Shown here piece by piece: positions 1 through 64,000 of a stretch of DNA of 64,000 nt. Below the pieces are notes generated by a model. It saw only the letters and a program-made list of their open reading frames with translations, was not told the origin of the DNA and made no database searches. Positions within the stretch are counted from its first letter, which is position 1. Each line of letters starts with the position of its first letter. The stretch comes from Gemmatimonas phototrophica. Its GTDB lineage: Bacteria > Gemmatimonadota > Gemmatimonadetes > Gemmatimonadales > Gemmatimonadaceae. Location: positions 124,001 to 188,000 of the forward strand of contig CAMBNV010000002.1 of NCBI GenBank assembly GCA_945869195.1. The letters are read 5' to 3'. A program made the translations under genes and the position numbers.

Positions 1-46
1 CGCAGGTATCGCCACGCGATCGAGAACTCCAAGCGACTAAAGCCGT
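1..46. other. Window edge, no feature
   Basis: The 46 bases downstream of lysS are too short to interpret. Confidence 0.5.
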
Positions 47-1567
47 TCATTCGGCGCGCATGAGTGGGAAGAGGATCACGTCGCGGATATGCGGGGTATC
101 GGTCAGGAACATAAAGAGTCGATCGAGACCGATGCCCACTCCGCCCATCGGCGGCATGCCATACTCCATCGCGCGCAGATAGTCCTCGTCGACCCCAGTC
201 GCCTCCTCGTCTCCCGCTGCTTTGAGACGCGCCTGCGCCTCGAAACGCGCGCGCTGATCCAACGGATCGTTGAGCTCGGAGAACGCATTGGCGATCTCTT
301 TCCCCTTGGCAAAGAGTTCGAACCGCTCAGTGAGCCCAGGCTTGGTCCGGTGTGGCTTTGCCAGCGGCGAGAGCTCCACCGGGTAGTCGATGACAAACGT
401 GGGGCCGTCGAGTTTTGACTCCACATGTTCCTGAAAGAGCTCATCCATGAGCTTCGGGCGCGAGAGCCTCCCGGCATCGTTCACACCGGCGCGCTCCGCC
501 GCTTTCCGCAACTCCGCATCGCTCATCGCCGTGACGTCCTGTACTCCGAGCGCCTTCGACAGTGATGGCAGCCACTCGACGCGAGGAAACGGCACGGTAA
601 AAACCGGCACTGGCGCGGCCTCCCCTCCATCGAACCGCTCCCGCGGCGCCGCGCCCAGCACGTCACGGACCGCGGTCGACGCCGTGATCAACAGCTGCTC
701 CACGCGACCCATCATCCCCGTATAGTCCGTGTATGCCTCATAGAACTCGAGCATCGTGAACTCGGGATTGTGCGTCCGATCGATCCCTTCGTTCCGGAAG
801 TCGTGTCCAATCTCGTACACGCGATCGAAGCCGCCGACCACGAGCCGCTTCAGATAGAGCTCGTCAGCGATCCGCAGGTAGAGCGGGATATCGAGCGCAT
901 TGTGATGCGTCGCGAATGGTTTCGCTGCTGCGCCGCCGTAGAGCGGCTGCAGTACCGGCGTTTCCACTTCGAGGTAGCCGAGATCGTCCAGCGCGCGGCG
1001 AATCGCCGTCGTCATCCGTGACCGTGCGGCGAAATGCCGTCGCACCTCTGGATGAACGGCAAGGTCGGCGTAGCGTTGACGCGACCGCTGTTCACCGTCG
1101 GCAAAGCCCGAGTGCGTCACCGTCTTGCCGTCGACGACCTCGTCCTTGCCGAATGGCAGCGGACGAAGCGACTTCGCGAGCATCGTCACCGCGTCCACGC
1201 GCACCGTCACCTCGCCCGTGCGCGTGCGAAAGAGCGGACCGTGCACGCCGATCACGTCGCCAAGGTCGAAGAAGGCCAGTCGGGCAAAGATTTCGTCGGC
1301 CAGTTGATCCTTACGGAAGTAGATCTGAATCCGCCCGGTATCGTCAGCGAGGTGCGCGAAGATCGTTTTGCCATGCCCACGCCAGGCAACGATCCGGCCA
1401 GCCAACTGTACGACGGGCCCGGGCTCTTCACCTTCGGGCAGGAGCGGCGGCGCGCCACAGCCGTGCGTGCGGTCGAAGCCGTACGCAAACGGCTCGACCC
1501 CTGCCGCCACCAGAGCCTCGAGGTTCTCGCGCCGCGCCTTCATAACAAAATTCAGTTCGTCGCTCAT
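47..1567 (-). CDS. lysS: Lysyl-tRNA synthetase, class II
   Basis: Charges tRNA-Lys with lysine in the cytoplasm. The 506-residue product has an N-terminal OB-fold anticodon-binding domain (about residues 50-150) and a class II catalytic core. Motif 2 is around residues 250-275 ([19 protein letters not shown]) and motif 3 is near the C-terminus ([10 protein letters not shown]). Length is normal for bacterial LysS. The ATG at 1567 is preferred over an 18-codon longer frame because AGGAGAGG lies just upstream and because the longer version would run into prfB. It lies 31 bases downstream of the prfB stop, so the two are probably co-transcribed. Identification is secure. Confidence 0.97.
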
Positions 1568-1598
1568 CGTCCGCCTCTCCTGGTCACGGGGCGCTGCA

Positions 1599-2715
1599 TC
1601 ACGACGTCTCGGGCGGTGCACCCGAGAGCTTTAAGTACGCCTCGATAAACGGGTCAATAGCACCGTCCATCACCTTATGCACATCTGTGAGTTTCAGCTC
1701 GGTTCGATGGTCATTGACCATCGTGTACGGTTGGAAGACGTAGCTCCGAATTTGACTGCCGAACGATACGTCCTGTTTGGTTGCGTCAAGCGCCGCCTTG
1801 ACCGCCGCGAGCTTGTCCGCCTCACGTTGGTAGAGCTTGTTCTTCAGCTGTTTCATCGCCGTCGCCTTGTTCTTGAACTGGGACCGTTCCGCTTGCGAGG
1901 CGCACACGAGTCCCGTCGGAAGATGTGTGATGCGCACGGCAGAGCTCGTCTTGTTCACGTGCTGCCCGCCAGCACCGGACGCGCGATAGACGTCGATCCT
2001 CAGGTCCTCGTCGCGAATCTCAATGTTGATCTCCTCGTTCACCACCGGATAGACGAACACCGACGCGAAGCTCGTGTGACGGCGCGCCTGCGAGTCGAAT
2101 GGCGAAATGCGCACGAGTCGGTGCACCCCAGCCTCTGGACGCAGGAAGCCGAAGGCGTATTCGCCCTTGACCTCGAGCACAGCGCCCTTGATCCCGGCCT
2201 CCTCGCCCTCGGACAGGTCGATGATCTCCACCGTGAATCCCTTCCGCTCCGCCCAGCGCGTGTACATGCGCATGATCATTTGCGCCCAGTCTTGCGCCTC
2301 CGTACCGCCGGCGCCGGCACTGATTTCGACCTGCGCGTCGCGAAAATCATCCCGTCCCTGCAAAAGGGTCCGCAGCTGGAAAGCGTCGGCGTCCTCCCGG
2401 ACGGCACTCGCCTCACCGGCAAGCTCCGATTCCAGTTCATCGTCGGACTCCACCGCGAGCAGCTCAGCGAGTTCCACTGCACCGGCGATCCGACCGATGA
2501 GCTTGTCGAAGGGATCGACCCACCCCTTAAGCGTTTTGACCTCTTGCACCACTCCGCGGGCCCGTTCCTGTGCGTTCCAGAATGCCGGATCGGCCATGTC
2601 GCCTTCCAGCGCGTTCAGCCGTTCGCGCTTGCGATCGAGGTCAAAGGTACCTCCGGAGCTCATCGAGCCTCGCGGCGTCGTGCCGAAGGGAGTGCAGATG
2701 CGGAGAGTCAGCCAT
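1599..2715 (-). CDS. prfB: Peptide chain release factor 2, programmed +1 frameshift
   Basis: RF2 releases peptides at UGA and UAA codons. The gene is split: frame 0 starts at ATG 2715 and runs 24 codons to CTT followed by an in-frame TGA (2643..2641). A +1 shift on CTT-TGA-C continues at GAC 2642 and gives about 371 residues. A Shine-Dalgarno-like CGGAGG ends three bases before CTT, the same layout as the E. coli autoregulatory site. The stop-codon motif SPF is at about residues 204-206 and the catalytic GGQ at about 249-251. Low RF2 is expected to favour the shift, making the gene self-regulating (known family behaviour). An open frame extends further upstream of the shift site, but it is not the N-terminus. 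lysS follows. Confidence 0.95.
2641..2656 (-). promoter_or_regulatory. prfB programmed +1 frameshift site
   Basis: On the minus strand the bases read CGGAGG-TAC-CTT-TGA-C. The slippery CTT is at 2646..2644 and the stop TGA at 2643..2641. The purine block imitates a Shine-Dalgarno sequence three bases from the slip codon. Upstream frame 0 (ATG at 2715) is open; downstream +1 frame encodes the whole of RF2. Confidence 0.93.
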
Positions 2716-2944
2716 GGGATCGTAGGAGGTGGGCGGATGCCAAAGCGAGCGAATCCAGCTCGCGGAACCAGCTCGCGGGGTGCACGAGGGAAAGATAGCC
2801 CGACGTGCGGTCCAGAGGCACTCGACATTGGAACATCTTCTCGCCGCGAAGCAGCAGGACCTTTACGGTCGTTTCGAAGGACGTCTTCACGTCCGAGACG
2901 AGTGGCCGAGCGGTGCCGATGGCCTGCCTCAAATGATGGCGGTG
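2708..2944 (-). other. Open frame with coding-like composition between zinc-ribbon gene and prfB
   Basis: After the zinc-ribbon frame stops at 2929, the frame shifted by one base stays open to 2708 and its stop overlaps the prfB ATG (ATGGCTGA). Its roughly 75 codons are mostly G or C at third positions, as in neighbouring genes, and the product begins HLRQAIGTARPLVSDV. It may be the real C-terminus of the zinc-ribbon protein separated by a single-base indel, or a chance open frame. I do not recognise a domain. Confidence 0.35.
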
Positions 2945-3405
2945 GCGGTAGCCGAGACTCTCGGCGCCACATTCTGCTGGGGCACAATCAGCGGCGGTTG
3001 GGTCTGTGTCGAGCGCCGCGGCGGCGCTGGCGCTCGCGCGACACCAGAGTTGGAAGGAGAAAGCCTTGAAACGATCGACGGAGGCGCCACGGGTGGATTC
3101 GCCACGGGGGAGGGCGTTGGCCACGACGCAGATGACGCTGGACTGAGCGGCCCCCTCAGCCGCTCGAGCACCTCTGGTGCCGCTTCAGCCGCTGACTCCA
3201 TCACGTCCCCGCCCTGCCCGGTCCAGGCCCATCCCAGCGCGGCCAAAGGACCCGACGCGCGAGCGGGCGTCATCGCCGAAACGCCGGGCCGGGCGACGGG
3301 GATAATCGCACCGCACACTGAACAACGGGAGCGTACTCCGTTCGGTGGCACCCTAGATGGATCCACGCGGAAGACCGACTGACATGCGACGCAATTGACG
3401 TTCAA
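2929..3405 (-). CDS. Zinc-ribbon (MJ0042-like) protein with Pro/Ala-rich tail
   Basis: About 158 residues. The first 40 residues form a treble-clef or zinc-ribbon finger with two CxxC knuckles (CVACQ at about 5-8 and CSVC at about 29-32), of the kind often annotated as an MJ0042-type zinc finger. The remainder is rich in Pro, Ala and Ser and looks like an unstructured linker. The start is taken as TTG 3405, preceded by GGGAGA, so the finger begins at the N-terminus; a longer ATG version adds 32 residues with no clear sense. The function is unknown. Family members often carry a further C-terminal domain, which here may be cut off by a frameshift. Confidence 0.6.
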   Translation of the reverse strand: MNVNCVACQSVFRVDPSRVPPNGVRSRCSVCGAIIPVARPGVSAMTPARASGPLAALGWAWTGQGGDVMESAAEAAPEVLERLRGPLSPASSASWPTPSPVANPPVAPPSIVSRLSPSNSGVARAPAPPRRSTQTQPPLIVPQQNVAPRVSATATAII

Positions 3406-3504
3406 CGAGTCTCCCTCAATTGAGAAGTCGATACCGGGGTGCTCGGGCCCGCACTCGCGGGGCGGTCGCCCCACCGATCCGCGATACCGACACGCAGGCA
3501 CCCA

Positions 3505-3678
3505 CTACACCACGACACGCTCAGCCCGATCTCGCAGCATCACAGGAATCCCGTCACGCACTGGAAATCGGAGCAAGCAGGCTGGACAAAGTAGTCGCTC
3601 GCCCCCCTGCTCATCAATCAGCGACCCGTGGCAGGCGGGACAGGCGAGCAGCTCGCGTATCGTGTTTGGAACGGTCAC
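3505..3678 (-). CDS. Trm112-like / UPF0434 small zinc protein
   Basis: A 57-residue protein with two CPAC knuckles (about residues 13-16 and 31-34), the pattern of YcaR/UPF0434 and Trm112-like proteins. The start is GTG 3678, with GAGGAGAGG upstream, and overlaps the era stop by four bases (GTGA), so it is translationally coupled to era. The ending RFPVRDGIPVML fits the family. In other organisms Trm112 is an activator subunit of methyltransferases; the bacterial role is uncertain. The identification rests on the motif and length. Confidence 0.85.
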   Translation of the reverse strand: MTVPNTIRELLACPACHGSLIDEQGGERLLCPACLLRFPVRDGIPVMLRDRAERVVV

Positions 3679-4556
3679 GATGACCTCTCCTCTGGAAGGC
3701 GGTAACCAAGCCTGGCGAGTGCGGCAGCGTTACGGCGCCAGTTCGGAAGAACCTTGACCCAGAGATCAAGGAAGATCTTTGCTCCCACCAGCGGTTCGAT
3801 TCGACTGCGCGCCTCCTGGCCAATCGCCTTGATCCGGCTCCCACCCTCACCGATCACGATGCGCTTCTGGCTTTCCCGCTCGACATGCATCACCGCACGA
3901 ATGTACACTGGATCGCGACCTTCACGGAACTCCTCGATTTCGACTGCGATCCCATACGGCACTTCATCATCGAGCTGTTCGAGTACCACTTCGCGAAGGA
4001 ACTCGCCCACAAAGAAGCGAAGATTCTGCGTGGAGACATCTTCCTTGTCGTAGAGGAAGGGACTCGCGGGAAGGAGACAACGAATGGCGGCGAGTAGCGC
4101 GTCGACCCCCTCACCGTGTCCCCCGGCGAGGAACAGGGCCGTAGGATACCTCGCCGCAAGTACCGCCCGACGTTGGTCGTCCACACGGTCAACCTTGTTC
4201 AGCACGAGAACCACCGGGGCCTTCGGCGCCCGAGGCAGCTGCGCGAGGGCGACCAGGTCGCCAGGGATATCCTCAGAGGCATCAACCAGGTACACAAGCA
4301 CGTCAGCATCAGCGATCGCCTTCTGGGCGGCATGCTGCATCGCCTTGTGGAGACTGTACCGCGGCTCGAGAAGCCCAGGAGTGTCGAGCAGAATGATCTG
4401 CGTCGTGTCGTCACTGAGGATTCCTACGACGCGATCGCGTGTCGACTGCGGCTTCGGCGAGACGATCGCCAGACGTTCCCCTACCAGGCGGTTGAGGAGA
4501 GTGGACTTACCGGCGTTCGGCCTGCCCACAATTGTGACGAAGCCGCTCTTGGTCAT
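3675..4556 (-). CDS. era: GTPase Era
   Basis: Essential small GTPase that assists 16S rRNA maturation and 30S assembly. The 293-residue product shows G1 GRPNAGKS (about residues 11-18), G3 DTPG, G4 NKVD, and a C-terminal KH RNA-binding domain with VIGEGGSRIKAIG (about 225-240). It follows the rRNA operon, but behind the rRNA terminator, so it needs its own promoter. A TATCAT box lies only five bases before ATG 4556, with TGCACT 17 bases further upstream, suggesting a leaderless transcript. The next gene overlaps by GTGA. Confidence 0.97.
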   Translation of the reverse strand: MTKSGFVTIVGRPNAGKSTLLNRLVGERLAIVSPKPQSTRDRVVGILSDDTTQIILLDTPGLLEPRYSLHKAMQHAAQKAIADADVLVYLVDASEDIPGDLVALAQLPRAPKAPVVLVLNKVDRVDDQRRAVLAARYPTALFLAGGHGEGVDALLAAIRCLLPASPFLYDKEDVSTQNLRFFVGEFLREVVLEQLDDEVPYGIAVEIEEFREGRDPVYIRAVMHVERESQKRIVIGEGGSRIKAIGQEARSRIEPLVGAKIFLDLWVKVLPNWRRNAAALARLGYRLPEERSS

Positions 4557-4561
4557 GCTGG

Positions 4562-4590
4562 ATGATACCTGGGGGAGAACGTTCAGTGCA
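4562..4590 (-). promoter_or_regulatory. Putative leaderless promoter of era
   Basis: The -35-like TGCACT (4590..4585), a 17-base spacer and -10 TATCAT (4567..4562) lie five bases before the era ATG. There is no clear Shine-Dalgarno sequence. The -10 matches the consensus at five of six positions, but the -35 is weak. Confidence 0.45.
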
Positions 4591-4611
4591 GTAACGGGAT
4601 CGGAATGGGCA

Positions 4612-4648
4612 GAAAAAGGAAAACCCCAGCCGAGTAAACGGCTGGGGC
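4612..4648 (-). terminator. Rho-independent terminator of the rRNA operon
   Basis: A 9-base GC stem (CCCCAGCCG with CGGCTGGGG, 4624-4647) with a short loop, followed on the minus strand by TTTTCCTTTTTCT. It lies 12 bases after the 5S gene. Confidence 0.9.
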
Positions 4649-4659
4649 TTCCCAGGGGT

Positions 4660-4774
4660 GCCGGCGACGGCCTACTCTCCCGCGTCCTCGCGGACGGAGT
4701 ACCATCGGCGCTGTAGGGCTTAACGATCGTGTTCGGGATGGGAACGAGTGTGGCCCCTACGCTCTAGTCGCCAG
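4660..4774 (-). rRNA. rrf: 5S ribosomal RNA
   Basis: About 115 bases. The 5' end (CTGGCGAC) pairs with the 3' end (GTCGCCGG), and the conserved internal CCATCCCGAACACG of 5S rRNA is present. It lies downstream of the 23S gene in the same operon. Ends are estimated from pairing. Confidence 0.92.
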
Positions 4775-4922
4775 CGAAAAGCTGGTAAATCACCTACGAA
4801 TCACCTACAAAGAGGTGACAACGGAGTGATGGTAGTGTTCGTGTGTTTGCGAATCTATTGTATATAGATCGTGCGATTGCTCTGCGGTTGTTTTCCAACC
4901 CCTGACTGTGAAGAAAGGGGGA
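4775..4922 (-). other. 23S-5S spacer with 3' half of the 23S processing stem
   Basis: No gene is seen. Bases 4817-4843 are complementary to 8007-8032 on the other side of the 23S gene, so they form the base of the precursor stem cut by RNase III. Confidence 0.75.
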
Positions 4923-7880
<2,958 letters not shown>

Positions 7881-8195
7881 CAAAATCTAGTCCAGCAGAG
7901 CACGCGCGATCTACAACGAGTGATCTGATATCGGTGGACTCGCCTGGTTACCCAGTCGAGCCTTTGTAATTCGTCGAAATCGTGTCACTAGTGTGATTCG
8001 TTATCCCACGAACACTACCATCTTCCGTTGTCAATAAGCGGGTCGTGCGCCCCATCCCTAAAGGACGAGGCCAGACTGCTATAAAGTCGAGTATGAGAGA
8101 GAAATCGCGCAGTGTACGAAGCAAGCGACTATCCGGTAGCGCTTTCGTGCCGTCACCAGAGGGTTAACCCTGATGGGGCCTACTCGCTGCTCCGT
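7881..8195 (-). other. 16S-23S internal transcribed spacer, no tRNA
   Basis: About 315 bases. No tRNA-Ile or tRNA-Ala is recognisable. It holds the 5' half of the 23S processing stem (8007-8032, pairing with 4817-4843) and the 3' half of the 16S processing stem (8087-8114, pairing with 9856-9882). Confidence 0.75.
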
Positions 8196-9716
<1,521 letters not shown>

Positions 9717-9931
9717 TAGAGAATCCAATAGGCTCTCCCGAATCGCTGTCACGCTGTCACGCATGACAGCGTTATTCGGAATCACAAAATATAGTTCAGG
9801 TCTAAACTCTCCCCAGGCCCCCGAACGGGACCAGGATCAATGAGTTTGCCTCGCACACTTTGCGATATCTCTCTCAACTCGATTTTCAATCAGCATTTGT
9901 TTGCTCGGCATCATTTCCATGCCAGCCTTTA
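9717..9931 (-). other. rRNA operon leader with 5' half of the 16S processing stem
   Basis: A transcribed leader of roughly 210 bases without genes. Bases 9856-9882 are complementary to 8087-8114 beyond the 16S 3' end and form the 16S precursor stem. A small hairpin (CTGTCA-TGCG-TGACAG) is also present near 9752-9770. I cannot identify a convincing boxA. Confidence 0.65.
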
Positions 9932-9960
9932 AGCATACTCAGTAAATCAGGCGACGTCAA
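9932..9960 (-). promoter_or_regulatory. Promoter of the rRNA operon
   Basis: -35 TTGACG (9960..9955), exactly 17 bases, -10 TATGCT (9937..9932). Spacing and sequence are those of a housekeeping sigma factor promoter. The bases between here and the terminator at 10177 show nothing else. Confidence 0.8.
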
Positions 9961-10176
9961 GTGGGCAAACTAACCCTTTGCCCCGATTCACGCGAGAACA
10001 TCACTGCTCTCCCGACCGATCCACTTACCTCCCCGTTTAGGGGAAGACTGTAACAGTAGCGCACCAAAGTCGCGATTGCAAGGGGCACTGAGACTCCCAC
10101 TCCTTACTCACGCCGGCGTATCGCCAATCACTCGCGCAACGCTGCGTCGCACAACGCCGCACACGCGTTCTCCTCT

Positions 10177-10216
10177 GAAAAACAGAAGGACCTCGACTTG
10201 CTGCGCCGAGGCCCTT
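10177..10216 (-). terminator. Terminator after tRNA-Lys
   Basis: A stem of about ten pairs (AAGGGCCTCG with CGAGGTCCTT) followed on the minus strand by CTGTTTTT. It ends the tRNA-Pro/Arg/Lys unit before the separate rRNA promoter. Confidence 0.8.
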
Positions 10217-10221
10217 CGTCA

Positions 10222-10294
10222 TGCGCCCTGAAGGAATCGAACCTTCAACCTAGTGATTAAGAGTCACTTGCTCTGCCAATTGAGCTAAGGGCGC
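10222..10294 (-). tRNA. tRNA-Lys (anticodon CTT)
   Basis: A 73-base cloverleaf. Acceptor GCGCCCT pairs with the 3' end, the anticodon loop reads CTCTTAA, and the T-loop TTCGATT is intact. CCA is not encoded. It is the last of three clustered tRNA genes. Confidence 0.95.
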
Positions 10295-10317
10295 GCGATT
10301 CTATCAACCACGTGAGG

Positions 10318-10391
10318 CGCGCCAGGAGGGACTCGAACCCCCGACCCACAGCTTAGAAGGCTGTTGCTCTATCCACCTGAGCTACTGGCGC
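10318..10391 (-). tRNA. tRNA-Arg (anticodon TCT)
   Basis: A 74-base cloverleaf. Acceptor GCGCCAG pairs with CTGGCGC, the anticodon loop reads CTTCTAA, and the T-loop TTCGAGT is present. CCA is not encoded. Confidence 0.95.
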
Positions 10392-10437
10392 TTCAAACAT
10401 TGCCGTGTCACTCCTGCACTCACCTCTCGCGACCAAA

Positions 10438-10511
10438 TCGGGGCGGCCGGATTCGAACCGGCGACCTCCTGCTCCCAAAGCAGGCGCGATACCGGGCTAC
10501 GCTACGCCCCG
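10438..10511 (-). tRNA. tRNA-Pro (anticodon TGG)
   Basis: A 74-base cloverleaf. Acceptor CGGGGCG pairs with CGCCCCG, the anticodon loop reads TTTGGGA, and the T-loop TTCGAAT is present. It is first in the tRNA cluster, directly behind a promoter. Confidence 0.95.
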
Positions 10512-10524
10512 TGAACAGAGTGGA

Positions 10525-10553
10525 ACCTTAATCGGCCCACGGCGTCCGGTCAA
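10525..10553 (-). promoter_or_regulatory. Promoter of the tRNA-Pro/Arg/Lys unit
   Basis: -35 TTGACC (10553..10548), 17 bases, -10 TAAGGT (10530..10525). Transcription would begin about seven bases before tRNA-Pro. Confidence 0.65.
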
Positions 10554-10585
10554 CTGCCCGTTGACATTTGTCTCGCTGGGGTGAT

Positions 10586-11236
10586 TCACGCCGTCGGCCC
10601 CCCTGCCGTCGAAAGCGCGCGCAACATGCGACGGAACGCCTGTCCCCGATGACTCACGCGTCCCTTTGCCTCCGGCGTTGCGTCGGCGAAAGTGCACTGA
10701 AGATCATCGCTCCAGAAGAGCGGATCATAGCCGAATCCGCCCTTGCCACTCGGGACCGCGAGGATGCGACCGCTACATTCTCCTCGCGCGCTCCACTCAC
10801 GTGTGCCGTCGGTGCAGACGACCACACTCACGTAGCGCGCCGAGCGCTGCGCCGAGTCGCCGAGCACCGCCGTGAGATGCGCATTGTTCGCGGCGTCGAG
10901 TGCGGCGCCACTTGCGGTACTCCCGGACCACCGCTTGCTGCGAACGCCCGGCCCACCGCGGAGCGCATCGACCTCCAGTCCGGAATCATCGGAGACCACC
11001 ATCGTGCAGGGGAGTCGGGCGGCGAACCACCGCGCCTTCGCGCGCGCATTTTCCTCAAACGTCGCGAATGCTTCGAGCCCATCCTCCTCGGGATCCTCGT
11101 CGGCGAATCCGACTGACGCGAGACTATCGAGTGCGAAGCCCGCGTCGCGGAACATCCGAGACAACTCGTGCAGTTTCCCGGCGTTGCGCGTCGCGAGGAC
11201 GATCCGCACGGGCCGGCCGGACCGCGCAGCAGTCAA
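10586..11236 (-). CDS. rdgB: XTP/dITP pyrophosphatase (RdgB/HAM1)
   Basis: Hydrolyses non-canonical purine triphosphates such as XTP and dITP to monophosphates and keeps them out of DNA. The family N-terminus is clear (IVLATRNAGKLHEL), with VVSDDSGLEVDAL and the C-terminal GFGYDPLFW, and SHRGQAFRRM near the end. About 216 residues if it starts at TTG 11236, one base after the rph stop; a longer frame to 11299 would overlap rph. It is last in the ybgC-lptE-rfaE2-rph-rdgB operon. The rph-rdgB pairing is common in bacteria. Confidence 0.93.
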   Translation of the reverse strand: MTAARSGRPVRIVLATRNAGKLHELSRMFRDAGFALDSLASVGFADEDPEEDGLEAFATFEENARAKARWFAARLPCTMVVSDDSGLEVDALRGGPGVRSKRWSGSTASGAALDAANNAHLTAVLGDSAQRSARYVSVVVCTDGTREWSARGECSGRILAVPSGKGGFGYDPLFWSDDLQCTFADATPEAKGRVSHRGQAFRRMLRALSTAGGPTA

Positions 11237-11237
11237 T

Positions 11238-11972
11238 TCAGGCGAGGCCAAGCGCTGCGCGCTGTGCACCGTCAAGGAGGCGGATTCCGTCGGTGGCAAG
11301 GTCGAGCAGCGTATTGAGCTCGCCGCGCGCGAACGTCCCCTTCTCCCCCGTGCCCTGCACCTCGACGAAGTGCCCTTCGCTGCTCATGACGACGTTCGCA
11401 TCCACCGCGGCGCGCACATCCTCCTCGTACTCGAGGTCGAGGACCGGTGTACCGCTCACAATCCCCACACTGACGGCCGCGACCCGGCGTTTCACGGGCG
11501 ACACCTTCACGCGCTTCGTCGCCACCATCCAGTCGAAGGCATCACAGACGGCCAGGGCGGCACCAGTAATCGCCGCGGTACGGGTACCTCCGTCGGCCTG
11601 GAGCACATCGCAATCCACCTTGAGTGTGAACTCGCCCCATGCGAAGTCGTCGAGCATCGCACGGACGCTACGGCCGATCAACCGCTGGATTTCTTGGGTG
11701 CGTCCGCCAACCTGTCCCCGTTCGCGCTGCGTGCGGGTGTGCGTTGCGCGTGGGAGCATCGAGTACTCCGCGGTAAGCCACCCTTCGCCCCTGCCCTTCT
11801 TCCAGCCAGGGACGCCATCCTCGACGCTCACGGCACAGAGAACGCGCGTATTGCCGAAGGCGACAAGGCAACTTCCTTCTGCGTTCGGGACCGCACCGCG
11901 TGTCATCGAGATCTGCCGCAGGGCATTCGTAGCACGGCCCGCAGGACGGGCATGGGGCTTGGAGTCAGGCAC
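11238..11972 (-). CDS. rph: Ribonuclease PH
   Basis: Phosphorolytic 3'-5' exoribonuclease that trims tRNA precursors. The 244-residue product carries the RNase PH core: [15 protein letters not shown], the [19 protein letters not shown] block (phosphate/RNA binding) and [18 protein letters not shown]. It starts with GTG 11972 and overlaps the rfaE2 stop by eight bases. The length is typical. Confidence 0.96.
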
Positions 11973-12447
11973 GGAGTCGTTGGATAATGGACGTAGTGGA
12001 TTGGCCGGGCGTCAACGGAACAATGACGACACGTCCGCCGCGCGCGAGAACAAGATCGGCGCCGATAACGGTGTCAGGTGCGTAGTCACCGCCCTTAACG
12101 ATCACGTCCGGCAGCAGGGCGGTGACGAGGTCAAGCGGTGTGTCTTCGTCAAATATGACAACGGCATCGACCGCCGCGAGACTGGCGAGAACGTATGCAC
12201 GTTCGGACTCGGAACGCACGGGACGGTCCTCCCCCTTGCCGAGTCGGCGCACAGAGGCATCGCTATTCACGCCGACGACGAGCACATCGCCCTCAGCGCG
12301 AGCGCCGGTGAGCACGTCGACGTGGCCTGAGTGCAGAAGATCGAAAACCCCGTTGGTGAACACGACCGCTCCGGCCTGCGACGAACGCCAGCGCTTCGCG
12401 TCGGAGCGGGTCAGGACCTTCAGTCGCGGATCGAGTGGAGCGCTCAG
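11965..12447 (-). CDS. rfaE2: D-glycero-beta-D-manno-heptose 1-phosphate adenylyltransferase (RfaE2/HldE C-domain)
   Basis: Nucleotidyltransferase of the cytidylyltransferase family: [14 protein letters not shown] holds the HxGH-type ATP site, and [15 protein letters not shown] and VKGGDYAPD follow. It makes ADP-heptose for LPS core, or a related sugar nucleotide. The first canonical start (GTG 12363) would remove the conserved N-terminal strand [12 protein letters not shown]. In frame upstream there is only CTG at 12447, which overlaps the previous stop as CTGA and has GAAGGTGA at ribosome-binding distance, giving a normal 160-residue protein. The kinase half of HldE is absent, so this is the stand-alone form. 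Confidence 0.85.
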
Positions 12448-12797
12448 AACGTCACCTTCGCGGCGGGGTGGAAGTGAACCTCACGGACAAAGCCGGGGAA
12501 CTCGATGCTTTCGTAGTACTCGGCCCAGATCTGGATCGACCCGACACGACGACGCACCGTGATTTTTCCCGCATCCTTGGGAAGTGCGAGCGAGTCCGCC
12601 ACGGCTCGAAGTCGTCGTTTGATCACCAGGTCGCTGCGAAGCCCCGCAAAGCGTGCCTCCTGTTGCATGCGGTCACGGAACTGGTAGAATTTCCAGTACG
12701 TGCCGCCGATCTCCCAGCTGTAGTACGAGAGCGCAACGATGACGACCACCGTGAGGATTGCTCCGAGCGTACCCCCGCCCGCACGTGATTTCACCAC
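12444..12797 (-). CDS. Small membrane-anchored protein (DUF4845-like)
   Basis: About 117 residues. One N-terminal transmembrane helix (about residues 10-28, [18 protein letters not shown]) is followed by an alpha/beta domain ending in hydrophobic strands. The layout resembles DUF4845-type proteins, but I cannot be sure. The start is GTG (12797 or 12794; the latter overlaps the lptE-like stop as GTGA). Being between an LptE-like lipoprotein and a heptose enzyme suggests an envelope role, by context only. Confidence 0.75.
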
Positions 12798-13336
12798 TGC
12801 GATTGCGCTCCTTCGATGACGTCCGTCACGATTCGGTCAATCGCCTGCTTCCGACCCAGCGCTTCGCCGCGATCGGCGTACTCGCCGTCGGCCTGGATAC
12901 CGGTGCGGGTCCAGAGAACCTTCCCGGTGACCTGATCGACGATCTCGATATTGACATAGACACGCAACCGCCGGCGCGCCGAGGTCGCCTGGTTGGGGTT
13001 GGCGGAATAGCCGGCTGCCATGTCGAGGTCGTACCGCGTGATCGTGCCCCGCACGATCGCGTTCGCCCGTTCCTCAGGCGCATCACGCAGTCCGAGTCGT
13101 GCGTGCAGGCCCAGACGAAGTGCATCCTGCAACTCTCGCGGCAACTCGGGTGACGACGTCTCGTTCTCCATCGGCAGGACCGCGACGGTCCGCACGTGCG
13201 GCGGCAGTCCGCCGCCCGCGAAGCCGTAGAGGCACCCGGCGAGCAGAGGCAATAGTCCGAGGACCAGGGCGGCGAGGCCGCGAGAGAAGAAGCGTGTCAC
13301 GCGTTGAAGTCTCACCGAATACGCACTGGGGGTCAA
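12791..13336 (-). CDS. LptE-like outer-membrane lipoprotein
   Basis: A 181-residue lipoprotein with a basic N-terminus, a hydrophobic stretch and a lipobox ending LLAGC (Cys at about 35). The mature part matches the LPS-assembly lipoprotein pattern: YGFAGGGLPPHVRTVAVLP followed by helices and strands (LWTRTGIQADGEY). LptE plugs LptD during LPS export; the family is divergent, so the call is probable rather than certain. The start is taken as TTG 13336 at a TTGA overlap with ybgC; internal GTG codons are alternatives. Confidence 0.8.
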   Translation of the reverse strand: MTPSAYSVRLQRVTRFFSRGLAALVLGLLPLLAGCLYGFAGGGLPPHVRTVAVLPMENETSSPELPRELQDALRLGLHARLGLRDAPEERANAIVRGTITRYDLDMAAGYSANPNQATSARRRLRVYVNIEIVDQVTGKVLWTRTGIQADGEYADRGEALGRKQAIDRIVTDVIEGAQSQW

Positions 13337-13761
13337 TCGCTCCCGAGGAGCGCTTGGCCAAGGATGTCACGGAGGTGACGTGGCATCGCGACCGGTCGAC
13401 CTTCGGACGAGACGGAAATCAGTGTCGTCGACGCCGTCGCCAATCGCTCGCCCTCGAAGGCGCCAGGTTCCGGGACGCGGAAGAGGTCGTACCGGAAGGT
13501 CAGTAATCGCGAGCGCAGCGAGGTGAGGCGGGTCTCGACCCGAACGACGTCGTCGTATCGCGCGCTCGCCTGATAGCGCACCTGTGCGTCGGCGACCGCG
13601 AGTCGAACGCCCTGGCGCTCCATCTCGGCGTAGGTGATATCGAGGTGGCGAATGAGGTCGGTGCGACCGACCTCACACCAGACGAGATAGTTGGCGTGAT
13701 AGGCGACGCCCATCTGGTCAGTTTCAGCGTAGCGCACGCGCACTTCGGATGCCGTCATCAT
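13333..13761 (-). CDS. ybgC: YbgC-type acyl-CoA thioesterase
   Basis: A 142-residue hotdog-fold thioesterase. The signature VRYAETDQMGVAYHANYL contains the catalytic Asp and the family His/Tyr residues. YbgC proteins hydrolyse acyl-CoAs and are often found near Tol-Pal or envelope genes, which fits the LptE-like gene next door. ATG 13761 is chosen over an upstream start that would reach into the divergent lpxH promoter. A TAAACT -10 box sits seven bases upstream with no Shine-Dalgarno sequence, implying a leaderless start. Confidence 0.92.
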   Translation of the reverse strand: MMTASEVRVRYAETDQMGVAYHANYLVWCEVGRTDLIRHLDITYAEMERQGVRLAVADAQVRYQASARYDDVVRVETRLTSLRSRLLTFRYDLFRVPEPGAFEGERLATASTTLISVSSEGRPVAMPRHLRDILGQALLGSD

Positions 13762-13768
13762 GGGGGCG

Positions 13769-13819
13769 AGTTTACCGGAGACGGACGCCCCTTGTAAAGG
13801 GTGTGGAGCCACATACCAT
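13769..13819. promoter_or_regulatory. Divergent overlapping promoters of ybgC and lpxH
   Basis: Minus strand: TTTACA (13798..13793), 18 bases, TAAACT (13774..13769), seven bases to the ybgC ATG. Plus strand: TTGTAA (13792..13797), 16 bases, TACCAT (13814..13819), six bases to the lpxH ATG. The two -35 boxes overlap, so the genes may compete for polymerase. Both -10 positions imply leaderless mRNAs. Confidence 0.55.
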
Positions 13820-13825
13820 TCCGAG

Positions 13826-14584
13826 ATGCTCCCTTCTCCCTGCTACGTCCTCTCCGATGCCCACCTGGGTGTCGCACCCGCAGACGTCGAGCGCGACCTA
13901 TTGGGACTCCTGCGCTCCCTGCCGGGAGACGCACGCTCGCTGGTGATTAACGGAGACCTCTTCGACTTCTGGTTTGAGTGGCGCCATGCCGTGCCACGGG
14001 CCGGCGTGCGGGTACTCGGTGAGCTTGCACGGATCCGCGAGAGTGGTATACCGGTGCTCTGGATTGCCGGGAACCACGATTTTGGCGGCGGCGCGGTCCT
14101 TCGAGACGAGCTCGGCCTCGACTACCACATGGGTCCGTGGCGAGGGCAGGTGGGTGGCTGGGACGCGGTGATCGAGCACGGCGACGGTCTGCGCGAAAAG
14201 GAGGATGCACCGTACCGCCTGCTGCGCGCGGTGATCCGGCATCGATGGTCGGTGACGCTCTTTCGCTGGCTGCATCCGGACGTCGGGACCTGGATCGCAC
14301 GGCAGTGCTCTCACACGAGTCGCCACACGCGTCCGCGCGACGGTGGAGAGGGGCTACGACAGGTCGCGCACGCCCGACTGGGGACCGCCGGGGCGCCAGA
14401 CCTGCTGATTTTTGGTCATTCGCACCTCAGCACACTCGAGCGTGTGCACCGTGGCGTGTTCGCCAATCCCGGCGCGTTCATGGATGCGCCTCGGTTCTTG
14501 CGCATCGTGCCGGAACGGATTGAACTGCGCCGTTGGAGCACCGAGGGCAGCACCGTCGAGGATGCGTTGGAGCGCGTGCTCTAG
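13826..14584 (+). CDS. LpxH-like UDP-2,3-diacylglucosamine pyrophosphatase / metallophosphoesterase
   Basis: A 252-residue calcineurin-like phosphoesterase with all metal motifs: LSDAHLG (about residues 9-15), GDLFDFW (about 43-49), GNHD (about 83-86) and GHSH (about 198-201). GDxxDxW is typical of LpxH, which cleaves UDP-diacylglucosamine to lipid X in lipid A synthesis. The envelope genes nearby agree, although other LpxH-like phosphoesterases exist. The start is ATG 13826; a longer frame from 13760 covers the promoter. Its stop overlaps that of the convergent gene at a CTAG palindrome. Confidence 0.88.
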   Translation: MLPSPCYVLSDAHLGVAPADVERDLLGLLRSLPGDARSLVINGDLFDFWFEWRHAVPRAGVRVLGELARIRESGIPVLWIAGNHDFGGGAVLRDELGLDYHMGPWRGQVGGWDAVIEHGDGLREKEDAPYRLLRAVIRHRWSVTLFRWLHPDVGTWIARQCSHTSRHTRPRDGGEGLRQVAHARLGTAGAPDLLIFGHSHLSTLERVHRGVFANPGAFMDAPRFLRIVPERIELRRWSTEGSTVEDALERVL

Positions 14585-15282
14585 CGGAACGAGAGTGACA
14601 CCTGCACCGCCGGACCGCGGGGCGTCGGTCGCACCGCCACCTTCGTCGGAAGGTCCCAGAGCTGCGCCGCGACGAACGCATCGGCTCCCGCGAATAGGTG
14701 GTTGAAGACCATGACGGCCAGCCAGTCCTCGTAATGCAGGCGTCGCGTCCGCACATACTCCTCGTCGTACCGGGGCACACTCCAGGCCGCAACTTCCGGG
14801 CTCCCGTTGGCATCGCGGATCGGCGACCCCGTACTGGCGTCCAGGTTGAATCGCAGCGGGATTGAGTCGCCGGAGAAGCGCCGTGCGATGCGGTAGTCCT
14901 CGGCCGAACGATGCACGAGGACGAGCGCCGATACCTCGACTAGGAAGAACAGTCCACCGGCATAGGCTCGATCGAGCTTCGCCTGGCCAGATCCGGGCAC
15001 GAGAAGCGAGTAGAGAAACGCTCGCCGCGGCGTGATGGGAGGACCGAGTGGATCGGCAGGGACGGGACCTGCCGCCCCCGAGGGATCAGCCGTCACCACG
15101 GCGGGGAGGGCTCGCGCCGGAAGCTGGATACCCGCGCGTACGCTGTCACGCTGCTGCCCATCAACCGTTGCCGGAGTCAAAGCACCGAAGGCGAGCAGGC
15201 CGGTCCCGATCAGACCGTGGGGGACGCCGCAACGTGTCGCGCGAAGGAGCTCATGGAGAAAATAGGAAAGGTGCGTGCGCAT
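14581..15282 (-). CDS. DUF5683-like membrane/outer-membrane associated protein
   Basis: About 233 residues from ATG 15282. A signal-like hydrophobic stretch (about 15-35) and a Pro/Ala-rich region are followed by RRAFLYSLLVPGSGQAKLDR, the hallmark of DUF5683 proteins, then a hydrophobic helix (GGLFFLVEVSALVLV) and YEDWLAVMVFNHLFAGADAFV. The function is unknown. A longer reading frame reaches 15528, but it crosses the tRNA-Sec gene and is rejected. Confidence 0.75.
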   Translation of the reverse strand: MRTHLSYFLHELLRATRCGVPHGLIGTGLLAFGALTPATVDGQQRDSVRAGIQLPARALPAVVTADPSGAAGPVPADPLGPPITPRRAFLYSLLVPGSGQAKLDRAYAGGLFFLVEVSALVLVHRSAEDYRIARRFSGDSIPLRFNLDASTGSPIRDANGSPEVAAWSVPRYDEEYVRTRRLHYEDWLAVMVFNHLFAGADAFVAAQLWDLPTKVAVRPTPRGPAVQVSLSFR

Positions 15283-15397
15283 TGGCGGGTGCGACCCGTG
15301 AGGACCCTCAAGGTTCCGCTGGCAGTGGGACACCGGCGGAAGATACTCCTCAGCGCAGAGCGGGGAGGCCGTCCCCACGGCGGCACGGTGAGAGGGG

Positions 15398-15494
15398 TGG
15401 CGGGAGCGTGTGGGAATCGAACCCACCCAGCCCGACGTAGTCAGGCCGCTACGGTTTTGAAGACCGCGGGGACCACCAGACCCCATCCGTTCCC
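15398..15494 (-). tRNA. selC: tRNA-Sec (anticodon TCA)
   Basis: About 97 bases including encoded CCA. The anticodon stem GCGGT/ACCGT holds a CTTCAAA loop, so the anticodon TCA reads UGA. It has a long variable arm (about 20 bases), a T-arm GTGGG-TTCGATT-CCCAC and an extended 8-base acceptor, the features of bacterial selenocysteine tRNA; the acceptor shows a mismatch or two. It starts 42 bases downstream of the selD stop, so the two are probably co-transcribed. Confidence 0.92.
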
Positions 15495-15536
15495 TCATTT
15501 CCCTCAGTCCAGCCAGCCAATCTGCCAAGCCGGGGT

Positions 15537-16571
15537 TCAGGCGAGCGCGATCCGCACCCCACCATCGCTCCTCTGCACGGCGCCAACGACCACCGCCGAC
15601 GGCACGCGGGCACAGTAGGTCTCCACCTGATCGGCAGCGAGGGCAACCAAGAGACCGCCAGAGGTCTGCGGGTCTGTGAGCAGCGCCCGGAGCTCGTCCC
15701 CGACATCATTCCAGTCGACCTCGGCCGAGACCCAGTCCGCGTTGCGGCGTGCCCCTCCAGGAAGGTAACCGGCCACGAGCGCTTCGCGCGTTCCGGGCAG
15801 CCAGGGCACCGACGCGACATCGAAGACGAGCCGGACATCGCTCGCGCGCGCGATGTGGAGCGCGTGCCCGAGCAGTCCGAATCCGGTAACATCGGTCGCG
15901 CACCGTGCCCCAAGGTCGACGGCGGCACGCGACGCCGCCGCATTGAGCGTGCGCATCGAGTCGTAGAGGGCCTCGGCGTGCTCGGGAGCGAGCGCACCAC
16001 CCTTTTGTGCGGTCGCGAGGATGCCAGTGCCGATCCGCTTGGTGAGGAGCAAAACGTCGCCGGGGCGCGCGTTCGCGTTGGAGAGGATGCGGTCGGGATG
16101 CACGCGGCCGGTCACCGCGAGGCCGTACTTCAACTCGTCGTCGATGACCGTATGACCACCCACGATTCGCGCGCCGGCCTCGTGGACCGCGTCCTGCCCA
16201 CCACGCAGGATCTCCGTGAGGACGGAAAGCGGGAGCGTCTTGACGGGAAAACCGACGATGTTCATCGCGGTGAGCGGTTCCCCACCCATCGCATACACAT
16301 CCGAGAGCGCGTTCGCCGCGGCGACCCGCCCAAACCGATAGGGATCATCGACAATCGGCGCGAAGAAATCGAGGGTCTGGACCAGCGCGAGTTCGTCGGA
16401 CAGGCGAAAGACCCCCGCGTCGTCGAAGGTCTCTCGACCAACGAGCAGGCGGGGATCAGTTTCACGCGGCAGCGGCGCGAGCGCGGCGGATAGGTCACCC
16501 GGACCCATCTTTGACGCTCAGCCGGCGCCGCGAGCGTACTGCGTGAGACGGACGATATCGTCTTTAGTCAC
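15537..16571 (-). CDS. selD: Selenide, water dikinase (selenophosphate synthase), a predicted selenoprotein
   Basis: Makes selenophosphate from selenide and ATP for Sec-tRNA synthesis. Conventional reading begins at ATG 16508 (MGPGDL), which lacks the catalytic loop. Upstream the same frame reads through a single TGA (16520..16518) as RLTQYARGAG-U-ASK, matching the E. coli RLTQYSHGAGCGCK segment with Sec at position 18 in place of Cys17. The frame begins at GTG 16571, giving 344 residues. Later motifs are intact: LVGRETFDDAGVF, TDVTGFGLLGH and DPQTSGGLL. A hairpin follows the UGA at bacterial SECIS distance. tRNA-Sec is just downstream and selB is in the same window. Confidence 0.93.
16490..16508 (-). 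promoter_or_regulatory. Predicted bacterial SECIS hairpin in selD
   Basis: Starting ten bases after the UGA, ATGGGTC and GACCTAT form a seven-pair stem (one G-U) with loop CGGGT. The loop lies 17 bases after the UGA, within the range known for SelB-bound SECIS elements, and it contains the expected G and U. Confidence 0.65.
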
Positions 16572-16674
16572 GAGGGGCGGAGGGGAGACGGGAGCAAGCA
16601 GACGGGAGAGGATTGAAGTCCGCAGGGCGATGCGCGCCGCATCGTCCCTGCTCCAATGCCCCACCAGCGTCGGC

Positions 16675-17058
16675 TCAGGGAAGCTTCGCGATCAACTCGA
16701 CTTCGACGCTCACGCCGCGGGGGAGCCCGGCGACCTGCACGGTCGACCGTGCAGGGCGCGCCTCGCCTAGTGCGGCGGCGTAGACCTCGTTGAACCGAGG
16801 AAAATCCGCCATGTCATGCAGGAACACGGTCGTTTTCACCACGTCGCTCCAGGTGAGGCCGGCTTTCGCGAGGACCTCGGCGAGATTCGCCATGACCTGG
16901 CGACTCTGCGGCACGATGTCGCCGGAGACAATCTCCATTGTTGCCGGGTCGAGTGGGATCTGACCGGCAGTGAAGAGGAAGCCGCCGGCGATCGTCGCCT
17001 GGCTATACGGGCCGATCGCCACGGGGGCCTTGTCGGTGCTCACAATCTGAACGGTCAC
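16675..17058 (-). CDS. ridA: RidA/YER057c/UK114 family reactive-imine deaminase
   Basis: A 127-residue protein that hydrolyses enamine/imine intermediates from PLP enzymes. Typical motifs are present: APVAIGPYSQA at the start, FTAGQIPLDP, and the C-terminal RSTVQVAGLPRGVSVEVELIA with the substrate-binding Arg. It starts at GTG 17058, ten bases after fhs. Between this gene and selD lie about 100 bases with nothing recognisable. Confidence 0.95.
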   Translation of the reverse strand: MTVQIVSTDKAPVAIGPYSQATIAGGFLFTAGQIPLDPATMEIVSGDIVPQSRQVMANLAEVLAKAGLTWSDVVKTTVFLHDMADFPRFNEVYAAALGEARPARSTVQVAGLPRGVSVEVELIAKLP

Positions 17059-17067
17059 AGCGTACTC

Positions 17068-18741
17068 CTAGAAGAGGCCCGAAATAGAGCCATCGGGATG
17101 AATGGCCATTTTTTCTGCGGCCGGGGCCTTGGGCAGGCCCGGCATGGTCATGATCTCACCGCACTGCGCGACGAGGAAACCTGCACCGGCGAGGGGATAG
17201 ACGTCATTGACGGTCACGCGAAAGCCCGTCGGGCGTCCGAGCTTGGTCGCATCGTCGGAGAGCGAATACTGGGTCTTCGCCATGCAGATCGGCGTCTCGG
17301 CGAGACCGATGCTCTCGAGGTAGGCGATCGCGCGCTCTGCCTTCGCGCTGTAGTCGGCACCGTCGCCACCGTACACCTGCTTCACGATCGTGTCGATTTT
17401 CTCCTTGATCGGAAGCGCGGCGTCGTAGATCGGTTTGAAGTCGGACATGCCGCCCTTGAGGATGTCGAGCACCTCGCGCGCGAGCGCCTCCCCCCCGGCC
17501 CCGCCCTTGGCGAAGACCTCGCAGAGCGCAACGCGAGCACCCGCCTGGACTGCCGCCTCGCGGACGATCGCGATCTCGGCCTCGGTGTCGCTGCCGAACC
17601 GATTGATCGCCACAACGAGCTCCATGCCGAACTGCCGCACGTTCTTGATGTGGTGTTCGAGGTTCACGACCCCCTTCTTGAGGGCCGCGAGATCCTCGGT
17701 GGCGAGCTCGGTCTTCTTGGCACCGCCATTCATCTTGAGCGCGCGGATGGTGGCCACAAGCACCGCGGCCTCGGGCTTGATCCCCCCAAAGCGGCACTTG
17801 ATGTCGAAGAACTTCTCGGCGCCAAGATCGGAGCCGAACCCGGCCTCGGTAACGACGACATCGCCGACGGCGAGGGCCGCGCGGGTCGCAAGGATTGAGT
17901 TGCATCCATGCGCGATGTTGCCGAACGGACCGGCATGCACGAACGCCGGACCGCCCTCGAGGGTCTGTACGAGATTCGGGCGGATCGCATCCTTGAGCAG
18001 CATCGCCATCGCGCCGCTCGCCTTGAGATCGCGCGCCCGGACCGGCGTACGATCCGCGCCATAGGTGGACCCGACGATGATGTTGCCGAGTCGTTCCTCG
18101 AGATCGGCGGCGCTGGTGGCGAGGGCAACGATCGCCATGACCTCCGAGGCCGGAATGATCACGAATCGTTCTTCCCGCACGACGCCTTCGCCCGGGCCGC
18201 CGAGGCCGATGATCACCTTGCGGAGGGCCCGGTCGTTCATGTCGATGGTGCGCGGCCAGGTGATACGGCGCGGATCGATATTGAGTGGGTTGCCCTGCTG
18301 CAGGTGATTGTCGAGCAGTGCTGAGAGTAGTGCGTGGGCCGAGGAGATCGCGTGGAAGTCGCCGGTGAAGTGCAAGTTGATGTCGTCCATCGGCAGAACC
18401 TGCGCGTAGCCGCCGCCAGCGGCGCCACCCTTGACGCCGAACACGGGGCCGAGCGAGGGCTCACGAATGCAGAGCACCGCATTGGTCCCGATCTTCCGCA
18501 GCGCCTGCGCAAGGCCCACCGATGTCGTCGTCTTCCCTTCCCCGGCCGCGGTTGGATTGATCGCGGTGACGACGACGAGCCTGCCTTTCGCTGGGCGCGT
18601 CGTGAGCTCAAGGGAGACTTTCGCCTTGTACTTGCCGTAGAGGTCGATGTCGTCGGGCGTGAGGCCGATGTCGGCCGCCACGTCGGTGATGGGGCGCATG
18701 GTGGCCGCTTGCGCAATCGCGATGTCGGAGGGAACGCTCAT
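17068..18741 (-). CDS. fhs: Formate-tetrahydrofolate ligase
   Basis: ATP-dependent formation of 10-formyl-THF from formate, feeding purine and fMet-tRNA synthesis or C1 assimilation. The 557-residue length and motifs match the family: TAINPTAAGEGKTTTSVGL (ATP site, about 60-78), EPSLGPVFGVKGGAAGGGY, and the C-terminal GRPTGFRVTVNDVYPLAGAGF. TAGCAT ends six bases before the ATG with no Shine-Dalgarno sequence, so the message may be leaderless. ridA follows closely. Confidence 0.97.
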   Translation of the reverse strand: MSVPSDIAIAQAATMRPITDVAADIGLTPDDIDLYGKYKAKVSLELTTRPAKGRLVVVTAINPTAAGEGKTTTSVGLAQALRKIGTNAVLCIREPSLGPVFGVKGGAAGGGYAQVLPMDDINLHFTGDFHAISSAHALLSALLDNHLQQGNPLNIDPRRITWPRTIDMNDRALRKVIIGLGGPGEGVVREERFVIIPASEVMAIVALATSAADLEERLGNIIVGSTYGADRTPVRARDLKASGAMAMLLKDAIRPNLVQTLEGGPAFVHAGPFGNIAHGCNSILATRAALAVGDVVVTEAGFGSDLGAEKFFDIKCRFGGIKPEAAVLVATIRALKMNGGAKKTELATEDLAALKKGVVNLEHHIKNVRQFGMELVVAINRFGSDTEAEIAIVREAAVQAGARVALCEVFAKGGAGGEALAREVLDILKGGMSDFKPIYDAALPIKEKIDTIVKQVYGGDGADYSAKAERAIAYLESIGLAETPICMAKTQYSLSDDATKLGRPTGFRVTVNDVYPLAGAGFLVAQCGEIMTMPGLPKAPAAEKMAIHPDGSISGLF

Positions 18742-18747
18742 ACCGGA

Positions 18748-18776
18748 ATGCTAAACCTCGAGTACGTGGAGTGGAA
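18748..18776 (-). promoter_or_regulatory. Putative leaderless promoter of fhs
   Basis: -10 TAGCAT (18753..18748) lies six bases before the ATG; the -35 position (18776..18771) reads TTCCAC, a weak match. Support comes mainly from the same arrangement at era, ybgC, lpxH and murA. Confidence 0.35.
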
Positions 18777-18787
18777 CGAGGGGCAGG

Positions 18788-19630
18788 TCAGTCCAGACGG
18801 AAAAGTCGACGGGTGTTCTCGAGCAGGTGCGCACCAAGGGCACCGACCTCCTGTGCGCGCACCTCGGCGAGGCGCTGCAAGGTATACGCACACCAGGCAG
18901 GCTCGTTGCGCTTGCCACGATACGGCACCGGCGCAAGGTACGGACTATCGCTTTCAATAAGCACGCGGTCATCCGGCACCGCACGCAACAGCGCGAGATC
19001 GTCCCACTTCTTGAACGTGATGATCCCACTGAACGAGATGCACCAACCAGCCGCGAGTCCGACCTCGGCCAGCGCGTGTGATCCGGTATAGCAGTGCAGA
19101 ACACCCGTGATGCCGGCGTCCCCCGCCTCGCGCACCATAGCGATCGTGTCGTCCTCGGCATCGCGGGTGTGGACGACAACGGGGCGGCCGGTCTCGCGCG
19201 CGATCGCGAGCTGGTCGGCGAAGGCGCGGCGCTGCTGTGGGCGCGGCGAATGATCGTAGTGGTAGTCGAGCCCACACTCGCCGACGGCGACAGCGCCGAG
19301 CGCGATGGCTTCTCGGAGGGCCGCCCCGTCGCCCGGAGGGTCGTAGGAGGCCGCATCGTGCGGATGGACCCCGACGGTCCACCAGACGACGCCGGGCCGC
19401 TCCTGCGCCACGCGGCGGGCCCCCGCCGCTGCCACCAGCGACTCGCCGATACAGATCACGCCCACGCCGCCCGCCGCGGACAGACGCGCCAGCACCGCGT
19501 CTCGGTCGGCGTCGAACTCCTCGCCGGCCAGATGGGCGTGCGAATCGATGAACGGAACGCTTGGTGTGGAAACGAACGAGGCCCCGGCGCATAGATCGCG
19601 CCGGGGCCCCGCAACGTGGGCGTCCGACAA
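18788..19630 (-). CDS. tatD: TatD family metal-dependent DNase
   Basis: A TIM-barrel hydrolase of the TatD family. The metal ligands are visible: FIDSHAHL near the N-terminus, VGECGLDYHYD, PVVVHTRDA, LHCYTG and ESDSPYLAP. About 256 residues would begin at FIDSHAHL, but no canonical start codon lies between the hairpin at 19580-19608 and that point. The nearest in-frame start is TTG 19630, just after the secF stop, giving 280 residues. The true start is therefore uncertain. The gene lies downstream of secDF. Confidence 0.9.
   Translation of the reverse strand: MSDAHVAGPRRDLCAGASFVSTPSVPFIDSHAHLAGEEFDADRDAVLARLSAAGGVGVICIGESLVAAAGARRVAQERPGVVWWTVGVHPHDAASYDPPGDGAALREAIALGAVAVGECGLDYHYDHSPRPQQRRAFADQLAIARETGRPVVVHTRDAEDDTIAMVREAGDAGITGVLHCYTGSHALAEVGLAAGWCISFSGIITFKKWDDLALLRAVPDDRVLIESDSPYLAPVPYRGKRNEPAWCAYTLQRLAEVRAQEVGALGAHLLENTRRLFRLD
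19570..19608 (-). terminator. Hairpin after secF
   Basis: A perfect 11-base stem (GGCCCCGGCGC with GCGCCGGGGCC) with a seven-base loop, followed by TCGTTCGTTT on the minus strand. It looks like an intrinsic terminator, though the T-tract is interrupted and it may lie inside the tatD frame if tatD starts at TTG 19630. Confidence 0.5.
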
Positions 19631-19632
19631 CT

Positions 19633-20583
19633 TCAGGCCCGCGCCGACGCCTGCGGCGACCGCGCTGCGTTCGGGCGCGGATACTTGCGCTCGATCCAGT
19701 GCAGCAGCGGCGCCGCGATGAAGACCGAGCTGAAGGTGCCGACGATGATGCCGAACGTCAGGACCCAGGCGAAGGGCCGGATGACCGAGCCGCCGAAGAT
19801 CAGCAGCGCGAGGAGACAGGCGAGGGTCGTCGAACCGGTCATGACCGTCCGCGGGAGCGTCTCGTTCACCGAGCGGTTGAGCAGGTCGTAGAGCGACTCC
19901 TTGCGGTGCATCTTGAGGTTCTCGCGCACGCGGTCGAACACGACGACCGTGTCGTTCATCGAATAGCCGATGACCGTCAGCACCGCGCCGACGACGAACA
20001 CCGACACCTCGAGGTTCATGTACATAGTGAACGCAAGCGTCGCGACGAGATCGTGGAGCGTCGCGAGGACGGCGACGACTCCGAAGCGCCATTCAAAGCG
20101 CCAGGCGAGATAGACGAGGGTGAGCGCGAACGCGATCAGCGTCGCGAGGCTCGCCTGCTGTCGCAACTCGCTGCCAACGCGCGGGCCGACCGCGGCAGTG
20201 CGACCGACCGTAAAGGCGTCGGCACCGTACTTCTCCCGCAGGGTGCGCTCGATCCGCTGGGCGACGTTCTCCGCGCCGGTCGCGAGTTCCGCGACCTGAT
20301 CCGATTCCTGCGCGCGGACGACGATGTCGTTCGGCGAGCCGAAGTTGAAGATCTCGGCATCCTCGAGGCCGACCGCGGCAAGCGCGCCGCGGACCTCAGC
20401 AATCGCCGGCGCGTCCTTGAAGATGAGTTCCATCTGCGTGCCGCCGGTGAACTCGATGCTGTACGTGAACCCCTTCACCGGGACAAGCACCAGCGCCGGC
20501 ACGACGAAGACGAGGACGCTGATGAACGCGAGGCGCCACTGGCGGAGGAAGTCCCAGGACGTGTTATGGAGGATGCGCAGCAT
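19633..20583 (-). CDS. secF: Protein translocase subunit SecF
   Basis: An RND-type inner-membrane protein that uses the proton gradient to help late steps of Sec export. 316 residues, six membrane segments, with YSIEFTGGTQMEL after the first helix and GYSMNDTVVVFDRVREN in the core. The ATG overlaps the secD stop by one base (TGATG). Confidence 0.96.
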   Translation of the reverse strand: MLRILHNTSWDFLRQWRLAFISVLVFVVPALVLVPVKGFTYSIEFTGGTQMELIFKDAPAIAEVRGALAAVGLEDAEIFNFGSPNDIVVRAQESDQVAELATGAENVAQRIERTLREKYGADAFTVGRTAAVGPRVGSELRQQASLATLIAFALTLVYLAWRFEWRFGVVAVLATLHDLVATLAFTMYMNLEVSVFVVGAVLTVIGYSMNDTVVVFDRVRENLKMHRKESLYDLLNRSVNETLPRTVMTGSTTLACLLALLIFGGSVIRPFAWVLTFGIIVGTFSSVFIAAPLLHWIERKYPRPNAARSPQASARA

Positions 20584-22214
20584 CAGATGCTCAGGGTCTG
20601 GGCGGTCGTGTTACGCGACTGCCACAAGAGGAAGAGGGTGCGGACCACGAAGATCGCGGAGATGAGCGAGGCGAAGATACCGGCAAGCAGCGCGACGGCG
20701 AAACCGCGGACCGGGCCGGTGCCGAACTGATAGAGAATCGCCGCCGTCAGCGCGGTCGTGACGTGCGTATCGATGATCGCGCTCCACGCGTGGTCGAAGC
20801 CCTCGTCGATCGCGAGGCGGATCGTGCGCCCGGCGTCGAGTTCCTCACGGATGCGCTCGAAGATCAGGAAGTTCGCGTCAACCGCCATCCCGATGGAGAG
20901 CACGAAACCGGCGAGGCCGGGGAGCGTGAGCGTCGCGTCAAACGTCGCGAGGATCGCGAGCGTCACCAGGACGTAAAAGAGCAGGCCGCAGACGGCGATG
21001 AAGCCCGAGAAGCGGTAGTAGCCGACCATGATGACGATGACGAGGCCGATTCCGAGGGCGCCCGAGAAGAGGCCTTGGCTGATTGCATCGGCGCCGAGGC
21101 TGGCGCTGATGGTGCGGGTCTCGGCAACCTTGAGCGGCACCGGCAGCGCGCCGGCGCGGAGCACAAGCGCGAGATCCTGCGCAGCCTGCAGGTCACGGCC
21201 ACCCATCGTGATCTGCCCGCGGGCGCCGATTGCGCTCTGGATGACGGGGGCGCTCATCACGCGGTCGTCGAGGACGATCGCCATGTTGTCACCGATGTGA
21301 CGGGCGGTCTCCTTGCGGAAGCGGCTGCCGCCCTCGGTGCTGAAGACGAAGTCGACCTTCGCGCCCTCGAGCGGATCCTGATTCGGGATCGCGTCCTTGA
21401 GGTACGTGCCGTCGATGATCGCTCGCGAATCGAGGACATAGAGCGTGCGATAGGTAATCGAGCCGAGGACAATCGAGTCGGTGCCCCAGCGGACGTCCTT
21501 GCCCGGGGGCAGGGCCCCGCGGAGCGCATCCATGCGCAGGTAGGTGTCAATCGCGCCGTAGTCCGCACTCGCTACGAGGTACTGGCCCGGCATCTGGCCG
21601 GGCGAGACCGAGCGGCGGAACGGACCGTCGATCGCAGTGCCGGCGGTGTCACCGCCCGTGGTGGAGTCCGCCTCCTGCAGGAGGGCCCCAAGGGCGTTGG
21701 CGGGCGCGGTGTCGGCGCCGGCGAGGGGCGTCTCGGCACCGATCGCGAGGCTCTGCTCCTTGATGATCCCGTCGAGGCGGGGAATCACTCGCTCAAGCGC
21801 CTGTGTCTCATCCGTGATCTGGAAGCGCAGGAAAGCCGCGCGCTGGACCATCGCGGTGGCGCGGTCAGGATCGTCGATGCCTGGAAGCTCGACGATGATC
21901 CGGTCAGTGCCGACCTTCTGCACCACCGGCTCGGCGACCCCGAACTCATCGATGCGCACGCGCACGACCTTGAGCGCGCGATCGATCGCGTCACTCACGT
22001 CGGCGACCGCCTGCTTCGACTGATCGACTTCGAGCATCAGGTGCATCCCGCCCTGCAGGTCGAGCCCGCGCTTCAGTGGGATGCGGCGGACAGTGTCTTG
22101 CACGAATACGCCGTCGCGCTTGACGCGCTCGATGACGGTGCGCGGGAAGAGCGCCCAGACCGAGGCGAGGACCATCGCGCCGATCAGCAACAGGCGTGAC
22201 TTGAGGTTGGACAT
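20583..22214 (-). CDS. secD: Protein translocase subunit SecD
   Basis: Partner of SecF in the SecDF complex. 543 residues from ATG 22214: an N-terminal helix, the periplasmic P1 domain with [18 protein letters not shown], and a C-terminal membrane domain with [18 protein letters not shown]. The periplasmic domain is long, with a Thr/Ala-rich insertion around residues 180-230. A promoter about 50 bases upstream drives secD-secF, possibly with tatD. Confidence 0.96.
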
Positions 22215-22269
22215 GCCAGCACAGGAAGAGGGGGATCGTGGCGGCCAAAGGGGTCCAACGGAACCTCGA

Positions 22270-22298
22270 AAACTACTGACCAAGGAGACTCAAGTCAA
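22270..22298 (-). promoter_or_regulatory. Promoter of secDF
   Basis: -35 TTGACT (22298..22293), 17 bases, -10 TAGTTT (22275..22270). It gives a leader of about 50 bases before secD. The surrounding 22215-22360 gap shows no gene. Confidence 0.6.
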
Positions 22299-22360
22299 TC
22301 GAACTCAACGTGGTGGATGTCGACCAGCGTAGCGCCCGCGAGCGCCTCCGCGCGGGGTCC

Positions 22361-23290
22361 TCAGCTCATCAGCGCACGCCGGGCGGCGGTGTCGTCCCGC
22401 TGCAGTTGTGCGCGCAGTTCATCCGCGGAAGCGAAGTTCCGAGTCTCCCGGATGCGACCAACGAATTCAATCCGGACGTATGCGCCGTAGAAGTCGCCGT
22501 CGACATCGAACAGGTGCGCCTCGAGGCGTGACTCCCCTTCGGCGAACGTGGGCCGTGGGCCGAGGTTCAGCATGCCACCAAACGCGCCCTGCGGCGTCTG
22601 CACCCGCACGGCATAGACGCCCTCCGGCGGCAGCAGCTTGCGGGCGGGAGGCAGCGCGATATTGATCGTGCGAAAACCGAGCGTGCGCCCGCGCCCGGCA
22701 CCGGCCTCTACCCGCCCGCTGGCGCTATAGGGCCGTCCCAATCCGTCGGCCGCGCGCTGCAGGTCCCCGCCCGCTACCGCGCGACGGATCGTCGTCGACG
22801 AGATTGGCCGCCCGTCACTGCCGTGCACCGGCGGCACGACGTCCACTCCGAAGCCCCGGGTCGCTCCGAGTTCTTGGAGCACGCTCGCGTCACCCGAACG
22901 GCCGCGGCCGAATCCGTGGTCGTACCCCACAAGCAGGTGTTGCAGCCCGAGCTTCTCCCTCAGAACCAGGTCGACGAACTCGCTCGCCCCATATGCGGCG
23001 AGAGACGGCGTGAAGGGGATGACGACGACGTGGTCGATCGGACTTTCCGCCAACACCTCCTGCTTCTCAATGCCGATCGTCAGCAGCGGCGGCGCGGCCG
23101 CCGGATTCACGACCTCGAGGGGATGCGGATCGAAGGTCACAAGGACGGCAGGCAGCCCGCGTTCTCGCGCGCAGGCGGAAAGGCGTTCGAGTACGAGGCG
23201 GTGGCCGCGATGTACCCCGTCGAATGTTCCGACAGTGCAAACCGTTCCGTCCAGACCGGACGGAAGGCCGAATTCGAGGTCAGGCCTCAC
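22361..23290 (-). CDS. ribF: Bifunctional riboflavin kinase / FAD synthetase
   Basis: Converts riboflavin to FMN and FAD. The 309-residue product has an N-terminal adenylyltransferase domain (VGTFDGVHRGHRLVLERL, about residues 19-36; SSTTIRRAVAGGD, about 155-167) and a C-terminal riboflavin kinase domain (LGFRTINIALP, PEGVYAVRV, NLGPRPTF). It starts at GTG 23290, overlapping truB by 11 bases, and is last in the rimP-infB operon, a common position. Confidence 0.96.
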   Translation of the reverse strand: MRPDLEFGLPSGLDGTVCTVGTFDGVHRGHRLVLERLSACARERGLPAVLVTFDPHPLEVVNPAAAPPLLTIGIEKQEVLAESPIDHVVVIPFTPSLAAYGASEFVDLVLREKLGLQHLLVGYDHGFGRGRSGDASVLQELGATRGFGVDVVPPVHGSDGRPISSTTIRRAVAGGDLQRAADGLGRPYSASGRVEAGAGRGRTLGFRTINIALPPARKLLPPEGVYAVRVQTPQGAFGGMLNLGPRPTFAEGESRLEAHLFDVDGDFYGAYVRIEFVGRIRETRNFASADELRAQLQRDDTAARRALMS

Positions 23291-24206
23291 GCATCACCAC
23301 CCGCGGCTGCCATCGCTCCGCTCGACGCTCGGCGAGGGCGACGAGGAGGCCGGCCGCCGGTGTGGTCAGCGCGCCCCACGACCCATCCACCAGCGCCGGG
23401 ACGTCGATCCCCCGCACGATCCGAACGACGTCGTCGTCGGTGAGCTCTTGGACCGGTACGCCCGGGAGGGCATCAAGCGCCGGTCGCACGCGCGCGCGGC
23501 CCTCGAGGAGGTCGGCGGTGGTCAGCGCATCCTCGACCCGGAACGGTCCGCTGCTGGTCCGTCGTAGCTGTGTTAGGTGTGCGGCGCTGCTGGCGAGGCG
23601 GGCGAGGTCGCGGGCGAGCGAGCGGATGTAGGTGCCGCCGCCGCACGCGATACGCACGCGCGCCGATTGCACGGGCCCATCGGGTGATACCGTGCCGGGA
23701 TCGACCTCCTGGCCATCAGGGTCGGTGAGCGTCAGGAGATCCCATCGATGCACCTGGATGGTAACGGGTTTCAGCTCGACCGGCACTCCGGCCCGAGCGA
23801 GTTCATACGCGCGACGGCCATCGACGCGCTTGGCAGAGTAGGCGGGCGGGACTTGCGCGATCGCGCCGGTCAGTGCGGGGAGTGCGGCGAGCAACGCGTC
23901 GCGCATCGGTAAGGGGCGCTCCTGGACGACCGTCCCATCGAGATCTTCGGTATCGGTCTCGGCTCCGAAGCGGATGGTTGCCTCGTAAACCTTGGGCTCT
24001 CCGGGCAGGTGCGGCAGTAGCCGTGTGGCCCGGCCGATCAGGAGAACCAGCAGTCCCGTCGCGAAGGGGTCGAGCGTCCCGCTGTGCCCGATGCGTTTCT
24101 CGCCGAGCGCTCGCCGGGCGACGCTGACCACGTCGTGGGACGAGACGCCGGCCGGCTTGTCGACGAGCAGGAGGCCGTCAACCGTCCCGGTCGTCCGGCG
24201 TCCCAT
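23280..24206 (-). CDS. truB: tRNA pseudouridine(55) synthase
   Basis: Makes the T-loop pseudouridine 55. 308 residues from ATG 24206; VDGLLLVDKPAGVSSHDVV and GHSGTLDPFATGLL (catalytic Asp) identify the family. The start overlaps the rbfA end by 29 bases; the longer frame beginning at 24371 lies inside rbfA and is rejected. The C-terminal part continues with a PUA-like segment. Confidence 0.95.
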   Translation of the reverse strand: MGRRTTGTVDGLLLVDKPAGVSSHDVVSVARRALGEKRIGHSGTLDPFATGLLVLLIGRATRLLPHLPGEPKVYEATIRFGAETDTEDLDGTVVQERPLPMRDALLAALPALTGAIAQVPPAYSAKRVDGRRAYELARAGVPVELKPVTIQVHRWDLLTLTDPDGQEVDPGTVSPDGPVQSARVRIACGGGTYIRSLARDLARLASSAAHLTQLRRTSSGPFRVEDALTTADLLEGRARVRPALDALPGVPVQELTDDDVVRIVRGIDVPALVDGSWGALTTPAAGLLVALAERRAERWQPRVVMREA

Positions 24207-24573
24207 CGGCAGGTGAGGGCGGTACTCGAAGCCCGGCGAGGAGTGTCTCGATGTGGGCGGCGCGCGCGATCGATTCGTCGATTTTGAAGGCGATCTCTGG
24301 GGCGAACTGCAGCTGCAGCGCCTTGCCAATGCGGCTGCGCAGGAAACTCGCCGTACTACGGAGTCCATCATAGGTCGCGGCGCGCTCGGACTCCGTGCCC
24401 ATGATGCTCACGAAGACCTTGGCGTGTCGCAGATCGCGCGTCATGTCGACCGCGGTCACCGTCACAAGTCCAAGGATGCGCGGATCCTTGACGTCGCGCG
24501 CAAGGAACGACGCGACCTCTTCGCGCACCGCCTCACCTACGCGATCTGGGCGGCGCGGATCACGCGGAGGCAT
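24178..24573 (-). CDS. rbfA: Ribosome-binding factor A
   Basis: A 30S maturation and cold-shock factor with a KH-like fold. 131 residues from ATG 24573, containing VTVTAVDMTRDLRHAKVFVS and LRSRIGKALQLQFAPEIAFKID. GTG 24591 is an alternative start. It lies between infB and truB as in most bacteria. Confidence 0.94.
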   Translation of the reverse strand: MPPRDPRRPDRVGEAVREEVASFLARDVKDPRILGLVTVTAVDMTRDLRHAKVFVSIMGTESERAATYDGLRSTASFLRSRIGKALQLQFAPEIAFKIDESIARAAHIETLLAGLRVPPSPADGTPDDRDG

Positions 24574-24600
24574 CGTACGCCTGCGCAGCACGCTGCGTCA

Positions 24601-27402
24601 TCAGGCCTGCGCCGGTTGAAGGGTGCGGGCCACCGATTCGGTGCGGTAGGTCTCGATCACGTCGCCGACCTTGAGGTCGTTAAAGTTTTCGATGCCAATG
24701 CCGCACTCGTACCCTTCCTTCACTTCCTTGACATCATCCTTGAAACGACGCAGCGACCCAATCGTGCCGTCGTAGACCTCGACGCCATCGCGAACGATGC
24801 GCGACCGACCCTGCCGGTTAATGAGCCCGGCGCGGACCATACAACCGGCAATGACACCGATCTTCGGCACCTTGAACATCTCGCGCACGACGGCCTCGCC
24901 GACGATGACTTCCCTCTGCTCCGGCCGCAGCATGCCTTCGAGGGCGAGCCGGACATCGGCCACCGCTTCGTAGATGATTTTGTACAGTTTGATCTCGACG
25001 CCGTCGCGCTCGGCCATTGCCCGCGCCTTGATGTCGGGGCGCACATGGAAGCCGATGATGATGGCCCCAGACGCGCGCGCCAGGAGGACGTCGCTCTCGG
25101 TGACCGCACCCACCGCGCGCGCGACGACCTCGACCTGGACTTCCTCATTGCTGAGCTGCTGCAGCGCGTCGGCGAGTGCTTCCGCCGGACCACCCTGATC
25201 GGCCTTGATGAGGAGCTTGAGTTGGCGCTTGCCATCGGCACCCGACGAGGCCATAAAGTCCTCGAGCGAGACCGCGCCCTTTGCCGTACGACGGCTGCGG
25301 GCCTCACGGTCGAGCCGTTCGCGCCGCTGCGCGATCTCCCGGGCTTCGGCGGCATCAGTGACTGCGATAAACTGGTCGCCCGCCATCGGCACGCCGCTGA
25401 GTCCGAGGACCTGGACCGGCGTCGCCGGCCCGGCAGACGTCACCTTCTTGCCGCGCTCGTCGAGCAGGGCGCGGACACGGCCCGAGAAGAGGCCACAGAT
25501 GAAGTCGTCGCCGACGCTGAGCGTGCCGTTCTGCACAAGAATTGTCGCCACCGGTCCCTTACCGGCGTCGAGCTGGGCTTCGACGACCGAGCCAGTCGCC
25601 CGTCGATCGGGATTGGCCTTCAGATCGAGAATCTCGGCCTGTAGGAGGATCTGGTCGAGGAGCGCGGAGACCCCGGTCCCCTTCTTCGCCGAAATCTCCG
25701 ACGCGAGGGTGGTCCCGCCGAAGTCTTCGAGGACGACGCCGTGCTGGAGCAGGTCCTGACGGACCTTCATCGCGTTGGCGGTCGGAAGGTCAACTTTGTT
25801 AATCGCAACAATAATCGGAACGCCGGCATTCTTGGCGTGTGAAATCGCTTCGATCGTCTGCGGCATCACGGCATCGTCCGCCGCCACGACGAGGACGACG
25901 ATGTCGGTCACCTGTGCGCCGCGGGCACGCATCGCGGTGAACGCCTCATGGCCTGGGGTGTCGAGGAAGGTGATCGCCCGGCCATTGGGCAGCGCAACGT
26001 TGTACGCGCCGATGTGCTGCGTGATACCGCCGGCCTCGCCGGCAACGACGGTCGCTTTGCGGATATAGTCGAGTAGCGAGGTCTTGCCATGGTCGACATG
26101 ACCCATAATCGTGACCACCGGCGGACGGAACTTGAGAGTCTCCGCCGCGTCCTTCTCCACGACCTCGGTCGCCGCCGAGTAGTCCTCTTCACGTACCGCG
26201 ATATAGCTGAACTCCGCCGCGATCATTTCGATCTGATCGAAGTCCATGCGCTGGTTGATGGTGACCATCAACCCGAGATGTTTGAAGGCGAACGAAACGA
26301 TCTGGGTCGCAGGCACCTTGAGAATCTCGGAGAGCTCGCTCACCGTGATGAACTCATTCACGCGCACGGTCTTCTTCTCACGCTCCGCCATCTCGGCGCG
26401 GATTGCCTCGAGCTCTTCGCGGGCGCTGGTATCGATCCGATCGCGACGCTTGCCACTGGCGCCACCCATCTGGCGCATGGTGCGCGAGATGTTGGCGGCC
26501 ACGGCCTCCTGGTCGACGCGCTTGCCCTTCTTGCCACGACGCGGGCCGCTGGAGGGCGGGCCGCTGGAGGGCGCGCCGGTCTGGCCGCCCGGTGGGGCCG
26601 TGGTCGGGCGGCGATCTTCGCGACGACCGCCCCCGAGACCGCCGCCCGGCGACGCAGATGCCACTGGGCGAGGCGGCATGGACATGCCGCTCGTCACCGG
26701 ACGTGGGCGTGGAGCGCTGGGCACGATCGGACGCGGGCGCGGGCGCGAGTCAGCGACGGAAACTGGCGACGGCGTGGCGCTAGCCACCGGTGTCAGCGGG
26801 CTCGTCTCCACCTGGTCGACACTGGACGGCGGGGCCGCGGCGCGAGCCGCCGCCTGGGCGGCACGCGGACGCTCAGTCTCCTCTGCAGCACGCGCGCGGG
26901 CAATCTCGCGCTCGGCAGCTTCGGCATTGACGCGCTCCTCGGCGATGCGGGCCTTCTCGGCACGTTCCGCGGCCACAAGTTCGGCGGCAACCAGTTCGGC
27001 AGCGAGGTGGGCAGTCGCTTCGGCCTCCGCCTGGGCCACATCGGCCGCGCGCCGACGACGCGTGGAGGGTTTTGCCTCCTCGACGACTTCGACAACGACG
27101 GGCACCTCCACGACCTTCTTTTTCCCCGCGGGCTTCTTGGCCGCAGGTGTCGTGACCTCGGGCGCGGCGGCGGGGGGCGCGGCGATCTTTTTCTTCTTCG
27201 CCGGCGCGACCGGAAGGGCCGCGGTGACAGCTCGCAGGCGCTTCTCGCGCTCCCAGCGCAGACGCGCCCGGGAGACCTGGTCATCCGTGAGCGGCGACGC
27301 CTGATTGCGCGCGACGATCTCCATCGAGCGAAGCATGGACATCACTTCCTCCGCGGGAACGCCGAACTCTCTCGCCAGTTCACTTACTCGAAGCTTCGTC
27401 AA
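24601..27402 (-). CDS. infB: Translation initiation factor IF-2
   Basis: A GTPase that brings fMet-tRNA to the 30S subunit. 933 residues: an N-terminal IF2_N helix domain (about 1-55), a long low-complexity Ala/Glu/Pro-rich linker (about 60-330, with a tandem AAELV segment), a second IF2_N, then the G domain ([26 protein letters not shown]) and C-terminal domains. It starts at TTG 27402, overlapping the ylxQ stop as TTGA, with AAGGGGGAAGG upstream. Confidence 0.97.
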
Positions 27403-27749
27403 ACCTTCCCCCTTGGGCCTTTCTGCAGCGCGTCCGCCGAACCGGCGAGCGCGAGTATCCCCTTCGCAAGTTGCGCGTCCACCACGCCGATGATCGTCGT
27501 GGTCTCGCGTCCCGCCACCTCACCGAGTTCCGCTGCGGACGGGACCGTCAGCAATGGAACGCCCTTGGCGGCGATGAGTCCTTCGACCTTCTCCCGACTA
27601 TTCCGTGCCGCATCCAATGCCATGACCGCCACTCGCAGCGTGCCCTTATGCGCTGCTTCGCGCACCCGGTCGACACCGACGACGACGAGCCGACCTCGCA
27701 GCCCCAGCCCTAACAACCCGAGCAGGCGACGGCGGTCGGTCGTCTCCAC
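27399..27749 (-). CDS. YlxQ-like L7Ae/L30e family RNA-binding protein
   Basis: About 116 residues. The pattern RRLLGLLGLGLRGRLVVVG, with a following strand-helix repeat and AAKGVPLLTV, is typical of the L7Ae-like proteins coded between nusA and infB. It begins at GTG 27749, immediately after the nusA stop. The ylxR gene often found here is missing. Confidence 0.85.
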   Translation of the reverse strand: METTDRRRLLGLLGLGLRGRLVVVGVDRVREAAHKGTLRVAVMALDAARNSREKVEGLIAAKGVPLLTVPSAAELGEVAGRETTTIIGVVDAQLAKGILALAGSADALQKGPRGKV

Positions 27750-29093
27750 CTATACCTGCTCCGACTGACCGTCCGGGGCGGCAGTGTCACTGCCGGAGGC
27801 TTCCGTGCCGTCCTCGGTCAGTTCGGTGATGATCTGCATGATCCGATCCGCCTCGTCCGGCGCGATGCCGGCGAGCTTGAGAAGATCGTCGCGCTCAAGG
27901 TCGATGATGTCGTTGAGCGTACGGTAGCCACCGGCCTCAAGCACTGCGATGGTCGAGGTGACGAGTCCGCCGATGTCGGCGAGCGGGATGTCGGCCGCTT
28001 CGTCATCCGGGAGCGGTGCGAAGAGCGGAACATCGCCACCCTTCTCGAGCCATTCGCGGCTCGAATAAAGGTCGATTTTCCAGCCCGTCAGCTCTGACGC
28101 GAGGCGCACGTTCTGCCCGTTGCGTCCAATCGCCAGCGACAACTGATCCTCGTCGACGACGGCCTGGATGGTCTTGGTGGAGGGTTCGCTGAAGACCCGC
28201 GCGACCTTGGCAGGCGCCAGCGCGAGCTTGGCGAACCGCTCGGGGTCAGCCGACCAGGGAACGATGTCGATCCGCTCGCCGCCCAACTCCTGCACAACGG
28301 CCTGGACTCGCGAACCCTTGAGGCCGACACAGGCGCCCACCGGATCGATCCCGTCGTCCTTGGACACGACGGCAATCTTGGTGCGGCTTCCCACCTCGCG
28401 CGACGATGCACGGATCTCAACGACGCCGGACTGGATCTCGGGGACCTCGAGTCGAAACAGCGCCTGCACGAACATCGCGTCGGCGCGCGAGAGGATCAGG
28501 CGGGGCCCCTTGGGCGTCTCCTCGATCTTCTTGAGGACCGCACGGACCGGCTCGCCTTGCGTGTACGTCTCGCGATGATTCTGCTCGCGGTACGGGATAA
28601 TCGCTTCGGCCTCTCTGAACTTATTCAGCATGAGGACGATCTTGCCGCGCTCGATCTGCTGCACCTCACCCGAGAGCAGGTCGCCGACGCGCGAGGCAAA
28701 CTCGTCGCGGATCTTGGCGCGCTCGCCCTCGCGGACACGCTGCACGATGCGCTGTTTTGCCGCCTGCACCGCGCTGCGCCCGAACTCGGCGAACTCGACA
28801 GGAATTTCCATGATGTCCCCGACTTGGTAGTCGGCATCCTCGTACCGGGCCTCCTCGAGCGTGATCTCGCCCACGGCATCCAGTACCTCCTCAACGACCT
28901 TCTTGAGGATGACGATGCGAATCGTGCCCTTGACGTCATCAATCTCCACTTCCGCCTGCACGGAGACTCCGTGCTTCTTGGCGAGCGCGGCGAGAATGCC
29001 GTCTTTGAGCATGTCATGTAATTCAGTGCGCTCAATCTGCTTCGCGTTCGCGAGCTCGCGAAGTGCAATAAGAATTTCAGCCGAACCGGCCAT
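27750..29093 (-). CDS. nusA: Transcription termination/antitermination factor NusA
   Basis: Binds RNA polymerase and RNA to modulate pausing and termination. 447 residues: N-terminal domain (1-125), S1 domain (about 130-200), two KH domains (including VGACVGLKGSRVQAVVQELGGE and LAIGRNGQNVRLASELTGW) and a C-terminal helix-hairpin-helix segment. It sits behind the rimP leader that holds an attenuator-like hairpin, fitting known nusA autoregulation. Confidence 0.96.
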   Translation of the reverse strand: MAGSAEILIALRELANAKQIERTELHDMLKDGILAALAKKHGVSVQAEVEIDDVKGTIRIVILKKVVEEVLDAVGEITLEEARYEDADYQVGDIMEIPVEFAEFGRSAVQAAKQRIVQRVREGERAKIRDEFASRVGDLLSGEVQQIERGKIVLMLNKFREAEAIIPYREQNHRETYTQGEPVRAVLKKIEETPKGPRLILSRADAMFVQALFRLEVPEIQSGVVEIRASSREVGSRTKIAVVSKDDGIDPVGACVGLKGSRVQAVVQELGGERIDIVPWSADPERFAKLALAPAKVARVFSEPSTKTIQAVVDEDQLSLAIGRNGQNVRLASELTGWKIDLYSSREWLEKGGDVPLFAPLPDDEAADIPLADIGGLVTSTIAVLEAGGYRTLNDIIDLERDDLLKLAGIAPDEADRIMQIITELTEDGTEASGSDTAAPDGQSEQV

Positions 29094-29117
29094 CCCGGTC
29101 TCCCTCGAAAAGAAAGC

Positions 29118-29585
29118 CTACGGTTTCCAGTGAAACGCGAGCCGGGCGTCAGTGACATCCGAGAGCGCGATTGTTTGCTCGATACCCTTACCGTCTCGCA
29201 GCCGGAGGACCTCAGACCCCGCCTCCCCGTCCACCGCGACAATCTCCATCTCGTGCCGTCCGTGCAACACCAGCGCATTTACCGCCGCGCGCCGCCCCAC
29301 GAATCGTTTCCAATCGGCCGCACCGCGTAACGATCGTTCCATTCCGGGCGACGAAACCTCGAGAACGTACCGCGACGCGATCAACGTCGGCTCGGCATCT
29401 AACCGGGCTTCGATTGCGCGCGACGCCTTCTCGCAGTCCCCTACCTGCACCTTTTCAAAGTCGGCACGGTCGATCCGGACATCCAAAACCGGTCGTCCTT
29501 TGGATCCACCTTGCCGGACTTCCACCAACTCGTACCCAAGCGGCGTAAGTTCAGCAATGATAAGGGCTTCAATCGCCTGGTTCAC
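29118..29585 (-). CDS. rimP: Ribosome maturation factor RimP
   Basis: Needed for 30S maturation. 155 residues from GTG 29585: IIAELTPLGYELVEV near the start, DVRIDRAD, and YVLEVSSPGMERSL in the middle, all typical of RimP. It is the first gene of the rimP-nusA-ylxQ-infB-rbfA-truB-ribF operon. A longer frame to 29639 runs through the terminator hairpin and is rejected. Confidence 0.93.
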   Translation of the reverse strand: MNQAIEALIIAELTPLGYELVEVRQGGSKGRPVLDVRIDRADFEKVQVGDCEKASRAIEARLDAEPTLIASRYVLEVSSPGMERSLRGAADWKRFVGRRAAVNALVLHGRHEMEIVAVDGEAGSEVLRLRDGKGIEQTIALSDVTDARLAFHWKP

Positions 29586-29611
29586 TGCGCGTCCCGAGGG
29601 TCGTAGAGAAC

Positions 29612-29642
29612 AAAAAAGTGTGGGGAGACCTTCCCCCACACT
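29612..29642 (-). terminator. Intrinsic terminator/attenuator before rimP
   Basis: A nine-base stem (AGTGTGGGG with CCCCACACT, 29617-29642) followed by TTTTTTG. Only 26 bases separate it from the rimP start, too few for a separate promoter, while a promoter-like sequence lies upstream at 29678-29706. It therefore both ends pgeF transcripts and probably attenuates the rimP operon. Confidence 0.75.
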
Positions 29643-29677
29643 CCGATTACCGCATTTCGGAATGGCTCACGAGAGTA

Positions 29678-29706
29678 AAGCTACTGGCCGGCGGGGGGGG
29701 CGTCAA
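29678..29706 (-). promoter_or_regulatory. Putative promoter of the rimP-nusA-infB operon
   Basis: -35 TTGACG (29706..29701) overlaps the pgeF stop codon; 17 bases (including an eight-base C run) separate it from -10 TAGCTT (29683..29678). Transcription would start near 29671, upstream of the attenuator hairpin. Confidence 0.55.
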
Positions 29707-30428
29707 GGATGCGGAGCACTCGCGACGATGACTGCCACCTGCCGTCCAGTGTCTCCCGCCCGATGCGAGAAGAACACCTCATTGTCGCACCTGGTGCACT
29801 CCCCGCTCGCGGTCCAGCGCCTGATCCCGACCTGTTGCACCTGCTCCGCGAGCAGTGCGCGCAGGTCCACCTGGCGCGGGCGGGTCGTCGGCCACCCCGT
29901 GAGGCGTTCGAATACGTCGCTCCCTACCTCATAGCAGCGACCGCAAATAGAGGGCCCGAGGTGCACCACGAGCTCGGCGACGGCGATTCCCTTAACCGCG
30001 AATGCGCGAAAAGTCTCTGCGAGAATCCCCCCGGCGACGCCGCGCCAGCCCGCATGCACGACCGCGACCATGCCCGACGGATGCGCGATGAAAACTGGGA
30101 CGCAGTCGGCGATGGTCACCGCCGCCGCTCCGCCCGCGGTAAGAAGGTGCCCGTCGGCCCCGTCGGCACGCACCCAGCCACTCCAACCGGCGCCGTGGAT
30201 GAGTACGCGCGTGCCATGCACCTGCCGCGCCGACGCGAGCCGGGAGGCCCCCAATGGAACAAGTGCAATCTGGAGGGCGTTCCAACGGGCGGTGGCTTCC
30301 GGATCTGCACCCTGCTCCGGGAGACCGAATGAGCCGGCCAGGCGAGTGGTCACGAACGCGCAGACACCGATCGCCGCGAGCGATGGAATCGCCAGATGGG
30401 GCGGCAGGAGGCTCTCCGTCACATCCAC
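29703..30428 (-). CDS. pgeF: Polyphenol oxidase/laccase-domain purine phosphorylase (YfiH/PgeF)
   Basis: About 241 residues of the YfiH family. The Cys/His metal and catalytic residues are in ASARQVHGTRV, TIADCVPVFIA and VAVVHAGWRG, and a further motif is GPSICGRCYEVG. In other species it cleaves purine nucleosides or edits peptidoglycan precursors. The start is GTG 30428 (or 30422); the longer frame runs into murA. It follows murA by 25 bases, suggesting co-transcription. Confidence 0.9.
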   Translation of the reverse strand: MDVTESLLPPHLAIPSLAAIGVCAFVTTRLAGSFGLPEQGADPEATARWNALQIALVPLGASRLASARQVHGTRVLIHGAGWSGWVRADGADGHLLTAGGAAAVTIADCVPVFIAHPSGMVAVVHAGWRGVAGGILAETFRAFAVKGIAVAELVVHLGPSICGRCYEVGSDVFERLTGWPTTRPRQVDLRALLAEQVQQVGIRRWTASGECTRCDNEVFFSHRAGDTGRQVAVIVASAPHP

Positions 30429-30453
30429 GCTCGGGATCAGCGGGATCGGCGCG

Positions 30454-31737
30454 TCATGCCACCCTGGTGATAGACGCACCCAATGCGTTGAGTCGCTCGT
30501 CGATCCGCTCGTATCCCCGGTCGATCTGCCCAATGTTATTGAGGGTGCTCGTCCCATTCGCGCACAGGGCGGCGATGAGCATCGCCATACCGGCACGGAT
30601 GTCCGGACTCTCCACGGTGGCGCCGCGGAGTTCGGTCGGGCCGCTCACGAGTGCGCGGTGGGGATCGCAGAGCACAATGCGTGCGCCCATACCGACCAAC
30701 TTGTCCACGAAGAACATCCGCGACTCGAACATCTTCTCGTGCATCAGGATGATCCCCTCGCACTGTGTCGCGGTGACAATAGCGATCGACATCACATCCG
30801 CTGGGAAGGCCGGCCAGGGCTGATCCTCGAGCTTCGGCACCGCGCCACCGAGATCGGAGCGGATCCGCAGCTCTTGCTCCGCAGGGACCAACAGGTCGGT
30901 CCCGTCGACTACGGTCGCGACGCCGAGCCGCGCGAAACCAAGCCGCACCGAGCGCAGGTGCTCCACGCCGGCGTCGGCGATGCGGAGCGCCGATCGGGTC
31001 ACCGCGGCGAGGCCGATGAACGAACCGACCTCGATGTGGTCAGGACCGATGGTATGGGTGCACCCCTTGAGCGGCGCGCCACCATCGATGAACAGCACGT
31101 TCGACCCAATACCTCGAATGCTCGCGCCCATGGCTACGAGGAGACGGCAGAGATCCTGCACATGGGGTTCTGAAGCGGCGTTATGGAGGACGGTAGCCCC
31201 CTTCGCCGCCACGGCCGCCATGATGGCATTCTCGGTGCCAGTCACACTCGGCTCGTCGAGAAAGATATCCGCCCCAACGAGCCCCTTCGTCCGGAAGGTG
31301 ATCCGCTCAGCAAAGACATGCTCGGCTCCCATCGCCTCAAGGGCGAGAAAGTGGGTGTCGAGACGCCGGCGGCCGATGACATCTCCCCCGGGCGGCGCGA
31401 GCGTCACGCTGCCGGAGCGCGCGAGGAGTGGCGCGACCAGCAGGATCGACGCGCGGATCCGCTGGCACAGTGCGGGGTCGAGTCCGTCGCCGCGGACGGA
31501 TTTCGCCGTAATCACGAGGGTATTCTCGGCCGTCCACTCGGCACTCGCGCCGGTCTGGCGCACGAGCTGCAACAGACTCTCAATGTCGCGAATCCGTGGC
31601 ACGTTCTTCAGCGTCACCGGCTCGTCCGTGAGCAGGGCCGCACAGACAATTGGTAGCGCGGCGTTCTTGTTCCCTGAAGGACGAATCGTGCCGGACAGGC
31701 GACGACCGCCTTCGACGATGAAGTGAGGTGAGGTCAT
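30454..31737 (-). CDS. murA: UDP-N-acetylglucosamine 1-carboxyvinyltransferase, Asp variant
   Basis: The first committed step of peptidoglycan synthesis: transfers enolpyruvate from PEP to UDP-GlcNAc. 427 residues from ATG 31737; SGNKNAALPI at the start (catalytic Lys region) and the EPT double-barrel pattern follow. The loop that normally has the PGG-Cys fosfomycin target reads PPGGDVIGRRRLD, with Asp at about 119. Cys-to-Asp is known from mycobacteria and Chlamydia and makes MurA insensitive to fosfomycin. A TATATT box seven bases upstream with no Shine-Dalgarno sequence suggests a leaderless mRNA. Confidence 0.96.
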   Translation of the reverse strand: MTSPHFIVEGGRRLSGTIRPSGNKNAALPIVCAALLTDEPVTLKNVPRIRDIESLLQLVRQTGASAEWTAENTLVITAKSVRGDGLDPALCQRIRASILLVAPLLARSGSVTLAPPGGDVIGRRRLDTHFLALEAMGAEHVFAERITFRTKGLVGADIFLDEPSVTGTENAIMAAVAAKGATVLHNAASEPHVQDLCRLLVAMGASIRGIGSNVLFIDGGAPLKGCTHTIGPDHIEVGSFIGLAAVTRSALRIADAGVEHLRSVRLGFARLGVATVVDGTDLLVPAEQELRIRSDLGGAVPKLEDQPWPAFPADVMSIAIVTATQCEGIILMHEKMFESRMFFVDKLVGMGARIVLCDPHRALVSGPTELRGATVESPDIRAGMAMLIAALCANGTSTLNNIGQIDRGYERIDERLNALGASITRVA

Positions 31738-31744
31738 GTCGGGG

Positions 31745-31782
31745 AATATACGCTTGACGATACCTCGCCGACGAGAGACCAT
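31745..31782. promoter_or_regulatory. Divergent promoter region of murA and the DUF948-like gene
   Basis: Minus strand: TATATT (31750..31745), seven bases before the murA ATG; the -35 is poor. Plus strand: TTGACG (31754-31759), 17 bases, GACCAT (31777-31782), five bases before the ATG at 31788. Both imply leaderless messages. Confidence 0.4.
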
Positions 31783-31787
31783 TCGAG

Positions 31788-32339
31788 ATGGTCATCTATC
31801 AACTCGCTGCCATCGCCGACACCGTACTCGTCCGCAACGTGGTGCCAACCCGTACGGCATTCGAGCAGATCGTCTTCGTCGCCTCGGGTCTGACGAGCAT
31901 CCTCGCCCTGCTCCTGGCCCTCTTGTTGGTCGTCGGGCTGTTCCGGATGCGCTCCACCGCGACGGAGGTGCTTCAGCAGCTCGAAGCCCTCCTGGTCGAG
32001 CTCAGACCCATGGCCCGCAACACCACCGCGATGTCCGACGACGTGCGGGAAGTCGCGAAGAACGTGAACCAGATGGTCGACGAGTCGCGCGACACCGTCC
32101 GCGTGGTCAACGAGCGCGTCCGATCATCCGTGGTCGCACTCACCGACCGGGTCGACGAGATGAGCGACATTGTCGGGCGCGTAAATCGCTCCGCCGAACG
32201 GGTCGCCGCGGCGGCGACGAGCGCGGTGGCGGGGATCACACTCGGGGCGCGCGCACTTGGATTGAGTAAGGGGCGCAAGGCCAAGAAAGCCGCGACTCCC
32301 GAGGCGCCGGAACGACCGCGACTGCGCCGCCGGGACTGA
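31788..32339 (+). CDS. DUF948-like membrane-anchored coiled-coil protein
   Basis: 183 residues. One membrane helix (about 28-52, FVASGLTSILALLLALLLVV) is followed by a long amphipathic helix (about 60-150) with regular hydrophobic spacing and Val/Asp/Arg-rich heptads, and a basic tail (KGRKAKKA). The layout matches DUF948 proteins, which resemble small methyl-accepting or laminin-like coiled coils. The function is unknown. It is transcribed away from murA. The 95 bases after it hold only a short hairpin (CCTCCG/CGGAGG). Confidence 0.78.
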   Translation: MVIYQLAAIADTVLVRNVVPTRTAFEQIVFVASGLTSILALLLALLLVVGLFRMRSTATEVLQQLEALLVELRPMARNTTAMSDDVREVAKNVNQMVDESRDTVRVVNERVRSSVVALTDRVDEMSDIVGRVNRSAERVAAAATSAVAGITLGARALGLSKGRKAKKAATPEAPERPRLRRRD

Positions 32340-32434
32340 GGCGCACGGCGGGGGGAGAGGGGGCGCGATGCTCGCCTGCGCAACGGGATCGTTCCTCCGT
32401 CTCCGTCGGAGGCACCGCGCGCGGCTAACCGCCG

Positions 32435-34714
32435 TTAGTCGAAGTCGCGCCGGAGCCCGGCGAACGCGATGACGAGGCGCTTTCGGCCGACGCTCTCGTC
32501 GTCGAAGTCCACGGTCACCTTCGCGTCTTTTCCACCCCCGCTGACCTCGGCGATGGCGCCCGAGCCGAACTTCGCATGCCGCACGCGCTCGCCAGCCACG
32601 AAGCTCGGTGTATCCTGCGACGCGTCTTCGTCCTGGATAAAACTCGAGACCTGCTCACTGGACCTGGGCGACCAGGCCGGCAGCCGCGGCTTGAAGTTGC
32701 GGTCCTCGTTCGTGAATCGCCCGCTCCCCGATGACGAGAAGAGCGACGCGTTCGGCGACGCCAGTCGCGCCGAACCCCGGAGCTTGAGCGTGGCGCGCTT
32801 CTCGAAGTGCGCGACGTCCAGGCCGCGGAGAAAACTCGACCGGGTGCACGGGAGCAGCTCGCCGTTGCGGCGACGCTGGTGCGCCCACGAGATCAAGAGT
32901 CGCTCGCCGGCGCGAGTGATCGCCACGTAAAGCAGCCGCCGCTCCTCCTCGAGTGTGGCGGGGTCGTCGAAGGCGCGCGCGAGCGGAAAGAGCCCGTCCT
33001 CGAGACCCGTGACGCAGATCATCGGATACTCGAGCCCCTTGGCCGTGTGCACCGTCATCATCGTGACTGCGTCCGCCTCGGGCCCCAACTGGTCAAGCCC
33101 CGTCACGAGCATCGCACGTTGGAGGAAGTGATCGAGCGGCCGCAGCCCGACTTCACCCCCGTCATCGATGATGACCTCCGCCGCGGAGGTGACGAGTTCG
33201 CGGACGTTGTCGAGGCGATCCAGACCCTCTGGTCCCTCGTTGCGCAATGCGTTGTCGTACCCGATTGCCGTGATGAGCTGCACGAGCAGCTGGTCGACGC
33301 TCGCGTCAACCGCCAGCGCGCGGACGCGGTCTACGGTCGCGACCAGATCGAGCAAGGCGGTACGCGTCGCTGGCCGGATGCCGCCGATCGTGTCGATACG
33401 CCGGGCCTGCTCGAGCAACGGAATCGATGCCTCGCGGGCTTCGAGGCCGAGCAGCTCGAGTGTGGTCTCCCCCACCCCGCGCTTGGGCGCTCCCACGGCG
33501 CGGCGGAAGGCCTCGTCGTCGGCGGGATTGGCGATGAGTCGCAACCAGGAGACGAGGTCTTTGATCTCGCGTCGGTCGTAAAAGCGGACCGCTCCGACGA
33601 GCCGGTACGGAATCGCCGCGCGCCGCATCGCCTCTTCCATCGCCCGGCTCTGTGCGTTGGTGCGATACAGCACCGCGCAGTCCCGTAGGGCGCCGCGCGA
33701 CGTGCGCCACTGCTGTACGGCGTCGGCGATTGCCTCGGCCTCGTCGCGATCGTCCGCGCACTCGAGCAGCACCGCTGGCTCGCCCCCGGTACGCGTAGGG
33801 CGCAGCGTCTTTCCGCGACGTGCGGCGTTGCGCACAATGACGTCGTTCGCGAGCGAGAGGATCGGCGCGGTGGATCGATAATTCTCCTCGAGGCGCACGA
33901 CGCGCGCCGACGGGAAGTCGCGTTCGAAGTCGAGGATGTTGCGGATATCAGCGCCGCGCCAGCCATAGATCGCCTGATCGTCGTCACCGACTACCGCGAG
34001 GTTGCCGTGGGCGGCGGCGATGAGGCGCACAAACTCGTACTGCGCGCGATTGGTGTCCTGATACTCGTCTACGAGCACGTGCCGGAACCGGCGCTGCAGC
34101 TGCTCCCGGACAATGGGCTGCTCATGCAGGATGCGCACCGGCAGCGCGAGCAGATCGTCAAACGACACCGCATTCGCGCCCCGCAGCGTCGCCTCGAGCA
34201 GGTTGTAGATCTGCGCCGCGGCCTTGGCGAGTGGAGTTCGCGCAAGCGCCTGATACTCGGGCGGATCGACGAGGGCGTTCTTCGCCGAGGAGATTTCGCT
34301 GTTGATCGCCTTGGGAGCGAACTCCTTGACGCTAATCCGGCAGCGCCCCATGAGCCGCTTCACGACGGCGAGCGAGTCGTCCTCGTCGTAAATCGTGTAC
34401 TCCGCGGTGCGACCGACATGCGCGCCATGGATGCGCAGCAGGCGCGCGCCAATGCCGTGGAAGGTGCCGATCCACATACCCGCCGGCTCGCGGCCGAGCT
34501 GACGACCGACACGGTCGCGCATCTCCCCGGCGGCCTTGTTCGTAAAGGTCACGGCGAGAATCGCCTGCGCCGGGACGGCGTGCACCTCGATCAGCCGAGC
34601 GATGCGCGTCGTGAGCACGCGGGTCTTGCCGGAACCGGCGCCGGCGACGACGAGGAGGGGACCTTCCCCGTGCTCGACCGCCTCGCGCTGCGCCGGATTG
34701 AGTGTGCTCCTCAA
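32435..34714 (-). CDS. pcrA: UvrD/PcrA-type ATP-dependent DNA helicase
   Basis: Superfamily 1A 3'-5' helicase for nucleotide excision repair and recombination control. 759 residues: motif I VVAGAGSGKTRVL (about 22-34), motif II VDEYQDTN, motif III GDDDQAIYGWRGA, motif IV region LEENYRS and motif V TVHTAKGLEYP. The Tudor-like C-terminus (HAKFGSGAIAEVSGGG) is typical of PcrA. The start is TTG 34714, overlapping the serS stop as TTGA; the frame before it lies inside serS. Confidence 0.94.
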   Translation of the reverse strand: MRSTLNPAQREAVEHGEGPLLVVAGAGSGKTRVLTTRIARLIEVHAVPAQAILAVTFTNKAAGEMRDRVGRQLGREPAGMWIGTFHGIGARLLRIHGAHVGRTAEYTIYDEDDSLAVVKRLMGRCRISVKEFAPKAINSEISSAKNALVDPPEYQALARTPLAKAAAQIYNLLEATLRGANAVSFDDLLALPVRILHEQPIVREQLQRRFRHVLVDEYQDTNRAQYEFVRLIAAAHGNLAVVGDDDQAIYGWRGADIRNILDFERDFPSARVVRLEENYRSTAPILSLANDVIVRNAARRGKTLRPTRTGGEPAVLLECADDRDEAEAIADAVQQWRTSRGALRDCAVLYRTNAQSRAMEEAMRRAAIPYRLVGAVRFYDRREIKDLVSWLRLIANPADDEAFRRAVGAPKRGVGETTLELLGLEAREASIPLLEQARRIDTIGGIRPATRTALLDLVATVDRVRALAVDASVDQLLVQLITAIGYDNALRNEGPEGLDRLDNVRELVTSAAEVIIDDGGEVGLRPLDHFLQRAMLVTGLDQLGPEADAVTMMTVHTAKGLEYPMICVTGLEDGLFPLARAFDDPATLEEERRLLYVAITRAGERLLISWAHQRRRNGELLPCTRSSFLRGLDVAHFEKRATLKLRGSARLASPNASLFSSSGSGRFTNEDRNFKPRLPAWSPRSSEQVSSFIQDEDASQDTPSFVAGERVRHAKFGSGAIAEVSGGGKDAKVTVDFDDESVGRKRLVIAFAGLRRDFD

Positions 34715-35985
34715 ACGAGGCGGTCCACGCCCAGCCAGGGGCGCAGCGCCTCGGGAACTTCGACGGAGCCATCCGGTTGCTGGTAGTGCTCGAGGATCGC
34801 GGCGAAAATCCGCGGGAATGCGACACCTGACCCGTTCAACGTATGCACGAAGCGAGGCTTCTCCCCGGGCTCTGGTCGATACCGAATGTTCGCGCGGCGC
34901 GCCTGGAACTCGCTGAAACTCGAGCAAGAGGACACTTCGAGCCACTTTCCCACGCCAGGAGAAAACACCTCAAGGTCGTACGTCTTTGCGCTGGAGAATC
35001 CGGTGTCGCCGGCTGAGAGGAGCACGACGCGGTACGGGAGCCCGAACCGCTGGAGCACAGTCTCCACATGACCAACGAGTCGCTCCAGCTCTGCTTCACT
35101 CTGCTCTGGCGCGCAATAGCGCACCAGCTCGACCTTGTCGAATTCGTGCACGCGGAGGATGCCCCGAGTGTCCTTCCCGGCGGAGCCCGCCTCACGCCGG
35201 AAGCAGGGGCTATAGGCACAGAAGGCTTTCGGGAGGTCTGCTGCCGCGAGGATTTCATCCCGATACAGATTCGTGATCGGCACCTCCGCCGTCGGAATAA
35301 GGAAGAGGTCCTCGTCTCGGAGGGCGTACATGTCGTCTTCGAACTTCGGCAGCTGGCCCGTGCCGGTCATCGTCGCGCGATTTGCGATGACAGGTACCCA
35401 GAGTTCCTCATAGCCGAACTCATCCGCATGCAGGTCGAGCATGGCATTCATGAAACTACGAATCAGGCGCGCGCCCTTGCCGCGATAGACGACAAAGCCC
35501 GAGCCTGCGACCTTCGCGCCACGCTCAAGGTCGAGGAGCCCCAGCGCGGCACCGACCTCCCAGTGGGGCTTCACGCTTTCGGCCGGGCGCGGCGTGCCCC
35601 AACTACGCACGATGCGGTTGTGCGACTCGTCGCCCTCTGGGACATCCGCGAGCGTCAGGTTGGGAATACCGAGAAGCAGCTCGTCGAGGCGGGCCTGCAT
35701 CGGAGCGAGGTCGGCTTCGATCGCGGCGATCTCGTCCCCGAGGGCGCGTGCTTCTGCGATCGGGGTGTCGGCGGCCTCTCCGGACTTCTTGAGGCGGCCA
35801 ACGTCCTGTGTCAGGGTATTCCGGCGGGCCTTCTTTTCCTCGACTGCGGCGATCGCCGCTCGGCGCGTGCGGTCGAGCGCCTCCGCTTCATCGATCTCGG
35901 GGCCGTGTACGCCGAGCCTGCCGCGGCGGCGCATCGCCTCACGCAGCTGCGCTACCTGATCGCGCACCATCCGCAGATCGTGCAC
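34711..35985 (-). CDS. serS: Seryl-tRNA synthetase
   Basis: Charges tRNA-Ser and, because the cell has tRNA-Sec, also serylates tRNA-Sec. 424 residues: an N-terminal coiled-coil arm (about 30-105) and a class II core with motif 2 PCFRREAGSAGKDTRG (about 265-280) and a C-terminal motif 3 (TLNGSGVAFPRIFAAILE). It starts at GTG 35985, three bases after the lipoprotein gene, and couples to pcrA. Confidence 0.97.
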   Translation of the reverse strand: MHDLRMVRDQVAQLREAMRRRGRLGVHGPEIDEAEALDRTRRAAIAAVEEKKARRNTLTQDVGRLKKSGEAADTPIAEARALGDEIAAIEADLAPMQARLDELLLGIPNLTLADVPEGDESHNRIVRSWGTPRPAESVKPHWEVGAALGLLDLERGAKVAGSGFVVYRGKGARLIRSFMNAMLDLHADEFGYEELWVPVIANRATMTGTGQLPKFEDDMYALRDEDLFLIPTAEVPITNLYRDEILAAADLPKAFCAYSPCFRREAGSAGKDTRGILRVHEFDKVELVRYCAPEQSEAELERLVGHVETVLQRFGLPYRVVLLSAGDTGFSSAKTYDLEVFSPGVGKWLEVSSCSSFSEFQARRANIRYRPEPGEKPRFVHTLNGSGVAFPRIFAAILEHYQQPDGSVEVPEALRPWLGVDRLV

Positions 35986-35988
35986 GAC

Positions 35989-36579
35989 TCAGAACTCCGG
36001 GATGCCCGAGCTCAGCGAACGGAACCCACAGTTGGGATTCACGCGCGCCGACAGCTTGATGCGCCGTTCGGACCGGATGACCGAATCGACCAGGAACTTG
36101 GCGTAGATATCCTTTCGAAGGTCGTATTGACAAAACTGGGTGGTCACTTTGACGAAGAACGACTGCCCCTCGTTCACCAGCATCAACGAATCGTCCTGCC
36201 ACCCGGTGGCCGGAGCCTCGGCTAGCACGTTGTAGACACCTAGGGCGCGCTGAAAGGCAATCGGCCGCGTGCCCGCGATTGGCGAGACGACGCTAGCGAC
36301 GGGCCAAACCATGAGACGACCGTCTGCGTCGATGTCGAACGCGAGATCGAATGAGCCGGCCGCATCGAGGCGCACGACGGTGGCCTGTGGCACGAGCAGC
36401 CCCGCGGGAAATGCCGCGGGAGAGCCCGACATCGCCCAGAGCTCAAAACTGGCGTCGATATTCGGACGACTGGCTTGAATCTGAAAAGGGTCCGCGCAGC
36501 TACTCGTCCCAAGGACGACGGCGACGAGGGCGACGAGGGCGCGGCGCGAGCGCGGCGTGAAGAAAATCGGCAGGGTCAT
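35989..36579 (-). CDS. Hypothetical lipoprotein
   Basis: About 196 residues from ATG 36579. The N-terminus is basic and hydrophobic with a lipobox-like VVLGTSSCADP, so it is probably a secreted lipoprotein. The rest is beta-rich (FELWAMSGSPAAFP, FDLAFDIDADGRLMVW), and I recognise no family. It precedes serS by three bases. Upstream, TTGTTA and TAGTGT spaced by 18 bases could be a weak promoter. Confidence 0.75.
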   Translation of the reverse strand: MTLPIFFTPRSRRALVALVAVVLGTSSCADPFQIQASRPNIDASFELWAMSGSPAAFPAGLLVPQATVVRLDAAGSFDLAFDIDADGRLMVWPVASVVSPIAGTRPIAFQRALGVYNVLAEAPATGWQDDSLMLVNEGQSFFVKVTTQFCQYDLRKDIYAKFLVDSVIRSERRIKLSARVNPNCGFRSLSSGIPEF

Positions 36580-36631
36580 CACAGTCTCTAACACTAACGG
36601 TAAGAGGGGTGCCGTAACAAGCGATACATGC

Positions 36632-36659
36632 TTGACTTACCCACTCCCGAGCGTACACT
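36632..36659 (+). promoter_or_regulatory. Promoter of the roadblock/receiver/manC operon
   Basis: -35 TTGACT (36632-36637), 16 bases, -10 TACACT (36654-36659). Transcription would begin near 36666, followed by GGAGGGG and the GTG start at 36684. Confidence 0.65.
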
Positions 36660-36683
36660 TCGGAAACATTTCCCGGAGGGGCG

Positions 36684-36953
36684 GTGCCAACCATTCGCGA
36701 CCTTGTCGCGGCCATCCGGCGGCGTGATGACGTCGATGCCGCCGTGGTGCTCGGCCGAGACGGCCGTCTCATCGATCATCAGGCCAAGACGGACGCAGGC
36801 GCAGGCATCGAGTCCGAGGCCCAGGGCCGCGTTGTTCGAGGCGCGATCTCCACCGACGCGATTTGCCTTGTGCGGTTGCGCCCAGCGGCCGGTCTCGGTG
36901 CGCTGCTGTTCGACCCGCGCCGCCATCGCGCGCGCATCGCGGCCCTGGTCTGA
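36684..36953 (+). CDS. Roadblock/LC7-like small protein, apparently shortened
   Basis: 89 residues from GTG 36684 with a strong GGAGGGG upstream. The N-terminal IRDLVAAIRRRDDVDAAVVLG and the C-terminal GALLFDPRRHRARIAAL resemble bacterial roadblock/LC7 proteins (regulators of small GTPases and polarity), but the central sheet between about residues 45 and 50 seems to be missing compared with the usual 115-120 residues. It may be an internally deleted copy. It lies just before a receiver-domain gene. Confidence 0.6.
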   Translation: MPTIRDLVAAIRRRDDVDAAVVLGRDGRLIDHQAKTDAGAGIESEAQGRVVRGAISTDAICLVRLRPAAGLGALLFDPRRHRARIAALV

Positions 36954-36964
36954 CCTCCTCTGCG

Positions 36965-37369
36965 GTGGTGGCCTCCCACGCTCACGCGACCCGACTCCAT
37001 GTGCTTGTCGCAGACGACGAGCCACACATCGGCCGGATTATCAAGACCAAGCTCGAGCAGGGACCGTTTTCCGTCACCCTCGTGTACGACGGCGCGGAGG
37101 CACTTGCCGAGTTGGAGCGGTCACCCGACGTCAGCCTCCTGATCCTCGACCTGATGATGCCCCAGGTCACGGGATTCGAGGTCCTCGAGCGCGTGCGCAC
37201 CAATCCGCGCTGGAACATGCTCCCCTGCCTCATTCTCACGGCCGCCGGCCAAGACCACCAAGAGGTAGAGGCCCGGCGTCGTGGTGCCGACGACTTTATG
37301 ACGAAACCGTTCAGCCCCAAACGCCTGCTCGCCCGTGCACTCGCACTCGTCGGCGTGGAGGGGGCGTGA
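36965..37369 (+). CDS. Single-domain response regulator (CheY-like receiver)
   Basis: A 134-residue receiver with no output domain. Acidic pocket DDEP, phosphorylated Asp in LILDLMMP, Thr in LILTAAG and Lys in DFMTKPFSP. The start is taken as GTG 36965 (a second GTG follows immediately). No histidine kinase is in the window. Its stop overlaps the manC start (GTGA), so it is linked to sugar nucleotide synthesis. Confidence 0.92.
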   Translation: MVASHAHATRLHVLVADDEPHIGRIIKTKLEQGPFSVTLVYDGAEALAELERSPDVSLLILDLMMPQVTGFEVLERVRTNPRWNMLPCLILTAAGQDHQEVEARRRGADDFMTKPFSPKRLLARALALVGVEGA

Positions 37370-38409
37370 GCGCGCCCCTTTACGCGGTCGTCCTCGCCGG
37401 AGGAGTCGGCTCGCGGTTCTGGCCGCTTAGCACACCCGAGCGCCCCAAGCAGCTGCTGCCGCTGATCAGCGACGCCGCCATGCTCTGCGAGACGATCGAG
37501 CGACTGGAACCGTTGGTCGGGCTCGACCGGGTCCTGATCCTCACGACCGCGCGTTTACGCGACGCGATCCTCGCGGCCCTTCCGGCAATATCGGCCGACC
37601 AACTACTCCTCGAATCGCGGCCCGCTGGCACCGCGGCCGCCTTAACCTGGGCGGCCGCAGAGGTCGTGGCCCGTGGTGGGCCCAATGCGCGCATGATCTG
37701 TGTCCATGCGGACTGGGCGATCGGGGACGCGGCGCGATTTCGTGATACGCTCCAGCAGGCCGCAGCGGTCGCCGCGGCGCGCGACGCGCTGGCCACGGTA
37801 GGCATCGTGCCGACACGACCGGACCCCGGCTTTGGATACATCCAGCCCGGGGAGTTCCACGACGACGGCTCGCGCACGGTCGCGCGGTTCGTCGAGAAGC
37901 CCGACCGCGAGCGGGCGATGGCGATGGTCCGCGACGGATTTCTCTGGAACTCAGGAATCTTTGCCTGGCGCGCGCAATGTCTCCTCGACGAGGTGCGCGC
38001 GGTTACGCCAGAACTCGCGGATGCCTTGGCCGCGGTGCCGCAGGGCGCGGCCGCTTTCTTCGCGGCCGTCACGACCGACCTGAGCATCGACGTCGGTGTT
38101 CTCGAGCGTAGCCGACGCGTCGTCGTACTGCCAGGAGACTTCGGGTGGGACGATGTGGGTACCTGGGGCGCATTGCGGCGGGTTCGTGCGCTGGATGCTC
38201 AGGGCAATGCCACCCATGGCCGCGTGCACGCGCAGGAGGCCAGCGGCAACGTGGTGCATGCCGAGGGAAGCACGGTCGTGCTCTACGGCGTCCACGACCT
38301 CGTGGTCATCGTACGGGACGGAGTGACGCTCGTCACGACGGTCGAGCGGTCGGCCGACCTCAAACCGCTTGTGAACGCACTCGCCGCCGACCTTCGGGAG
38401 CTCATGTGA
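37366..38409 (+). CDS. manC: Mannose-1-phosphate guanylyltransferase
   Basis: Makes GDP-mannose for polysaccharides or glycoconjugates. 347 residues with the pyrophosphorylase signature GGVGSRFWPLSTPERPKQLL near the start, then VHADWAIGD, RFVEKPDRE, FLWNSGIFAW and GDFGWDDVGTW. The isomerase domain of bifunctional ManC is absent. It starts at GTG 37366, coupled to the receiver gene; the stop overlaps the next start (TGATG). Confidence 0.93.
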   Translation: MSAPLYAVVLAGGVGSRFWPLSTPERPKQLLPLISDAAMLCETIERLEPLVGLDRVLILTTARLRDAILAALPAISADQLLLESRPAGTAAALTWAAAEVVARGGPNARMICVHADWAIGDAARFRDTLQQAAAVAAARDALATVGIVPTRPDPGFGYIQPGEFHDDGSRTVARFVEKPDRERAMAMVRDGFLWNSGIFAWRAQCLLDEVRAVTPELADALAAVPQGAAAFFAAVTTDLSIDVGVLERSRRVVVLPGDFGWDDVGTWGALRRVRALDAQGNATHGRVHAQEASGNVVHAEGSTVVLYGVHDLVVIVRDGVTLVTTVERSADLKPLVNALAADLRELM

Positions 38410-39602
38410 TGGGCATTGTTCTCTACGACGATCAGATCGCCCGCGGGTTCGAGCCGTTTGCGCTCACGCGGCCGGCGGGCGAGCTCCGTGCGGGCGGGGA
38501 GATTATCCGCCGCCGCTGGACTCGGGTGCTCGGCACCCCTGCCCTCGGGTTCATCGGAGCACCCCATCTCGCGGCGTTTGACGAGTTCGACTCGCCGAGC
38601 GCCGCGACAGGGATCCTCGACACTGGGGTCTGGATCGTGAACGCCCGCTGCGCGCCCGCGCTCGGTAGCGCTGTTCCGTCGGACGCGCAGGTGATTCGGG
38701 TCGCCGACCGAGTGGCGGCGATCCGCCTCACGTCGCCGATGGCAGTGGAGGCGTTCGCGTCGGGTCAGGCAACGCTCGAACTCCTCGCTGGCTCCCGTGC
38801 GTCGGTGGTACTCGACGGCTGGTGGCTCGACGCCGTCTGGGACCTCATCCGTCACCTCTCGCCGATGCTCGCGTCGGACGCGATCGCACTCGCTCCCGAT
38901 CGTGCGGAGGTGCCTGCGCAGCTCACCGTGCTCGGATCGCACCGCGTGCACGTCGACATGGCCGCCCACGTCGAGCCGTTCGTCGTGGTGGATGCGACCG
39001 CGGGTCCGGTGCTCATCCGGCGTGGTGCGACGGTGCAGGCTTTCACTCGGTTGGTCGGCCCCTGCATCATCGGCGAAGATGCCATCGTGAGTGGCGGTCG
39101 AGTGGCCGCCAGTAGCATTGGCGAGCACGTGAAGGTGAATGGCGAGATGAACTCCACCATCATGATCGGACACTGCAACAAGGGGCACGAGGGCTTTGTT
39201 GGGCACTCGGTGATTGGGCGCTGGGCCAATCTTGGCGCAGATACCGTGACGAGCAATCTCAAGAACTCGTACGGAGCGATCTCACTCTGGACACCTCGCG
39301 GTGTCGAGGTGACCGGGCTGCAGTTCCTCGGCAGTCTGATCGGTGATCACGTCAAGACCGGGATCGGCACGCGACTCCCCACGGGATGCGTGCTCGGTGC
39401 GGGGGCGAACCTCTTCGGCAGTGCGATGCCGCCGAAAGCCGTCCCCCCGTTCGCGTGGGGCGAAGCGCCCGCCTGGGCGCAGTTCGTCTTTGACAAGTTC
39501 CTCCAAGTCGCCGAACGAGTGATGGCGCGCCGCGACGTCGCGCTCTCCCCGCGGATGCGTGAGTGCCTTCGCGCGGCGCATGCGGCGCGTTGGACGGTCT
39601 GA
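38409..39602 (+). CDS. GlmU-like putative sugar nucleotidyltransferase with acyltransferase repeats
   Basis: A 397-residue protein of the alternative bacterial GlmU type (N-terminal nucleotidyltransferase-like, about 1-210; C-terminal left-handed beta-helix, about 240-360). Examples are IVLYDDQIARGFEPFALTRPAGELRAG at the start and GEHVKVNGEMNSTIMIGHCNKGHEGFVGHSVIG in the helix, quoted here in part. It would make UDP-GlcNAc or a related sugar nucleotide. Context with manC suggests cell-surface polysaccharide work. Confidence 0.85.
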   Translation: MGIVLYDDQIARGFEPFALTRPAGELRAGGEIIRRRWTRVLGTPALGFIGAPHLAAFDEFDSPSAATGILDTGVWIVNARCAPALGSAVPSDAQVIRVADRVAAIRLTSPMAVEAFASGQATLELLAGSRASVVLDGWWLDAVWDLIRHLSPMLASDAIALAPDRAEVPAQLTVLGSHRVHVDMAAHVEPFVVVDATAGPVLIRRGATVQAFTRLVGPCIIGEDAIVSGGRVAASSIGEHVKVNGEMNSTIMIGHCNKGHEGFVGHSVIGRWANLGADTVTSNLKNSYGAISLWTPRGVEVTGLQFLGSLIGDHVKTGIGTRLPTGCVLGAGANLFGSAMPPKAVPPFAWGEAPAWAQFVFDKFLQVAERVMARRDVALSPRMRECLRAAHAARWTV

Positions 39603-39662
39603 GTGGTCGTGCGCGCCCCGAGCGGCCGGTGACCGGCCGGTGACCGGCCTCGTGAGTAACTC

Positions 39663-40475
39663 ATGAAGGCGTGGACCCTGGGCAGTGGAAGCTCCGGCAA
39701 TGCGTTGCTACTCGAGAGTGGCGCACACCGGATTCTCATCGACTGCGGATTCGGTCCTCGCGCGATCGTCACGCGCCTGAAGGCGATCGGAGTCGCGCCG
39801 GAGTCGATCAGCGCACTCGTGCTCACGCACGAGCACAGTGATCACGCCATCGGCGCAGAGCGCGCACAGAAGAAGTATCGGTGGCCCGTCTACGCCTCGA
39901 CCGGAACGCTCGGCACGCTTCGAGAGATCGAGACGCGCTGGCGCCAACCGGTGGACGCCGGCAGCACGACCGTACTCGACGGATTTCTACTCGACGCGAT
40001 TGCGGTGCCCCACGACGCCGTGAGCCCGATGGCGTTCGTGCTGACGGCGCAGGCGAGCGGAGCCCGCGTCGGCATTGCGCATGATCTCGGCGCGGTGCCG
40101 GACGCGCTCGTCGGCGCATTCGCGCGATGCGATGCGCTGTGCCTGGAAGCCAACCATGACGTCGACATGTTGCGGACCGGCCCGTATCCACGGATGCTCC
40201 AAGAGCGAATCCGAAGCGGACGCGGACATATCAGCAACGATACCTGCGCCGCGCTCGCGGCGGCCCTCGCGGGCCCGTCGTTGCGCGCGGTGACGTTGCT
40301 CCACCTGAGCGAGGTGAACAACACCCCCGCGAAAGCGGAGCAGGCGGTCACGGCAGGCCTGCAGCGCGCCAATTTTCGTGGACCCGTTCGGGCGGCGCCT
40401 CGCCGAAGTGCGGGGGTGGCGTTCGCGCTGACCGCCCGCGCACAGGTCAGCGTGCAACTCACCCTCGGTGTTTGA
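39663..40475 (+). CDS. YycJ/WalJ-like MBL-fold metallo-hydrolase
   Basis: 270 residues. The metallo-beta-lactamase motifs are LGSGSSGNALLLE at the start, LTHEHSDHAIGAE (HxHxDH, about 57-62), AHDLG and LEANHDVDML, and LHLSEVNN near the end. WalJ-type proteins act in DNA repair or cell-wall coordination in other phyla. The 60 bases before it contain two copies of GGCCGGTGACC, which can fold into a hairpin. Confidence 0.88.
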   Translation: MKAWTLGSGSSGNALLLESGAHRILIDCGFGPRAIVTRLKAIGVAPESISALVLTHEHSDHAIGAERAQKKYRWPVYASTGTLGTLREIETRWRQPVDAGSTTVLDGFLLDAIAVPHDAVSPMAFVLTAQASGARVGIAHDLGAVPDALVGAFARCDALCLEANHDVDMLRTGPYPRMLQERIRSGRGHISNDTCAALAAALAGPSLRAVTLLHLSEVNNTPAKAEQAVTAGLQRANFRGPVRAAPRRSAGVAFALTARAQVSVQLTLGV

Positions 40476-40502
40476 CCGAATTCCTCTTTCTAGGAACGAC
40501 TT

Positions 40503-41132
40503 GTGAAGCACTATCGCAAACTGATTGAAAACAACGCCGAATGGGCGCGCGACATGGTCGCGCAGGACCCGGATTTTTTTACCAAGCGCGAGCAGGTACA
40601 GACCCCGCATCACCTCATCATCGGCTGCTCCGACAGCCGCGTGCCGCTTGAGCTGATGACGGGCGCGATGCCAGGCGAGATGTTCGTGCACCGGAACATC
40701 GGCAATCAGGTGTGGGAGACCGACATGAACGTCCTGTCGGTGGTCCAGTTCGCGGTGGATGTGCTCGATGTGGAGCATGTGATCATCTGTGGGCATTCCA
40801 ACTGTGGCGCGCTGAAGTCCGCCTTTGCCGACTCGGCCCACGGAGTCCTCGACCACTGGCTGTCGGACATCCGGAGCACGATGCGCTGGAATCAGCACGA
40901 GCTCGACGGGTGCACCAACGGCGAAACGCGACTCCATCGGCTCTCACAACTGAACGTGCTGCAACAGGTCAGGATCCTGAGCCGCACCCCGATCATCCTG
41001 GACGCGTGGAAGCGCGGACGGCGACCGATGCTACACGGCTGGGTGTACGACATCGGGTCGGGGCTGATTGAACAGGTCGTCCAGGCCGTCGACAGCACCG
41101 AGAAGGCGATGGAGTTGTTGCCGAAGACGTGA
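40503..41132 (+). CDS. can: Beta-class carbonic anhydrase
   Basis: Zinc enzyme for reversible CO2 hydration. 209 residues; zinc ligands C42, D44, H98 and C101 are all present in GCSDSR and CGHSNCGA, at the same positions as in E. coli Can. It starts at GTG 40503. A ten-base G run and hairpins follow. Confidence 0.96.
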   Translation: MKHYRKLIENNAEWARDMVAQDPDFFTKREQVQTPHHLIIGCSDSRVPLELMTGAMPGEMFVHRNIGNQVWETDMNVLSVVQFAVDVLDVEHVIICGHSNCGALKSAFADSAHGVLDHWLSDIRSTMRWNQHELDGCTNGETRLHRLSQLNVLQQVRILSRTPIILDAWKRGRRPMLHGWVYDIGSGLIEQVVQAVDSTEKAMELLPKT

Positions 41133-41170
41133 GCAAGGGGGGGGGGCGACGCCACCTGACGCGACCAGAC

Positions 41171-41251
41171 CAGACTGAGGCCCCCGCCGCGTGAGCGACG
41201 GGGGCCTCGGTCTGCCTGACAAGGGAGCGGAGACCTCACATCTCCGCTCCC
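41171..41251. terminator. Convergent hairpins between can and groEL
   Basis: Two hairpins: CAGACTGAGGCCCCCG with CGGGGGCCTCGGTCTG (41171-41214), and GGGAGCGGAGA with TCTCCGCTCCC (41223-41251), the latter followed on the plus strand by ATCTTT. They probably end both the can (plus) and groEL (minus) transcripts. Confidence 0.6.
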
Positions 41252-41267
41252 ATCTTTACAACTCCCC

Positions 41268-42908
<1,641 letters not shown>

Positions 42909-43003
42909 TTAATGGGAGTAGTGAGGTGATGGGCGGTCGGAGAGTCTGTGTAGGTGGTCGGGCCTGTCGAGCGCCCTCCCTCCTCCCTCTTACCGTCTGA
43001 TGT

Positions 43004-43312
43004 TCAGTTCACGATCGCGAGAATGTCGCTCTCGCGGAGGATCAGGAGCTGCTGGCCCTCGATCGTGACTTCCGTGCCGGAATACTTGCCGTACAGAACC
43101 TTGTCGCCGGCCTTCACTTCCATCGCGACACGCTTGCCGTCCTCGGTGCGACCGGGACCGACGGCGAGGACTTCACCCTGCTGCGGCTTTTCCTTCGCCG
43201 TGTCGGGAATGTAGAGCCCACCACGCATCTGCTCCGTCTCTTCGGACGCCTTCACGACCACGCGATCGGAAAGGGGGGCGACCTTGCTTGCGGCTACCGT
43301 CTTCGCTGCCAT
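43004..43312 (-). CDS. groES: Co-chaperonin GroES
   Basis: Lid of the GroEL chamber. 102 residues from ATG 43312, with the mobile-loop region [18 protein letters not shown] and [26 protein letters not shown] lies nine bases before the start. The longer frame to 43369 covers the CIRCE element and is rejected. Confidence 0.97.
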
Positions 43313-43362
43313 TGGTATGAATCCTCCTACCAGGGTTGGGTGATATATAGAGCTGAGCGATT

Positions 43363-43389
43363 CTGGCACTCAGCACCCACGAGTGCTAA
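43363..43389 (-). promoter_or_regulatory. CIRCE operator (HrcA site)
   Basis: An inverted repeat TTAGCACTC-N9-GAGTGCCAG on the minus strand, one or two changes from the CIRCE consensus. It lies at the start of the transcript from the promoter just upstream, so HrcA would repress groESL until heat shock. hrcA is not in the window. Confidence 0.93.
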
Positions 43390-43397
43390 CGGGAGGA

Positions 43398-43426
43398 AAT
43401 CTAGAGGGGAGCATCGGGCCAGTCAA
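43398..43426 (-). promoter_or_regulatory. Promoter of groESL
   Basis: -35 TTGACT (43426..43421), 17 bases, -10 TAGATT (43403..43398); the start of transcription falls at the upstream edge of CIRCE. The remaining bases to 43632 show no gene. Confidence 0.75.
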
Positions 43427-43632
43427 CGCTCGGCAACCGTACTGAATATTCGGAGTAGCCTTATGCGACAGCACCCTTTAAAGCCTGCTTTCATGTCGTT
43501 TTGGCTGTCTTTCCGACGCGTTGGCATGATCACTAGGCAGTTCGGCCAGCGGAAGCCGACCGCGTGATCGCCTCGTGGCTCCGCCATGGGCGCGCGAGCG
43601 CGCGCGCTGACCTGAGCGGCTCGCGCGGCTAA

Positions 43633-44409
43633 TCAGCGCGCCGACAACATGGCATGGGCGAGGCGGAGGCCGTGCAGCGTAAGGTCGGGCTCGACGATCT
43701 CGATCTCGGCGCAGTACGGTCGGATGACCCCGGCGAGGCCGCCGGTCGCAATGACCTTCGGCACCTGGGACCCCGGCCACTCGCCCTTGATCCGCCGAAC
43801 GATCCCGTCGACCGAGTCGACCGCGCCGTACACAACCCCCGCGCGGATGCACTCCTCAGTGCGCGTGCCAATCACCTTCAGCGGTGCGATGAGTTCGGTT
43901 GCGGGGAGTTTAGACGTGCGACGGAAGAGCGTCTCTGCCGAGGTGCGCACGCCGGGCTGGATCACGCCGCCAAGGAAAACGCCGTCTCCCGTGATGCAAT
44001 CGTAGGTCGTCGCGGTCCCGAGGTCGACGACGATGCAGTCGACGCCGTACATGCGACTCGCCGCGAGTGTGTTGATGATTCGGTCCGCCCCCACGGTCAT
44101 CGGCTCGTCGACCGCGAGTGTAATGCCGATCGGAGAGCGTGAGTCGACGACGATCGGGACGCTCCCAGTGAGCCGCGCCACCGCCTCCGTAAGCGCACCA
44201 GTCACGCTCGGCACGACAGAGCCAATCGCAGCAGCGGTCACACTCGCGGCGGCGACGCCATGGGCCGCGAGAAGGGTGTTCAAGATGACGAAGACCTCGT
44301 CAGGCGTCCGGCCGGACTCCGTCGAGAGGCGCCAGTGATTCGTCACGCTCTCACCCACGCAGAGCCCGAGCGTAGTTTCGGTGTTGCCCACATCGACGAC
44401 GAGCAGCAT
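43633..44409 (-). CDS. coaX: Type III pantothenate kinase
   Basis: First step of coenzyme A synthesis. 258 residues of the ASKHA fold: VVDVGNTETTLGL at the start, VGADRI, and VVDLGTATTYDCI; C-terminal VIATGGLAGVI. ATG 44409 is right before the phosphate-binding Asp-Gly-Asn motif. birA lies ten bases upstream. Confidence 0.95.
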   Translation of the reverse strand: MLLVVDVGNTETTLGLCVGESVTNHWRLSTESGRTPDEVFVILNTLLAAHGVAAASVTAAAIGSVVPSVTGALTEAVARLTGSVPIVVDSRSPIGITLAVDEPMTVGADRIINTLAASRMYGVDCIVVDLGTATTYDCITGDGVFLGGVIQPGVRTSAETLFRRTSKLPATELIAPLKVIGTRTEECIRAGVVYGAVDSVDGIVRRIKGEWPGSQVPKVIATGGLAGVIRPYCAEIEIVEPDLTLHGLRLAHAMLSAR

Positions 44410-44419
44410 CAGGGAATCC

Positions 44420-45151
44420 TCAGGTGATGGCGAAGGCGAGTGAACCGGTGCGAAAGGCCGCGACGCCGGTAGGTGTCTCGAGCAGCAACTCGCCGGCGGA
44501 TGAGATCCCCCGCACGAATCCGTCGGCTGGAAGCGAAGCGCGCCGTCCGACGGCGAAGTCGCGTTGCGCGAACGCATTCAACTCCTCCGGCGTGAGCGGT
44601 CCGCGCGCACGCGCGGCGGCACGCACAGCGGGAATGACCTCCGAGAGCACCGCCTCGGCGGTCGCGCCCTGGAGTCCGGTCGCGCCGGGGACATCGACGG
44701 GCCCCACCAGATTGATCCCTAGCCCGATGGCGATCCAGTCGGGATTGGCACCACGCCAACGCGCCTCAATCAGGACACCAGCGAGCTTGTGCCCCCCGAC
44801 GTAGAGGTCGTTGGGCCACTTGAGGCAGACGGGGGCGCTCGTCCAACGCTCCAGCACGGGTGCAAGGTGCAGCCCGAGGCGGAGCGACAGTACATCGAGT
44901 CCATCGGCGGATCGCGGACGCTCAACCAGGGTCATCAACAGGCCGTCACCCGGTTGCGATGTCCAGTGGTGGCCGGCGCGACCGCGCCCCGCCGTCTGTT
45001 CCTCCGCCACGACGAGCGTGCCGGCCTCGGCCCCCTCCACCGCGAGCGCGTGCGCGACGTCCATGGTGCTGCCAACGCTCGCGAGACCAGCGACACGAGG
45101 CAATCCGAGTCGCCCGGCGAGGCTCGCGTCGTCGAGCCCACGCCAGGTCAC
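44420..45151 (-). CDS. birA: Biotin-[acetyl-CoA-carboxylase] ligase
   Basis: Activates biotin and attaches it to the acetyl-CoA carboxylase carrier protein. 243 residues: SVGSTMDVAHAL, EEQTAGRGRAGHHW (the biotinyl-AMP loop) and CLKWPNDLYVGGHKLAGVL. There is no N-terminal HTH, so it is not a repressor. It starts at GTG 45151, overlapping the uppP stop (GTGA). Confidence 0.94.
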   Translation of the reverse strand: MTWRGLDDASLAGRLGLPRVAGLASVGSTMDVAHALAVEGAEAGTLVVAEEQTAGRGRAGHHWTSQPGDGLLMTLVERPRSADGLDVLSLRLGLHLAPVLERWTSAPVCLKWPNDLYVGGHKLAGVLIEARWRGANPDWIAIGLGINLVGPVDVPGATGLQGATAEAVLSEVIPAVRAAARARGPLTPEELNAFAQRDFAVGRRASLPADGFVRGISSAGELLLETPTGVAAFRTGSLAFAIT

Positions 45152-45966
45152 CAGCCACCTCGCGTCGCCATGAGCCCAAGGATCACGGCGCCGAGCCCGA
45201 ATCGATACACGGCGAACACCGCGTAGCCGCGGCGCGAGACATAGCGCAGCAGCACGGCGATTGCGATCCAACTCGACGCCGCCGCGGTGCCGACGCCGAC
45301 CAACAGCGACGGCGTGAAACCGGTCTCGCGCACCGCATCGGGCACCTTGAGCACGGCGGCAGCAAGAATGATCGGCATCGACATCAGGAAGCTGAACACG
45401 GCGGCGGAGGAGCGGTCGAAGCCGAGTGCACGACCAGCGGTGATCGTCGCACCACTGCGAGAGACCCCGGGAACGAGCGCGAGGATCTGCGCGCAGCCTA
45501 CCAGCAGTGCGTCCCGCCAGCTCATCGTGCCACGGTCCCGCCGTTGGGTGCACCGGGCGTCGACGAACCAGAGCAGTGCCCCCATGACAATCAGCGCGAT
45601 CGCGGTAATGATCGGCGCGCGGAATACGGTCTCAGCGTACGGCTCGAGCACCACCCCCGCGATCGCGGCGGGGATCGTAGCAAGGATGATGAACCAGGCG
45701 CGACGCGACGGGTCATCAACGATGGCTCGATGACGTATCAACGTGACGCCGCCGAAGAAGAGCGAGCGCCATTCCGCGCGAAAGTACCACGCGAGCGTGA
45801 CGAGCGTCCCGACGTGCAGCGAGAGGTCGAACCCGAGTCCCGCAGGCTCCCATCCAAAGATCCAGGGTGCCAACGCGAGATGGGCCGAGCTTGAGACCGG
45901 AAGAAATTCCGTGAGTCCTTGCAGCGCACCGAGGACGAATGCCTGGAAGATGGTCGGTTCGGTCAT
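45148..45966 (-). CDS. uppP: Undecaprenyl-diphosphatase
   Basis: Recycles the lipid carrier of peptidoglycan synthesis. 272 residues with eight or so membrane segments; the catalytic motifs LQGLTEFLPVSSSAHL (about 15-30) and PGVSRSGATITAG (about 165-178) are intact. ATG 45966 is preferred over an upstream frame inside bshA. Confidence 0.96.
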   Translation of the reverse strand: MTEPTIFQAFVLGALQGLTEFLPVSSSAHLALAPWIFGWEPAGLGFDLSLHVGTLVTLAWYFRAEWRSLFFGGVTLIRHRAIVDDPSRRAWFIILATIPAAIAGVVLEPYAETVFRAPIITAIALIVMGALLWFVDARCTQRRDRGTMSWRDALLVGCAQILALVPGVSRSGATITAGRALGFDRSSAAVFSFLMSMPIILAAAVLKVPDAVRETGFTPSLLVGVGTAAASSWIAIAVLLRYVSRRGYAVFAVYRFGLGAVILGLMATRGGW

Positions 45967-45985
45967 CCCCAAAGCTACCGCGGCG

Positions 45986-47119
45986 TCAACGGACCTGCGC
46001 CAGCGCCTCAGTGTAGATCCGTTCGTAAACCGCGACGACATCTGCGGTTGCAAACCGTGCGTGCGCGTCCTTTTGCGCGGCGCTGCTCGCCACAGCCCAC
46101 CGCACGGGATCGAGGAACGCCAGCGTAGCCTCCGCCATACCGTCTAGATCCCCGAGCGGTAGCAGCGCACCGGTGACGCCGTCCCGCACAACCTCAGACA
46201 GGCCACCGACCCGCGTCGCGACCACTGGCACGCCGCTCGCGAGCGCCTCCAACGCGCTCAGCCCGAAGCTCTCGCTCTCGGACGGAAAGAGGTACACATC
46301 TGCGGCGGCGAGCAGTGGAGCCACCACGTCGATCTTGCCAAGGAATCGCGTATCGCCGCTGACCCCGAGGAGACGTGCCTCCTCCTCCGCGGCGGCGCGA
46401 TCATTTCCGTCACCGACCATGACGAGGACGCACGGGACCCGCTCGCGCACTTTGGCGAACACACGCACCACGTCGCACACCCGCTTGACCGGGCGAAAGT
46501 TCGAGATGTGCATGAGGACCGGCCGGCCGCCGCCGAGTTCATTGCGCAACCCATCGCCGTAGAGCGCGCGGCCGAAAATCGTCGGATCGACGAAGTTGGG
46601 GATGACATCCACGCGGCTATTGCTGCATCCGAACGTCCTAATGGTCTCGTCTTTCAGCCACTCGGAGACCGCAGTGATACGATCGGACTTTTCGATGCTA
46701 AAGCGCGTGATCGGCTGATACGAGTGGTCCTGGCCAACAATCGTGATGTCCGTCCCGTGGAGCGTCGTGACCACCGGCAGGGTGCGTCCCTGCTCGCGCA
46801 ACATCTCCTTCGCTATCCACGCGCTGGTCGCATGCGGGATGGCGTAGTGCACGTGCAGGAGATCGAGGCCATGCGATAGCACGACGTCGTGCATCCGCAC
46901 CGCGAGTGCGAGGTCGTACGGTGGATATTCGAACAGCGGGTAGTTCCCGATGTTCACTTCGTGAAAGTGAATCCTCGGCAGGAAGTGCGGTAGCCGGAAC
47001 GGGTGCTCGTACGAGATGAAGTGCACCTCGTGTCCTCGCGCCGCGAGCGCGATGCCGAGCTCCGTCGCGACGGCGCCTGACCCGCCGTACGTCGGATAAC
47101 AGGTGATACCGATCTTCAC
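45986..47119 (-). CDS. bshA: BshA, N-acetyl-glucosaminyl L-malate synthase (bacillithiol pathway)
   Basis: GT4 glycosyltransferase joining GlcNAc to L-malate, the first step of bacillithiol. 377 residues: CYPTYGGSGAVATELG at the start, HVHYAIPHA, TTLHGTDITIVG, SNFRPVKRV and the EX7E motif in SESESFGLSALEA. It begins at GTG 47119 with a GTGA overlap with miaA. bshB and bshC are not in the window. Confidence 0.9.
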   Translation of the reverse strand: MKIGITCYPTYGGSGAVATELGIALAARGHEVHFISYEHPFRLPHFLPRIHFHEVNIGNYPLFEYPPYDLALAVRMHDVVLSHGLDLLHVHYAIPHATSAWIAKEMLREQGRTLPVVTTLHGTDITIVGQDHSYQPITRFSIEKSDRITAVSEWLKDETIRTFGCSNSRVDVIPNFVDPTIFGRALYGDGLRNELGGGRPVLMHISNFRPVKRVCDVVRVFAKVRERVPCVLVMVGDGNDRAAAEEEARLLGVSGDTRFLGKIDVVAPLLAAADVYLFPSESESFGLSALEALASGVPVVATRVGGLSEVVRDGVTGALLPLGDLDGMAEATLAFLDPVRWAVASSAAQKDAHARFATADVVAVYERIYTEALAQVR

Positions 47120-48060
47120 GGAGATTCCTCGTCAAAGAGCCATCGGTCCGCGCGCACCAGCGTGTCGGCATCGCGCGGATCGACTCGGAGCACACGCGAC
47201 TCGCCTGCCAACTGACTACGGAACCAGGTGCGCTGGCGTTTCGCGTACTGTCGCGTGGAAATCAGGATCGCCTCGCGTGCCGCCGCCTGCTCGATCCTTC
47301 CCTCCACCCAGTCACGAATCTCCCGGTACCCGCACGAGTTCCACGCCGGCGCATCGGCGGGCACCGTCGCCCTGAGGGCACGGACCTCGTCGGCCCAGCC
47401 CGCCGCGAGCATCGTGTCCAGTCGCGTGGCGAGGCGTGGGTGCAGCGCCTCACCGGGATCGACAATCACCCAGCGCGCGGCCAGACGGGGCCGCAGCGCG
47501 CCGGCGAGATGGTGATCGCTGAGCCGGGTCCCGGTGAGGAGGACAACCTCCGCGGCGCGCAGGAGCTGCGCGCGGCCGAGAGCAGCGCGGGGGGGATCAA
47601 GCGTCTCGACCCAACGACGCAGGGTGGGCGTATCGAAAGCACCGAGCGTGGCCTGCATGGCGAGGCGCCGATCGGGATCCATCGGCGGTACGGAGGCAAG
47701 TGGCTGAATCAGCGCCCGTAGCCAGAGACCAGTCCCACCGACGACCAGAACCGCCTGACCCCGCGACCCGGCGGCCGATATTGACGCGGCCGCGGCCGCG
47801 GCCCACCGGACGGCCGACCACCGCTCGTGCGCCGCCGCGACGTCAATCCCCTCGTGCGGGACCCGCGCGCGCTCTGCGGACGTCGGCTTGGCGGTCCCGA
47901 GGTCGAAGCCACGATAGACCTGCCGTGAGTCGGCACTGATAATCAGCGCGCCATGCCGCACCGCGAGCGCGATCGCAAGCGCGGACTTCCCCGCCCCGGT
48001 CGGCCCGGCGACGATGCGGACCGGCGCCTCAGCGTCGGCCGAATCGACGATCGAGTTCAT
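47116..48060 (-). CDS. miaA: tRNA dimethylallyltransferase
   Basis: Adds an isopentenyl group to A37 of tRNAs reading U-starting codons. 314 residues with the P-loop GPTGAGKSALAIALA (about 22-36), ISADSRQVYRGFDLGTAKP, and NSCGYREI. ATG 48060 overlaps the mutL end by 32 bases. Confidence 0.95.
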   Translation of the reverse strand: MNSIVDSADAEAPVRIVAGPTGAGKSALAIALAVRHGALIISADSRQVYRGFDLGTAKPTSAERARVPHEGIDVAAAHERWSAVRWAAAAAASISAAGSRGQAVLVVGGTGLWLRALIQPLASVPPMDPDRRLAMQATLGAFDTPTLRRWVETLDPPRAALGRAQLLRAAEVVLLTGTRLSDHHLAGALRPRLAARWVIVDPGEALHPRLATRLDTMLAAGWADEVRALRATVPADAPAWNSCGYREIRDWVEGRIEQAAAREAILISTRQYAKRQRTWFRSQLAGESRVLRVDPRDADTLVRADRWLFDEESP

Positions 48061-49786
48061 CCCAGCCGAGTTGGAGGATCGTCGCACGTCCGTGCACGTC
48101 GTGCGCCGGAAGCGTCGTGCGCGCGAGCGCGATGTACAACGCGCGCATCTCTTCGGGGGCCAGAAGATCACCCGACCTAATCGCCGCTTTGCAAGCGACG
48201 GTGGCGGCCAAACGCTCGTGCTTCGATAGCGTACTCGCCGATCGGTCGCCGGTCATGGCCGCAAGCGTATCGCGCAGACAACGCTCGGCGTCGAAGCGCG
48301 GGTGCGGTGCGGGCACCGCCTGTACGACAATACTGGATCCGCCGAACGCCTCGGCCTCGTAGCCGAGCTGCGCAAAAAGCCTGCGATGCTCGTCGAACGC
48401 CTCGGCCTCGACTGGGACAAGATGCAGGGTCAATGGGAAAAGCAGGCGCTGTGACGACGATTGACCACTCTCAAACCCCTGCATGAAGCGCTCGTACAGG
48501 ACACGTTCATGGGCCGAGTGCTGGTCGATCAATACCAACGCGTCAGGCCGTTCGAACGTGATGTAGGTGCGGTGGAACTGCGTCAGGATGGGCACGAGGA
48601 GCTGCGCACTGGCCGCGGACTCTCGATCCACTGTCGCAGGGAGAGCCCCGTCGCCTTCCTGGTACGCGGTCGCCACCGCATCGAGCACCGACGCGTGGCG
48701 CAACGCCTCGACACCGAGTGGACGACCGAAGCTCGTCTCCATCGGCAGCACGTGACGCACGTGCCCGACGGTCGCCGTCGCGTCCTCGGTGCCGAGCGCG
48801 CGACGCACCGCGCGCTCCACCGCGCGCTCAAGCGTCCAGCGATCTCGGAACCGCACCTCTGCCTTGGCCGGATGCACGTTCACGTCGACGTCGGGGCCAG
48901 GGAGTTCCACCTCGAGCAGGATGCTGGGTCGCAGGCCCGCCGAGATCGTGGTCCGGTACGCGGCCTCGGCCGCGCGCACGATTCCGATGTCGCGCACCGC
49001 GCGCCCGTTGACCATCACGAACACTCGGCGGCCCGAGGTACCGACATCGACAGGGCGCTCAACGAGTCCCGACACGCGAATCGCGCCCGAGACGTCGTCC
49101 ACATCGACGAGCCGCTCGGCGACCTCGGTGCCGAAGAGCGCCGCGAGGCGCACGCGCAGCGAAGTGGCCACCGGCAGGCGCAGCTGCGCCTTGCCATCAT
49201 GATGGACGGTGAAACGCACGTCGCGGCGCACAAGGGAGAGCGTGGTGAGGGTATCGGAAATCGCGCGCCACTCGGAACGCGCGCCGCGCAAAAATTTCTG
49301 CCGCGCTGGCGTATTGTAGAAGAGCGAAGCCACCGACACCGTGGTACCGCGCTGGCGCGCCGTGTCGCGCGGCGGCGCGAGCATCCCGCCCGACACCTCG
49401 ACGGTGACGCCCCCGCCGTCGTCCGTCGCCGACTCGATCATCAGGTGTGACACCGAGCCGATGGCTGGCAACGCTTCGCCTCGAAAACCGAAGCTCGTAA
49501 CGCCGACGAGGTCCTCCGCATCACGAATCTTGCTCGTGGCGTGACGCGCAACGGCCCGCATTGCATTCTCGCGGTCCATCCCATGTCCGTCGTCACTCAC
49601 GCGGATCAATGCACGACCGCCCTCCCGTATATCGACGTCCACAGCCGTCGCGCCGGCGTCCAGCGCATTCTCCACGAGTTCCTTCACCACTGACGCCGGC
49701 CGCTCGACGACCTCACCAGCCGCGATGCGGTCGGCGACGTCGCTCGCGAGCACGGAGATGGTGGGCAGGGTGAAGGCGGGGTTCAC
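48029..49786 (-). CDS. mutL: DNA mismatch repair protein MutL (endonuclease type)
   Basis: Coordinates mismatch repair. 585 residues: GHKL ATPase motifs [26 protein letters not shown] (quoted in part: [12 protein letters not shown]), VSDDGHGM and [13 protein letters not shown], then a dimerisation domain with [16 protein letters not shown]. This matches the MutL endonuclease motif DQHA(X)2E(X)4E apart from Ser in place of Ala, so strand incision likely needs no MutH. It starts at GTG 49786, which overlaps the upstream remnant by GTGA. Confidence 0.95.
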
Positions 49787-50745
49787 CTCCACAATCTCTG
49801 TGAACGCGTGGAACAGGTCAATCGCGCGCGCGGGTAGGTTCGCTCGGTGGGGTACCACCCTTCACGCCCGGCGTCTAGCGCGATAAACACCCAGACGCCT
49901 CGGCGCTCGAGGATAGTCACGACTTCACCGACCAACGGCACTGACCCAGACTCAGCCCCGAGCGCTGGCAGCGTCCGCAGCCGGGCCGCACTCGCGATCA
50001 CCAACAGGTCATCGGCTCGCAGTCGCGCCTCCGCGTACGCGGCGACGGCAAGGAGCAGGACCGAGGGCGCAAGGAGCAGCCAACGACCACCGACGGGACC
50101 CTGCCGCCCGGCGAGCGCGAGGACCATCCCCGCCGCGAACCAGAGCGCGAGAGTGATCGCGGCCAGCGGAAGCGGAGGGAACTGCCAGACGTTCGCCGCG
50201 CCACGATCCTGGGGGGGGGGGCACGTACGCACTGGAGTCGGCTTGAGCATGAATCCGTCAACCTGGGCCTCGGGCAACGGATACCTGCCCTCCTGCTCGA
50301 TCCGGTTCTGCGTTGCGAGCACGAGAAACGGTTCGTCCAGGCGGAAGCTGGTGCCCCCGATCGTGACCTGCTTCTCCTCCATCGCTTCGAGCAGGGCCGC
50401 CTGGACCTTGGCTGGCCCGCGATTGATCTCGTCCGCGAGTACGATATTCGCGAAAATCGGTCCCCGCTTCACCGAAAAGGTCGCGGTTCGCTGATCGAAG
50501 ATCTCGGTGCCGACGACGTCGGCCGGCAACAGGTCAGGGGTGAACTAAATGCGGCTGAAGGTGGTGCTCACCGTTTCGGCCAGTGTAGGCACGGTCAGCG
50601 TCTTGGCGAGCCCTGGCACGCCCTCCAACAGGAGATGCCCGCCCGTGACCAACGCAATGAGGAGCCGTTCGACCATTGCCTGCTGTCCGACAACTCGCTG
50701 CGCGACCTGATCGAGGATGTCCTGCGTGAGGCTGGACGGCGGCAT
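49783..50745 (-). pseudogene. Decayed moxR-batE remnant
   Basis: The first 66 codons (50745..50548) match MoxR AAA+ ATPases: VAQRVVGQQAMVERLLIALV and Walker A GVPGLAKT. Then TAG (50547..50545) replaces the Gln of FSRIQFTPDLLP; reading on gives Walker [17 protein letters not shown] and sensor 1 with ATQNR for ATQNP. At about 50245 the MoxR match stops and the frame runs into a BatE-like end: two hydrophobic segments, then an SH3-like domain ([31 protein letters not shown]). DUF58, BatA-D and most of MoxR are missing, so the locus has collapsed to a fusion. An 11-base G run is at the junction. Confidence 0.8.
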
Positions 50746-51482
50746 CAGGCGTTGCCGGCGTGTGTCAGCGCCAGGATGAGGTCGCGCTCCTTGGCCGAGA
50801 GGGTGCGCGATGCTCCCGATTCGAGCGCGCCGAGGTGGACCGGACCGAACGAGGTGCGAACGAGGCGAAGCACTTCGAGTCCCACCGCTTCGCAGAGGCG
50901 GCGCACCTCGCGCGTGCGCCCTTCGCGGATCGTAAGCGAGAGGTCGAACGCGCGCGGCTGCTCTGACGGTGAGACGTCGACGTACTCGGGTTTGACGAAC
51001 CCGTCTTCGAGTTCGATACCCTCCCTAATCGCCGCGGCCGCCACTTTTACCGGACCACGGACCGTAGCGAGATACTTTCGTTCAACGCCCGTGCTTGGGT
51101 GGGTGAGCAGGTGCGCCGCATCACCGTCGGTCGTGAGGAGCAGCACCCCTTCGGTCATGTAGTCGAGCCGGCCGACGTACGTGAGCCCAGGCTCGGGCGG
51201 AACGTAGTCGAACACCGTCTTACGACCTTCGGGGTCGGACTTCGTCGTCAGGACGCCCGCTGGCTTATTGAGGACGTACCAGCGTCGGGTCTGCGACACC
51301 TGACCGACGCGCCTACCGTCCACCGCGATGACATCCTTCAACGGGTCGACGCTCTGCCCCGTACGGGCGACCACGCCGTTGATCGAAACGCGACCGGCCG
51401 CGACGAGTTCCTCCGCCTTGCGTCGCGACGCGATGCCTGCCCGGGCGAGTGCGCGATGGATCCGCATCTCCTCGCTGCTCAT
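50745..51482 (-). CDS. Pseudouridine synthase RluB/RsuA family
   Basis: 245 residues: an S4 RNA-binding domain ([29 protein letters not shown], quoted in part: [17 protein letters not shown]) and the RsuA-type catalytic core [18 protein letters not shown] with the catalytic Asp. RluB modifies 23S U2605; RsuA modifies 16S U516; the two cannot be separated by eye. It starts at ATG 51482 overlapping scpB (ATGA), and rluB next to scpB is a frequent order. Confidence 0.93.
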
Positions 51483-52165
51483 GGGGGCTGGGTGGCCGTC
51501 TCCAGCCCCGCCCCCTCGGAAACGTCTGCGGTCGCGACAGTGACTCCGTCCGGGAGTACACCCGGGAGCTCGGAACCACTCTCGTCCGAGACCGAATCCA
51601 TGGACTCGATCGCCGCCGATACGTTCGCCTCGGCACCGTCCTTTCGCAGCGCGATGGCGAGCTCGTCCACTCGCGGGAGCTCGGCCAAATGGCGCAGGCC
51701 GAACTGTTCAAGGAAAGCCGGCGTAGTACCGTAGAGCAGCGGACGGCCTAGCCCTTCGGCGCGCCCCACCACGTCGATCAGTCCTCGCTCGTGCAACGAC
51801 TTGATCACCGCACCGACATCGACGCCGCGGATCTCCGCGACCGCGGCTCGCCCGATCGGCTGGCGATAGGCGATGATCGCCAACGTCTCCAACGCGGCGG
51901 CCGAGAGTCGCGTCGGCCGGACGGCCATCTGCGCACGCTCGATCGCCTCAGTGTACTCCGGGCGGGTCAGGATCTGCCAGCCACCGCCGAGGTCCACGAG
52001 TCCGACGGCGTGCCCGTCAACGTCGTAGTGCTCACGCAGCTCGTCGATCGCCGATGCCACCGCGGCCGGTGACGCCTCGGGGTCGAGCGCGGCAAGCTCC
52101 TCGGTGGGAATCGGTCTCGGGCTCGCGAAGAGGGCGGCCTCAAGCAGCTTCGACAGCGAATTCAC
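51479..52165 (-). CDS. scpB: Segregation and condensation protein B
   Basis: Accessory subunit of SMC-ScpAB. 228 residues, two winged-helix domains with [18 protein letters not shown] and [22 protein letters not shown], followed by an acidic, Ser-rich tail of about 50 residues. It begins at GTG 52165 (GGAG upstream), overlapping scpA by 26 bases. Confidence 0.93.
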
Positions 52166-52883
52166 GGCGAATCTCCACGTCTGCGAACGGTCGGGGTTGT
52201 GTCAGGTGGAGCTCGCTACGCTTCGCGAGCTCGAGCAGGGCGAGGAGGCCACTGAGGATCTCCCACGGTTCGGCATCGGCACGCACGACATCGCGCCAAC
52301 GAGCCTGGGCCCGGAGCGCGAGCATCGCTCGCACGGTAAACATCGCCCCGTCGACGTCGAGGGCGCGGGGAATGACGTCGTGGATCGTTGCCTTGCGCGA
52401 GGCGCGCAACACGCGATCGACCGCGACCAAGAGGTCCGTGAGCGACAGGGCGAGCGGAGCCAGCGGCGGGGCCGCCGCCTGTTGCATAAACGAGCGCGCG
52501 AACCGATTGCGCCGATCCTCGCCGAGTTTCTCGAGGACGTCCACGACCTCGCGCATCTGCTGATACTCGAGGAGCCGACGCACGAGTTCGGCGCGGGGGT
52601 CGTCGAAGCCATCCTCGCCGTCCTTTCGCGGCAACAACATCTGCGCCTTAATCCGGATTAGGCGCGCGGCCATCTCGAGGTATTCGGCGGCCTCGTTGAG
52701 CTTCAGCGCGTGCATGCGGCCGAGGAACTGTTCGCAGACGCGCGCGACCGGGATGTCGTAGATCTCGATCTGCTCGTCGCGTAGCAGCGAGAGCAGGAGA
52801 TCGAGAGGGCCGTTAAATCCGGCGATATCGACGACGAAGCCTGCGTCGGTCGACGATGGCGCGAGTGCGGTCACAGTGACCAC
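52140..52883 (-). CDS. scpA: Segregation and condensation protein A
   Basis: Kleisin subunit of SMC-ScpAB. 247 residues with the N-terminal FNGPLDLLLSLLRDEQIEIYDIP (quoted in part: GPLDLLLSLLRDEQIEIYDI), EAAEYLEMAARLIRIKAQMLL, and a C-terminal winged helix. It starts at GTG 52883 and is the first gene of scpA-scpB-rluB-(moxR remnant)-mutL-miaA-bshA-uppP-birA-coaX. Confidence 0.93.
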   Translation of the reverse strand: MVTVTALAPSSTDAGFVVDIAGFNGPLDLLLSLLRDEQIEIYDIPVARVCEQFLGRMHALKLNEAAEYLEMAARLIRIKAQMLLPRKDGEDGFDDPRAELVRRLLEYQQMREVVDVLEKLGEDRRNRFARSFMQQAAAPPLAPLALSLTDLLVAVDRVLRASRKATIHDVIPRALDVDGAMFTVRAMLALRAQARWRDVVRADAEPWEILSGLLALLELAKRSELHLTQPRPFADVEIRREFAVEAA

Positions 52884-52966
52884 GCCGATGTCAGGAGGGG
52901 ACTCATCAAATACTGGGGCAAGCGCGGCGCGGCTGGAGTGAGGCCCGTCACGGGCAGTCAGGAAGA

Positions 52967-52995
52967 AAGGTAGACGCCCGCGGCGGCGGAGTCAA
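52967..52995 (-). promoter_or_regulatory. Promoter of the scpA operon
   Basis: -35 TTGACT (52995..52990), 17 bases, -10 TACCTT (52972..52967). It stands back to back with the rpsT promoter, the two -35 boxes being 14 bases apart. Confidence 0.6.
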
Positions 52996-53009
52996 AGCAT
53001 GGTGTTCCC

Positions 53010-53038
53010 TTGACTCAGGGGCCTTTCCTATCTAGGCT
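53010..53038 (+). promoter_or_regulatory. Promoter of rpsT
   Basis: -35 TTGACT (53010-53015), 17 bases, -10 TAGGCT (53033-53038), about 50 bases before the start codon. Confidence 0.65.
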
Positions 53039-53095
53039 TCTGCTCCTACGGAGCGAGTGAACTCGCCCCTGGATCCCACCCTTGGAGAACAGCTC

Positions 53096-53329
53096 GTGCC
53101 GAGAATCGCGTCCGCGAAGAAGAACATGCGCAAGACCCGTACAGCGACCGTCCGTAACCGGGCGCAGCGTGCCACCCTACGGACCGCCATGAAAGTCGCG
53201 AACGTGGAAGCGTCGTCACCCGCCGACAAGCTCAAGGCCGTGCAGCTCCTCGACCGAGCCGCGCGGAAAGGGCTCATCCATATGAATGCTGCCGCTCGCC
53301 AGAAGTCTCGGCTCGCGAAGGCGAAGTAA
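53096..53329 (+). CDS. rpsT: 30S ribosomal protein S20
   Basis: A 77-residue, strongly basic 16S-binding protein. The N-terminal IASAKKNMRKTRTATVRNRAQR pattern (in part: SAKKNMRKTRTATVRNRA) and the ending LIHMNAAARQKSRLAKAK are typical of S20. It starts at GTG 53096 with TTGGAGAA upstream; S20 starting at a rare codon is known from E. coli. Confidence 0.95.
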   Translation: MPRIASAKKNMRKTRTATVRNRAQRATLRTAMKVANVEASSPADKLKAVQLLDRAARKGLIHMNAAARQKSRLAKAK

Positions 53330-53346
53330 GCAGACGTTTGTAGGGT

Positions 53347-53396
53347 AAACGACGAGACCGCCGCGCTCCTGAGGGAGCGCGGCGGTCTCGTCGTTT
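53347..53396. terminator. Bidirectional terminator between rpsT and the zinc-ribbon coiled-coil gene
   Basis: A perfect 23-base inverted repeat with a four-base loop (TGAG). It begins AAACGACGAG and ends CTCGTCGTTT, so it carries U-tract-like ends for both strands, terminating rpsT (plus) and the converging gene at 53466 (minus). Confidence 0.9.
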
Positions 53397-53465
53397 AGCG
53401 TACAAAGAGGGAATCGCTGAGGGACGGAGTCAGGCCAGACTCGGCTCCACGGCGCCTACCGTCTC

Positions 53466-54323
53466 CTACAGCGTAGCAAGCTCTCCACCGCACCGCTCAC
53501 AGTACCACTCGGTTGGGAAGTTCAGGGTGGAGCACTCCGCACACTTCAGCGTCTTGATCGCCGGCGATTTTCGCGGGGCCGGGCGCCCCGTCGAGTTGGG
53601 GTCAACGTCGCCGAGCGAGACAGTCGCGGCTGTGGTGCGCGGAGAATGCACTGGCGCAGCCGCCGGGATGGAGGCCCTCCCGAGAACCGAGTTGCCGAAC
53701 GCGATCTCGCCAAAAGTCGGACCGCCGACGATCGGAGAACCGACAGCAGAAGCGACGGACGCTGCGTCCTGAGCCCCTGGGGCGCCTGGGGCGCCTGGGG
53801 CGTCTGGAGCGTTCACGACCTTCGGAGGCGAGGCCGGAGGCGACGACACCCGCACCACGCTGGCCGCCATGCCTGCGACCATCGGCGCGGCGCCAGCCTC
53901 AAGGAGCAGATGACGCGTGCGCTCGAACGCGGCGATCTTTACGTCGCGTTCCTTCTCGGCCTTCGAATGGGTTGCTGTCAGCGCTTTCAGACGCTCGGCC
54001 CACTCCTTCGGATCGTACTCGCCGACCGCGGCGCGCAGCTCACCCTCGATGCGCTCCTCGGTCATTGCCGCGAGCCGCGTCTCGATTTCGGTGACGGCGA
54101 CCTCATGGTCCCTGAGCCCCTCGCCGAGCGACTCGGCCTCGATGGCGGCCCGGACTTGGGCGTCGGTGAGTTTGCCGAGATATTCGTCGCGAAGCCGCTC
54201 AAATACGTTCGTCGGCGTCGACTCCCGACGTTCCCCGAGCTTAGCGAGAAACCCCTCATACTTGCGCTTCTCCGCCAGGAGGGCGTCGAGCGATTCGATG
54301 CGTGACGTCTCAGACTTAGCCAT
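53466..54323 (-). CDS. Coiled-coil protein with C-terminal zinc ribbon
   Basis: 285 residues from ATG 54323 (GAGG upstream). Residues 1-140 are charged and helical with coiled-coil character, about 150-250 are Ala/Pro-rich with a GAPGAPGA repeat, and the C-terminus is a zinc ribbon of two CxxC knuckles (CAEC and CERC, about 257-277). No family is recognised; such proteins are often anchored regulators or assembly factors. Convergent with rpsT across a terminator, and behind the pyrRBC operon. Confidence 0.75.
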   Translation of the reverse strand: MAKSETSRIESLDALLAEKRKYEGFLAKLGERRESTPTNVFERLRDEYLGKLTDAQVRAAIEAESLGEGLRDHEVAVTEIETRLAAMTEERIEGELRAAVGEYDPKEWAERLKALTATHSKAEKERDVKIAAFERTRHLLLEAGAAPMVAGMAASVVRVSSPPASPPKVVNAPDAPGAPGAPGAQDAASVASAVGSPIVGGPTFGEIAFGNSVLGRASIPAAAPVHSPRTTAATVSLGDVDPNSTGRPAPRKSPAIKTLKCAECSTLNFPTEWYCERCGGELATL

Positions 54324-54354
54324 CGACATCCTCAGTTGGGGAGACGCGTGCGCA

Positions 54355-55644
54355 TCACCCGTTCAACTCGAAGACGATCCGACCGCCCACGATGGTACGA
54401 ACCGCCTGACCGCGGAGCTTCCGGCCGCCGTACGGAGTATTGCGGCCCTTCGATTTGAAACGCGCCGGGTCCACGGTCCACTCGCGCGACGGGTCGAATA
54501 CGGTGACGTCGCCGATCGAGCCCTTGGCGAGCGTTCCGCCGGGGAGATGGAAGACTTTTGCGGGCAGGCAGGCCATCCGGTCAACCAGCTGCGACAGGGT
54601 GAGCACGCCCGACTCAAGTAGCCAGGTGACGTTTACGCCGAGCGCCGTCTCCAGACCGACAATCCCGTTGGGGGCGTCGGCGAACTCGCGCTCCTTCTCA
54701 TCGTAGTGATGTGGCGCATGGTCGGTGACGAGGAGATCGATGGTCCCGTCCTTGAGACCCTGTTGCAGCGCCTCAACGTCTCGCTGAGTCCGGAGCGGCG
54801 GATTCATTTTGGCGTTGGTGTCGTACCCCTCTACTGCCTCATGGGTCAACGAAATGTGGTGGCTACAGACCTCGGCCGTGACGTTCACCCCCTGATCCTT
54901 GCCCCAGCGCACCAGTTCGACCGAGCCCTTAGAGCTGAGGTGGCACAGATGGATATGTCCCCCCGTGAGCTTGGCAAGGAGAATGCATCGCATGACGTCA
55001 ATCTCCTCCGCTTCACTCGGGATCCCCTTGAGTCCGAGTCGCGCCGAGATGACCCCCTCGTGCATCGAGCCACCGTGGGCAAGCGACATCACTTCGCAGT
55101 GCTCGACCACCGGGATGCCAAAGGTCTGCGCATACTCAAGCGCCGTGCGCATGAGGTGGGAGTTCTCAACCGGCCGACCGTCGTCGCTCACCGCGACGGC
55201 ACCGGCGGCGACCATCTCACCGAACTCGGCAAGCGTCTCGCCCATCTGGCCAACGGAGATGGCGCCGTAGGGGTAGACGCGGGCGAATCCCGCCGCCTCA
55301 CCCTGCCGCTTCACGAAGCCAACCATGGCCTGATTGTCGGTGACGGGCTTCGTGTTCGGCATCGCAGCGACCGCGGTGAAACCTCCGGCGGCGGCGGCGT
55401 GGGCACCGGAGGCGACCGTCTCGACCTCCTCACGCCCAGGCTCGCGGAGGTGGACGTGCACGTCGATCATGCCGGGAGAGACGACCAGTCCCGAACAGTC
55501 GACCCTGCGTGCCCCGTCGGGGCCTTGGATCGTGCCCCCCACCGACGCGATCTTGCCGTCGATAATGAGCAGGTCGCCGACGGCATCCATCCCCTGCGCG
55601 GGATCGACGATGCGTCCGCCGGTGAGCAGGAGGGGGGCGCTCAT
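54355..55644 (-). CDS. pyrC: Dihydroorotase
   Basis: Third step of pyrimidine synthesis. 429 residues of the amidohydrolase fold: [10 protein letters not shown] (metal ligands, about 57-66), [15 protein letters not shown] and [15 protein letters not shown] 55644 overlaps the pyrB stop (ATGA); the longer frame is rejected because it lies inside pyrB. Confidence 0.96.
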
Positions 55645-56597
55645 GCGGCACCGCCCTTGGCGACGTCGGCGAGGGAGGCCTTGTTCCCGGCGAGGAGATA
55701 GAGGACGGCCATCCGCACGGCGACGCCGTTGGTGACTTGGTGCAGAATCACGGAATGCGGTCCATCGGCCACGTCGGAGTCGATTTCGACGCCGCGGTTC
55801 ATGGGGCCGGGGTGGAGGATGAGAAGGTCGCGTGGCGCGCGCTCGAGGCGAGCGCGCGTGACGCCGAAGATTCGATTGTACTCGCGGAGCGACGGGATAT
55901 ACCCGAGTTGCATCCGCTCGAGCTGAAGGCGGAGCACATTGAGGGCGTCCGCCCACTCGATCGCCGCCTCGATACGGTCGAACACCTGCACGCCCATCTC
56001 TCGGATGGCATTCGGGAGCAGCGATCGCGGACCGCAGACCGCGACCTCGGCGCCCATCGCCTGCAGTCCCCAGATGTTGGAACGCGCCACGCGGGAGTGG
56101 AGGACGTCACCGACGATGCAGATGCGTTTCCCGTCGAGGGAGCCGAGCTTGTCGCGCAACGTGAGGAGATCGAGGAGGCCCTGGGTGGGGTGCTCGTGCG
56201 TCCCGTCCCCGGCGTTGATCACGTTCGACTCGATGCGCTCGGCAAGAAATCGCGCCGCACCGGAGGCCGGGTGGCGAATGACCACCATGTCGATCCGCAT
56301 CGCTTCGAGATTGCGCGCCGTATCGACCAGGGTCTCGCCCTTCGACACACTCGAGGCGGCGGCCGCGACGTTGACCGTGTCGGCCGACATGCGCTTCTCC
56401 GCGAACTCGAAGGAGATGCGCGTGCGCGTCGACGGCTCGAAAAAGAGATTCACTACTGTCATGCCGCGCAGCGTCGGGACCTTCTTGATCGCCCGCTCGG
56501 AGATGGCTTTGAGCGGCTCTGCGACGTCGAGAATGGTGGTGATCTGCTCCCGCGTAAGCCCCGCCAGCCCAATGAGGTCCTTGCCAAGGATCGTCAT
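55641..56597 (-). CDS. pyrB: Aspartate carbamoyltransferase catalytic chain
   Basis: Second step of pyrimidine synthesis. 318 residues with the carbamoyl-phosphate motif STRTRISFE (about 53-61), HPTQGLLDL (about 133-141) and LHPGPMNRG. Catalytic subunit only; no pyrI regulatory chain is seen, which suits PyrR control. ATGA overlap with pyrR. Confidence 0.96.
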
Positions 56598-57145
56598 GCG
56601 CCGCTCCCGACACCCGTCACCACGACCTCGTCGCGACCGTCGAGCGCCAAAACGCAGACGTCGACTCTTCCTCCCGTGCCAACCTCGACCTGCTTGCCAA
56701 CGACGTCGGGCTGAATCGGCAGCTCCCGGCCGCCCCGGTCGACGAGGACCGCGAGCATGATGCGCGCCGGCCGACCGAAGTCGGCGAGTTCGTCGAGCGC
56801 CGCACGAATCGTCCGGCCGGTGTAGAGCACGTCGTCGACGATCACCACGACCATGCCATCGATCGGCACGGGGAGCACGGTCTTGCCGACGACTGGCCGC
56901 GGACCGACGGTCTGCAGGTCGTCGCGATAGAGCGTGATGTCGAGCGCGCCGCGCGGGATGTCGATCCCCTCGCGCTCGCGAATCACCTCGGCGAGGCGCT
57001 CTGCGATCTGCACGCCGCGGCGGTGAATGCCGACGAGCACGAGGCCATCCGTGCCGTCATTGAGTTCGAGGATCTCGTCCGCCATGCGGGAGATCGTGCG
57101 CGCTACAGCGCGCGCGTTCAGGGCTACGGAAGGGGCGTCGCTCAT
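56594..57145 (-). CDS. pyrR: PyrR, pyrimidine operon regulator / uracil phosphoribosyltransferase
   Basis: In Bacillus PyrR binds pyr mRNA and terminates it in the presence of UMP. 183 residues: the PRPP site [19 protein letters not shown] (about 95-113) and the family N-terminus. It leads the pyrR-pyrB-pyrC operon. I could not see an obvious PyrR-binding hairpin with a terminator in the 57 bases before it, so the mode of control here is open. Confidence 0.93.
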
Positions 57146-57199
57146 CGTCCGGAAATATGCTCTGCCGCACTCGCCCGCGGGAGCGTCCGGTCGCGGCGC

Positions 57200-57373
57200 T
57201 CAGGCGGCGCTCGGAGCCCGCTCAGACCCGTAGCGCGCGAGGTAGACCTTTTCGCGGCCCGGTCCGAGGGCGTCGGGTTCGACTGGGCGGGTGATGACGC
57301 CGATCAGGCGGCCCCGTTCGTCAAGGAGCTGGATCTGTGGTTCGTCGGACGGTCGTGGCACCGTGGGTTCCAT
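57200..57373 (-). CDS. Small hypothetical protein
   Basis: A 57-residue protein from ATG 57373 with AGAGGAGA upstream. It is charged and Pro-rich with the strand-like IQLLDERGRLIGVITR and no membrane helix. The strong ribosome-binding site and codon use suggest a real gene; I do not recognise it. It lies between the tRNA-Ser genes and pyrR. Confidence 0.55.
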   Translation of the reverse strand: MEPTVPRPSDEPQIQLLDERGRLIGVITRPVEPDALGPGREKVYLARYGSERAPSAA

Positions 57374-57468
57374 TCGCAGTCTCCTCTGTTCACCGTTTTG
57401 ACACCGGGGAGCAGAGGAAGGTTGGCCCACACAGGTCTCGGTGACGTCACGACGCGGTACTGAATGCA

Positions 57469-57503
57469 GAACGGCAGACCCCCAGGACCGGGGCCTGCCG
57501 TTC
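57469..57503 (-). terminator. Hairpin after tRNA-Ser(GGA)
   Basis: A stem of GAACGGCAG with CTGCCGTTC, extended by C/G pairs, directly downstream of the tRNA. It has a weak T-tract (TTCTGCATTC). Confidence 0.55.
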
Positions 57504-57505
57504 GA

Positions 57506-57592
57506 CGGACGAGGTGGGATTCGAACCCACGGTACGCGTAAACGTACACACACTTTCCAGGCGTGCGCCTTAAACCACTCAGCCACTCGTCC
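57506..57592 (-). tRNA. tRNA-Ser (anticodon GGA)
   Basis: An 87-base cloverleaf with a long variable arm, an acceptor GGACGAG pairing with the 3' end, anticodon loop CTGGAAA and T-loop TTCGAAT. CCA is not encoded. Confidence 0.95.
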
Positions 57593-57665
57593 GGGGAGCT
57601 GCGCAGGGCCAGACACCCCTCCAAATGACGAAGCGCCGGCGAGGCCAGCGCATCGGGTGCTGCAC

Positions 57666-57750
57666 GGGCAGAGTGAGATTCGAACTCACGATACCGTTGC
57701 CGGTACGCCGGTTTTCGAGACCGGTGCCTTCAACCACTCAGCCATCTGCC
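57666..57750 (-). tRNA. tRNA-Ser (anticodon CGA)
   Basis: An 85-base cloverleaf with a long variable arm, acceptor GGCAGAT, anticodon loop CTCGAAA and T-loop TTCGAAT. It is upstream of tRNA-Ser(GGA) and probably co-transcribed with it. The discriminator base appears to be C rather than the usual G, and pair 7 is a mismatch. Confidence 0.93.
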
Positions 57751-57769
57751 CATTCCGTACAGATGAGAG

Positions 57770-57798
57770 AATTTAGAGGGCTGATGGCAGAGGGGCAA
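57770..57798 (-). promoter_or_regulatory. Promoter of the tRNA-Ser pair
   Basis: -35 TTGCCC (57798..57793), 17 bases, -10 TAAATT (57775..57770), about 20 bases before tRNA-Ser(CGA). Confidence 0.55.
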
Positions 57799-57843
57799 CG
57801 GGAGGATACCAGAGAAAACGCGGAATATTTGGCCGCAGACGCG

Positions 57844-61885
<4,042 letters not shown>

Positions 61886-61946
61886 GGCAATGTCAGGGGG
61901 AGAAGAGTGTACGGAATAACATAGACCAGCCCGCCCAGCTGGGACG

Positions 61947-63803
61947 TCAGGGATTCTCCGGAATGGTACCAAAGGTGCGACCGGCGTCACGTCGAAGCGA
62001 GAGGCGTTGGCGGTCGCACCATTCCAAAAAAGGGATCAGCCACTTGCGCGTGATGCCCAAGGCATCGCGCAGTTCCGCGGGAGAATAGGTCGTTCCGGGC
62101 TTTACGTGGCGTCGCAGCCGAGCGAGCAACTCGGTGACGCCCTCGCGGGAAAATGGACGATCGAGCGCGACCATCACAATCCGCTTTTCCTTGTCGAGGA
62201 GCTTGAGGAGCGCGGGGACTTGGGCCCCGAACTCTACCGTGAGCTCTGCGAGGCTCGGCGGCTCAACGCCCGATGCACGGAGACGGTCGAGCAGTTGATC
62301 TCGCGCCGACGTCGCACCCGCGCTCGCGCCGGGCTGGAAGGCCACCGCGCGGAGCGTCGCGCCCTCCACCACAATGAGTCCTGCGCGCTGGGCGCGTCGA
62401 ATGACCTCGTCAGCGAGCGCGGCATTGGGAGAGAGGGCGGTGCGAGCGGCTTGTCGATCGACGCCCGGAGCAAGCGGCTGTGCCAGGTGCGTCTCCTCCA
62501 CGAGCGAGACGAGCGTGGTGCGCAGAGCGGCAAGCACCGAGAGGCGCACGAGACGCTCCTCGATGCGCACGACTTTCGTGAGCTCCTTGAGCAGTCGCTC
62601 GACCAGCACCGGACGCAACCCGAGCCGCAGGGGGAGCGACGCGACGGGTAGGCCGCTGGCGCCGCTCTCGAGGAGCATCCACTCGAGCCGCTCCGCGTCA
62701 CTCGCACCGGTGTGCGGCCATGGCTTGGCCCGCGGACTGGAGGGAAGTGGATCACTCACCACGCCACCGCCGATGGTGCCGGCGTCACCGCCGGCCCGGA
62801 GCACGAACCGGTCCCCTGCCCGCATCACGACCGGTGCATCGAGCCGCAATCGCACCGCACGCGTCTCTCCAGGCCCAAGGGGGCCGCCAGGCGCGATGAT
62901 GCGCGCGCCGACATCGGCGGTACCGAGGTGAAATCGCAACCATCGACGCGCGCCAATCACCGGTGCATGCGGCAACAGCGCGATGTCCGCACGCAGCACG
63001 CGACTTGGTTCCCACGGGTCGCCTTCCCGGACCAACACCGCATCGGGCGCAACCTCGTCGCGGTCGACACCGACGAGTGCAACCGCCACACGCGTCCCCG
63101 CCCCTACCTCCCCCGCCGGCACGCCGTGGGACTCGAGACTGCGCACACGCGCGGTGCGATCGATCGGGAGGATCCGCACGATTGCCTCTCGCGCGATCGT
63201 CCCCGTCCAGGCGGTGCCCGTGACGACCGTCCCCGCTCCGGCCACGGAAAAGACACGATCGACCGGCATACGCCACGGCTCGTCGCGCGCGCGCGCAGGC
63301 ACGAGCGCGACGGCCGTGCGAATCGCAGCGCGCAGATCGTCGAGACCGGCGCCCGTGGCCGACGAGACCGGCACGATCGGCGCCTCGGCGAGCGACGAAC
63401 CCGCGAGCGCCTCGCGCACCTCCTCGGCAGCCAGCTCACGCAAGTCATCGTCGACGAGATCCGACTTGGTCAGCGCGACGACGCCCGCCGTCACGCCAAG
63501 GAGTGTGAGAATCGCGAGGTGCTCCCGCGTCTGCGGCATGACCCCCTCGTCGGCGGCGATGACCAGGAGCGCGAGGTCGACTCCAGAGGCGCCAGCGAGC
63601 ATCGTCCGGACGAACGCCTCATGTCCGGGGACATCGACGACACCAATGGTGCCTACGCCATCGAGTTGGAGCGGTGCAAAGCCGAGTGCGATCGTGATTC
63701 CGCGCCGTTTCTCCTCGGGGAGTCGGTCGGTGTCCACGCCGGTCAGCGCGCGGACGAGCGAGGTCTTGCCGTGATCAATATGCCCCGCGGTGCCGAGAAT
63801 CAC
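61947..63803 (-). CDS. selB: Selenocysteine-specific elongation factor SelB
   Basis: Brings Sec-tRNA to UGA codons marked by a SECIS hairpin. 618 residues: EF-Tu-like G domain ([38 protein letters not shown]), domains II/III, then several winged helices at the C-terminus for SECIS binding ([20 protein letters not shown]). It starts at GTG 63803, overlapping the recO-like stop as GTGA; a GTG 18 bases upstream is an alternative. It completes the pathway with selD and tRNA-Sec at 15.4-16.6 kb. selA is not in the window. Confidence 0.94.
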
Positions 63804-64000
63804 CGGTGCGATGCCTCCCACGATGCCCAGGCGCGCAACGCGCGTCCGTCACCGAGATGCTCCTCCACAAACTCACGGAGGAGCCGCAGATGGGCGCGCA
63901 GCGTTGGCGGATCAAGTGCTGGCGCCTCCTCGTCGCGCGACCAGCTGAGGAGCGCGAGTCGCGCCTCGGCCGGCAGCGTGCGCGCACCCGGCACGAGCGC
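63800..64000 (-). CDS. 3' end of a recO-like gene (partial)
   Basis: 67 codons up to the window edge; the 5' part is outside. The residues HLRLLREFVEEHLGDGRALRAW resemble the C-terminus of RecO, which loads RecA on ssDNA with RecFR. Without the N-terminal OB fold or zinc motif the call is tentative. The stop overlaps the selB start (GTGA). Confidence 0.5.
   Translation of the reverse strand, partial: ALVPGARTLPAEARLALLSWSRDEEAPALDPPTLRAHLRLLREFVEEHLGDGRALRAWASWEASHR

Follow-up and report, generated by a model that had tools for sequence, protein, structure and literature searches.

The selD locus and its reading frame

The window (the whole stretch of 64,000 nucleotides that was analysed) was found to carry on its minus strand a selD gene interrupted by one in-frame TGA, together with a tRNA-Sec gene and selB (Table 1). 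The gap between selD and the tRNA-Sec gene was 42 bases, exactly as the initial annotation had claimed. Genes for a Rid-family protein and formate-tetrahydrofolate ligase preceded selD in the same orientation, at positions 16675-18741. The 16S, 23S and 5S rRNA genes occupied positions 4659-9719 of the minus strand.

Table 1. Features of the selD locus and other genes of the selenocysteine system discussed in the text (positions are those of the window unless another contig is given)
Feature	Position	Strand	Remarks
selD, selenophosphate synthetase	15537..16571	minus	GTG start 16571, stop TGA 15539-15537, 344 aa
In-frame TGA, putative Sec codon	16518..16520	minus	residue 18, motif GAG-U-ASK, catalytic position
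SECIS-like hairpin, 8 pairs, loop CGGGU	16489..16509	minus	apical loop 16 nt after UGA
Internal ATG (Met22)	16506..16508	minus	ORF 15537..16508; an ordinary gene caller could start there, losing the active site
tRNA-Sec gene (selC), anticodon TCA	15398..15494	minus	ARAGORN; Rfam RF01852, 75.2 bits (gathering 47)
selB, selenocysteine-specific elongation factor	61947..63821	minus	TIGR00475, 310 bits (cut-off 242.25); about 45 kb from selD
AhpC/TSA peroxiredoxin with TxxU	L091:1411-1971 = G000:C1:196954-197514		second UGA-bearing gene of the host genome

Translation of the minus strand from the GTG gave VTKDDIVRLTQYARGAG, the TGA and ASKMGPGDL, after which the frame was open to the stop codon. 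The proposed frame, with a single TGA leading into SelD, was thereby borne out, whereas the N-terminus given for it, TDDIV, had to be corrected to (V)TKDDIV. No Shine-Dalgarno-like stretch was seen by eye before the GTG. When the read-through product was compared with the SelD family model (NCBIfam TIGR00476, cut-off 125), as had been recommended in the initial annotation, it scored 393.1 bits, whereas the product of the internal ATG, whose ORF does exist as annotated, scored 369.3 bits. In the phmmer alignment, the UGA coincided with the Cys in the GAGCGCK motif of 3u0o, a SelD of solved structure, in agreement with the catalytic position that had been assigned to it.

The start and the TGA were compared in eight other members of the genus, namely those for which a selD position was printed, with one TGA each; G248, which has selD, was left out. 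All eight had a start codon at the position of the GTG (ATG in seven, GTG in one) and an identical TGA 17 codons after the start. No Cys alternative to the UGA codon was found in frame just upstream, and similarity upstream of the UGA continued in the relatives considered below. No selD match was obtained in three genus members (G073, G087 and G129), which gave no selA match either. Because the read-through product scored higher against the model, the UGA met the Cys of 3u0o, and the start and TGA were kept in eight relatives, it may be concluded that the frame through the UGA is not due to chance.

The window SelD retained U18, K21, D51, D68, N87, D91 and D227. Of these, D51, D68, N87, D91 and D227 were invariant among 12 aligned SelD proteins, and the Asp residues are presumably those that bind metal. 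The Sec/Cys-x-x-Lys motif, present in the window SelD as U18-A-S-K21, is described in part of PMC4210487 as important or essential for SelD, as are Asn87 and four Asp that bind metal.

The hairpin behind the UGA

The stretch behind the UGA was folded, a check for a SECIS that the initial annotation had called for. The stem of the resulting hairpin began after 8 unpaired bases and contained 8 pairs, including one G-U, in addition to a lower stem. The loop had been given correctly in that annotation, whereas the stem had been described as seven pairs starting ten bases behind the UGA. The 42 nt from the UGA folded with -19.4 kcal/mol (z -2.8), and only 1 of 200 dinucleotide shuffles was as good.

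According to a portion of PMC13188914, the bacterial SECIS model has an apical loop of 3-9 nt with G in the first two loop positions, an upper stem of 4-16 bp, 16-37 nt between the UGA and the apical loop and an MFE of at most -7.5 kcal/mol. The window hairpin agreed with this model in its loop (5 nt), stem (8 bp), G position (C-G-G-G-U) and energy, and its spacing of 16 nt was at the lower limit of the model. Since the stretches of all 26 Cys genes examined below also passed the energy limit, the energy criterion alone says little here. The hairpin fits the published model and is a putative SelB-binding element.

Because the hairpin lies within conserved codons, stricter tests were made. When synonymous codons were shuffled and the protein was kept, the p value was 0.075 for the window gene alone; p < 0.05 was obtained for 16 of 45 Sec genes and 1 of 26 Cys genes. 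As a hairpin test for individual genes, this shuffle was dropped since it was too weak for single genes.

Sec and Cys variants of SelD

A set of 71 SelD loci was picked from the list of a scan of genomes of the phylum; it comprised the window gene, the 30 best-scoring loci, 20 loci with TGA and 20 without, and was not random. The phylum was taken to be Gemmatimonadota from a comparison of this one gene: the SelD of L146, a Longimicrobiales locus of the wider contig scan described below (phylum Gemmatimonadota), was closest to loci assigned to the same order or class (62 to 68% for the top three) and more distant from the remaining named loci (54 to 56% for the top four). The catalytic position was occupied by UGA in 45 loci and by Cys in 26, the set having been partly chosen to contain both. 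Among the 37 host-type genes, the four-pair core of the hairpin was complete in 22 of 22 Sec genes versus 1 of 15 Cys genes (Fisher p 2.5e-9, relatedness ignored), and the Gly codon was GGU in all 22 Sec genes versus 2 of the Cys genes. Only this core was common to all the host-type Sec genes, several of which had another best fold of the stretch. At the corresponding position, most UACK-type genes of the sample formed another hairpin. When all 71 loci were counted, 38 of 45 Sec genes had a stem of at least 6, versus 5 of 26 with Cys (Fisher p 9e-8, again with relatedness ignored).

Relatedness was taken into account by means of independent contrasts. On the protein tree of the 37 host-type SelD, at least five Sec/Cys changes, counted irrespective of direction, were needed. 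Of the five independent Sec/Cys contrasts, an average of 4.9 had the hairpin on the Sec side and 0 had it on the Cys side; with five pairs, p < 0.0625 is unreachable. For all 71 loci and a stem of at least 6, 2.7 of 8 pairs agreed, 5.3 were ties and 0 opposed. The host's family can be regarded as a natural experiment, in which one enzyme underwent several Sec/Cys switches, the hairpin differed along with them in nearly every independent contrast and tRNA-Sec was kept. Four SelD-Cys loci (L014-L017) lay on a long branch and were of a markedly divergent type (GAGCGCK), and L016 and L017 come from genomes of the host's own family; these genes were perhaps acquired from elsewhere.

A wider contig scan yielded 574 loci, of which the best 80 were considered; 79 of these were usable (L129 was dropped because the motif had been picked at the wrong place) and included 53 Sec and 26 Cys genes. 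The core helix was complete in 22 of the 53 Sec genes versus 1 of the 26 Cys genes (p 4e-4, relatedness ignored). When the window sequence was aligned with the 53 Sec sequences, 61.3% of cells paired. Changes on both sides of a pair were found in 31 cells of these 54 sequences, a number reached in 0 of 500 shuffles, and the covariation score exceeded that of every shuffle and of every slid version. Such two-sided changes affected 6 pairs, a number that was not outstanding, being reached in 97 of 500 shuffles and equalled by two slid versions. As an example, columns 18-26 of the alignment contained U-A in 18 sequences, G-C in 8, A-U in 2, G-U in 2 and C-G in 1, and were unpaired in 23. The core helix and compensatory changes in these other genomes indicate that a considerable share of the SelD-Sec genes in other phyla have this type of hairpin.

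The loci also differed in the Cys residues next to the catalytic position. Among the 37 host-type SelD, 34 had a Cys three residues before the Sec or Cys (CAGU/CAGC), and only the window SelD (GAGU), L045 and L049 lacked it and had a lone Sec. The other 34 of the 71 SelD (xCK type) all had a Cys at +2, and none had one at -3. The idea that the lone Sec of the window SelD is unusual was rejected: among the 79 scanned SelD, 41 (33 Sec and 8 Cys) had neither partner Cys, 12 had one at -3, 26 had one at +2 and 0 had both. Since all of these states occur in other phyla and CxxU is already in print, the GAGU state of the window SelD was given no special weight.

Selenocysteine machinery and the pairing of selD with the tRNA-Sec gene

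The selB ORF carried the Pfam SelB winged-helix and beta-barrel domains, and selA was found on another contig of the host genome. This genome therefore contains selA, selB, selC and selD, that is, the bacterial Sec-decoding trait. No second selD above the family cut-off was found in it, the four weaker matches being below the cut-off, and the sole selD above the cut-off contained one TGA. No match to selU was found in the host genome (in the control, 1 of 14 genomes exceeded the cut-off), and selenouridine is therefore not an evident reason for keeping SelD.

In the phylum sample of 395 genomes, selD was found in 283 (E <= 1e-50) and selA in 282 (E <= 1e-60). A selA gene was listed for 17 of 20 UGA genomes and 19 of 20 Cys genomes. 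The exceptions were G147 among the Cys genomes and G183, G352 and G390 among the UGA genomes; the latter three are assemblies of 230 to 740 contigs.

The tRNA-Sec gene started at most 90 nt behind the selD stop or overlapped the selD end in 35 of the 37 host-type loci, Sec and Cys alike. The exceptions were L049, where the tRNA-Sec gene was 2 kb away, and L056, where only 58 nt of sequence were left. In the 34 xCK-type loci, the tRNA-Sec gene was upstream of selD in L016 and L017, and none was found within the examined stretch in the remaining 32. In L068, L069 and L075, the tRNA-Sec gene overlapped the last 44 bases of selD. An overlap of tRNA-Sec with selB is described in part of PMC13188914, and the proximity of selD to tRNA-Sec is already reported in a portion of PMC5330540. 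Given the closeness of the two genes, selD and the tRNA-Sec gene may be co-transcribed in the host's family.

Many selD genes of the host's family had the Sec codon near the 5' end. It is conceivable, if improbable, that the UGA acts as a selenium sensor for the selD/tRNA-Sec pair and thereby as a positive-feedback switch on Sec decoding. When Sec was available, ribosomes would pass the UGA and the transcript would be protected through to the tRNA; when it was not, translation would stop at codon 18, the message would be open to polarity, and tRNA-Sec would be lowered. However, the tRNA-Sec gene was kept beside selD in all 15 host-type Cys loci. The pairing thus persists without the UGA, which counts against the sensor.

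A second UGA-containing gene of the host genome

Searching the host genome for other genes with an internal TGA yielded one AhpC/TSA peroxiredoxin out of six AhpC/TSA matches. Its motif was RTAGUTAQM, its N-terminus looked like a signal peptide by eye, and a 7-pair hairpin started 14 nt behind its UGA. No TGA was found inside the molybdopterin oxidoreductase, AhpD-like or thioredoxin matches of this genome (5, 1 and 4 matched stretches, respectively).

The peroxiredoxin was searched for in 41 genomes, 37 of which gave a match; L197 was not matched by the site pattern. Among 17 genus members, the TGA was present in 12, and the stem GGCGUAC...GUACGCC was found behind it in all 12. The other five had Cys and no TGA; they were G073, G087 and G129, from which no selD or selA match had been obtained, as well as G395 and G398. 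In G024 and G015, which have a SelD with Cys (L072 and L082, respectively), one TGA was located somewhere within the peroxiredoxin match. Judging from the second UGA gene and from the TGA in the peroxiredoxin matches of genomes with SelD-Cys, Sec decoding in the host lineage seems to be kept not for SelD alone. In G183, a UGA copy and a Cys copy of the peroxiredoxin were close together (L187).

The window was also scanned by composition for read-through genes. The scan listed one place, TGA 35991 on the minus strand, which was rejected since it seems to end one gene directly ahead of the beginning of the next; the sequence that follows resembles seryl-tRNA synthetase. The scan did not list selD itself and is therefore not sensitive.

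Interpretation of the in-frame UGA

The selD of the window is very probably a selenoprotein gene, in which Sec is inserted at UGA 18 by hairpin- and SelB-dependent decoding. Ribosomes would start at the GTG and reach the UGA at codon 18, where SelB bound to the downstream hairpin would deliver Sec-tRNA-Sec, so that translation would continue in the SelD frame. The tRNA, encoded by the gene behind selD, would be charged with serine and converted by SelA. The Sec residue predicted at position 18 would lie in the N-terminal loop (U-x-x-K) and play the role of Cys17 in E. coli SelD, and the protein would synthesise selenophosphate. Selenophosphate would feed SelA and, through it, SelD itself as well as one or more clients, including the peroxiredoxin. 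A self-feeding loop from SelD through selenophosphate and Sec back to SelD can be inferred from this scheme, which is built on sequence comparison.

If the UGA were a real stop, SelD would have to be made from the internal ATG without the N-terminal loop. The ORF from this ATG is open, its product still matches the selD model at 369.3 bits, and Met is present at this position in all nine genus members examined, the window included; however, Leu replaces it in other relatives. Moreover, such a product would have neither the catalytic Sec/Cys nor the Lys of the Sec/Cys-x-x-Lys motif described in part of PMC4210487. In the eight other genus members, the 17 codons upstream of the UGA still resemble SelD and begin with a start codon, and both the GGU codon for Gly (22 of 22 Sec versus 2 of 15 Cys genes) and the core of the hairpin track the UGA. 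Initiation at the internal ATG in place of read-through is thus very unlikely. Even less probable is a sequencing error or the codon of a decaying pseudogene. Although TGA is one base from TGC or TGT, 44 SelD genes from the other genomes had the identical TGA, which thus recurs in independent assemblies, no further stop occurs in the selD frame, the catalytic residues are intact and the Sec machinery is present.

The UGA might also be read through by other means than Sec, for instance by a near-cognate tRNA or under a changed code, and read-through of UGA without Sec is proposed for insect SPS1 in a portion of PMC4561486. Against this, both selD and the neighbouring RidA gene use TGA as their stop codon. 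A tRNA-Sec gene and a hairpin of the SECIS model are present, and the position of the peroxiredoxin UGA is occupied by Cys in the three genus members that gave neither a selD nor a selA match (G073, G087 and G129). Decoding of this kind is hardly to be expected here, and insertion of Sec is the preferred reading.

Comparison with known SelD proteins

The solved SelD structures related to the window SelD were 3u0o (E 4e-76), 2yye/2zod (1.4e-58) and 2zau (8.9e-51), the first of which we take to be SelD of E. coli and the others SelD of Aquifex aeolicus. In 3u0o, the catalytic Cys is followed by a second Cys two residues on (GAGCGCK), whereas the window SelD has Sec and Ser at these positions. 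The 2yye protein shares C-A-x-K-x-GPGDL with the window SelD, with Cys in place of Sec, and has no second Cys.

The use of Sec by many SelD proteins, to which the initial annotation had referred, is in print: according to a portion of PMC4561486, Sec occurs in 19% of the SelD genes detected in reference prokaryotes, always at the same position. The Sec-containing bacterial SelD described in parts of PMC4561486, PMC1794560 and PMC13188914 resemble the window SelD in the position of Sec, the SECIS inside the coding sequence and the presence of SelA, SelB and tRNA-Sec, and no difference of kind from them was found. CxxU in SelD is already reported in part of PMC2398784, and the CxxU/CxxC proteins of that paper are like 34 of the 37 host-type SelD, whereas GAGU of the window SelD is without that Cys. 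Three Sec-to-Cys events are listed for SelD in a table of PMC1794560, parts of which describe such a conversion with a remnant SECIS; here, at least five changes between Sec and Cys, in either direction, were needed. The use of Sec by SelD, the SECIS that goes with it, CxxU variants and the change from Sec to Cys with a hairpin left behind are thus all known, and the window gene is a further example.

What is added here is the pairing of selD with the tRNA-Sec gene together with a minimum of five switches between Sec and Cys within a single family (phylum taken to be Gemmatimonadota), as well as a corrected reading of selD, which would otherwise lose its active site. The name Gemmatimonadota was absent from the main text of PMC4561486, PMC13188914, PMC5029168, PMC2398784 and PMC5330540, and none of the titles found for the phylum with selenoprotein or selenocysteine dealt with its SelD. 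About seven in ten of the genomes sampled from this phylum had selD and selA. One of the Cys genes of the sample (L079) kept a full 8-pair stem behind its Cys codon, and this stem may be a remnant SECIS.
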